Shown here: piece after piece, positions 1-64,000 of the stretch
Layout: each line of letters begins with the position of its first letter
Position numbering within the stretch: position 1 is the stretch's first letter
Source of the DNA: Myxococcus sp.
GTDB taxonomy: Bacteria; Myxococcota; Myxococcia; Myxococcales; Myxococcaceae
Reading direction: 5' to 3'
Length of the DNA stretch: 64,000 nucleotides
Assembly: GCA_014879945.1 (NCBI GenBank)
Contig: JACSRE010000242.1
Span: 124,001-188,000 of the forward strand
The notes under the pieces: generated by a model
Database searches by the model: none
Told to the model about the DNA's origin: nothing
What the model saw: only the letters and a program-made list of their open reading frames with translations
Program-made: the position numbers and the translations under genes

Positions 1-163
1 CTCCGACCGCGCGGTGTCAGGGGCCCGGAGCCGCAGCTCGTGTGGCAACTGGACGGTCGGCACCACCGCCGACTACGGCACCAACCTCAACCAGCACGGG
101 TTCTTCACCGGGCAGGTGTACTGCAACGCCTCGAAACCGGTGGCCTGCTGCCAGAGCCGCTGA
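1..163 (+). CDS. C-terminal fragment of a secreted Cys-rich protein, possibly DUF1554/lectin-like (truncated by window edge)
   Basis: Frame 2..163 reads SDRAVSGARSRSSCGNWTVGTTADYGTNLNQHGFFTGQVYCNASKPVACCQSR*, a typical Cys-rich extracellular C-terminus; below the ORF-track length cut-off. Confidence 0.5.
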   Translation, partial: SDRAVSGARSRSSCGNWTVGTTADYGTNLNQHGFFTGQVYCNASKPVACCQSR

Positions 164-238
164 AGCCGTTGGTCCCCACTCGTCAGCCAGCACCGGCTGC
201 GCTATGGGCTCCTCGTCTTCTCGACTTCAAGGAGTCCC

Positions 239-1201
239 ATGCGCGTCATCGTCACCGGCAGCCTCGCTTACGACTACATCATGAACTTCCCGGGGAAGTT
301 CTCGGACCACATCCTCCCGGACAAGGTCCACATGCTGACGGTGAGCTTCCTGGTCGACTCCATGAAGCGCCTGCGCGGCGGCACCGCCGGCAACATCGCC
401 TACAACCTGGCCATGCTGGGCGCGAAGACCTCGATCGTCTCGGCCGCCGGCCAGGACTTCGTGGACTACCGCGAGTCGCTCGAGAAGATCGGCGTCGACA
501 CCCGGGGCGTGAAGCAGGTCGGCAACGAGTTCACCGCCAGCTGCTTCATCAACACCGACATGTCGAACAACCAGATCGTGGCGTTCTACCCGGGCGCGGT
601 GGTGCACGCGCGTGAGGTGACGCTCGAGTCGATCGGCCTGACGAAGGACGACTGGGCCCTCATCTCGCCCACCGATCCCGAGTCGATGATGCGCCACATG
701 CAGGAGTGCCGCCGCATCGGCGCGAAGTACATCTTCGACCCGGGCAAGCAGACGCCGCGCCTCGACAAGCAGCAGATCCTCTCGGGCCTCGACGGCTGCG
801 CCGCGCTCATCGGCAACGACTACGAGTTCGCCATGATGGCCAAGATGACCAACATGACGGAGCAGCAGCTGATCGACGCCGCGCCCCTCACCATCATGAC
901 CCGCGGCGAGCAGGGCAGCCGCATCTACCAGCGCGGCAAGCCGGTGCTCGAGGTGCCCATCGCGAAGGTGACGAACGTCGTCGACCCCACGGGCGCCGGC
1001 GATGCGTACCTGGCGGGCCTGGCCTTCGGCCTCTCGAAGAACCTGCCCCTCGCGGTCACCGGGCGGGTCGCGGCCCTCGCGGCCACCTACGCCATCGAGC
1101 TCAAGGGCTGCCAGGAGCACGCCTTCACCAGGCCGGCCTTCCTCTCGCGCTACGTCGAGTCGTTCGGCGCCTCGGCCGAGCTCGCCGCCGCCCTCGGCTG
1201 A
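239..1201 (+). CDS. PfkB-family carbohydrate/nucleoside kinase
   Basis: GGTAGN motif near the N-terminus and DPTGAGDAYLAG C-terminal PfkB signature; SD aaggag upstream of ATG 239. Confidence 0.9.
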   Translation: MRVIVTGSLAYDYIMNFPGKFSDHILPDKVHMLTVSFLVDSMKRLRGGTAGNIAYNLAMLGAKTSIVSAAGQDFVDYRESLEKIGVDTRGVKQVGNEFTASCFINTDMSNNQIVAFYPGAVVHAREVTLESIGLTKDDWALISPTDPESMMRHMQECRRIGAKYIFDPGKQTPRLDKQQILSGLDGCAALIGNDYEFAMMAKMTNMTEQQLIDAAPLTIMTRGEQGSRIYQRGKPVLEVPIAKVTNVVDPTGAGDAYLAGLAFGLSKNLPLAVTGRVAALAATYAIELKGCQEHAFTRPAFLSRYVESFGASAELAAALG

Positions 1202-1226
1202 CGCACCTTTCAGTACGTCGTCGCCC

Positions 1227-1258
1227 AACGCCCTCTCGCCTCGCTGCGTGAGGGCGTT
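1227..1258 (+). terminator. Hairpin terminator after the PfkB gene
   Basis: Perfect 9-bp inverted repeat AACGCCCTC (1227-1235) / GAGGGCGTT (1250-1258), extendable by one C-G pair, 26 nt after the stop, followed by GTGTTGTG. Confidence 0.6.
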
Positions 1259-1336
1259 GTGTTGTGCGTCGATCGCTTCCGCTACAGTCGCAAATCTTCA
1301 CTCGGCCACCCCTGTGGCCGACCGGGAGGAACTTCC

Positions 1337-8317
<6,981 letters not shown>

Positions 8318-8327
8318 GGCGGGGCGC

Positions 8328-8978
8328 TCAGTCGCTGGTCATGCGGTCGCTGAGCTCCTCCCACTCGGACTCGGTCCACCACTCGCGCTCGAGCCCCTCG
8401 CAGGTGGCGCCGAAGGCGGGGCACAGCACGCAGCCGTCACCGCGAATGATCTCGAGATCGTCGCCCGACGGGTAGCGGGCGACCAGCGCCTCACCTTCGG
8501 CCTTCGCGTCGAGCTCCTCGGGCGTGGGGGCGCGGCCCTCGAGCTCGCGAACGCCGTGCCGCGCGAGCCGGGCCTCGCCCTCGGGGAAGAGCACCGAGTT
8601 CTCGGCGTCGATGTGGTGCCCGAGCTGGCGGGTGTACCGAAGGCACACCTCGAGGAGCGCGGCCTCCTGGCCCCCCGCCACGAGCAGCCGCTCGAGCTCG
8701 GCCAGGCCCTTCGCCAGCGAGGCGTGATCGCCCACGATCACCGCGATGGGGCCACGCACGCGGGGCAGCCCCGCCTCGTTCACCAGCGCCTCGAAGAGCA
8801 CCTGCTCCTCTCGCGCGTGATGGAAGTCGTTCGCCCACCGCCGGAAGAAGCGCAAGAAGGCGTGCCCGTCGGTTGCCGGGGCCTCGCCTCGGCCGTGGCG
8901 CTGCGCCCAGGTGCGCAGGGCGCCCGCGGTGGCGTCGATGAGCGCGTGCTCGGCGGTCAACGCGACGATGAGCTCCAC
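8328..8978 (-). CDS. Hemerythrin HHE-domain protein with Cys-containing C-terminus
   Basis: H-rich helical pattern (EHALID, HHAREEQVLFEALV, GDHASL, HHIDAENSVLFPEGE) and CVLCPAFGATCEG tail. Confidence 0.8.
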   Translation of the reverse strand: MELIVALTAEHALIDATAGALRTWAQRHGRGEAPATDGHAFLRFFRRWANDFHHAREEQVLFEALVNEAGLPRVRGPIAVIVGDHASLAKGLAELERLLVAGGQEAALLEVCLRYTRQLGHHIDAENSVLFPEGEARLARHGVRELEGRAPTPEELDAKAEGEALVARYPSGDDLEIIRGDGCVLCPAFGATCEGLEREWWTESEWEELSDRMTSD

Positions 8979-8991
8979 CGGCGAACCTCCG

Positions 8992-10557
8992 CTAGGGCGA
9001 CGGGAGCAGGGGCAGCAGCGACTTGAGATCGGAGTCGGTGAAGTACACCCCCGCGCCCACGAAGAAGTCGCGCCCCGAGATCAGCTTGTTGGTGAGCGCG
9101 TCGCGGTTGGGCGCGTTGAGGGCGTCGTCGATGCCCACGTTCACGTAGACGTGCTCGAACGGCGTGAAGCGCACCGTGGCGCGCAGGCGCGGCAGCGTCA
9201 GGTGCTCGACCGAGAAGTTGAAGGCGTCAACCTTCACCACCAGCGCGTCTTCGAGCCACCGCGAATAGTAGAAGAACTTGATCGGCACGTTGAGATCGAG
9301 GCCGAGGCCGCCGGTGGACTCGATGATGCCCAGGCGCAGGGTGAGGAACGAGTACCGCTTGGCGAACTGGGCCGAGAACTTGAGCGTCTCTCTCGTGCGC
9401 AGCTGCTTCTGCACCGCGGGCTCGCCAGCGGCCGGGGGGTTGTTCTGAATGAGAATGGTCTCGACGCTGCCGCGCGGGTCGTCGACGGCCTCGATGAGGT
9501 AGTACTTGTCGGGCTTCGGCATCAGGCGCCCCGAGATGAAGATCTTCGCCGCGCCCTGGTTCACCAGGTAGTCGGTGCGCACGCCCAGCTCGAGCTCCAT
9601 GCCGGTCAGCCGCCCCGCGAAGTCAGAGACGTCTTCGAGGGTGTCTGACAGCTTCTGGCCGAGCCGCTCGTTCGAGACCAGGGCGCCGACCGGGCCCTTG
9701 CCCTCTTTGATGTTCTTCGAGATGTCTTCGACGTTGGCCAGGGTGCGATCGAGCTTGGCGAGCGTGTCTTTGACGCTGGCCACCCCGCCCTGCACCTCGC
9801 CCTCGTTCTCGCCCACCACCCGCTTCACCGTCGCCATCACGTCGCGCACGTCCTTCGAGATGGCGTCGATGTTGGCGACGATGTTCGAGATGTTGGCCTG
9901 CTCCTTGTTGGTCACCCGGCGCACGTCGCCCGAGATGTCTTCGATGTTGCCGAGGATCTGGTCGAGCCGGGCCGCTGAGTCGCGCACCGTCTTGTCCACC
10001 GCGGCGGCGAGGGTGGTGAGGTTGGCGACGATGGACTCGAGCGAGGCCTGGCCCTTGTCTCCGCCGAGCACGTTGCGCAGCGAGCGCGTCACCTGCTGCA
10101 CGTCCTGCGCGATCAGCTGCAGGCTGCCCATCACCGACTCCATGCCGGGCGCGTCCAGCACCGAGGTGATCTCTTCGCCGTTCTCGATGGGCGGAAAGTC
10201 TTCGGTGCCGGGCACCAGATCGATCATGTAGTCGCCCAGCAGCGACTCGGAGCGCTTGGTGAGCGAGGCGTTCTTCCGCACGCCGATCTCGCGCTTGATG
10301 CGGATCGTCACCTTGGCGCGCAGGCCGACGAGCTCGATGCTGATGATCTCTCCGACGGGAATGCCGGCGATCTGAACCCGCGACTTCTTGCCGAGGCCGC
10401 TGGCGTCCTTGAAGTAGGCGAAGACCTCGACGGCCTCGTCCTTCTCCATCCCGCCCTTCTTCGAGAAGGTGAGGAAGCCGAAAAGAATTCCGAGGGCCAC
10501 GATGACCAGCAGGCCGACGCGGAACGGGGTCAACACCTTCTTCACAGGGGCTCCCAC
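8992..10557 (-). CDS. MlaD/MCE-domain protein with long C-terminal extension
   Basis: N-terminal TM then VFAYFKDASGLGKKSRVQIAGIPVGEI MCE core; downstream of Mla-type ATPase and permease. Confidence 0.88.
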   Translation of the reverse strand: MGAPVKKVLTPFRVGLLVIVALGILFGFLTFSKKGGMEKDEAVEVFAYFKDASGLGKKSRVQIAGIPVGEIISIELVGLRAKVTIRIKREIGVRKNASLTKRSESLLGDYMIDLVPGTEDFPPIENGEEITSVLDAPGMESVMGSLQLIAQDVQQVTRSLRNVLGGDKGQASLESIVANLTTLAAAVDKTVRDSAARLDQILGNIEDISGDVRRVTNKEQANISNIVANIDAISKDVRDVMATVKRVVGENEGEVQGGVASVKDTLAKLDRTLANVEDISKNIKEGKGPVGALVSNERLGQKLSDTLEDVSDFAGRLTGMELELGVRTDYLVNQGAAKIFISGRLMPKPDKYYLIEAVDDPRGSVETILIQNNPPAAGEPAVQKQLRTRETLKFSAQFAKRYSFLTLRLGIIESTGGLGLDLNVPIKFFYYSRWLEDALVVKVDAFNFSVEHLTLPRLRATVRFTPFEHVYVNVGIDDALNAPNRDALTNKLISGRDFFVGAGVYFTDSDLKSLLPLLPSP

Positions 10558-10608
10558 CCTAGTCGAACGGACCCGGGAGTCAGCGCTTTGTTTGGCCCAG
10601 CGCCCACG

Positions 10609-11364
10609 TCAGTTCTTCCCGAACCACGTCGAGAGGAACAGCTTCACCGCCGGGTTCTCGGAGTGCCGCAGCTTCGACGGGTGCCCCTGATCGACGATGT
10701 GGCCCTGGTAGAGGAAGGCGATGTTGTCGGCCACCTTGAAGGCCGACGCGATGTCGTGGCTGATGACGACGCTGGTGACGCCGAGCTCCTTCTTGGCGTC
10801 GAGGATCATCTCATCGACGTAGTCGGTGGTGATCGGGTCGAGGCCGGTCGTCGGCTCGTCATAGAGCACGATCTTCGGCCCCAGCACGATCGCGCGCGCC
10901 AGGCCGACGCGCTTGCGCATGCCGCCCGAGAGATCGGCGGGGTACTTCTCTTCGACGTTCTTGAGCCCGACGATGGCGAGCTTCTCTTTCACCAGCGCGC
11001 GCACCTCGTCTTCGCTCAGGTCCTTGCGGTGCTCCCGCAGCGGGAACGAGACGTTCTCGAAGACCGTCATCGAGTCGAAGAGCGCCGCCGCCTGGAACAC
11101 CATGCCGAACTTGCGGCGCATGCGCTCCAGCCCCTGGGCGCCCAGCGGCACGATGTCTTCGCCGTCGACGATCACCCGGCCCTTGTCGGGCTTGAGCAGG
11201 CCGATCATGTGCTTCATCAGCACCGTCTTGCCGCTGCCCGAGCCGCCGAGAATGACCAGCGTGCTCCCCGCCGGCACATCGAGGGTGATGCCCGACAGGA
11301 CCTCGTGCGAGCCGAACGACTTGTAGAGGTCGATGATCTGGATGATCGGCGCGGCGGTCGACAT
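10609..11364 (-). CDS. Mla-type ABC transporter ATP-binding protein
   Basis: Walker A GGSGSGKT, signature LSGGMRKR, Walker B IVLYDEPTTGLD; start at ATG 11364 (ORF track over-extends). Confidence 0.92.
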   Translation of the reverse strand: MSTAAPIIQIIDLYKSFGSHEVLSGITLDVPAGSTLVILGGSGSGKTVLMKHMIGLLKPDKGRVIVDGEDIVPLGAQGLERMRRKFGMVFQAAALFDSMTVFENVSFPLREHRKDLSEDEVRALVKEKLAIVGLKNVEEKYPADLSGGMRKRVGLARAIVLGPKIVLYDEPTTGLDPITTDYVDEMILDAKKELGVTSVVISHDIASAFKVADNIAFLYQGHIVDQGHPSKLRHSENPAVKLFLSTWFGKN

Positions 11365-11378
11365 CGGTGGACTCAGAG

Positions 11379-12200
11379 CTAGTGGAGGATGACGCCGACG
11401 AAGTAGTCGAGCACGAAGATGCCGAGCGCCGACAGCACCATGGCCTCGGTGGTGGCCTGGCCGACGCCCTTGGCGCCGCCGCTGGCGTTGTAGCCCTTGA
11501 AGCACGAGACGAGCATCACGTAGAGCCCGAACACCGCGCCCTTGATGATGCCCTCGGCGATGTCTTCGGGGTCGAGCCACTGCTGGGTGCGCGAGATGAA
11601 GGTGCCCGCCGTCACGCCCTTCACCGCGACCGAGACGAAGTAGCCGCCGCCGACGCCCATCAGATCGAACACCATCACCAGCAGCGGCACCATGATGAGG
11701 CCGGCCAGCACCCGGGGCACCAGCAGGTACTGCACCGGGTTGACCGCCATCGTCTCGAGCGCGTCGACCTGCTCGGTCACCCGCATGGTGCCCAGCTCGG
11801 TGCACATGGCGCTGCCCGCCCGCATCGTCACCATCAGCGCGCTGAAGACCGGCGCCAGCTCACGGGTGATCGTCAGCGTCACCGTGGGCCCGACGAGGCT
11901 CTTGGCGTTGAACATCTCGAAGGCGCGCGCGCTCTGGTGCGCGAACACCATGCCCGAGAAGATGCCCGTCAGCGCGACGATCAGCACCGACCCCACGCCG
12001 ACGAAGTCGAGCTGGGCCAACAGGTTGCCGACCCGGAACGGCGGGCGCACGGCCCACCGCACGACCTCGGCCAGCAGCGTGGCGAGCCCTCCGATGTCTT
12101 CCACCGTCTTGGTCAGGGTGCCGCCCAGCGCCTCGACGGCCTGAACGAACGGGTTCGGTCGCTTGGGAGGAGGCTGAACCTGGGTGGTTTCCGTCGACAT
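11379..12200 (-). CDS. MlaE-family ABC transporter permease
   Basis: Typical MlaE sequence (ELGTMRVTEQVDALETMAVNPVQYLLVPRVLAGLIMVPLL). Confidence 0.92.
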   Translation of the reverse strand: MSTETTQVQPPPKRPNPFVQAVEALGGTLTKTVEDIGGLATLLAEVVRWAVRPPFRVGNLLAQLDFVGVGSVLIVALTGIFSGMVFAHQSARAFEMFNAKSLVGPTVTLTITRELAPVFSALMVTMRAGSAMCTELGTMRVTEQVDALETMAVNPVQYLLVPRVLAGLIMVPLLVMVFDLMGVGGGYFVSVAVKGVTAGTFISRTQQWLDPEDIAEGIIKGAVFGLYVMLVSCFKGYNASGGAKGVGQATTEAMVLSALGIFVLDYFVGVILH

Positions 12201-12301
12201 GAGGCGCGCGCACCATAGCCCGCCGCGCCGCTCGCCATCGGCAGATTCCGGTCGGTCAGGGGCCCTTGCGGGAGCCCGCGACCGTGGTACTTGCGCGCCC
12301 C

Positions 12302-12874
12302 ATGATTCTGCCGAACTCCATTCGTGTGGGAGGCGAAGTCGACGCCCACTGCAACAAGTGCGACATGAACCTGGCGCACACGATCCTCGCGATGGTGGGC
12401 ACGGCCATCAAGCGCGTGCAGTGCAACACCTGCAACTCGCAGCACATGTTTCGCGGGCAGCAGCCCCTGGCGGCCACCTCGTTGGCGGCCCCGCGAAAGG
12501 CGGCCTCGACCCCGCGCGCCGCCGCCTCCAGGGCCCCTCGCGCGCCGCGCTCCGAGGTGGTGGTCATCAGCTTCGACGAGCAGCTCAAGGGCAAGGATCT
12601 GACCCGCGCCCGGAAGTACTCGATCAAAGAGACCTTCAAGGTCGACGACGTGATCGACCACCCGACCTTCGGCTTCGGCATCGTCAGCGCCGTGCGCGTC
12701 GACAAGATCGACATCACCTTCAAGTCCGACGTGAAGACGCTCGCACACGGCAAGGGCGGCGGCGAGCAGAAGCCGGCCTTCACCCACCCCCAGGCGCCCG
12801 CTGGCGCCCTGGCCGACAAGCCGCCCGCCGAAGAGGCCCCTGCCACCACGCCCGAGCCGGCGCCCGAGGGCTGA
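12302..12874 (+). CDS. Uncharacterised zinc-ribbon protein with CarD/Tudor-like 'HPTFGFGIV' segment
   Basis: CNKC...CNTC pairs; VDDVIDHPTFGFGIVSAVRVDKIDITF resembles small beta-barrel domains of CarD/UvrD-tail type; ATG 12302. Confidence 0.65.
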   Translation: MILPNSIRVGGEVDAHCNKCDMNLAHTILAMVGTAIKRVQCNTCNSQHMFRGQQPLAATSLAAPRKAASTPRAAASRAPRAPRSEVVVISFDEQLKGKDLTRARKYSIKETFKVDDVIDHPTFGFGIVSAVRVDKIDITFKSDVKTLAHGKGGGEQKPAFTHPQAPAGALADKPPAEEAPATTPEPAPEG

Positions 12875-12880
12875 GCCCGC

Positions 12881-13582
12881 TCAGGGGGCCGCGGGGCGCA
12901 GCGCTCTGAGCCGCGCGAGGGTCGCCAGCAGATCGGCCGCGAGCGGCGCCTCGGCTCGAAACCCCATCGCCTCGATCTCGACCGACGCCGCGTGGAGCGG
13001 CGTTCGGCCCAGCACCACCGCGTCGCCCTGCCCTCCGAGATCCTTCTCGAGCAGCGGCTGCCGGCGCCCGTACTGGTGATCGACCAGCAGCGGGTGCCCC
13101 TTCGCCATCAGGTGCACGCGGAGCTGGTGTTGCCGCCCGGTGAGGGGCTCGCACTCCACGAGGCTGGCCTTCACGAACGTCTCGACCGGCCGAACCAGGG
13201 TGCGGCTCTCTTTGCCCATCAACCCCGCGGGGGCGACCTTCATCTTGCGCTGGCGGCCTTCGATGAGCGGCAGCTTGATGTCGAGCGGCCCGCGCACCAC
13301 GCCCTGCACCAACGCGAGGTAGCGCTTCTTCACCTGCCCGTGCTCGAAGGCCATCGACGCCCTCCGCGTCGACTCGAGGTCGAGGGCGAAGATGATCGCG
13401 CCCGAGGTGTCGCGATCGAGGCGGTGCACCACGAAGACGGGGCGCGCGAGCTGCGCGGCCAGGGCGTCACGCAGGCACTCACCCTCGTCCGGCCCCGAGG
13501 TGCCCGGGATCACCAGCATGCCGGGCGGCTTGGCGACGGCAATGAGGCCCGTCGCGCCCACCGGCGTGAGGACGTGCAGCAC
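12881..13582 (-). CDS. RluA-family RNA pseudouridine synthase
   Basis: VVHRLDRDTSGAIIFA catalytic motif; VECEPLTGRQHQLRVHL; GTG start 13582. Confidence 0.9.
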   Translation of the reverse strand: MLHVLTPVGATGLIAVAKPPGMLVIPGTSGPDEGECLRDALAAQLARPVFVVHRLDRDTSGAIIFALDLESTRRASMAFEHGQVKKRYLALVQGVVRGPLDIKLPLIEGRQRKMKVAPAGLMGKESRTLVRPVETFVKASLVECEPLTGRQHQLRVHLMAKGHPLLVDHQYGRRQPLLEKDLGGQGDAVVLGRTPLHAASVEIEAMGFRAEAPLAADLLATLARLRALRPAAP

Positions 13583-13584
13583 GG

Positions 13585-14925
13585 CTACCCGAGCTCGTCG
13601 GGCTTCACCACCGACACGCGGCCGTACTTCGCCACCTTCGGCGTCAGCTGCTGCGCGTTGCCGACCAGCACGATCACCCGCTCCTTGTCGAAGAGGTGGC
13701 TGGCCGCGGCGCGCGCGGCCTCCTTCGCGGTGACGGCGTTGATGCGATCGCGATACCGCGTGATCCAGTCGTCGGGCAGCCCGTAGTGCTGCACGTCGGC
13801 GATCGAGCCCGCGAGCGCCTCGTTGGTCTCGAGCCGCGCCGGGTAGAGCCCCGAGATGTACCGCTTCATGGTGTTGGCCTCGAGGCTGGTCGGGCCCTTC
13901 GCCCGCATCTTCTTCACCTCGGCGAGCGCGACGTCGATGAGGGTGTTGATGTTCTCGGTCTTGGTGAACGAGCCGACCATGAAGGTGCCCGCGTTGCTCA
14001 TCATGTCGAAGGAGCTGCTGGCGCCGTACGACAGGCCGCGCTTGACGCGGATCTCGCGAATCAGGCGAGAGGTGAAGCCGCCGCCCAGCACGGCGTTCAT
14101 CACCGTCAGCGGGAAGTGATCGGTGTGACCGCGCTTGACGCCCGCGGCGCCGATGCGCATCTGCACCTGCGTCTGCTCGGGCTTGTCGACGATGATCACC
14201 TCGCCCATGCGCTCGGGGCCGGCCCAGTCGGGCACCCGCGGGGCCAGCTGGGGCCCGCCGGTCCACTGGCCGAAGATGCGGTCGGCGACGGTGGTGATGC
14301 GATCGACGTTGATGTCACCGACGACGTACAGGTGCGCCAGCACGGGCCCGAGGCGGGTGCGGTGGAAGTTGACGAGATCGGCGCGCGAGAGCGCCTCGAC
14401 CGACGACTTCTGCCCCAGCGTCTCGTGCCCGTACGGGTGATCGCCCCACATCGCCCGCGCCCAGGCCCGCTCGGCCAGCGCGCCGGGGTCGTCGAGCTCG
14501 TTCTGGAGCTGCGCCAGGGTGCGCCGCCGGGCGAGCTCGAGCTCGGACTCGGGGAAGTCGGGCTCGAGCAGCAAGACGCCCATCAGCTCGAGCATCGGCT
14601 CGAGGTGCTTCGACGGGCAGCTCAGCGAGAGCACCACGTTCTCTTCGTTCGCGTAGCCGCCCAGGGCCGCGCCGACGAAGTCGATGGCCTCGCTCAGCTC
14701 ATCGGCCGTTCGCCCTCCCGCGCCTCGGCGCAGCAGCCGCGCCGCGAAGTTGGCGATGCCCGCGCGCCCGATGGGGTCCCACACGCTGCCGCCGCGCATC
14801 ACCAGGCGCACGGCCACCAGGGGCAGCGGGCCGCGTGGCACCAGGTGGAGCTGGAGGCCGTTGCGCAGCTTGCGCTTCTCGTGGGGCGGCAGCTGGAGCG
14901 GGCGGAGCTCGAGGGCGGCGCTCAT
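13585..14925 (-). CDS. M16-family peptidase-like protein lacking the HxxEH motif (non-catalytic subunit type)
   Basis: M16 fold sequence, but the catalytic position reads IANFAARLLRRGAGGRTADELSEAID; R/Y motif region GGGFTSRLIREIRVKRGLSYG. Confidence 0.88.
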   Translation of the reverse strand: MSAALELRPLQLPPHEKRKLRNGLQLHLVPRGPLPLVAVRLVMRGGSVWDPIGRAGIANFAARLLRRGAGGRTADELSEAIDFVGAALGGYANEENVVLSLSCPSKHLEPMLELMGVLLLEPDFPESELELARRRTLAQLQNELDDPGALAERAWARAMWGDHPYGHETLGQKSSVEALSRADLVNFHRTRLGPVLAHLYVVGDINVDRITTVADRIFGQWTGGPQLAPRVPDWAGPERMGEVIIVDKPEQTQVQMRIGAAGVKRGHTDHFPLTVMNAVLGGGFTSRLIREIRVKRGLSYGASSSFDMMSNAGTFMVGSFTKTENINTLIDVALAEVKKMRAKGPTSLEANTMKRYISGLYPARLETNEALAGSIADVQHYGLPDDWITRYRDRINAVTAKEAARAAASHLFDKERVIVLVGNAQQLTPKVAKYGRVSVVKPDELG

Positions 14926-16238
14926 GCCTCCACCCCATTGGTGGGGATGAGGGTGACGACGTTGCGGCGCTCGGCGCCCAGGTACTTCGCCACCACCCGC
15001 TTCACGTCGTCGGAGTTGATCCGCTCGTACGCGTTGGGCAGGGCCAGGCCCCGTCGCCAGTCGCCCAGCATCAGCTCATAGGTGCCCAGGGCGTGGGCGC
15101 GGCCGCTGTTGGTCGCCAGCTCACGCATCAGGGTGCCCGCGAGGTTGTTCTTGGCCTTCTCGAGCTCGCGCGCGTCGAGGCCGTCCTTCGCCAGCTTCTC
15201 GAGCTCGGCGTAGAGGGCCGCCTCGGCCTTCGCCGGGTCGCCTCCGGCTTTGAGCTCGAGCCCCACGGTGAAGGTCCCCGGGTCGAAGCGCCAGGTCCAG
15301 TCGACGCTCACGCCGACGGCCAGCTCCAGCTCGAACACCAGCTTCCGGTTCAGCCGGCTCGATTGCCCCACCGACAGCGCGTACTGCACCACGTCGAGGA
15401 CGAAGGTGTCGGGGTCGTCGCCCTTCGGCCCTCGCCAGGCGATCATCAGCGAGTGCGCCTGCGCCGGGTAGTGCACGTTGGCGCGGCGCTCACCCTTCTG
15501 CTCCGGCTCGGCGTCGAGCACCCCCGGCACCGGGGGGCCCGCCTTGATGTTGCCGTAGGCCTTCTTGATCATCGCCAGCGCCTGCTTCGGGTCGAAGTCT
15601 CCGGCCACGTAGATCGTCGCGTTGTTGGGCGCGTAGTAGGTGCGGAAGTAGTCGAGGCAGTCTTCGCGGCTGATGTTCTCGATGTCGCCCATCCACCCGA
15701 TCACCGGCCAGCGGTAGGGGTGGGCCTTGTAGACGAGCGCGCCGAGCTCCTCGTCCATCATGCCGGCGATCTCGTTGTCCACGCGCAGGCGCCGCTCCTC
15801 CATGACGACCTGGCGCTCGCTGGCCAGCATCTTCGGCGTCACCGCGAGGGAGCGCATGCGATCGCTCTCGAGATCGATCACCGTCTCGAGGGCCTCGGCC
15901 ATGAAGTCCTCGTAATAGACGGTCAGATCGTTCGAGGTGTACGCGTTGGAGCTGCCGCCGTTCGACTCGAGCACCTTGTCGAACATGCCGGGGCCGTACT
16001 TCTTCGCGCCGTTGAACATCATGTGCTCGAAGAGGTGGCTGATGCCGGTGATGCCCGGGCGCTCGTTGCGCGCGCCCACCTTGAAGAACGTGTAGTAGCT
16101 GCAGGTGGGCACGCCGGCGTTCGGGAGCAGCCGCACCCGCAGCCCGTTGGGCAACTTCGCTTCGATCACCGAGTCTGCGAGCGCGCCGAGCGCGGGTGGC
16201 AACTTGACGGGAGTGGAGCGGGCGCTGGCCTTCGGCAT
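14922..16238 (-). CDS. M16-family zinc metallopeptidase (catalytic)
   Basis: HLFEHMMFNGAKKYG zinc motif (HxxEH) plus downstream ERQVVMEERR; ATG 16238. Confidence 0.92.
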   Translation of the reverse strand: MPKASARSTPVKLPPALGALADSVIEAKLPNGLRVRLLPNAGVPTCSYYTFFKVGARNERPGITGISHLFEHMMFNGAKKYGPGMFDKVLESNGGSSNAYTSNDLTVYYEDFMAEALETVIDLESDRMRSLAVTPKMLASERQVVMEERRLRVDNEIAGMMDEELGALVYKAHPYRWPVIGWMGDIENISREDCLDYFRTYYAPNNATIYVAGDFDPKQALAMIKKAYGNIKAGPPVPGVLDAEPEQKGERRANVHYPAQAHSLMIAWRGPKGDDPDTFVLDVVQYALSVGQSSRLNRKLVFELELAVGVSVDWTWRFDPGTFTVGLELKAGGDPAKAEAALYAELEKLAKDGLDARELEKAKNNLAGTLMRELATNSGRAHALGTYELMLGDWRRGLALPNAYERINSDDVKRVVAKYLGAERRNVVTLIPTNGVEA

Positions 16239-17296
16239 CAGGGGGTCCTCGGGGGTTCGTGCAGGGTGAAGAAGTCGAGCACAGGGTGAAACACCTCGGC
16301 GCCGGCGCGTTCGCCGATGACGAGGTCCATGTGACCGTACTCGCCGAGGGTGCCGTTCGCCCGGGTAATGAGCAGCCACTGCTTCGGCCCACCCAGCGCG
16401 CGGAAACCATCCTTGACGGCGGGCGTCGGCGCGACCCGGTCGAGCTTGGCCGCCACCACGAGCACCGGGGTGCGGTTGCGGGCCAGATCGGCCCGGAAGT
16501 CGATGGCGCCGTCGGCCGAGGTGAAGCGGCTGGTCTCGACCAGGCTCAGCAGCTGCTTCGCGGTGCCACCCGCGGTGTCGGCGGTGCCGTAGAGCACCAG
16601 GCGCTGCCAGGTCTCGGGCGAGGTGGACTCGGGGTTGTAGAAGAAGCGCTGAAACAGGCCGTCGGCGAAGAACGTCTGGAAGGGCGCCGAGACGGCGGCG
16701 CCGAGCTGTGACGGGAAGACGACGTCGTCGGACACGAGCTTCGGGCCCAGCGTCTTGAGCAGGCGCTCGAGCCCGGTGCCCCAGTCGAGGCGGGTCGGCG
16801 CGCCCAGGGTGGCGACGGCGTGCAGGCCCTGCCCGCCCTGCGAGAGGTAGGCGTAGACGATCATGCCGCCCATGGAGTGGCCCGCGTAGTCGATGGCGTC
16901 GGCCCCGCTGATCTTCCGCACGTGCTCGATGGCCGTGGGCAGATCGTGCTGCCAGTACTGATCGAAGCGAATGGGGAGCGGGCGCCCCTTCGCCGGGTCA
17001 GCCCGATCGGAGTCACCGGTGCCGCGCACCGACATCGTCCACGCCTCGCGGCCGTGCGCCGCGAACCAGCGCGCCATGGAGTGGCCCTCGTCGAGGTCCA
17101 TGTTGCGCTCGTTGGCCGAGATGCCGTGGCACAGGAGCACCGGGCGGCCGGTCGCCTCGCCCACGGCGCGATAGCGAACGAGCGAGATCTCCCAGCCGTC
17201 GGCGGTCTTCGGGCGGTGCCGCTCGGCCTCGGGAGGCAGCGGCACCACGCGCAGGTTCGCGCAGCCGCAGATCAGGAGCAGCCACAGGGCGCGCAT
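16238..17296 (-). CDS. Alpha/beta hydrolase, predicted lipoprotein (catalytic)
   Basis: MRALWLLLICGC lipobox; nucleophile elbow AGHSMGG; oxyanion HGIS; 4-bp overlap with both neighbours. Confidence 0.85.
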   Translation of the reverse strand: MRALWLLLICGCANLRVVPLPPEAERHRPKTADGWEISLVRYRAVGEATGRPVLLCHGISANERNMDLDEGHSMARWFAAHGREAWTMSVRGTGDSDRADPAKGRPLPIRFDQYWQHDLPTAIEHVRKISGADAIDYAGHSMGGMIVYAYLSQGGQGLHAVATLGAPTRLDWGTGLERLLKTLGPKLVSDDVVFPSQLGAAVSAPFQTFFADGLFQRFFYNPESTSPETWQRLVLYGTADTAGGTAKQLLSLVETSRFTSADGAIDFRADLARNRTPVLVVAAKLDRVAPTPAVKDGFRALGGPKQWLLITRANGTLGEYGHMDLVIGERAGAEVFHPVLDFFTLHEPPRTP

Positions 17297-18216
17297 CAGG
17301 GGGCCTCCGCGGCGAAGAAGTCGGCGATCAGCGGGAAGACCACCGCCGGCGCGTGGGTGCCCAGCAGCATCGACAGGTGGCTGAAGTCCTCCTTCGTCTC
17401 GACGCGGCTGAAGGTGCGCAGGCGCACGGCGCCGTTGGAGCGCTCCCGCCACACCGCGCACAGCTCGGGTGACGCGAAGCCGTCGGCCAGCCCGAGCAGG
17501 AGCAACGTCGGCTTCGACCACGCCGTCAGCCCGCTCACGACCGAGCCGCTCTCGAGGGGCAGATCGCCCTGCCTCATCCACGCGAGCAGCTGCGCCGCGA
17601 CCGGCCGCGAGAGATCGCGGGTGCCCGTCGAGAGGAAGGCCCGGTCGGTGCCCGCCGGGAAGAGCGACCACAGGGCGAACAGCTGCTGGAAGATCTCCGC
17701 GCCCGCGGGGCTGCTGGCGAGCGTCGAGAAGCGGCCGCCGTCTTCCAGGAAGGCCTCGGCGAGGGCGCTCGGAGGCTCGGCCAGGAGCGGGGTGTTGAGC
17801 GCGACCACCCGGCGCACCCGCGCGTCGCCGCGGTTCGAGGCGAGCAGCACCGAGCCCGCCCAGCCCTGCACCACCAGATCGACCAGGGGGAGCTTCAGCG
17901 CGTCGAGCACGATGGGCAGATCGCCGGCGAGCCGCTCGAGCGAGAGCCCGGGGCCCGCCTTCCCCTGCCCGCGCAGCTCGGCGACGTAGACGGTGAACCC
18001 GCGCTCGACCAGCCAGCGCGCGAGCCCACGCCCCTCGAAGTCCCAGGCCGCGCGCGAGAAGCCGAGCTCGGGCACGAGGAGCACCGGCGGCTGCGCCGAG
18101 GTGACGCCCGGCCGTTGGTACCGATAGACGGCCAGCGCCACGCCATCGGGCGTCATCACCCGGCGATGCGAGACCTGCGGCGAGGCGGTGAGGAGCAGCG
18201 CGAGGACGGCGATCAC
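17296..18216 (-). CDS. Alpha/beta hydrolase-like protein with apparently missing nucleophile
   Basis: Alpha/beta hydrolase fold sequence, but elbow reads VVQGWAGSVLLA (Ser replaced by Ala in GxSxG); GTG start 18216. Confidence 0.75.
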   Translation of the reverse strand: MIAVLALLLTASPQVSHRRVMTPDGVALAVYRYQRPGVTSAQPPVLLVPELGFSRAAWDFEGRGLARWLVERGFTVYVAELRGQGKAGPGLSLERLAGDLPIVLDALKLPLVDLVVQGWAGSVLLASNRGDARVRRVVALNTPLLAEPPSALAEAFLEDGGRFSTLASSPAGAEIFQQLFALWSLFPAGTDRAFLSTGTRDLSRPVAAQLLAWMRQGDLPLESGSVVSGLTAWSKPTLLLLGLADGFASPELCAVWRERSNGAVRLRTFSRVETKEDFSHLSMLLGTHAPAVVFPLIADFFAAEAP

Positions 18217-18872
18217 AGCTCGACGAGCCCCGCCTTCAGCGCCAGCACCACCGCGTCGACGTGCGAGTTGACGCCGAGCTTGGTGTAGATGTGGCCGAGG
18301 TGCGTGCGCACGGTGCGGCGCTCGAGCTCCATCACGCGGCCCACCTCGGCGTTCGACAGCCCCTTGGCGACGTATCGCAGCACGTCGAGCTCCAGCGGGG
18401 TCAGGCCCCACGGGTTCTGCGGCTGCGCCGGCTTCGCCTGCACCGACTGAAAGTAGTTCCAGAAGCGCCTGGCGATGCGGGCCTCGAGCACCGTCCCGCC
18501 GGCCATCACGTCGTGAATGCCCGAGCGGATCTTCTCGGGCCCCACGCGCTTGACGAGGTAGCCCGAGGCGCCCGCCTGCATCGCCTCGTAGACCTTCTGC
18601 TCGTCGTCGAACGAGGTGAGGATCAGCACCTCGATCTTCGGCGCCCGGCGCTTGAGCCGGCGCGTCACCTCGATGCCGTCGATGCCGGGGAGCTCGAGAT
18701 CGAGCAGCGCGAGCTGAGGCAGGAGCTTCACCATCTCGTCGACGCCGCTCTCGCCATCACGCGCCGAGCCCACCACCTCGAGCTCGGGGAACGCCGCCAG
18801 GGCCTTGCGCAGGTTGGCCAAGAGCGCAGCCTGATCCTCCACCACGTAGATGCGGGTCGTGTCGGTCGTCAT
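18213..18872 (-). CDS. NarL/FixJ-type response regulator
   Basis: REC domain (VVEDQAAL, LLDLELPGIDGIEV, LVKRVGPEKI) and LuxR-type HTH (LTPLELDVLRYVAKGLSNAEVGRVMELERRTVRTHLGHIYTKLGV). Confidence 0.92.
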   Translation of the reverse strand: MTTDTTRIYVVEDQAALLANLRKALAAFPELEVVGSARDGESGVDEMVKLLPQLALLDLELPGIDGIEVTRRLKRRAPKIEVLILTSFDDEQKVYEAMQAGASGYLVKRVGPEKIRSGIHDVMAGGTVLEARIARRFWNYFQSVQAKPAQPQNPWGLTPLELDVLRYVAKGLSNAEVGRVMELERRTVRTHLGHIYTKLGVNSHVDAVVLALKAGLVEL

Positions 18873-20857
18873 CGGAAGTTCGGGTCGACTTTGGCCTGCT
18901 TGCCAGCTTCGACCCGCAGCGTCGACTTCCATTCCTGCTTCGTCTTTCCGTCGACGACGCGCAGCGCGTGCCGGCCGGGCGTCACCGGCACCTTGTTGAT
19001 CACGCCGCACACCCGCTCGCCGTCGAGCTCCACACGCGCGGCGCGGGTCAGCACGACGGTGAGGTACCCGTGCGGCCCGTTCGGCGGCGGCGCGTAGCAG
19101 GCCCCCTTCGGCTGCGGCGGGGGCGCCACCTTCGAGGGGCGCGGCAGCTCGACGGGCTTCGGAGGGACGGGGGTGACGGTCGGCGGCCTCAGGGGCGCCG
19201 TCTTCGGAGGCTTGTCGAAGTCGGGCAGCTTGACGTTCGAGGGCAGCGCCAGCGGCGGCCCCGGCGGGCCTGCGCCGTTTGGGTTGCGCAGCTTCACCAG
19301 GGCGACCTCGATGGGCGCCGGCATCCACGAGATCAGATCGCCGACCGCGTCCTGGGTGCGGAAGAGCCAGAGGCCGATGAACACCATGGTGAACAGGGTG
19401 AGCACGAAGGCCCCCAGGCGCACGGCGGTGACCCCGGCCCGGCGACGATCTTCGCGCTCCTTCTGCCAGTCGGGCGGCACGTAGTCGCCCTCCCGCTTGA
19501 ACGGCACCGCGAAGGTGAGGAGGGTCTTCAGCTTCTGGCGCTCGCTGTTCTCTCTCGGCTTCGGGCCGACCGGCGTCAGCTTCTGCGCCGACGCGCCGGC
19601 CTTCACCGCAGCGGGCGCGGGCGCCGGCTCCTTCGGGGCGAAGTCTTCGATCGCCCGCACGCGCCGCGAGACCTCGACCTCGGCGGCGTCGGCCCTGGCG
19701 ACCTCGGGCATCGCGCCGGCGGGCGCCTCCCAGGTGAGGGCCGCGGACGCGACGATCGGCGCGGTCTGCGCCGGCAGCTCCTGGGTTTCGCTGCCGGAGC
19801 TCGTCTCGACGTCATCACCCGAGAACACCGGCAGCCCGTCAGAGGTCGAGGTGCGATCGTCGATGGCTCCGCCCGAGAAGGGCGCGCGCGCGTCGGGCGC
19901 CTCCGCGAGCTCGGCGTCGGCCACCAGATCGCTGACGCCGGCGATGTCGTCGAGCTCGAAGGGCTGCTGAAACGGCACCGGCCCCAGCGAGTTGGTGACG
20001 ACGTCTCTGGGGAACAGCTCGTCGACGAACTTCCGCACGTCGTCTCGGCCCGGCACCCCGCCCTGCGCCGAGAGGAACTCGCGGAGCCCGGCGGCCAGCT
20101 CCGACGCCGAGCGCTGGCGCCGGCCAGCGGTCTGCTCCAGCGCGCGCATGATGATCGGGTCGATGCGCGAGTGGAGCCGGCGCACCAGGCGGCTGGGCGG
20201 CGGCAGCTTCTCGCCCTGGCGCGTCGAGAGCGCGTCCTTGCCGACCGAGGCCTCTTTCAGGGTGAGCAGCTCGTAGGCGAGGGCGCCGAGGGCGTAGACG
20301 TCGCCGGCCACCGCGCTCCCGGCTGCGCCGCGGACCTCGGGCGCGCGGTAGCTGGAGCGGCCCCGGTTGCCGAACGCCTTCTTGAGCGCCGGCGAGGCCA
20401 TCAGCGCGTCGATGGCGCCGAAGTCGGCGATGGCGGCGCGCCCGTCGCTGCCGAGCAGCACGTTGCCCGGGGTGAGCGCGCCATGCACGACCGAGGCCCG
20501 GTGCGCGGCGTCGAGGATGTCGGCGAGCTCGATGATGAACGCGATGGCCACCGCCGGCGGCAACACCACCTCGCGGGTGTTGAGGCGGGTGAGGGCCTGC
20601 CCGAGCGTGTAGCGACCGGCGTCTTCGCGCACGATGGCGAGGCGTCGCTGAAAGAGCCCGACCTGGAGCACCCGCGCGATGCCCGGCGCCGCCCCCCCCG
20701 ACAGCCGCTGCGCGTAGTCGGCGATGACCTTCGCGTACGAGAGGTCGGTCGTCTTCGGGTGGAACAGCTTGATGACGACCTGGCCGCCGTCGGTCCGCTC
20801 CGCGCGATAGAGCTCACTCAGCTCCGAGGCTTCGAGGCGACCCAGCAACCGGAACAC
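18869..20857 (-). CDS. Ser/Thr protein kinase-like protein, probable pseudokinase with TM and C-terminal PEGA-like region
   Basis: VVIK Lys, DFG and APE motifs present, but catalytic loop reads VVHGALTPGNVLL instead of HRDLKPxN. Confidence 0.85.
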   Translation of the reverse strand: MFRLLGRLEASELSELYRAERTDGGQVVIKLFHPKTTDLSYAKVIADYAQRLSGGAAPGIARVLQVGLFQRRLAIVREDAGRYTLGQALTRLNTREVVLPPAVAIAFIIELADILDAAHRASVVHGALTPGNVLLGSDGRAAIADFGAIDALMASPALKKAFGNRGRSSYRAPEVRGAAGSAVAGDVYALGALAYELLTLKEASVGKDALSTRQGEKLPPPSRLVRRLHSRIDPIIMRALEQTAGRRQRSASELAAGLREFLSAQGGVPGRDDVRKFVDELFPRDVVTNSLGPVPFQQPFELDDIAGVSDLVADAELAEAPDARAPFSGGAIDDRTSTSDGLPVFSGDDVETSSGSETQELPAQTAPIVASAALTWEAPAGAMPEVARADAAEVEVSRRVRAIEDFAPKEPAPAPAAVKAGASAQKLTPVGPKPRENSERQKLKTLLTFAVPFKREGDYVPPDWQKEREDRRRAGVTAVRLGAFVLTLFTMVFIGLWLFRTQDAVGDLISWMPAPIEVALVKLRNPNGAGPPGPPLALPSNVKLPDFDKPPKTAPLRPPTVTPVPPKPVELPRPSKVAPPPQPKGACYAPPPNGPHGYLTVVLTRAARVELDGERVCGVINKVPVTPGRHALRVVDGKTKQEWKSTLRVEAGKQAKVDPNFR

Positions 20858-20879
20858 GCGGCGACTGTAGCCGGTTTCG

Positions 20880-21185
20880 TCAGCGGCGGCGCTTTGGCTT
20901 GAAGAGCTCGGCGGCGTCGAAGCGGAAGCCGCACCACACGCACTGGACGCCCTTGGGGCCCCTGGGCAACTCGAGGGTACACCCGGGGCACCGCCTCGGC
21001 GCTCGGGGCGTTCGCACCACCCGCGCCACTGGCCGGCCCACCTCGATGCGCCCGCGGCTGCGCGCCTCTGCCGCCTCGCGTCGAACCCGGGCCTCGAGGA
21101 GCTTCATGCGCAGCTCGAGATCGTCGATGCGCGCCAGCAGCCGGGCCCGTTCCTCGTCGCTCAAGGTGCTGCGCCGTGCCGCCAT
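20880..21185 (-). CDS. Small coiled-coil plus zinc-ribbon protein
   Basis: CPGC...CVWCGF motif after a charged helical N-terminus. Confidence 0.6.
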   Translation of the reverse strand: MAARRSTLSDEERARLLARIDDLELRMKLLEARVRREAAEARSRGRIEVGRPVARVVRTPRAPRRCPGCTLELPRGPKGVQCVWCGFRFDAAELFKPKRRR

Positions 21186-21227
21186 CGCCTGTAGAAGCTC
21201 TCACGGCAGTCTCACGAAGGGAAAAAA

Positions 21228-22877
21228 GTGGAATCCATTCACGGCCCGAACAACGGCCCGATTGACCGCACGAAGGCGCTCGAGGCAACGGAGCGCGCGC
21301 GGGTGGTGTTGCAGGACGAGGCGCTCCAGCGGGTGCTGTCGGCCAGCAACGGCCCCGAGATCCCCGTGCCGCGGCAGATCTTCGTCAACCGCAACCTGCA
21401 CTACTCCAGGGTCGAGCTGGTCGGCTTCGACATGGACTACACGCTGGCGATCTACCACCTGCGTCGCCTCGAGGCGCTCTCGTACGAGATGACGATCGAG
21501 CGGCTGGTGACGGCGAAGGGCTACCCCGAGGCGATTCGGAAGATCGCCTACGACACCAGCTTCGTGATGCGCGGGCTCTTCATCGACAAGAAGCACGGCA
21601 ACCTGCTGAAGATCGATCGCTTCGGCCACGTGGGGCGCGCGTACCACGGCAAGGCGGCGCTGCCCGACGAGACGCTCCAGGCGCTCTACCGGAACGAGCG
21701 CATTCGGCTGAAGAACCCCGAGTACGCCTGGATCGACACCTTGTTCGCCCTGCCCGAGGCGTGCCTCTACGCGGGCATCGTCGACCTCTACGAGCACGAG
21801 CTCCAGCGCGCCTGCGACTTCACCACCCTCTATGACGACATTCGTGAGGCCATCGACACGGTGCACCGCGACAACTCGCTCAAGGCGGTCATCCGCGCCG
21901 ATCTCGCGCGGTACATCTTCAAGGACCCCGAGCTGGGCCCCGCGCTCCACAAGCTGCGCTCCGGCGGCAAGAAGCTGTTCCTGCTCACCAACTCGGCCTT
22001 CGACTTCACCCGCGCGGTGATGAGCTACCTGCTCGACGGCGTGGTGCCCGAGTACCCGAGCTGGAAGAACTACTTCGACTTCGTGGTGACCGATGCGCGC
22101 AAGCCCGAGTTCTTCTCGGGCCACAACCCCTTCCTCGAGATCGATCAGTCGAAGGACGACAACACGGTGCTGGGCGAGGCCTCGGTGCTCGAGCGTGGGC
22201 GCGTCTACAAGGGCGGCAACCTCGCGACCTTCGAGCGGCTGACCGGCGCATCGGGCGAGTCGGTCTTGTACGTCGGCGATCACATCTACGGCGACATCCT
22301 CAAGTCGAAGAAGACGTCGATGTGGCGCACCTGCATGATCGTCCAGGAGATCGAAGACGAGATCGCGTACCTCGAGTCGCGGCGCGACGAGATCAACGCG
22401 CTGTCAGAGACCGAGGCGCTCCAGGCCCGGCTCGACGACGAGGTGCAGCGCCGGAAGGTGAGGCTCAACCAGGTCGAGCGCCGCATCGAGAAGAAGGACG
22501 GCGACCAGGCGCAGCTCGAAGAGGAGTTTCGCGTCACCAAGGCCGAGCTCGACCGCGTGCGCAAGGCGCTGAAGGAGTGCTCGGCGGTGGTGAAGATCGT
22601 CGAGCAGGACGTCGAGGCGGGCTTCAACAAGTACTGGGGGCTGCACTTCAAGGAGGGGAACGAAAACTCGCGCTTCGGCGAGCAGGTCGAGCAGTACGCC
22701 TGCCTCTACACGGGCCGGGTGTCGAACTTCGTCTTCTACTCGCCGATGCACGTCTTCCGCTCGCCGCGCGACGAGATGCCCCATGAGCAGGCCGGCGCGC
22801 TGTCGGGCAAGATGGGCGCGATGGGCTCCGAGGGCCTCCCCAAGGCCTCGCTGCGGGCGCCCACCGAGATCCCCTGA
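21228..22877 (+). CDS. HAD-IG family 5'-nucleotidase
   Basis: GFDMDYTLA motif I, LLTNS motif II, YVGDHIYGDI motif IV; similar in layout to cytosolic purine 5'-nucleotidases. Confidence 0.9.
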   Translation: MESIHGPNNGPIDRTKALEATERARVVLQDEALQRVLSASNGPEIPVPRQIFVNRNLHYSRVELVGFDMDYTLAIYHLRRLEALSYEMTIERLVTAKGYPEAIRKIAYDTSFVMRGLFIDKKHGNLLKIDRFGHVGRAYHGKAALPDETLQALYRNERIRLKNPEYAWIDTLFALPEACLYAGIVDLYEHELQRACDFTTLYDDIREAIDTVHRDNSLKAVIRADLARYIFKDPELGPALHKLRSGGKKLFLLTNSAFDFTRAVMSYLLDGVVPEYPSWKNYFDFVVTDARKPEFFSGHNPFLEIDQSKDDNTVLGEASVLERGRVYKGGNLATFERLTGASGESVLYVGDHIYGDILKSKKTSMWRTCMIVQEIEDEIAYLESRRDEINALSETEALQARLDDEVQRRKVRLNQVERRIEKKDGDQAQLEEEFRVTKAELDRVRKALKECSAVVKIVEQDVEAGFNKYWGLHFKEGNENSRFGEQVEQYACLYTGRVSNFVFYSPMHVFRSPRDEMPHEQAGALSGKMGAMGSEGLPKASLRAPTEIP

Positions 22878-22879
22878 GG

Positions 22880-23035
22880 TCACCGCGCGCCTCCGTCGGC
22901 GATCTCTCGGCACACCCCCTCGACTTCGCCGGCGCGCCGTTCGCAGACGCTGGAGAACGGGCAGTCGACGTCGCTTCGGCACGCGCGCGGTTCGAGACAG
23001 CTCGAGCTCAACAGCAGCAGCCACCACCAGCGCAT
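22880..23035 (-). CDS. Small (51 aa) Cys-rich predicted lipoprotein, absent from ORF track
   Basis: ATG 23035 to TGA 22880: MRWWWLLLLSSSCLEPRACRSDVDCPFSSVCERRAGEVEGVCREIADGGAR*; signal peptide with lipobox-like SSSC and further Cys residues. Confidence 0.6.
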   Translation of the reverse strand: MRWWWLLLLSSSCLEPRACRSDVDCPFSSVCERRAGEVEGVCREIADGGAR

Positions 23036-23171
23036 GAGCCGACTCTCGCACGAGCCAGGCCCGTGAAGTGTCGAACAGGCGTGCGCACCTTTCTGCGCGA
23101 CGACGCGAAGGTGGAATAGGCGCGGCGACGTCCAGGTTCCGGCGCTCGATCGTCACCACGAAAGGGCCGCC

Positions 23172-23894
23172 ATGAACGCACCGCCGTCGCTCGACTCACG
23201 GGTTCTTCACTTCGCGGGGCTGGGGCTGCTGGCGCTCGCCGCCATCTTCGGTTGGCAGGAGCTGCAGCTCGAGGCGGTGTTGGTCGCGGTCGTCGCCTCG
23301 GGGATCGCGACGGTGGTCAGCGCCCAGCGGCTCGAGGGCGCCATGCGGTGGCTCGCGCCCGCCCTGCTGTTGGTGACGGCCCAGGTCAGCGCCCTGACGT
23401 GGCTGGCGTTCAAGGTGCCGCTGCTGTTGCTCGGCGTCGCGCTGCCGGTGCTCGGCGCCAGCTGGGTCGCGGTGCGGCTCTTGCGCTCCCAGCCCCCTAC
23501 GCTGACCGGCGCGATGAGCGGGCTCCCGCTGCGGGTGCCCGAGTTCCTCACCTGGCAGACGCTCGGCCTGGGGCTGATGGCGACCAGCGGCGGCGCGTAC
23601 TTTCACCTGATGACGATGCACGTCGACGACATCGCCCGGCGATTGGTGCTGACGCTGGTGTGGACGCTGATCGGCCTCGGCCTCGTCTTGTTGGGGCGAC
23701 GGCTCACCGACACCGCGCCGCGCGACGCCGGCTTCGTGGTGCTCGCGGGCGCGGTGCTGAAGGCGACGATGTACGACACGACGCACCTCTTCGGAGGCCT
23801 GCGCATCGGCGTGCTGGTCGCGGTCAGCGCCCTCCTCCTGCTCGGCGCGCAGGTGCTCAAGCGCCCCGCGGGTTCGGCGACGGAGGCGCGGTGA
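23172..23894 (+). CDS. Multi-pass membrane protein (DUF2339-like)
   Basis: Repeated hydrophobic helices; AVLKATMYDTTHL motif. Confidence 0.65.
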   Translation: MNAPPSLDSRVLHFAGLGLLALAAIFGWQELQLEAVLVAVVASGIATVVSAQRLEGAMRWLAPALLLVTAQVSALTWLAFKVPLLLLGVALPVLGASWVAVRLLRSQPPTLTGAMSGLPLRVPEFLTWQTLGLGLMATSGGAYFHLMTMHVDDIARRLVLTLVWTLIGLGLVLLGRRLTDTAPRDAGFVVLAGAVLKATMYDTTHLFGGLRIGVLVAVSALLLLGAQVLKRPAGSATEAR

Positions 23895-24535
23895 CGCTCG
23901 CTGCCATGGTGCTCGCGCAGTGCTTCGTGATGACCGACCCGACGCCGGGGTGGAAGCAGATCACCCTGCCCTCGAGCTCGCCGCAGCTCGCCGCGCCCGA
24001 AGGCTACGAGCAGTTCCGCACGTCGGACACGGTCGTGGTGACGCACGAGCTGACCGAAGTGCTGCGCAGCGCCCACCGAGCGGCGCCGGGGCGGAACGCG
24101 TTCGACTTCACGCTGCCACCGCACAGCACGACGGTGACGCTCCGGTTCGCGCGCTCGCTCGACTCGGCGAAGGTCGACGCCGTCGTCGAAGGCCCTCGCG
24201 GGCGCCAGACGCTCCTCGATGGGCGGCGCGTCTCGGGGGCCTCACTCTCGCTGCCGGTCTCACTTCCCGACGCCGCGCGGGCGGTCGTCACCGTGCACCA
24301 CCACCTCAGAGACGCGCCGGTGCTCGAGTCGGCGACCGTCGAGCGACGCGTCGTCCCCCTCGGCGCGGGTGACTTTCCGCCGCAGCTGAGGCTCGACAAC
24401 TCGCTCTACCTGCGCAGCCCCGGAGGCCCGATCACCGTCTGCCAACGCCCCCGGCAGCCGTTGCGCATGACGTCGCGCGCCCTCGACGACGCCTTCGTGC
24501 GCTCCGCGCCCCTGGAGCAGGCGCCAACCCGCTGA
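23891..24535 (+). CDS. Exported hypothetical protein
   Basis: GTG 23891 overlaps the upstream stop (GTGA); short hydrophobic N-terminus; no recognised domain. Confidence 0.6.
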   Translation: MTLAAMVLAQCFVMTDPTPGWKQITLPSSSPQLAAPEGYEQFRTSDTVVVTHELTEVLRSAHRAAPGRNAFDFTLPPHSTTVTLRFARSLDSAKVDAVVEGPRGRQTLLDGRRVSGASLSLPVSLPDAARAVVTVHHHLRDAPVLESATVERRVVPLGAGDFPPQLRLDNSLYLRSPGGPITVCQRPRQPLRMTSRALDDAFVRSAPLEQAPTR

Positions 24536-24570
24536 TCTCTCTGGGGGCGTGCTGGTTGGTTCGGTGAGCC

Positions 24571-25188
24571 GTGGCAAGCTCGTCGGGCTTCTCACTCTTC
24601 AAGATGGCTGCCGCCAACGACCGTGCACGGGTGCTGCCCTTCCGGCAGACCTCGACCGAGAGCGACTCGACGCTCGTCGCGGCGGCGCGGGAGAAGAAGC
24701 GCTGGGCGCAAGAGGCGCTGTTTCGCCGTCACTCGCGCATGGCCATGGGCCTGGCCTACCGGCTGGCGCCGGAAGAGGAGCCGCAAGACATCGCGCACGA
24801 CGCGTTCCTCAACGCCTTCTCGCGCATCGGCCAGCTGCGAAACGCCGACGCGTTCTCGACCTGGCTGGGCGGCATCGTCGTCTTCGAGGTGCGACGGCGC
24901 CTGCGTCGCCGTCGGCTGCTCTCGCGCCTGGGCTTCGGGCACGCGTCAGACGAAGCGCTCGAGGTGCGCTCGACCGCCGACGCACCACCCGAGGCGAAGG
25001 CTGAGCTCCACGATCTCTACAAGGGCCTCGACGCGCTCCCGACTGAAGAGCGGCTGGCGCTGGTGCTCTACCGGGTCGAGGGCCTGGAGCTGACCGAGGT
25101 CGCCAGCGCGCTCGAGCTCTCGCTCGCCACCGTCAAGCGCCGCATCGCCGCGGCTGACTCGAAGCTCCAGGAGATGCGCCATGGCTGA
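24571..25188 (+). CDS. ECF-type RNA polymerase sigma factor
   Basis: Region 2 EALFRRHSRMAMGLAYRLAPEEEPQDIAHDAFLNAFSRI; region 4 ELTEVASALELSLATVKRRIAAADSKL. ATG 24604 is an alternative start. Confidence 0.9.
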   Translation: MASSSGFSLFKMAAANDRARVLPFRQTSTESDSTLVAAAREKKRWAQEALFRRHSRMAMGLAYRLAPEEEPQDIAHDAFLNAFSRIGQLRNADAFSTWLGGIVVFEVRRRLRRRRLLSRLGFGHASDEALEVRSTADAPPEAKAELHDLYKGLDALPTEERLALVLYRVEGLELTEVASALELSLATVKRRIAAADSKLQEMRHG

Positions 25189-37351: not shown

Positions 37352-40300
37352 TCACCGCTGCGGCACCAGCATGCGCGCGAAGGCGTCGGGGTTCTTCACG
37401 TCCTGGGTCTCGAACCACGCGCGCGCGAGCCGCTGGTTCGCCGCCCCCAGCTCGGCCGGCTGGAGCGCCCCCAGCCGCAGCCGCGCCGCCGCCGCGAACA
37501 GCCTCATGTCGTGCTGCTCGAACAGCGCAATCGCCTCGGACAGGCACCTCGACGCCCGCGAGGGCTCGAGCCCGGCCGTGAGCACCAACGCCTGCGCCTG
37601 GGCCCAGCCGACCCGCTCCTTCGAGAGCGCGCGCACCACCTCGGCGGCGAGCGCGCCCTGCCCTGCCGCGACCGCCAGCCGTCCCTTGAGGGACAGCGCC
37701 TCGACCCGCACGTTCTGAATCCGCAGGAGCATGGTGCGCTCGAGCGAAGGCCACGCGGCCAGGAGCTGCTCGAGCGCGGGCCGCGGCGCCCCCTCGTAGA
37801 GCCCGAAGAGCCCCTCGGAGAGCACCGCCCAGTAGTGCTGGAAGTGAAAGCCCTTCGACGGCCACGCCGCCATCGCGGCCGCCACCGCCTTGCGCGCCTC
37901 ATGCGGTCGATCGGCGGCGAGCAGCGAGACGTTGGCCAACCCGACGGTGAGGCTGGTGACGGCGTAGCGATCGCCGCGGCTGTGCGCCTCGCGCACCAGC
38001 GCGGGCACCCGGCGCGTCAGCTCGGCGAGCTCTCCGAGGTAGAAGAGCGACCACACCGAGAACAGCCGCGCGTTGGCGGCCTCCCACGACACCCCGAGCC
38101 CGGCGTCTCGAAGCAGCGCCTCGGCCTCGGCCACCTTCGCCTTGGCCGCCTTGAAGTCGCCCACGAGGAAGCGAGTCAGCCCCTCGCAGAACGCCAGCAG
38201 CCCGCGCAGCCGGGCGTCGCCCACCCGCTCGCAGAGAGAGCTCGCGCGCTCGATCAGCTCCCTGGCGCGCCGCTCGCTCCTCTGCCCCTCGGTGGCGACG
38301 AAGGCCGCCTCGGCCGCGAGCGCGCGCGAGATGCGCCAGGGCTCGCCTGCGTCGAGGGCCAACAGCAGCTGCCGCGTCTGGAAGCTCGAGCCACGAATGG
38401 TGTCGATCATCGCCAGCCCGACCGACACCGACCAGCACGCGTCGATGCGTCGCAGCATGGCCCCGTCGACCTCGAGCGCCGTTCGCTCGTCGAAGGACAG
38501 CCCGCGCAGGGCCAGGTGGAGCCGCCGGAACAGCAGCGCCCCCACGGCCCTCGACGGCGTCTTCGCCAGCGTCATCTTCAGCCCGGCCAGCACCCCAGAG
38601 AGCGCCGCCAGCCCCTCGTCCACATGGCCGCTCACCAGCAGCTGCTCGGCGGCCAGGCGGGGCAGCTCTTCCGCCACCGCGGGGTGCGCGCCGGGCTCGC
38701 CCCGGGCCCGCGCGTAGGCCTCAGCCGCGACCTTGCCCTGGCCGGCGTCGGCCAGACAGGCCCCTTGCGCCACCGCGAGCTCGAAGCGCCGGCGATCGTC
38801 GAGCGGCAGGAGCTCGAGCGCCCGCCGGTACAAGGCGGCGGCGCGAGCAAAGGCCAGCTGGTCGCGCGCGCTGGCGGCCGCCTTGATGGTCGCCTCGGCC
38901 GCTCGATCGCCGTGGCCCGCGGCGGAGAAGTGGAAGGCCACGGCGTCGAGATCGGCGTTCGGCTGGGCCTCCATCGCCGAGGCGAGCCGCTCATGGAGGG
39001 CCGACACGCGCCCCGCCTCGAGGCCCGCAACGACGGCCTCGCCCAGGCGCTCGTGCCACGCCTCGAGGCGGCGCTCGTCGGGCAACAGGCGCACGAGGTG
39101 AAGGCCCTCGAGGAGCGGCACCAGATCGGCCTGACGGGGCCCCAGGCCCGCCACCTCGGCGGCCAGGACGGCGTCGACCGGCACCGCCGCGACCGCGATG
39201 ACCTCGAGCAGCCGGCGGGCGGGCGCTTCGAGCGCCGTCACCTTCCTTCGCCACAGCGCATCGACCGTCACCTCGCCCTGCCCTGCCATCTCGAGCAGCT
39301 GGAGCAGCAGCAGCGGATTGCCGCCCGACTCCTGGGCGCAAGCGGTGGCGCGCGCCTCGTCGGCGCCGGCGCGCCGAGCCACCTCGAGCGCGGCGTCCTG
39401 GGCGAGCGGCGCCAGCGCCAGCACCTCGATGGGCACCGTGCCAGGCGGCAGGGCCGGCCCGTCGTCCCGAATCGAGGTCACCACCAGCACGCGCGGGGGC
39501 TCGGGCGGCCGCAGCACCGCCTCCATCAGGGCCACGCTGTCGGCGTCGCCCCACTGCGCGTCGTCGATCAGCAGCACCAGGGGCACCCGCTCGCCCAGGC
39601 GCTCGAACAGCTCCCGCAGCGCCAGGATCGCGCGGCGCCGGCGCTCGAGCGGCTCTGGCACCTCTCGAACCGGCGCGTCGCGGAAGGCGGCGACCCGATT
39701 GAGGGCCGGGAACATGCGCCCCAACAGCCAGGCGTCGCGAGGCCGAAGGCCGTCGATGCGCTCGGCCGGCTGCGCCGCGAGGTGCCGCGTCAGCGCGTCG
39801 ATCAACGGGTCGATGGCCTTGAACGGCACCGTCTCGCGCTCGTGGCAGCGCCCAGCCAGCACCACCGCGCCCAGCGCCTCGACCCGCTGCGCGAAGGCCT
39901 TGAGCGCCGCCGTCTTTCCGATGCCCGGAGGCCCCTGCACCCGTACGACGCGCGGCCCTTCGGCCTGGGTGATCTCGAAGGCCCGCTCGAGCGTCGCCAG
40001 GGCGTCGTCACGCCCCACCAACGTCGCGCGTGGCGGCTGGGGCCTGCTGCCGGCCCCGAGCGCGGCCAGCACCTCGCGGCCGTCGGGGCGCCCGGCCGGC
40101 TGCGTCTGCAGCAGCCGCACGCAGAGCTCGCTGAGGAGCTCGGGCGCCGACGCGTTGAGCTCGCGGGGAGACGGCGCGGGCCGGCGCTGCTTGTCCATCA
40201 CCACGTCGACGGGCGCCCCCTCGAAGGGCAACCGTCCGGTGAGGGCCTGGAACAACATGACGCCGAAGGCGTACCAGTCGCTCGCCGCCCCGACCGGCCC

Positions 40301-40921
40301 CGAGGCGGCCTGCTCAGGCGCCATGTACGCGACGGTGCCGACGATGGCGCGGCCCTGCTCCTCGGTGAGGCTCCGCGGCCCGCCCAGCTCGGCCACCAAC
40401 CCGAAGTCGAGCACGACGACGCGCCCCTCCCTGGTGACCAGCACGTTCGCCGGCTTGAGATCGCGGTGCACCCGATCGCGGGCGTGCAGAAACGCGACGC
40501 CCTCGGCGAGCTGCCGAAACGCCGACGTCACCCGCTCCACGTCCACGCGCACCATCGGCGGGCCCGGCGATCGCACCGTCGTGCTCAGATCGGCCGTCTC
40601 GGCGCCGGCCGCGAGCTGCGCCGAGGGCCTGACCCACGAGAGGAAGTCGACGCCGTCGATCAGCTCGAGGGTGAAGAACCAAACGTCACCGTCGGCGGTG
40701 AGCTCGTACAGCGACACGAGGTTCGGGTGCCGGACGTCGTGCAGCGAGCGGAACTCCCGCTTGAGCCGCACCAGCGAGTCGGCGTCTTGCCCCTGCAGCA
40801 CCTTGAGCGCGACGCGCCGGCCCCCGCGCTCGTTGTCGATGGCCTCGTAGACGACGCCCATGCCCCCGACGCCGAGCTCGCGGACGAGCTGGTAGCGCGC
40901 GTTGCCCCGGAAGGACTCCAC
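37352..40921 (-). CDS. Ser/Thr protein kinase fused to AAA ATPase / helical-repeat sensor module (PknK-like architecture)
   Basis: VHRDLKPANVLV, LDFGLVAELGG; LVGRDDALATLERAF and GPPGIGKTAAL Walker A; LLIDDAQWGD; long helical C-terminus. Confidence 0.92.
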   Translation of the reverse strand: MESFRGNARYQLVRELGVGGMGVVYEAIDNERGGRRVALKVLQGQDADSLVRLKREFRSLHDVRHPNLVSLYELTADGDVWFFTLELIDGVDFLSWVRPSAQLAAGAETADLSTTVRSPGPPMVRVDVERVTSAFRQLAEGVAFLHARDRVHRDLKPANVLVTREGRVVVLDFGLVAELGGPRSLTEEQGRAIVGTVAYMAPEQAASGPVGAASDWYAFGVMLFQALTGRLPFEGAPVDVVMDKQRRPAPSPRELNASAPELLSELCVRLLQTQPAGRPDGREVLAALGAGSRPQPPRATLVGRDDALATLERAFEITQAEGPRVVRVQGPPGIGKTAALKAFAQRVEALGAVVLAGRCHERETVPFKAIDPLIDALTRHLAAQPAERIDGLRPRDAWLLGRMFPALNRVAAFRDAPVREVPEPLERRRRAILALRELFERLGERVPLVLLIDDAQWGDADSVALMEAVLRPPEPPRVLVVTSIRDDGPALPPGTVPIEVLALAPLAQDAALEVARRAGADEARATACAQESGGNPLLLLQLLEMAGQGEVTVDALWRRKVTALEAPARRLLEVIAVAAVPVDAVLAAEVAGLGPRQADLVPLLEGLHLVRLLPDERRLEAWHERLGEAVVAGLEAGRVSALHERLASAMEAQPNADLDAVAFHFSAAGHGDRAAEATIKAAASARDQLAFARAAALYRRALELLPLDDRRRFELAVAQGACLADAGQGKVAAEAYARARGEPGAHPAVAEELPRLAAEQLLVSGHVDEGLAALSGVLAGLKMTLAKTPSRAVGALLFRRLHLALRGLSFDERTALEVDGAMLRRIDACWSVSVGLAMIDTIRGSSFQTRQLLLALDAGEPWRISRALAAEAAFVATEGQRSERRARELIERASSLCERVGDARLRGLLAFCEGLTRFLVGDFKAAKAKVAEAEALLRDAGLGVSWEAANARLFSVWSLFYLGELAELTRRVPALVREAHSRGDRYAVTSLTVGLANVSLLAADRPHEARKAVAAAMAAWPSKGFHFQHYWAVLSEGLFGLYEGAPRPALEQLLAAWPSLERTMLLRIQNVRVEALSLKGRLAVAAGQGALAAEVVRALSKERVGWAQAQALVLTAGLEPSRASRCLSEAIALFEQHDMRLFAAAARLRLGALQPAELGAANQRLARAWFETQDVKNPDAFARMLVPQR

Positions 40922-40927
40922 GGCAGC

Positions 40928-42604
40928 TCAGGGCTCCTTCTTGCGGGGCTTCGTCATGCCGTAGGCGGTCAGCCGGTTCACCAGGGTGCGGCGAGAGATG
41001 CCCAGCAGCTCGGCGGCCTTCGTCTGGTTGCCGCCCGTCTTGTCGAGGGCCTCGAGCACCGCGCGCTTCTCGGCGGCGTCGCGCTCGTCCTTGAGGTTGC
41101 TCCCGCTCGACGCCGCAGGCTCAGGCGCGTCGTGGCCATCGATGGCGATGGCGTCGGGGGTGATGGGCGCGTCACCGGCCAGCAGCAGCGCGCGCTCCAT
41201 CACGTTCTTCAGCTCGCGGATGTTGCCCGGCCACGGCCAGCGCTTCAGCATCGCCAGCGCCTCGGCCGTCAGCTCGGGCACCGGCCGCCCCTCGCGCTGC
41301 GCCGCCTCGGCGAGGAACTGCCGGGCCAGGGGCTCGATCTCGCCCGGCCGCTCGCGCAGCGGGGGAATGTCGATCGAGATGCCGTTGATTCGATAGAAGA
41401 GATCGCGCCTGAAGGCGCCCCGCTCGACCTCCGCCTCGAGATCGCGGTTGGTGGCGAAGACGAACCGAACGTCGATGGGCTCTGGCGCCGTCGCGCCCAC
41501 CCGCATCACCTTGCGCTCCTCGAGCACGCGCAGCAGCTTGGCCTGGAGCGACTCGGGCAGCTCGCCAATCTCGTCGAGGAAGACAGTGCCGGCCTTCGCG
41601 CTCTCGAGCAGGCCCAGCTTCTGCTTCACGGCGCCCGTGAACGAGCCCTTCTCGTGCCCGAACAGCTCGCTCTCGAGCAGCGACTCGGTGAGCGCCGCGC
41701 AGTTGATCTTGAGGAACGGGCCCGCGCTGCGCTTCGAGCGACGGTGCACCTCGGTGGCCAGCACCTCTTTGCCCACGCCGGTCTCGCCGAGCAGCAGCAC
41801 GTTGATCTGGCTGGGGGCCACCCGATCCATCAAGCGGGAGATCGAGACCATCGCGTCGTCGCGCACGAGGAAGCCCGCCACCGGCTGGCTGGTGGGCGCG
41901 GCGCAGGCGGCGAGCAGCTGCTCTGCGTCGGTGCCGTCGACCGGGGCGCTCGAGGCCCCGGCCCGCACCCGCGCGCCACCCGCCACCAGCTTCGCCGACA
42001 GCCGCTCCATCAGCTTGGTCGCGGCCTCGGCGCTGCGGCCCGGCGTCAGCACCTCGAACTGCCCGGGCCCGAAGGTGGCCACGGTGTCGTGCGGCGAGAG
42101 CTCGGCCGAGAGCACGGCCTGGGCGACGCCCGGGGGGGCCTGCACCTGCAGGCGCAGCACGCCGAAGGGCGGCTTGGTGGCCTTCATCGCCTCGACGAAG
42201 CGTGAGTGGGTCACCAGCGTCCACGGGTTGGTGCTGCCCGAGAGCTCGTCGGTCTGGAGCACGGCCAGCGAGGTGCCCAGCTCGATGGAGTCACCCGGCA
42301 GCACGTCTACCGACTCGCCCGCGCCCAGCTTGCGGCCACGAACGGTGGTGCCGTTGGCGCTGCCGAGATCTTCGAGGCGAACGGCGCTCCCCAGGTGCAG
42401 CACCGCGTGGCGCCTGGAGGCTGCGGCGTCGTCGAGGCGCACGGTGGCGTCGTCTCCGCGCCCCAGCACCACCTGCCCTGCCGCGGGCAGCGCGTGCGAC
42501 GACGCCCCCGACTCGTTCATCACCACCAACCGATACCGACGCGCCCGGCTGGCCGACGCCGGCTTGTCCTGGAGGCGAACGGTTTCCTGCTCGGAGGACG
42601 CCAT
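40928..42604 (-). CDS. FHA-domain sigma54-dependent enhancer-binding protein
   Basis: FHA ([13 protein letters not shown]...SRRHAVLHL...SANGTTVRG); [25 protein letters not shown] (GSFTGA form); Fis-type HTH. Confidence 0.93.
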
Positions 42605-42649
42605 CGAGCGGTGACTGTACCCCGCGGCGTGACCGGGGCTCGGGAAGAA

Positions 42650-42880
42650 TCAGCCCTTCGGGACCTTGAGCGCGCGCACGACGTAGAAGACGCCGAAGCC
42701 GCCCGCGATGAGCACGAAGATGAGGTTGTTGCCGACCGCGCCTTCGAGCAGCCGCAGCCCCGCGATGCCGAAGCAGGCCGCCGCGAAGACCAGCAGCTTG
42801 ATGCGCTCGGGCGCCGGGGCGAACCGCGAGAACAGCCACGCCGCGCCGAGAATGGCGAGCGCCTTCCAGTCGATGCTCAT
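42650..42880 (-). CDS. Small membrane protein
   Basis: 76 aa, hydrophobic; start overlaps upstream flippase stop by 4 bp. Confidence 0.65.
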   Translation of the reverse strand: MSIDWKALAILGAAWLFSRFAPAPERIKLLVFAAACFGIAGLRLLEGAVGNNLIFVLIAGGFGVFYVVRALKVPKG

Positions 42881-43947
42881 GCGGTGGCCCTGTCTGCTTT
42901 GTCACTCTGGTTGGACAGCCTGCCTGCGATCTCTTTGAAGGAGCCGTGCGAGAGGAAGAGGATGAGCATGCCGAAGAGCACCTGCTGGAGGATCTGCACG
43001 ACCCACAGCACGTTCGCGTAGGCGATGCCGCTCGAGTTGACCTGATCGCTGGTGACGAAGACCGACAGCCCCAGGAGCACGAACGCCTGGAACGTACCCG
43101 CGCTGCCGGGCGCCGCGGGGATCATCAGGCCGACGATCAACACCGAGAGCACCACGAAGCCCTGGAACACGGTCAACGAGAGCGGCGTGCACACCGCGCC
43201 TGCCGCGTTGGAGCAGTCGAACGCGCGCGTCAGCAGCGACATGCCGTAGCCGTTGGCGCACCAGTACACCCCCGTCCAGAAGGCGAAGCCGGCCATGTTC
43301 TTGCCGTCAGGCAGCTGCTTGAGCGCGCTGACGAAGCCGTCGACGACGTAGACGGCGCGCTCGGCGACCTTCGGAGACACGACGCCGATGACGGAGCGCA
43401 TCAGGCCCACCACGCGATCGTGCTGCCACCGCGCGATGATGAGGAAGGTGAGGCCACCGCCGAACACCAGGAACATCACGTTCGAGCCCAGCGCGATGCG
43501 CTCGATGTTGGGCGACTCGGTGGGCACGAAGAACAGCAGCACCCGGAGCATCGACGCGATGATGATGCCGTCGATGATGCGCTCGAGCACCACCGTCGTC
43601 ATCGCCGCGCTCCGGCGGATCTTCGAGCGCTCGGCGATCAGATAGGGCCGCGCGAACTCACCGAGGCGAAACGGGAGGATGATCAGCATCATGAAGCCGA
43701 TCGCCGACGCCTCGTTGAGGGGCTTGAAGGGCACCCGCTCGAGGCCCGACAGCAGGTTGCCCCAGCGCAGGGTGCGCGCGAGGTGAATGACGGCCAGCAC
43801 CATCAGGTAGGCGGCGACCCAGCCGTAGTTGGCGCTCCGGAGCGACCCCCACATCTCGGGCCAGCGCGTGTCCTTGAACGTCAGGTACAGGCAGAAGCCG
43901 GTGATGGCGAGACTGACGATGAACTTGACCCACTTACCCACGTACAC
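42877..43947 (-). CDS. UPF0104 / lysylphosphatidylglycerol synthase TM region family protein
   Basis: Multi-pass protein with LARTLRWGNLL, LPFRLGEFARPYLIAERSKIRRSAAMTTVVLERIIDG. Confidence 0.88.
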   Translation of the reverse strand: MYVGKWVKFIVSLAITGFCLYLTFKDTRWPEMWGSLRSANYGWVAAYLMVLAVIHLARTLRWGNLLSGLERVPFKPLNEASAIGFMMLIILPFRLGEFARPYLIAERSKIRRSAAMTTVVLERIIDGIIIASMLRVLLFFVPTESPNIERIALGSNVMFLVFGGGLTFLIIARWQHDRVVGLMRSVIGVVSPKVAERAVYVVDGFVSALKQLPDGKNMAGFAFWTGVYWCANGYGMSLLTRAFDCSNAAGAVCTPLSLTVFQGFVVLSVLIVGLMIPAAPGSAGTFQAFVLLGLSVFVTSDQVNSSGIAYANVLWVVQILQQVLFGMLILFLSHGSFKEIAGRLSNQSDKADRATA

Positions 43948-43990
43948 GCTCCGCGCGAACGACCCGGCGCGTGTAGCACCCGGCCTGCCC

Positions 43991-44713
43991 TCAGGCTACC
44001 GGCTGTCCTTTGAGGATGAGGCCGGGGGTCGTCTCGGTGAGGGCGCCGAACGCGGCGGCGCCGACGTGCTTCAGGAGCGCCCTGAGGCTCTCGCCCACCC
44101 ACTGCTCGGCCCCGACCGGCGAGTGCAGATCGGTCGCCGCGATGCCGTACAGGCCGTCGTCGAGGAGCTGGCGCGCGAGCCTCTGGGGCGTCTTCCCGTA
44201 GCGGCCGATCAGCGCGCCGACGTCGAGCTGGAGCACCGCGCCTGACTGAACGGCCTCGGCGGCGCGGCCCCTGCGCTCGAACTCGAGGCAGCGCTCCGGG
44301 TGCGCGACGATCGGCGTGACGCCCTTGAGCTTCATGCGGAAGATGACGTCGGTGAGCTGCGGCAGCGGCGAGGTGTAGGGCGCCTCGACGAGCAGGTACT
44401 TCCCGGCGGCGCCGACCCGGCGTGACTGGGGCGTCGGCAGGGCGCTGAGCAGCGTCTCGTCGAGGAAGAAGTTCTCGGCGTTGACGTCGAGCGAGAGGGG
44501 AATGGCGAGGCGGGCCAGCTCGGCGCGCACCTCCTCCAGGCGCTGCAGGGCGACTTCGCGGCTGGCGTACTCGGGCCGGTTGTGGGGGCTGGGCGCCGCG
44601 GCGCCGAACCCCAACGCCACCAGCGCGCGCGCCATCGCCACCGTGTCGTCCATCGTCTTGCAGCCGTCGTCGACGCCGGGCAGCAGGTGCAGGTGGAGAT
44701 CGACCATCGGCAT
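43991..44713 (-). CDS. CpsB/CapC-type PHP-domain phosphatase
   Basis: VDLHLHLLPGVDDG; APSPHNRPEY; IVAHPERCLEF; ATDLHSP; ATG 44713. Confidence 0.88.
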   Translation of the reverse strand: MPMVDLHLHLLPGVDDGCKTMDDTVAMARALVALGFGAAAPSPHNRPEYASREVALQRLEEVRAELARLAIPLSLDVNAENFFLDETLLSALPTPQSRRVGAAGKYLLVEAPYTSPLPQLTDVIFRMKLKGVTPIVAHPERCLEFERRGRAAEAVQSGAVLQLDVGALIGRYGKTPQRLARQLLDDGLYGIAATDLHSPVGAEQWVGESLRALLKHVGAAAFGALTETTPGLILKGQPVA

Positions 44714-44736
44714 GGGGCCGATGCTATGCCACGCCC

Positions 44737-44970
44737 ATGGCGCTCGATCCAAAGCTCCTCGACATCCTCGCGTGCCCCGAAGACAAGGGCGCGCTGCTGT
44801 ACTTCGAGAAGGACGGGTTTCTCTACAACCCGCGGCTGCGCCGGAGGTACCGCATCGAAGACGGGGTGCCGGTGATGCTGATCGAGGAGGCCGTGACGGT
44901 CTCGCAGGCCGATCACGACGCGCTGCTCGCCCGCGCGAAGGCCGAGGGCATCACGCCGAACTTCACGTGA
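44737..44970 (+). CDS. Trm112-family protein
   Basis: LLDILACPEDKGALLY...RRRYRIEDGVPVMLIEEA. Confidence 0.88.
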   Translation: MALDPKLLDILACPEDKGALLYFEKDGFLYNPRLRRRYRIEDGVPVMLIEEAVTVSQADHDALLARAKAEGITPNFT

Positions 44971-45773
44971 TCGACACCCACTGCCACCTCGACCTGCCGC
45001 GGTTCGACGTCGACCGCGAGGCGGCGCTGGAGCGGGCGTGGCAGGCGGGCCTGACCGGCCTCGTCGTGCCGGCGGTGGCGCCGGCGAGGTGGGCGCCCCT
45101 GCTCGAGTGGCCCACGCGAGACGCCCGGGTGCAGGTGGGCCTGGGCATTCACCCGCAGTTCCTGCCCGAGCTCGACGAGCGCGACGACGATCGGCACCTC
45201 GCGACGCTCGACGCGCTCCTGGCTCGTGGGGGCGCCATCGCGGTGGGCGAGTGCGGACTCGACGGGCCGACGGCCGTCACGGTGCCGATGGACCGGCAGC
45301 TCCGGGTGCTGCGCGGGCACTTTGGGTTGGCGAGGAAGCACGGGCTCCCGCTGCTGATGCACTGCCTGCGCGCGCACCCGGCCCTGCTGGAGCTGCTGGA
45401 GACCGAGCCCTTGCCTGACGCCGGGCTGCTGATGCACAGCTACTCGGGCTCGGCGGACCTGACGAAGAAGTACCTGCGCTACGGCTGTCACTTCTCGTTC
45501 GCGGGCCCGGTGAGCTTCGCCGAGGCGCGGCGGCCCATCGACGCGCTCAAGAGCGTGCCGCTCGAGCGGCTGCTGGCCGAGACCGACGCGCCCGATCAGG
45601 CGCCGCACCCACACCGGGGCCAGCGCTCGGAGCCCGCGTACCTGCCGTTGATCATCGAGGCCATGGCGCGCGGCCGGGGGGAGCCGCTCGAGGTGACGCG
45701 CCAGGCCGTGCTCGAGAACTCGCAGCGCCTCTTCCCAATTTTTCAGGGCACGCCAGCGTCGCCGTCGAGCTGA
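44967..45773 (+). CDS. TatD-family hydrolase
   Basis: IDTHCHLDLPRFD; GLGIHPQFL; GECGLDG; LLMHCLRAH; LLAETDAPDQAP; GTG 44967 overlaps the Trm112 stop. Confidence 0.9.
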   Translation: MIDTHCHLDLPRFDVDREAALERAWQAGLTGLVVPAVAPARWAPLLEWPTRDARVQVGLGIHPQFLPELDERDDDRHLATLDALLARGGAIAVGECGLDGPTAVTVPMDRQLRVLRGHFGLARKHGLPLLMHCLRAHPALLELLETEPLPDAGLLMHSYSGSADLTKKYLRYGCHFSFAGPVSFAEARRPIDALKSVPLERLLAETDAPDQAPHPHRGQRSEPAYLPLIIEAMARGRGEPLEVTRQAVLENSQRLFPIFQGTPASPSS

Positions 45774-47227
45774 AGGCGGGCCCGCGCGAGCCAGGGCGCC
45801 ACGTCTTTCGCGTCGATGGGGCTGCGCGCCGCCGCCTCTTCCCAGAAGCCCACCGCCTCGTCAGGGTGCTGCTGCAGAAACGCCAGCATGCCGCGATCCA
45901 TCGGCTCGTTCGCCCCGGCGACCGCGGCCACACAGTCGGGCATGGCGAGCTCGACCGCGCCGCGCGCCGCCTGAACCCAGCAGCGCGTGCCCCGGGCGGC
46001 CGCTGACGGCTCCCGTTCGAGCGCGGCGTTCACCAGCGCCAGCGCGAGGTCGAGATCCTGCCCGGTCACCAGCGCGCCCCAGGCGAGGTTGTTGAGCGCC
46101 ATCGAGGTCGCGGCGCTGCTCGAGAGCGTGGCCCGCGCGTCCTGGAGCCCGCCGTCGGCGTCGCCGAGCCGCAGCCGCGCGTAGCCGCGCAGCCCGACGT
46201 ACGCGGGGTCGGGGCGGAGGCGATGCGCGCTCGAGAGATCGGCCTCGGCGAGCTCGAACCGCCCGGCCGACTGGTGCGCGCCGGCCCGGAGCGCGAGGGC
46301 CTCGGCGAGCAGCACCGGCGAGCCCTGCTGATCGCGCAGCGCGACGATGGCGTCGTTGACGTCGGCGAAGCCCCCGTCGAGATCGCCCCGCGCGTTCCTG
46401 GCGATGGCGCGCAAGAGCGACGCCACCGGGTCCTTCGTGTCCACGAGCACCTTCGACGCCAGCGCCTCGACCGTCGCGAGATCGTTCGCGCGGTAGGCCA
46501 CCTGCGCCGCCTGCAGCGTCTCTCCGGTGCGAGCGGCGGGGTTGTTCTCGGTGCGCACCTTCGCGAGCACGCCCAGGCCGAGCACCGCGGCGATCACGAT
46601 CACCTGGGAGCCCAGCGACGCGCCCCGCCCTTCGCGCTCGATCATCGACGCCGTGCCTACGAAGCCGGCCAGCACGCCGATCACCAGCCCGCCCGCGTGG
46701 GCGGCGTTGTCGAGGTACGGCACCGAGAACGCGAGGAAGAGGTTGATGGCCAGGGTCGCCAGAATGCCGTCCCAGAGGCTCTTGGCCGCGTCGGGCGGCA
46801 GCAGGTGCCGCGCCTGAATCGCGTAGCCGATGATGAACCCGAAGATCCCCACGATGGCGCCCGAGGCGCCGGCCGAGACGTTGAGCGGGTTCCACAGCAC
46901 CGAGCCGAAGGAGCCGCCCAGGCCCGCCAGGACGTAGACCAACAGGAACATCGGCCCGCCGAGCATGCGCTCGACGAAGCCGCCGATCTTCCACAGCGCG
47001 TACATGTTCACCGCGAGGTGCAGCACCCCGATGTGAATGAACATGCTGGTGAAGGCCCGCCACCACTGCTGCTCGAAGACGACCAGGGTGCCGCGGTTGG
47101 CGCCGGCGATCAGCAGCGAGTCGATGTCGGGGTTCGTCGCCGAGACGCCCATCGCCACCATCGCCACGAAGACGACCACGTTGACGCCGACGAGGATGAA
47201 GGTGACGAAGGGCCGCCGGGGATCCAT
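45743..47227 (-). CDS. Rhomboid-family intramembrane protease with C-terminal TPR-like region
   Basis: HIGVLHLAVNMYALW; SAGASGAIVGIFGF catalytic Ser; DNAAHAGGLVIGVLAG catalytic His. Confidence 0.9.
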   Translation of the reverse strand: MDPRRPFVTFILVGVNVVVFVAMVAMGVSATNPDIDSLLIAGANRGTLVVFEQQWWRAFTSMFIHIGVLHLAVNMYALWKIGGFVERMLGGPMFLLVYVLAGLGGSFGSVLWNPLNVSAGASGAIVGIFGFIIGYAIQARHLLPPDAAKSLWDGILATLAINLFLAFSVPYLDNAAHAGGLVIGVLAGFVGTASMIEREGRGASLGSQVIVIAAVLGLGVLAKVRTENNPAARTGETLQAAQVAYRANDLATVEALASKVLVDTKDPVASLLRAIARNARGDLDGGFADVNDAIVALRDQQGSPVLLAEALALRAGAHQSAGRFELAEADLSSAHRLRPDPAYVGLRGYARLRLGDADGGLQDARATLSSSAATSMALNNLAWGALVTGQDLDLALALVNAALEREPSAAARGTRCWVQAARGAVELAMPDCVAAVAGANEPMDRGMLAFLQQHPDEAVGFWEEAAARSPIDAKDVAPWLARARLQLDGDAGVP

Positions 47228-47326
47228 GGGCGCCGGTGCCTACTGCGCCGCCGCCTTGTCCACACGCCTTTCCACCCCGCCCGGACGGGTTGCGTCGAGG
47301 GCACCGACTCGTGCAAACAGCGCCGC

Positions 47327-48181
47327 ATGGAGCCGTCGCCGACCGAAGCCGCCCTGCCCCCCGCCATCCTCCCGCCCGAGAAGCCGTGGAGGCTGCACCG
47401 CCGCTTCGATCGCACCGGCCGCCTGCTGGGCGACGCGGCCATGAAGCGCCTGGAGCAGGCGCACGTCGTCGTCTTCGGGCTCGGCGGCGTCGGCAGCTTC
47501 GCGGTCGAGGGCCTGGTGCGCAGCGGCGTGGGCAGGCTGACCGTGGTGGACTTCGATCAGGTGTGCGTCACCAACGTGAACCGGCAGCTGCACGCCACCG
47601 TCAGCACCGTCGGCAAGCACAAGGCCGAGCTGATGGCCCAGCGGTGCAAGGCGATCAACCCCGACGTCGAGGTGACGCCGATCGTCGGCTTCTACCGTGA
47701 GGAGCTCGCCGACGAGCTGCTCGCCGGGCCGTACGACTACGTGATCGACGCCATCGACAACGTGAAGGCGAAGCTGAACCTGCTCCACAACTGCCTGGCG
47801 CGCGGGTACCCGGTCGTCAGCTCGATGGGCGCCGCGGGCCGGCTCGACCCCACCGCCATTCGCGTCGAAGATCTGTGCGAGACGCACATGGACCCGTTCG
47901 CGAAAGACATTCGCAAGCTGCTCAAGCGCAAGTACGGGCACGACACCTCGAAGCCGACCGGCATCACCGCGGTGTTCTCGATCGAGCCCCGGCGAGATCC
48001 CCAGGCGGTGCACTACGACGAGGCGCACGGCGGCTTCCTCTGCGTGTGCCCGCAGGGCGAGAACGAGTTTCACAGCTGCGAGCACCGCAACCAGATCGAC
48101 GGCTCGGTGGCCTTCGTCACCAGCGTGTTCGGCATGCAGATGGCCGGCGTCGTCGTGCGGCGCGTGGCGCAGGGGCGCTGA
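47327..48181 (+). CDS. tcdA: tRNA threonylcarbamoyladenosine dehydratase (TcdA/CsdL-type E1-like)
   Basis: DRTGRLLGDAAMKRLEQAHVVVFGLGGVGSFAVEGLVRSGVGRLTVVDFDQVCVTNVNRQLHA; start ATG 47327. Confidence 0.9.
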   Translation: MEPSPTEAALPPAILPPEKPWRLHRRFDRTGRLLGDAAMKRLEQAHVVVFGLGGVGSFAVEGLVRSGVGRLTVVDFDQVCVTNVNRQLHATVSTVGKHKAELMAQRCKAINPDVEVTPIVGFYREELADELLAGPYDYVIDAIDNVKAKLNLLHNCLARGYPVVSSMGAAGRLDPTAIRVEDLCETHMDPFAKDIRKLLKRKYGHDTSKPTGITAVFSIEPRRDPQAVHYDEAHGGFLCVCPQGENEFHSCEHRNQIDGSVAFVTSVFGMQMAGVVVRRVAQGR

Positions 48182-49378
48182 CTAGACGAAGGGGTGCGGG
48201 TTGGGCCCGAACGGGTTGAGGCTCGCGCCCGCGGCCGCCGCCAGGAACGCCCACAGCTGTGGCACGCCCGCGCGCTGGCCGTTGCGGGGCACGTAGCTGT
48301 CGTAGGCCCCGGTGATGGTGAAGCCGCCGGTCGTCCCCTGCCTCAGGTGCTTGCCCCAGGCGCTCGCGACCAGCATCGAGGCGTGCTCCGACCCGAGCGC
48401 GCGCGTGAAGTCGCCCACCAGCGCGGTGACGACGTTGTGGCCCGAGAGCGCGAGGGTGCGCCGGAGGAAGGTCTTGAGCGACGGCAGCAGCTGCTCGTTG
48501 AAGCCCATCCGGGCGCAGACCCCGTCGCGGTCGGAGTGCGTGTCCCACCCGAGGGAGCAGCCCGGGCCGCCGGCGCTGATCATCACCACGCTCGTGCCTG
48601 CGTGGATGAGCAGCTCGGCGGTCGCGAACTGGCTGGCGAAGCCCGAGACGAGCGTGGTGGTCGGGCTGAGCCCGTAGGCCTGGGCGATCGCGCTCCAGTC
48701 GACCTGCACGGGCGGAGCCGAGAGCGCGCGCACGACGCCGGTCAGCCCGCTCGTCAGCGACGACAGCGAGCGCTGGTTCTTCGCCAACGTCGGCGCCGAC
48801 ATGCGCACCGACGCGCGGAGCCCGGCGAGCGCAGGGCCCCGCTGGGGGATGAACTCGCCAGGCGGCGACGCCCCGAGCGCGGCCAGCACGCCGCCCGCGT
48901 CCGAGAGCTTCTGCATGCTGGCGCCCCCGATGGCGTCGTGCCGCCCGCTCAGGTGCGTTCCGAGCTGGGCGCAGGCCACGGGCGACTGCCCGCCGATCGC
49001 GTTGGCGAGCTGCAACGGGTAGCTCTTCGTGCGGCCATCGATGAAGAGCGCGTGCTGCGCCAGGTCGTGCGCGCTGATGCCGTGCCAGACGCCGAGGTTG
49101 CACATGCGGCGCAGGGTCGAGTCGTCGAGCGTGCCGAAGGTGGCGTCGTCGACCACCACGCCGTTCCCCACGTCGCGGGAGTTGGTGCTGGTGCAGCCAA
49201 ACGCGTTCTTCGGCACGAAGCAGTCGGCCTGCGCGCCCAGCGAGTGGAGCCCACCCGGCAGGTTCACGATCACCACCGTGGGCGTCTCACCAGTCTGCGC
49301 GCGCGCGCCGCTCGGGAGCAGCGAGGCCCCCGCCACCGAGAGACCTGCTTCGAACAGCCGACGTCGTGAGAGGCGCAT
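48182..49378 (-). CDS. DUF1501-like exported protein, Tat-type leader
   Basis: MRLSRRRLFEAGLSVAGASLLPSGARA leader; VIVNLPGGLHSLG; GPGCSLGWDTHSD. Confidence 0.75.
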   Translation of the reverse strand: MRLSRRRLFEAGLSVAGASLLPSGARAQTGETPTVVIVNLPGGLHSLGAQADCFVPKNAFGCTSTNSRDVGNGVVVDDATFGTLDDSTLRRMCNLGVWHGISAHDLAQHALFIDGRTKSYPLQLANAIGGQSPVACAQLGTHLSGRHDAIGGASMQKLSDAGGVLAALGASPPGEFIPQRGPALAGLRASVRMSAPTLAKNQRSLSSLTSGLTGVVRALSAPPVQVDWSAIAQAYGLSPTTTLVSGFASQFATAELLIHAGTSVVMISAGGPGCSLGWDTHSDRDGVCARMGFNEQLLPSLKTFLRRTLALSGHNVVTALVGDFTRALGSEHASMLVASAWGKHLRQGTTGGFTITGAYDSYVPRNGQRAGVPQLWAFLAAAAGASLNPFGPNPHPFV

Positions 49379-49385
49379 GGTGGGC

Positions 49386-50072
49386 TCAGTAGATGAGGAA
49401 GCTGGCGGCGCCCGCGACCGACGCGCAGAGGGAGGCCCACTGCCGCTTGACGTCCGGCTCCAGCGCCTGGATCTCGAAGGCGTGATCGACGCAGGCCGCG
49501 AGCTCTTCGGCGTTCATCGCTCGCTTCCACAGCAGCCTGGCCATCACCTGGCACTGACGCGGCGCCGAGGTCGCCGTCGGCGCGGCGCCGAAGTCTGCGT
49601 GGCCGAACGGGTGGTAGTTGACGGGCCGGAGCGTCTTCTCGAGGCAGCCGTGAAAGGCCATCGCGTACGCCGCGTAGACCGACGCGAAGCTGGCCTGCGG
49701 GTTGGTGAACCAGTGCTCAGGGGTCACCCCGAACGTCTGCACGATGCTGTTGTCGACGCGCGCGGCGTTGATGCCGCGGCTCTCGAAGAAGTTGCCCAGA
49801 TCGCTGCCGTCGCGAACGCGCATCAGATCTTGCCCAGCCGCGAGGGGCTCTCGGTCGGCGTCGAGCGCCTCACCGTCGAAGCCCAGGTAGCTGCGGCCAG
49901 TCGAGGCCCCGTCGCACGCGACCGCCGCGGGGAGCCGCACCACGGGCTCGGGCTCGGGCGTGACGGCAGCCGGCCCCGGCGCGAAGGCCTCGGGCGCCAG
50001 CGCCGCGCCGCCGACGATCTGCCCGCTGCAGGCGGCCAGGCCGAACCCCAGCGCCACCGCGAGCCGGCTCAC
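49386..50072 (-). CDS. Predicted Cys-containing lipoprotein
   Basis: GTG 50072, VSRLAVALGFGLAACSG lipobox; GTGA overlap with upstream gene. Confidence 0.65.
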   Translation of the reverse strand: MSRLAVALGFGLAACSGQIVGGAALAPEAFAPGPAAVTPEPEPVVRLPAAVACDGASTGRSYLGFDGEALDADREPLAAGQDLMRVRDGSDLGNFFESRGINAARVDNSIVQTFGVTPEHWFTNPQASFASVYAAYAMAFHGCLEKTLRPVNYHPFGHADFGAAPTATSAPRQCQVMARLLWKRAMNAEELAACVDHAFEIQALEPDVKRQWASLCASVAGAASFLIY

Positions 50073-50944
50073 GGCGCGCCCCCGCAGAAGCCCGGGTCCT
50101 CGATGAGCAGCTTCACCGCGTCCTGGATCTTGCCCGAGGCCGCGAAGGCGTCGACGCAACGATCGAAGAGCGGCGCCTCACAGGCGTACTCGGCGCGGCC
50201 ATAGACGAACTCGAAGGCCAATCGACAGGACCAGAAGTTGAAGGCGTCAGAGGCCACCAGCGTCTCGACCAGCTCCCGCGTCGTCGAGAGCTGGCGGTTG
50301 AGCACCGGCTGCGGAACACCGATGGCAGGGAGGAAGGTCGTCTTGCCGTTCACGACGCGCTTGCGGGGCAGCACCCTCGCGACGTGATCGAGCGCGTAGG
50401 CCCCCACGTAGTGACAGCCTGCGCACGCCGGCGCGCGGCGCCCCTCGGAGTCGTTCGGCGTGCTCGCATCGGAGTTGTTGGCCGCCGCCACCCGAACGCT
50501 GCCGATGGTGTTCTGCAAGATGCGGTTGGCGGCGACGATCAGCCAGCCATCGGGCTCGTTGCCCGCGTAGCGCAGCAGCCACCCTTCGCTGGTGAAGTAG
50601 CCCAGGCCGTTGGGGTCGGCCTGCACCGTCGGGTAGCTCTTGTTGGGCACGTTGAAGCGGCCAACGAAGAGCTCCCTCCACGGCAGCCCACTGGAGAGCA
50701 CGTGGGCCGCGACGTAGTAGCTGGCGTCAGCGCCGTGATCGCGGCCGGGCTCGGGGTTGAAGCGCGAGTTGACGAAGGAGGCGAACCGATCGGCGAAGCC
50801 GGGCTTGCTGAGGGCGTCGTCCACCGACGTCGCCGTCGCCGGGTACGCGCTCCGGGTGCCCAGCAACGTCCGCCACTTACGGGCGTCGCACTGGGCGGCC
50901 GCCGGGAGAGAGAGCGCCAGCAACAGGGTGAACGCGAGCCGCAC
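50069..50944 (-). CDS. Exported protein with c-type heme motif
   Basis: Signal peptide MRLAFTLLLALSLPAAAQ; APACAGCHYVGAYALDHVARVLP contains CxxCH. Confidence 0.75.
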   Translation of the reverse strand: MRLAFTLLLALSLPAAAQCDARKWRTLLGTRSAYPATATSVDDALSKPGFADRFASFVNSRFNPEPGRDHGADASYYVAAHVLSSGLPWRELFVGRFNVPNKSYPTVQADPNGLGYFTSEGWLLRYAGNEPDGWLIVAANRILQNTIGSVRVAAANNSDASTPNDSEGRRAPACAGCHYVGAYALDHVARVLPRKRVVNGKTTFLPAIGVPQPVLNRQLSTTRELVETLVASDAFNFWSCRLAFEFVYGRAEYACEAPLFDRCVDAFAASGKIQDAVKLLIEDPGFCGGAP

Positions 50945-50980
50945 ACCACCTCATGCCGCCAGGGCGCGCGACCCTTCCCG

Positions 50981-52828
50981 TCAGCCGCCCAGCTTCGCGA
51001 ACGCACGCGCCAGGTCGGGCTTCTCGGTCAACACCGGCTTCATCGGATCGCCGTGCTCCTCGAGCCACGCCATCCCGTTTCGGATGGTGAACTTCGTGGG
51101 CGTGAGGCCCGGCCCCACCTCACTCCAGGGAATGGGCATCGACACCGGCGCGCCGTCCTTCGCCCGCACGCAGAAGGGCGCCGCCACCACCTTCACCGGC
51201 CCGTTCTGCACCACGTCGAGGTAGACCCGCCCCTGCCGCTTCGGCATCGAGCGCTCCATGGTCGCGAGCGTCGGGTGCCGCTGCACCAGGAGCGTCGCCA
51301 GCACCTCGGAGAGCTGCCTCGCCCCGTCGTGATCGAGCTGTTCGCCCAGGGGCACCAGCACGTGCACGCCGCTCGAGCCGCTCGTCTTCACGTACGCGGG
51401 GAGCTCCGCGCGCTCGGTGAGCTCCCGCAGCGCGTTGGCGAGGGTGATGACCGCCGAGAACGGCGCCTCCTTCGGGTCGAAGTCGATCACGCACCAGTCG
51501 GGCCGGCCCGGCGTCGAGGCCCGCGTCGTCGGAATGTGAAACGGCAGCGCCCCCAGGTTCGCGCACCACTCGAGCGTCGCGAGATCGTCGCAGACGATCT
51601 GATCGAGCTCCCGGTTCGACTCTTCGCTGTAGGCCTTGACGGTTCGAACGAAGGCAGGCGCCTTCGCCGGCCTCGCCTTCTGGAAGAACGACTTGCCGCC
51701 GATGCCGTCGGGGTAGCGGGTGACGAGCAGGGGCCGGTCCTTCAGGTACGGCAGCATGAAGGGCGCGACGTCGCGGTACCACGCGAAGACCTCACCCTTG
51801 GTGATGCGCTCCTTTGGAAAGTAGAGCTTCTGCGGGTTGGTGAGCGTCACCCCGGCGACGGGCTCGGCCACCTCTTCGGGCAAGCGCTTCTCGGGCGGCG
51901 TCGGGCACTCGTCGCAGCGCTTGTCGGGGCGGAAGCGCAGGAAGACGGGCTCACGCAGCGAGAGTTCCTCGGGCCACGACTTGTACCGGACCTCGACCAC
52001 CAGGGTCGGCGTCACCCACCTCATCTCGGGGTCGAGGGGCACGTCGCCCAGGCAGACCGGCGCCGACACCACGTTGGCCTCGAGCTCCTTGCGCACCGGC
52101 GCCGCGACCTTCGGGTTGTACCCGGCGCCGACCTTGCCCGCGTAGAGCCACCGCTCGCCGTCCCACGTCGAGAGCGACAGCGCGCCGTCGTCGTCGGCGA
52201 AGCCGGTGACCGCGAAGTCGCCGGTGGTGGTGAGCGCCACCTTGAGCCAACGCGCGCTCCGTCCTCCGACGTAGGGCGCGTCGGCCTTCTTGGCCATCAC
52301 GCCCTCGAGCCCCTTCTGCTTGACCACCTCGAGCAGCGCCTCGCCCCGGGCCTCGACGTGCTCCACCGGCACCACCCGCGCGCCGTCGGCCTTCGGCACT
52401 ACGCCGAAGAGGAGCTCCTTGCGCTGCGACAGCGGCAGGCCGCGCGTGTCGTGGCCGTCGAGCATGAGGAGATCGAACGCGAAGAAGACCGCCGGGTCGG
52501 TGTGCGAGGCGCTGACGATGTCCTTGCGGTGGGCGAGCGTGGACCGCTTGAGCAGCCGCTGAAAGATGGGGTGGCCGTCGGCGTTCTGAATGACCAGCTC
52601 GCCGTCCACGATGAAGTCAGGTCCCGGCAGCGCCTCGAGGGCCTCGACGATCTCGGGGAACAGCGCGGTCGCCTCACGTCCGCGGCGGAGCACCAGGCGC
52701 ACCTTGCCGGCGATGCGCTCGGCCAGGAGCCGGAAGCCGTCGAACTTGAGCTCGAAGAGCCAGCCGGGCGCGGTGAAGGCAGCGGGGCGAGGCTCGGCCA
52801 GCTGCAGCTCGACGTCCTCCGCGCGCAT
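50981..52828 (-). CDS. ligD: Two-domain DNA ligase D (LIG-POL; no nuclease domain)
   Basis: Ligase motif ELKFDGFRLLAER, VDGELVI, EGVMAKK; polymerase region LTNPQKLYFPKERITKGEV, VIDFDPKEAPFSAVI, KTSGSSGVHVLVPL. Confidence 0.92.
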   Translation of the reverse strand: MRAEDVELQLAEPRPAAFTAPGWLFELKFDGFRLLAERIAGKVRLVLRRGREATALFPEIVEALEALPGPDFIVDGELVIQNADGHPIFQRLLKRSTLAHRKDIVSASHTDPAVFFAFDLLMLDGHDTRGLPLSQRKELLFGVVPKADGARVVPVEHVEARGEALLEVVKQKGLEGVMAKKADAPYVGGRSARWLKVALTTTGDFAVTGFADDDGALSLSTWDGERWLYAGKVGAGYNPKVAAPVRKELEANVVSAPVCLGDVPLDPEMRWVTPTLVVEVRYKSWPEELSLREPVFLRFRPDKRCDECPTPPEKRLPEEVAEPVAGVTLTNPQKLYFPKERITKGEVFAWYRDVAPFMLPYLKDRPLLVTRYPDGIGGKSFFQKARPAKAPAFVRTVKAYSEESNRELDQIVCDDLATLEWCANLGALPFHIPTTRASTPGRPDWCVIDFDPKEAPFSAVITLANALRELTERAELPAYVKTSGSSGVHVLVPLGEQLDHDGARQLSEVLATLLVQRHPTLATMERSMPKRQGRVYLDVVQNGPVKVVAAPFCVRAKDGAPVSMPIPWSEVGPGLTPTKFTIRNGMAWLEEHGDPMKPVLTEKPDLARAFAKLGG

Positions 52829-52831
52829 CGG

Positions 52832-54238
52832 CTACCCCCGTCGCTTGAGGGCCAGGTACCGCGAGACGCTGCCCCGGGTGAACTTCAGGAGCACCGGCTC
52901 TCCCGCGGGCGTCTGCATCACCAGCTCCTGGAGCTGGCGCAGCGAGGTGACCTTCACCCGGTTCACCTCGACGATCACGTCGCCAGCGATGAGCCCGCCC
53001 AGCTGCGCGACGCTCTCGGCGATCACCTCTTCGACGCGCACGCCCTGCCCCGCCTCTGGCTCCAATTCGCCCAGCACCAGGCCCAGGCTGTCCACGCGCC
53101 CGCCCGAGATGGGCCCCTTCGTGGCCACCGTCGGCCGGGTCGACAACAGCGCCGACGCGTCGATGGTCTTGCCCCCGCGCACCACCCGCAGCCGCACCAC
53201 CACGCCGGGCCCCTGAATCGCGATGCGGCGCAGCAGCTGCTGGTACCGCTCGATGGGCTTGTCGTTCACCGCCACCAGCCGATCGCCGATCTGCAGCCCG
53301 GCGCGCGAGGCCGGCGACTCGGGGTACACGTCGACGATCACCGAGTCCGCCGAGTCCTTCACCTCCGAGACGGTCACGCCCAGCCACCCCCGCACCGGGG
53401 TGCCGTTGTCACGCAGGTTGGGCAGGAGATCCTTCACGAGGTTCACCGGCACCGCGAAGCCGATGCCCTGGCCCTGGTTCATGATGGCGGTGGTGACGCC
53501 CACCACGTGGCCGTTCATGTCGAACAGCGGCCCGCCCGAGTTGCCCGGGTTGATGAGCGCGTTGGTCTGAATGAAGTCGTCGAAGGGCCCCACGCCGATG
53601 ATGCGCTCGCGCGCCGAGATGAGGCCGTGCGTCAGCGAGGTGTCGAGCCCGAACGGGTTGCCGATGGCCACCACCCAGTCGCCCACGTCGAGCTCGTCAG
53701 AGTTGCCGAGCGTCACCACCGGCAGATCGACCGCGCCGGTGAGGCGGAGCAGCGCCAGATCGATCTCGGGGTCGCGCCCAACCACCTTCGCCTCGAGGCT
53801 CCGTCCATCGGCCAGGCGCGCGACGATCGCCTGCGCCCGCTCGATGACGTGGTTGTTGGTCACCACCAGTCCGTCCGAGGTGATCAAGAAGCCCGACCCG
53901 AGGCCCTTCGAGCGCCCCTCGTTCTTCGCGGCGATGTTCACCACCCCCGACCGAACGGCACGAACGAGCGGGGCCAGCGACGCAGGCGGGGTGAACGACG
54001 GCGCGAGCGATGGCCCGCCGGGGAGCTTCTCTTTCCAGAAGGGAATGATGGTGCGCTCGCGCCACGGCACCGAGCTGGGCGGCTCGGGCTCCGAGGGCTT
54101 CGCGGGGCCCACGGTGGTCAGCCCGGCCTTCTGCGCCCGCACCTTCTGGCGTGCCCAGTCGGCGACGTCATCGGCGCTCGCGAGGAGCGGATAGAGCGCG
54201 ACGACGACGACGAGGAGCGGCCTCACAGCGCGACTCAA
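52832..54238 (-). CDS. HtrA/DegP-type trypsin-like protease with PDZ domains
   Basis: VVTNNHVIERA; DLALLRL; NPGNSGGPLFD; PDZ segments. Confidence 0.93.
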   Translation of the reverse strand: MSRAVRPLLVVVVALYPLLASADDVADWARQKVRAQKAGLTTVGPAKPSEPEPPSSVPWRERTIIPFWKEKLPGGPSLAPSFTPPASLAPLVRAVRSGVVNIAAKNEGRSKGLGSGFLITSDGLVVTNNHVIERAQAIVARLADGRSLEAKVVGRDPEIDLALLRLTGAVDLPVVTLGNSDELDVGDWVVAIGNPFGLDTSLTHGLISARERIIGVGPFDDFIQTNALINPGNSGGPLFDMNGHVVGVTTAIMNQGQGIGFAVPVNLVKDLLPNLRDNGTPVRGWLGVTVSEVKDSADSVIVDVYPESPASRAGLQIGDRLVAVNDKPIERYQQLLRRIAIQGPGVVVRLRVVRGGKTIDASALLSTRPTVATKGPISGGRVDSLGLVLGELEPEAGQGVRVEEVIAESVAQLGGLIAGDVIVEVNRVKVTSLRQLQELVMQTPAGEPVLLKFTRGSVSRYLALKRRG

Positions 54239-54263
54239 CCCGAGATTCGCCCCAGCGTCACGT

Positions 54264-54854
54264 TCACGCTTGCGCGGGCGCGACGTAGCGGGCGACCTTC
54301 ACGCGGCCCGGGCGCAGCACGCGGCTCTTGAGACGCCACGCGGCCTTGAGCACCTCCACCACGCGCCCGTCGCTCGCCTGATCGTCCGTCAGCTCCATGT
54401 CGGAGGCCTCGGACAGGTTGGGATCGAACGGCAGCCCCAGCAGCTCGACGCGCTCCAGCCCGAACTCCTCGGCCCGCTTGATGAGCCCGTCACGAATCAG
54501 CTTCACGCCCTTCGAGAAGGGCGAGTCGTCGGCGCTGCGCAGGCACAGATCGAGATCGTCGATGCTCTCGAGGAGCACGACCGCGACCTTCCCCTTCTCG
54601 AGCTCCAGCAGCTGATCGCGCTCGCGCGTCATGCGGTGCTTGAAGGCCTCGCGCTCCGCCTCGGAGTGCTGCAGCCCCCGCGCCAGCTCGTCGATGCGAC
54701 GCCGCGCGGCTTCGAGATCGGCGGTCAACCTCGCCACCTCGGTCACCTCGGGCTCGCCCGCTTCGACGCCGTCTTCGCGCACCCGCCGACGGTCATTCAC
54801 CCTGACCGCGACTTCCGGGGGCTCGCTCTCACGCTGGTTCGAAGGGTCGCTCAT
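54264..54854 (-). CDS. GrpE-like nucleotide exchange factor
   Basis: Coiled-coil N-terminus, FKHRMTRERDQ...VVLLESIDDLDLCLRS...EFGLERVELLGLPFDPNLSEA; divergent GrpE pattern. Confidence 0.75.
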   Translation of the reverse strand: MSDPSNQRESEPPEVAVRVNDRRRVREDGVEAGEPEVTEVARLTADLEAARRRIDELARGLQHSEAEREAFKHRMTRERDQLLELEKGKVAVVLLESIDDLDLCLRSADDSPFSKGVKLIRDGLIKRAEEFGLERVELLGLPFDPNLSEASDMELTDDQASDGRVVEVLKAAWRLKSRVLRPGRVKVARYVAPAQA

Positions 54855-54887
54855 CGCTGGCGCAAGGTAACCGCCGGGGCTCGCCTG

Positions 54888-56552
54888 TCAACGCGCACGC
54901 TGGTGGGCGAGGTACCGGCCCGCCGCCGTCTGCACCCAGTCAGCCGCTCGCGGGTGGGTCACCACGCGCTCGAGCACCGCGGCCCAGCGGGCGAGCGCGT
55001 CGGCGTCGTCAGTCAGGTTCATCGCGCGGTTCGCCATCGAGACGGTGAGGAACGTCGGCTGCCTGGCGAGCGAGGCCTCGAGCTCTGCCTCGAAGCCTGC
55101 GTGCCGCTCGACCTCGTGCACCAACGGCCCCGGAGTGCCGAACTCGGCGTCGGGATGGCGCTCGAGCAGCGCGAAGACGGCGCGACGGAAGCGCGCGGGG
55201 TCGAACGCCGGGCGCCCTTCCTCCACCAGCGCGCCCAGGCTCCGCATGGTGATCTCGGGATCGTCACCGGGCGTGAAGGCCACGAGCGCCGCGAGGAGGC
55301 GCGCGAACTGCGCCTCCACCACCGCGAGCGCCTCGCCGACGAGGTGCAGCGAGCCAGCGATCAGCACCACCTCGCTCGGCCGCGCAGCCGCGATGGCGCC
55401 GTCGAGCGCGGCGGAGACGGACTGGTAGACCCGAACGCGCGGGGTGAGGGTGCTGGCGAGCGGCTCGAGCGTCTTCGGGTCCCTCGAGCGCGAGCTGTGC
55501 AGCGCCGTGAGGTGAACTGACGCCACCTTCGGGAAGAGCCGCCGCACCATCGGCTCCGAGTCCTTGTCGGAGAAGACCCCGAAGACCAGGTGCGCCGGAC
55601 GATCGACGTAGAGCTGCTCGAGCGCCGCCACCAACACCTCGACGCCGGCCGGGTTGTGGGCGCCATCGAGCAGCAGCGTCGGCCTGCCCTCGATCGCCTG
55701 CAGGCGCCCGGGCCAGCGCGTGCCCGCGAGCCCACGGCGCAGCTCGTCGTCGGTCAGCGCGAAGCCGCGCGCCCCCAGGACCTCGAGGCACGCCAAGGCG
55801 ACGCCGGCGTTCTGCGCCTGGTGCGCGCCCGCCAGCGGCAGCGACAGCCCGCTCACCGTCCGAGCACGGCTCCGAAAGGTGTCGCCCGCGAACTCCACGT
55901 CGCGGCCCTCGACGACGAGCGGAACCCCGGCTCCTTCTGCGGCGCGCTCGAAGACCGCCATCACCTCGGGCCTCTGGCGGGCCACCACCAGCGGCACGCC
56001 CCGCTTCACGATGCCGGCCTTCTCCTGGGCGATCAGCGGCAGCGTCGCGCCCAGCATCTCGGCGTGATCCATCGCGATCGAGGTGATCGCGGTCACCAGC
56101 GGCGCGCACATGACGGTCGCGTCGAGCCGCCCCCCCAGCCCCGTCTCGATGACGGCCAGCTGCACCCCCTCGGCTTGGAAGTGCCAGAAGGCCAGCACGG
56201 TGCCGAACTCGAAGTAGGTCAGCTCGTGATCGCGGCCCAGGCGCTGGAGCACCTCATCGACGCGCCTGGCCAGCGTCACGTCGTCGATGTCGACGCCGTT
56301 CACCTTGATGCGCTCGTTGACCCGGACGAGGTGCGGCGAGGAGTAGAAGCCGACCGTGTGCCGTTGCCCCAGGCACGAGGCGATCATCGCGCAGGTCGAG
56401 CCCTTGCCGTTGGTCCCCGCGACGTGGATGGAGCCGAAGGCGCGCTCGGGGTGGTCGAGGCGCTCGAGGGCCGCCCTCACCCGCTCCAGCCCCAACCGCA
56501 TGGTCGAGGGCATCAGCGACGCGAGATACGCGAGCGCCTCGTCGGGCCTCAT
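54888..56552 (-). CDS. folC: FolC-type folylpolyglutamate/dihydrofolate synthase with about 130-aa C-terminal extension
   Basis: HVAGTNGKGSTCAMIAS; YSSPHLVRVNERI; ETGLGGRLDAT; LLLDGAHNPAG; extension after LVAFTPGDDPEITM. Confidence 0.88.
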   Translation of the reverse strand: MRPDEALAYLASLMPSTMRLGLERVRAALERLDHPERAFGSIHVAGTNGKGSTCAMIASCLGQRHTVGFYSSPHLVRVNERIKVNGVDIDDVTLARRVDEVLQRLGRDHELTYFEFGTVLAFWHFQAEGVQLAVIETGLGGRLDATVMCAPLVTAITSIAMDHAEMLGATLPLIAQEKAGIVKRGVPLVVARQRPEVMAVFERAAEGAGVPLVVEGRDVEFAGDTFRSRARTVSGLSLPLAGAHQAQNAGVALACLEVLGARGFALTDDELRRGLAGTRWPGRLQAIEGRPTLLLDGAHNPAGVEVLVAALEQLYVDRPAHLVFGVFSDKDSEPMVRRLFPKVASVHLTALHSSRSRDPKTLEPLASTLTPRVRVYQSVSAALDGAIAAARPSEVVLIAGSLHLVGEALAVVEAQFARLLAALVAFTPGDDPEITMRSLGALVEEGRPAFDPARFRRAVFALLERHPDAEFGTPGPLVHEVERHAGFEAELEASLARQPTFLTVSMANRAMNLTDDADALARWAAVLERVVTHPRAADWVQTAAGRYLAHQRAR

Positions 56553-56559
56553 GGCGCGC

Positions 56560-57423
56560 TCAGCTCAAGAGGCCGATGATCTGCGAGAGCTTCGCGCGCA
56601 GCTCCTTGCGCTGAACGATCGCGTCGATCATGCCGTGCTCGAGCAGGAACTCGGAGCGCTGGAAGCCCTCGGGCAGCTTCTGGCGAATCGTCTGCTCGAT
56701 CACGCGGGCGCCAGCGAAGCCGATCAGCGCGCGGGGCTCGGCGATCACCACGTCGCCCAGCCACGAGAACGAGGCCGCCACGCCGCCGGTCGTCGGGTTG
56801 AGCAGCACCGAGATGTACGGCTTGCGCACCTCGCGGAAGCGGTTGAGCGCGGCGCAGGTCTTCGCCATCTGCATCAGCGACAGAATGCCCTCTTGCATGC
56901 GAGCGCCGCCCGACGACGAGAAGACGATCGCCGGCACGTCGAGCTCTCGCGCGCGCTCGAACACCCGCGTCACCTTCTCGCCCACCACGCTGCCCATCGA
57001 CCCGCCCATGAACTCGAAGAGGAACGCGCCGATGCTCACGTGCTGCCCGTCGATGCGCGCGGTGCCCGAGACGAAGGCGTCGTTCTCGTTGAGCGCCTTC
57101 CGGGTGGACTTGATGCGATCGCGGTACTTCTTCGAGTCTGAGAAGCCCAGCGGGTCCTGCGCCTCCAGCCCCTCGTCGTGCTCCTCGAAGGAGCCCTCGT
57201 CGCAGAGCGCCAGCATGCGGGCCCGCGCGTTCCACGCCATGTGGTGGTTGCACGACGGGCACACGTTGAGCGCGCGCTCGAGCTCCTCTCGCAGCAAGAT
57301 CTCGCCGCAGGGCTCGCACTTCACCCACAGGCCCTCCATGCGGCTGGGAGCGCTGCGCTGATCGACCTCGTCAGCCTCGACCGAGGCGGCGATCTTCGGC
57401 TTCTTCTTCGCGTACCACGACAT
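56560..57423 (-). CDS. accD: Acetyl-CoA carboxylase carboxyltransferase subunit beta
   Basis: Zn ribbon CEPC...CPSC; FSSSGGARMQEGILSLMQMAKT; NPTTGGVAASF; GFAGARVIEQTI. Confidence 0.95.
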   Translation of the reverse strand: MSWYAKKKPKIAASVEADEVDQRSAPSRMEGLWVKCEPCGEILLREELERALNVCPSCNHHMAWNARARMLALCDEGSFEEHDEGLEAQDPLGFSDSKKYRDRIKSTRKALNENDAFVSGTARIDGQHVSIGAFLFEFMGGSMGSVVGEKVTRVFERARELDVPAIVFSSSGGARMQEGILSLMQMAKTCAALNRFREVRKPYISVLLNPTTGGVAASFSWLGDVVIAEPRALIGFAGARVIEQTIRQKLPEGFQRSEFLLEHGMIDAIVQRKELRAKLSQIIGLLS

Positions 57424-57489
57424 GCCCGCGCTCGTAGCGCCACGGCCTGGCGGGCTCAAGCGCGACGACACGAGCCGGTGCGTAACGAG

Positions 57490-58878
57490 CTACGCACCCG
57501 CGAGCGCTTCGACCTCGGCCCGCCCCTTGGGGATCGCGGCGGTCAGCACCTCGCTCCCGGTCGCCGTGCACACCACGTCGTCTTCGATGCGAACGCCGCC
57601 GAAGCCCCGCCCACCGTTCATCGCCAGGTAGCGCTCGGCCCGGTCGAAGTTCACCTGCCCCCTGAACTTCGCGCGGAAGTCGGGGCTGCGGAGGATCGCC
57701 GGCACGAAGTAGAGGCCGGGCTCGATGGTGAAGACCATGCCCTCGGCGAGGTCCATGTCCATGCGCAGAAAGGCGGTGCCGAACTGCGTGCTGCGCTCGC
57801 GCCCCGGGTAGAGCACGCGGTCGCCGAAGGCCTCGAGGTCGTGCACGTCGAGGCCAAGCTGGTGGCCGAGCCCGTGGGGGAAGAAGAGCGCGTGGGCGCC
57901 TGCCTCGACCAGGCTGTCGGCCGCCCCGGTGAGGAGCCCGAGATCGACCAGGCCCTGCGCGAGCACCCGGCACGCCGAGAGGTGCAGCTCGCGGTAGCGC
58001 ACCCCCGGCCTCACCTGCCCGATGGCGTGCAGCTCGGCCTTCAGCACCAGCTCGTAGACGTCGCGTCCCTCGGGCGTGAAGGCTCCGCCGACCGGCCAGC
58101 AGCGGGTCACGTCGCTGCAATACCCCGCGGGCCCTTCGGCCCCCGCGTCGAGCAGCACGATGTCGCCGGCGGCGAGCGTGTTGCCGTGATCGTGGTTGTG
58201 CAGCACCTCGCCGCGCACCGAGAGGATGGTGCCGTACGCCGGCACGCAGCCGCTGCGCGCGAACGCGCCCTCGACGAGCCCGGCCAGCAGCTCCTCCTTG
58301 ACGCCCGGCCTCGAGGCCTTCATCGCCGCGAGGTGGGCCTCGTGGGTGACGAGGGCCGTCTTGCGCATCTCGGCGAGCTCCTCGGGCCCCTTGCGCAGCC
58401 GCAGCGCCGCGATGGCCTCGAGCACCTCACCGCGCCCCACCTTCGTCGCGTCGTCGAACTGCAGATCCTGCCCGGTGATGCTGCGCGCCCGCGCGGTCGC
58501 CTTGAAGTCGGCGACGGCGATCGCGTCGAGCTGGCGGCCCTTCGCGAGCGACTGCAGGTGCGCCTCGAGGGCCTCGACCGTCATCACCTGATCGACGCCC
58601 TGTCGCCGCTTCACCACGTCGAAGGGCTCCACCTCGCCGTGCCAGAGGGCGTCGCCGATGGTGCGCTCGGGGAGAAACAGGGTGACGGTCTTCTCGGCGG
58701 GATCGAAGAGCGCGGCGCTGCCGGGCTCGGGGCGCTCGAAGAAGTAGAGGAAGTTCGAGTCGGCGCGAAACGGGTACGTGTTCGCGGGGTAGTTGCGCGA
58801 GATGGCGCCGCCGCTGAACAACACCAGGGGCCGCGTGAGTGACGCCAACAGCCGGTCTCGACGCTGAAGGAAGCTCAT
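57490..58878 (-). CDS. Aminopeptidase P-family metallopeptidase (M24)
   Basis: VLLDAGAEGPAGYCSDVTRCWPV; FFPHGLGHQLGLDVHD; GMVFTIEPGLY. Confidence 0.93.
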   Translation of the reverse strand: MSFLQRRDRLLASLTRPLVLFSGGAISRNYPANTYPFRADSNFLYFFERPEPGSAALFDPAEKTVTLFLPERTIGDALWHGEVEPFDVVKRRQGVDQVMTVEALEAHLQSLAKGRQLDAIAVADFKATARARSITGQDLQFDDATKVGRGEVLEAIAALRLRKGPEELAEMRKTALVTHEAHLAAMKASRPGVKEELLAGLVEGAFARSGCVPAYGTILSVRGEVLHNHDHGNTLAAGDIVLLDAGAEGPAGYCSDVTRCWPVGGAFTPEGRDVYELVLKAELHAIGQVRPGVRYRELHLSACRVLAQGLVDLGLLTGAADSLVEAGAHALFFPHGLGHQLGLDVHDLEAFGDRVLYPGRERSTQFGTAFLRMDMDLAEGMVFTIEPGLYFVPAILRSPDFRAKFRGQVNFDRAERYLAMNGGRGFGGVRIEDDVVCTATGSEVLTAAIPKGRAEVEALAGA

Positions 58879-58946
58879 GAAGGGCGATCTACCCGAAGCC
58901 AAGACGGAGCGAGAGCCGACCGAACGGACGTGCTATCGGCCTGCGC

Positions 58947-59933
58947 ATGAAGGCGCTCGTGATGATCTCAGGCGAAGGGCCCCGTGGCTTGTCGATGAAG
59001 GACGTCGCAGCGCCGAGCTGTGGCCCTGACGAGCTCAGGGTCGGGGTGAAGGCGAGCGCGCTCAACCGCGCCGATCTGCTGCAGACCCTGGGGCTGTATC
59101 CGGCGCCGGCCGGGGTGCCCTCCGACATCCCCGGGCTGGAGTACGCCGGCGAGGTGCTCGAGGTGGGCGCGCGCGTCACCCGCTGGAAGAAGGGCGACCG
59201 CGTGATGGGCCTGGTGGCCGGCGGCGCGTGGGCGGAGCAGCTGGTGACCCACGAGCGCGAGGCCATCGCGATGCCCGAGGGCCTCGAGTTCTCGCGCGCG
59301 GCGGCGATCCCCGAGGCGTTCATCACCTCGTTCGACGCGCTCGCGCTTCAGGGGCAGCTCACCGCCGGCACCCAGGTGCTGATCCACGCGGTGGCCTCGG
59401 GGGTGGGCACGGCGGCCCTCCAGCTGTGCGCCCTCTTCGGCGCCCGCCCGATCGGCACCGGCCGCAACGCCGCCAAGCTCGAGCGCGCCACCCACCTGGG
59501 GCTGCGCGACACCGTGTTGGTGAACGCCGAGCAGCCCCACTTCGCCGACCGGGTGAAGGCGCTGACCTCGGGGCGCGGGGTTGACCTGGTGCTCGACCTG
59601 GTGGGCGGCGACTGGCTCCCGCAGACGCTCGACGCCATGGCGCCGCAGGGCACGCTGATGCTGGTGGGGCTGGTCGCGGGGGCGTCGGCCGAGGTGCCGC
59701 TGCGCACCGTGCTGGGCAAGCGCCTGACCGTGATCGGCACCACGCTGCGCGCGCGCCCCCTCGAAGAGAAGATCGCCGTCGCCCGCAGCTTCGAGCAGTT
59801 GCTGGTGCCGCACTTCAAGACGACGCGCCTGGCGCCCGTCATCGATCGGGTGGTGCCCATCGTCGAGGCGCCGGCCGCGCTCGAGCGGCTTGCGGCCAAC
59901 GACTCCTTCGGCAAGACCGTGCTCACCTGGTGA
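58947..59933 (+). CDS. NAD(P)H-quinone oxidoreductase (zinc-independent MDR family)
   Basis: ALNRADLLQTLGLYPAP; LEYAGEV; VLIHAVASGVGTAALQL. Confidence 0.92.
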   Translation: MKALVMISGEGPRGLSMKDVAAPSCGPDELRVGVKASALNRADLLQTLGLYPAPAGVPSDIPGLEYAGEVLEVGARVTRWKKGDRVMGLVAGGAWAEQLVTHEREAIAMPEGLEFSRAAAIPEAFITSFDALALQGQLTAGTQVLIHAVASGVGTAALQLCALFGARPIGTGRNAAKLERATHLGLRDTVLVNAEQPHFADRVKALTSGRGVDLVLDLVGGDWLPQTLDAMAPQGTLMLVGLVAGASAEVPLRTVLGKRLTVIGTTLRARPLEEKIAVARSFEQLLVPHFKTTRLAPVIDRVVPIVEAPAALERLAANDSFGKTVLTW

Positions 59934-60958
59934 CCCCCATGACCTTCGACCCCAACGCTGCCGCGCCCGCTGACTCCGGCGTCTTCGGACTGCCCTTCGC
60001 CCCCGAAGACTCGCGGGTGGTGCTGATCCCCGTGCCGTTCGAGGCCACCACCAGCTACGGCGGCGGCACCTCTGACGGGCCGGCCACCATCCTCGAGGCC
60101 TCGAAGCAGGTCGACCTCTACGATCTCGACACCGGCAAGCCCTACGAGGCCGGCATCGCGATGCTCGAAGAGAGCGCCGACGTGCGCGGGTGGAACGATC
60201 GCGCCAAGGCCCTCGCGGCGCCGATCGTCGCCTCGGGAGGCCGCGACTGCGACCCGCGCGCGCTCCAGGCGGTCAACGCGTTCAGCGAGCAGATGAACGG
60301 GTACGTCTACGACACCACCAGGGCGTGGCTGGCGAAGGGGAAGATCGTCGGCGTGATCGGCGGCGATCACTCGACCCCCTTCGGCGCGATGAAGGCCTAC
60401 GCCGAGACGTACCCGGGCCTGGGCGTGCTGCACCTCGACGCCCACGCCGATCTCCGGGACGCCTACGAGGGCTTCACCTGGAGCCACGCGTCGATCATGT
60501 TCAACGTGATGAAGCGCCTGCCCGACGTCGCGCGCCTGGTGCAGGTCGGCATTCGCGACTTCGGCGAGGCCGAGTTCGAGCTGATCCGCCGCTCCGATGG
60601 GCGCATTCACACCTTCTTCGATTCGCGGCTGGCGCACGCGCGGCTCGACGGCATGCCCTGGCGCGAGCAGGTCGACGCCATCGTGCAGCAACTGCCCGAG
60701 CACGTGTACCTCTCGTGGGACATCGACGGGCTCGACCCGGTGCTCTGCCCCAGCACGGGCACGCCGGTGCCGGGCGGCCTCGGCTTTCACCAGGCCTGCA
60801 CGCTGCTCGAGGGCGTGGTGCGCGCCGGCAAGAAGATCGTCGGCTTCGATCTCAACGAGGTCGCCCCGGGCCCCGAGGGCGACGAGTGGGACGGCAACGT
60901 CGCCGCGCGGCTGCTCTACAAGATGATCGGGTGGACGCTGAAGTCGCACGAGAGATGA
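59930..60958 (+). CDS. Agmatinase/arginase-family ureohydrolase
   Basis: VIGGDHSTPFG; HLDAHADLRD; LSWDIDGLDP; GFDLNEVAPG. Confidence 0.92.
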   Translation: MTPMTFDPNAAAPADSGVFGLPFAPEDSRVVLIPVPFEATTSYGGGTSDGPATILEASKQVDLYDLDTGKPYEAGIAMLEESADVRGWNDRAKALAAPIVASGGRDCDPRALQAVNAFSEQMNGYVYDTTRAWLAKGKIVGVIGGDHSTPFGAMKAYAETYPGLGVLHLDAHADLRDAYEGFTWSHASIMFNVMKRLPDVARLVQVGIRDFGEAEFELIRRSDGRIHTFFDSRLAHARLDGMPWREQVDAIVQQLPEHVYLSWDIDGLDPVLCPSTGTPVPGGLGFHQACTLLEGVVRAGKKIVGFDLNEVAPGPEGDEWDGNVAARLLYKMIGWTLKSHER

Positions 60959-62202
60959 GGGCTCGCGCCGTCACCCTGGCCCAGTGGCTCCTCCTCGGCT
61001 CCGTCATCGGGGTGATCTGTGGGACCGCCTCGGCCGCCTTCCTCTGGCTGCTTGAGCTCGCCACCGACTTCCGCGGCGCGCACGAGTCGATCGTCTTCGC
61101 GCTGCCGCTCGCGGGCCTCGGCCTGGGCTTCGTGCTCGAGCGCTTCGGCCAGTCGATCAAGGCCGGCAACAACCTGGTGATCGACACCATTCACGACGAC
61201 GGCCCCGAGGTGCCGCTGCGCATGGCGCCGATGGTGTTGATGGGCACGGTGGTGACGCACCTCTTCGGAGGCAGCGCAGGCCGCGAAGGCACGGCGGTGC
61301 AGATGGGCGCGAGCCTCTCGGACTGGGTGTCACACCGCCTGGGCGTCGGCCGGCAGGTGCGGCGGCAGTTGCTGGCGGCCGGGGTGGCGGGCGGCTTCGG
61401 CTCGGTCTTCGGCACCCCCATCGCCGGCGCCGTCTTCGGGCTCGAGTTCGTGGTGCTCGGACGCCTCGAGTACGCGGCGCTGGTGCCGGCCCTGGTCGCC
61501 TCGGTGGTGGGCGATCTCACCACGCGCGCGCTCGGCATCGGCCACACCGCCTACCCGGCCTCGGCGTCGGTGCCGCTCTCTCCGCTGTTGGCGCTCAAGT
61601 GGGTCGTCTTTGCCGCCGCGATGGCGCTCGCGACGGTCGCCTTCATCGAGCTGACGCACTTCATCAAGCGGGTCGCCGAGCGTCGGGTGGCCCGGCTGCC
61701 GGTGCGCATGTTCCTCGGGGGCGTCGCCGTGGTGGCGCTGTGGCAGGTGGTGGGCAGCAGCGACTACCTGGGCCTGGGCGTGCCCACCATCGTGCGGGCC
61801 TTCTCCGACCCCACGCTGCCTGCCAGCGCGTTCGCCCTCAAGATCCTCTTCACGGCGTTGACCATCGGCGTGGGCTTCGTGGGCGGAGAGGTGACGCCGC
61901 TGTTCTTCGTCGGGGCGGCGCTGGGGAGCGTGCTGGCCCGCCTGCTGGGCCTTCCGCTCGAGCTGGGGGCCGGCGTGGGCCTGGCGGCGGTGTTCGCGGC
62001 CGCGTCGAACACGCCGCTGGCCCTGTCGATCATGGCGATGGAGCTGTTGGGCTCGGGCGTCTTCCCCCACGTCGCGATCGTCTGCGTCCTGGCGTACCTC
62101 TTCACCGGGCACCGCAGCATCTACCCATCGCAGCGGCTGGCCCTTGGCAAGCTGGGCGGCGCGGTGGAGCCGACCACGCGCCTGCGAGATCTCGACGGCT
62201 GA
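60955..62202 (+). CDS. ClC-family anion transporter, possibly CLC-F (fluoride/proton) type
   Basis: GNNLVIDTIH; GGSAGREGTAVQMG; GVGFVGGEVTPLFFVGAALG; ATG 60955 overlaps upstream stop (ATGA). Confidence 0.85.
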   Translation: MRARAVTLAQWLLLGSVIGVICGTASAAFLWLLELATDFRGAHESIVFALPLAGLGLGFVLERFGQSIKAGNNLVIDTIHDDGPEVPLRMAPMVLMGTVVTHLFGGSAGREGTAVQMGASLSDWVSHRLGVGRQVRRQLLAAGVAGGFGSVFGTPIAGAVFGLEFVVLGRLEYAALVPALVASVVGDLTTRALGIGHTAYPASASVPLSPLLALKWVVFAAAMALATVAFIELTHFIKRVAERRVARLPVRMFLGGVAVVALWQVVGSSDYLGLGVPTIVRAFSDPTLPASAFALKILFTALTIGVGFVGGEVTPLFFVGAALGSVLARLLGLPLELGAGVGLAAVFAAASNTPLALSIMAMELLGSGVFPHVAIVCVLAYLFTGHRSIYPSQRLALGKLGGAVEPTTRLRDLDG

Positions 62203-62206
62203 GGGG

Positions 62207-62869
62207 CTACTCGGCGTTCCAGTCGGACGCGGGGAGCACCTTCCACCCGGTGTCCACCTTGCCCGACTTGAAGCGCACCACGCGCAGCGGCCACTCGCGG
62301 GGCGTCTTGGCGGCGCCCTCGGTGCTCAGCACCGTCCACCGGTGCACCTCGATGGAGTACTTGCCCGCCCCGCCCGCCTTCGAGAGCACCGCGCGCATCG
62401 GGTTCTTCGGGTGCCAGTACACCTCTTTGCCGACGCGCATCACGTACGAGAGCGTGGGGTGTGCCTTGGTGAAAGCCGCCGCCTTCTCGCGCGTGGGGCC
62501 GAGCATCTTGGTGGCGTCGGCCTGCGACAGCTCGGTCATCTTCAGATCGTCGCCGATCTGATCCATGCCCATCAGCTTGGTGAGCGCGGAGTGCCCCGCC
62601 TTGTCGAGGTCGTTCATGCTGTGCACCGCGTGGGTGAGGTCGGCCTCTTCTTTCTTCACCGGGTCCTTCGCCTTCAGCTTCCAGTTCTCGAGGGCGAACA
62701 GCTGGGCGTTCATGGTGACGCCGCCCAGCAGCAGATCCTTGCCGGCCTCGTCACCCGAGCCGGTGAGGGCGTTCAGGTAGGTCTCGGCCACCTTCCTGGG
62801 CTCGGCGTCGTCCTGCGCGAGGACCGGACCGGCGGAAAGGGCAACCAGGAGCGTCAGCGTTCGGAGCAT
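62207..62869 (-). CDS. Exported hypothetical protein
   Basis: Signal peptide MLRTLTLLVALSAGPVLAQ; no recognised domain. Confidence 0.65.
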   Translation of the reverse strand: MLRTLTLLVALSAGPVLAQDDAEPRKVAETYLNALTGSGDEAGKDLLLGGVTMNAQLFALENWKLKAKDPVKKEEADLTHAVHSMNDLDKAGHSALTKLMGMDQIGDDLKMTELSQADATKMLGPTREKAAAFTKAHPTLSYVMRVGKEVYWHPKNPMRAVLSKAGGAGKYSIEVHRWTVLSTEGAAKTPREWPLRVVRFKSGKVDTGWKVLPASDWNAE

Positions 62870-62932
62870 GGGCCGGTTCTATCGCAGTTGTGGAATGAGC
62901 GGGCGGCCGCAGCGTTTATGCTCCCCAGCCTC

Positions 62933-64000
<1,068 letters not shown>

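Follow-up and report, generated by a model that had tools for sequence, protein, structure and literature searches.

Alignment of the orthologues of ABH1, one member of a minus-strand gene chain in a 64,000-nucleotide stretch of Myxococcus DNA (the window), revealed that the nucleophile position of this alpha/beta-hydrolase-fold protein is occupied by glycine (Gly118) in 28 of 28 copies, 27 of them found in 26 genomes at at least 166 bits and one being a distant copy in genome G074. ABH1 was always directly followed by the gene for a second hydrolase, ABH2, and never occurred without an adjoining ABH2 in the 26 genomes. The chain further encodes a putative pseudokinase (PK), a response regulator (RR), two M16 proteins (M16A and M16B) and a pseudouridine synthase (PSU), and lies in a genome of 7.7 Mb in 448 contigs. 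A literature search on the locus in Myxococcus returned no description of it.

A pseudo-hydrolase with a fixed glycine and its intact neighbour

Profile–profile alignment with hhalign placed Gly118 of ABH1 opposite Ser141 of ABH2, and alignments to PDB profiles concur. Asp245 and His280 of ABH1 were invariant wherever the frame was readable, at an orthologue identity of just 26–81%; of the 306 alignment columns only 12 do not vary, and these two residues and Gly118 account for three of them. The variable residue 119 (W, Y or F) was rejected as the nucleophile column, since the profile alignment points to Gly118. A nucleophile elsewhere in the protein was likewise rejected, as no Ser, Thr or Cys column is conserved at 90%, in keeping with the original description of ABH1 as lacking a nucleophile. 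The AF2 model has an alpha/beta-hydrolase fold (pLDDT 94.2, pTM 0.92), its Foldseek matches in the PDB are esterases and hydrolases, and a signal peptide is present across the orthologues. dN/dS of about 0.1–0.4 indicates that the protein is being maintained and its gene is not in decay. ABH1 therefore carries none of the residues of an active serine alpha/beta-hydrolase at the elbow (Ser, Cys or Asp) and combines the features of a pseudoenzyme, namely a kept fold, a lost nucleophile and purifying selection.

Because the ABH1 alignment was too divergent, the genome scan was run with the ABH2 alignment. In the phylum scan for ABH1, the next-best proteins inspected, at 158 bits and below, carry GHSxG. 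In the tree, the ABH1 sequences group as a single clade (100/98), whereas ABH2 falls separately, within a set of other paralogues. This separate old clade rejects the idea that ABH1 is a recent tandem duplicate of ABH2, and co-ancestry is therefore no argument for dimerisation of the two. Most simply, the change from Ser to Gly would have occurred once, in the ancestor of the ABH1 clade.

In ABH2, Ser141 (in GHSMGG), Asp286, His322 and the lipobox Cys12 were invariant in 22 rows, so that the residues expected of an active lipoprotein hydrolase, a Ser-Asp-His triad plus a lipobox Cys, are present. Its profile matched gastric lipase and lysosomal acid lipase (2e-14 and 7e-14, PDB profiles) as well as PHA synthase, the likeness to these acid/gastric lipase-like hydrolases and PHA synthases taking in the N-terminal half and, with it, the nucleophile elbow. 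ABH2 differs from the acid/gastric lipases in being a predicted bacterial lipoprotein and in falling below the cut-off of Pfam Abhydro_lipase.

The two genes are also absent together: both are missing from Myxococcus-like genera, and genomes without one had no orthologue of the other. A second ABH1 copy in genome G069 and the distant copy in G074 again stand in tandem with an ABH2-type gene. Single ABH2-like genes with an intact A/GYSLGA motif occur elsewhere in genomes of genera g4 and g7. Partial mirror-tree correlation was 0.38 for ABH1 and ABH2, compared with 0.65 for the M16A–M16B control and 0.51 for ABH2 and PSU, and this weak signal places only moderate weight on a direct partnership. 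It is plausible, from the pattern of residues and gene linkage, that ABH1 and ABH2 pair in the manner of active and inactive M16 subunits. A narrow literature search found no inactive/active pair of lipases or bacterial alpha/beta-hydrolases of this sort, and the two proteins apparently represent a credible, undescribed variant of active/inactive enzyme pairing. Hydrolase-like paralogues present elsewhere in the same genomes speak against the joint reading proposed below. As a separate observation, ABH2-like genes lie near M16 pairs in loci L131 and L134.

Gene order, junctions and conservation of the block

The chain had been predicted as seven coupled ORFs, and all seven were located at the expected positions, from 12881 to 20857 (Table 1). 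Of the five 4-bp overlaps claimed for it, three were found, namely ATGA between PK and RR (18869–18872), GTGA between RR and ABH1 (18213–18216) and ATGA between M16A and M16B (14922–14925); the junctions of ABH1 with ABH2 (17296) and of ABH2 with M16A (16238) are TGATG, with a 1-bp overlap each. The predicted 2-nt gap between M16B and PSU was recovered at 13583–13584. The seven-gene description holds for these genes but overlooked a zinc-ribbon-like ORF, 22 nt upstream of the PK gene, that returned nothing above the cut-off in a Pfam search. This ORF is probably the first gene of the unit, which would then comprise eight genes. No terminator-like sites were found on the coding strand within the chain. 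A HAD-IG 5'-nucleotidase gene (21228, plus strand) lies head to head with the unit at a distance of about 42 bp; downstream of the unit there are a convergent ORF and an Mla-type MlaE/MlaF/MCE cluster.

Table 1 Features of the locus, with positions in the window and the evidence for each assignment
Feature	Position	Strand	Evidence
Zinc-ribbon-like ORF (CPGC...CVWC), 101 aa	20880..21185	-	Sequence; retained ahead of PK in most syntenic loci
PK, predicted pseudokinase	18869..20857	-	Pfam PF00069 4.6e-14; AF2 model; orthologue alignments
PK Ala127 codon, kinase catalytic Asp position (HRD to HGA)	20477..20479	-	Alignments
RR, NarL/FixJ-type response regulator	18213..18872	-	PF00072 3.6e-24, PF00196 6.3e-16
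ABH1, predicted exported alpha/beta-hydrolase-fold pseudoenzyme	17296..18216	-	PF00561 5.2e-6; AF2; Foldseek; orthologue signal peptides
ABH1 Gly118 codon, nucleophile position (Ser to Gly)	17863..17865	-	hhalign with ABH2, PDB profile alignments, orthologue tables
ABH1 Asp245 codon, kept acid, invariant where readable	17482..17484	-	Orthologue alignments
ABH1 His280 codon, kept catalytic-type His, invariant where readable	17377..17379	-	Orthologue alignments
ABH2, predicted intact alpha/beta-hydrolase, lipase-like lipoprotein	16238..17296	-	Residues invariant in 22 rows; profile matches
M16A, predicted active M16B-type zinc peptidase subunit (HLFEH ... E)	14922..16238	-	3amj_C match; HxxEH invariant in 35
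M16B, predicted inactive M16 subunit without HxxEH	13585..14925	-	3amj_B match; orthologue alignments
PSU, RluA-family pseudouridine synthase	12881..13582	-	PF00849 8.1e-28; motif HRLDRDTSG intact

Comparison with related genomes revealed the order 5'-nucleotidase (divergent), zinc-ribbon ORF, PK, RR, ABH1, ABH2, M16A, M16B and PSU in 20 relatives, either whole or up to the contig end, with the exceptions described in the next paragraph. These relatives comprise all six genus members examined and a further ten or so genera from its family; where the records carry names, these are of uncultured Myxococcaceae, Archangiaceae or Myxococcales MAGs. The same order in 20 genomes, together with dN/dS well below 1 for all seven genes, argues that the chain is not a product of chance. 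Conservation of the order in relatives had been named as a test of the original prediction, and the genes are conserved in order across many Myxococcales genera instead of being scattered.

Gene content nevertheless varies between genera. Other, Myxococcus-like genera of the family (L089–L093, L095 and L098) carry the block without both hydrolases, RR lying 11–67 nt from M16A, and in genus g16 (L044, L045, L047 and L052) ABH2 and M16A are split by 0.3–5 kb of unrelated genes. Outside the family but within the order, RR and M16A flank the hydrolase pair in L099 and a large ASH/VWA-type protein in L100, L101 and L106. The overlap or near-overlap of PK and RR persists in most loci, even with different downstream genes. 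These exceptions show a chain that is real and old, but modular, and on the comparative evidence its modules are the zinc-ribbon protein with PK and RR, ABH1 with ABH2, and M16A with M16B and PSU.

The idea that the seven proteins form one system was weakened by these comparisons. ABH1 and ABH2 carry export signals whereas the M16 pair has none, which argues against a single seven-protein complex; the g16 split and the missing hydrolases of the Myxococcus-like genera point the same way. The claim that three enzyme families here each have a catalytically defective member was borne out on the orthologue alignments, for ABH1, PK and M16B; judged from these alignments, the residue losses are old, common to the orthologues and under purifying selection. 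The HRxDRxTSG motif of PSU is intact in its orthologue alignments.

The M16 pair, the pseudokinase and the response regulator

The HxxEH motif of M16A (HLFEH-type) and its downstream Glu (E147/E148) were invariant in 35 sequences. M16B matches both M16 domains (PF00675 and PF05193) and keeps RGL(S/T)Y, and its HxxEH is replaced by NFAAR or similar in 34 of 34 orthologues. The best PDB match of M16A was 3amj_C, a 'zinc peptidase active subunit' (3.7e-69), and that of M16B was 3amj_B, a 'zinc peptidase inactive subunit' (2.7e-62). A subunit with HxxEH thus adjoins one without it, each matching its solved counterpart, and the two are predicted to make up an M16B zinc-peptidase heterodimer with one active and one inactive member, the type proposed at the outset. 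M16 heterodimers with active and inactive subunits are established (PMC12731061), as is the general role of the inactive subunits (PMC11266112). Adjacent genes with HxxEH...E and without HxxEH are likewise found in Sphingomonas sp. A1 SPH2681/SPH2682 (PDB 3AMJ), TTHA1264/TTHA1265 and AlbF/AlbE (PMC12731061); the M16 part of the locus is in this respect an ordinary, textbook design, which differs from 3AMJ-type pairs in its setting, alongside a pseudokinase/regulator and a pair of hydrolases. Assignment to the EF-P modification-associated YfmF/YfmH equivalogs was rejected, the scores being 89.9 and 79 bits against NCBIfam cut-offs of 250 and 285, respectively. Inspection revealed no export signal in M16A or M16B; the pair is therefore expected in another compartment than the hydrolases, and presumably works in the cytosol on peptides.

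PK consists of a Hanks-type kinase domain (residues 1–281; pLDDT about 85 in the AF2 model), a long disordered linker, one transmembrane helix (about 464–500) and a small C-terminal beta domain with no match in a Pfam search. The Asp of the HRD motif is Ala in 25 of 27 orthologues (HGA, or HSA in two of these) and Arg or Gly in the others, and the beta3 Lys (Lys30), Asn132 and DFG are mostly kept. With a kinase domain that has lost an essential catalytic residue, a loss the orthologues share, PK is by its sequence features a transmembrane Hanks-type pseudokinase; some kinases without canonical residues are nonetheless active. In M. xanthus, 11 of 99 kinases are counted as pseudokinases without a required catalytic residue (PMC6791715). 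PK resembles these myxobacterial Hanks-type proteins in that loss, and differs in its fixed position upstream of an orphan NarL-type RR and in the conservation of the HRD Asp-to-Ala change across genera.

RR has the make-up of a NarL/FixJ regulator, with intact receiver and LuxR-type HTH domains, and keeps the acidic pocket and phospho-acceptor Asp; Asp13 and Asp58 were invariant in 40 orthologues. No histidine kinase gene adjoins RR. The persistent linkage of PK and RR suggests that they may exert local control of the unit.

Proposed working of the locus and alternative explanations

In our best joint reading, ABH1 would partner ABH2 in the envelope without catalytic activity of its own, co-made with a cytosolic M16 heterodimer under local control by PK and RR; we judge it evenly poised between right and wrong. 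ABH2, an intact lipase-like hydrolase with a lipoprotein anchor, would be bound by ABH1, or ABH1 would bind the lipid or ester substrate of ABH2 in its pseudo-active site, and ABH1 would thereby set the activity, stability or localisation of ABH2, in the way that an inactive M16 subunit acts on the active one. PK may use its C-terminal domain to sense a periplasmic cue and relay the signal through the kinase-like domain by binding, not phosphorylation, and RR, which is an orphan regulator that binds DNA and has a normal receiver, may tune transcription of the unit, the tight stop/start overlaps possibly keeping the partners in a fixed ratio. A bolder version, in which an envelope lipase and a Ser-to-Gly pseudo-hydrolase would form an obligate pair, the alpha/beta-hydrolase counterpart of the M16 heterodimer, in one operon with a real one and under a PK/RR switch without kinase phosphotransfer, seems to us rather doubtful.

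ABH1 could also be an independent exported binding protein, a receptor or carrier of lipids or esters that merely shares an operon with ABH2. The glycine at the nucleophile and the conserved Asp, His and pocket residues would suit ligand binding, ABH1 is an old separate clade and no duplicate of ABH2, and its coevolution signal with ABH2 is weak; moreover, neuroligins, in which the fold serves cell adhesion, show that a hydrolase fold without the Ser can be purely a binding protein (PMC12931606). These pseudo-esterases resemble ABH1 in fold, export and the missing Ser (PMC12931606), but ABH1 is of another subfamily, adjoins an intact hydrolase and keeps the Asp and His, and an adhesion role is not implied. 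Since ABH1 never stands without an adjoining ABH2, both go missing together, and the extra copies in G069 and G074 are again tandem pairs, we regard independent binding as improbable. A neofunctionalised enzyme, with the His-Asp dyad as a general base and water or oxygen in the space freed by glycine, would account for the invariance of Asp245 and His280 at such low identity, since both should have disappeared from a site in decay. However, ABH1 also lacks the HG oxyanion motif present in ABH2, and the solved structures closest to it in fold belong to ordinary hydrolases with Ser or Asp, which makes dyad catalysis a very unlikely explanation.

Ordinary operon packing concerns the unit as a whole: in a compact high-GC genome, unrelated housekeeping genes (those of the M16 pair, PSU and the hydrolases) would simply sit behind one promoter, the modules being functionally unconnected and not under the control of PK and RR. 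This would fit the modularity of the block, including the genera without hydrolases, the g16 insertions between ABH2 and M16A, and the families in which RR and M16A are separated by a large ASH/VWA-type protein or by a longer insert. However, the order from the 5'-nucleotidase, zinc-ribbon ORF, PK and RR to M16A, M16B and PSU has lasted longer than expected of random packing, in most of the family and in parts of the order, and we consider packing somewhat unlikely.

Active/inactive pairs are well known for M16 peptidases, and a partnership of ABH1 with ABH2 would extend the principle to bacterial alpha/beta-hydrolases. The ABH1 clade, with Gly throughout and Asp and His kept, provides a clean natural test of what a pseudo-hydrolase is for, and the genera without the hydrolase pair offer a built-in comparison. 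As the fixed neighbour of PK, the orphan RR makes the function of a pseudokinase directly testable.

Surroundings of the gene unit

The lipid-transport cluster beside the unit is syntenic with it in most relatives, and the position of the CxxC...CxxC gene ahead of the pseudokinase gene is conserved.

Features flanking the unit
Feature	Coordinates	Strand	Remark
MlaE/MlaF/MCE lipid-transport cluster	8992-12200	-	
Convergent ORF	12266-12874	+	single ORF between MlaE/MlaF/MCE cluster and unit
CxxC...CxxC protein gene (101 aa)	20880-21185	-	22 nt upstream of kinase gene

Hydrolase and M16 genes in other genomes

At two loci of unrelated MAGs (L131 and L134), a gene resembling the intact hydrolase ABH2 lies ~4-5 kb from an M16A/M16B peptidase pair on the opposite strand, possibly representing an independent link. 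The titles of the L134 and L135 records (Bifidobacterium breve, Euryarchaeota) seem at odds with their content; these are likely mislabelled MAGs. In one g16 genome (L047:3186-8115), hydrogenase and diaphorase-like genes interrupt ABH2-M16A. G069 carries, besides a hydrolase pair adjoining M16A/M16B, an extra ABH1-ABH2 tandem pair (L142, G069:C30), whose member resembling the pseudo-hydrolase ABH1 again has Gly at the nucleophile position. Both hydrolase genes look frame-broken in G029 (L055/L128), which may reflect assembly error or joint decay.

Divergent promoter region

Only about 42 bp separate the CxxC...CxxC gene from the divergent 5'-nucleotidase gene; thus the promoters of both genes must sit in this very short stretch or within coding sequence.
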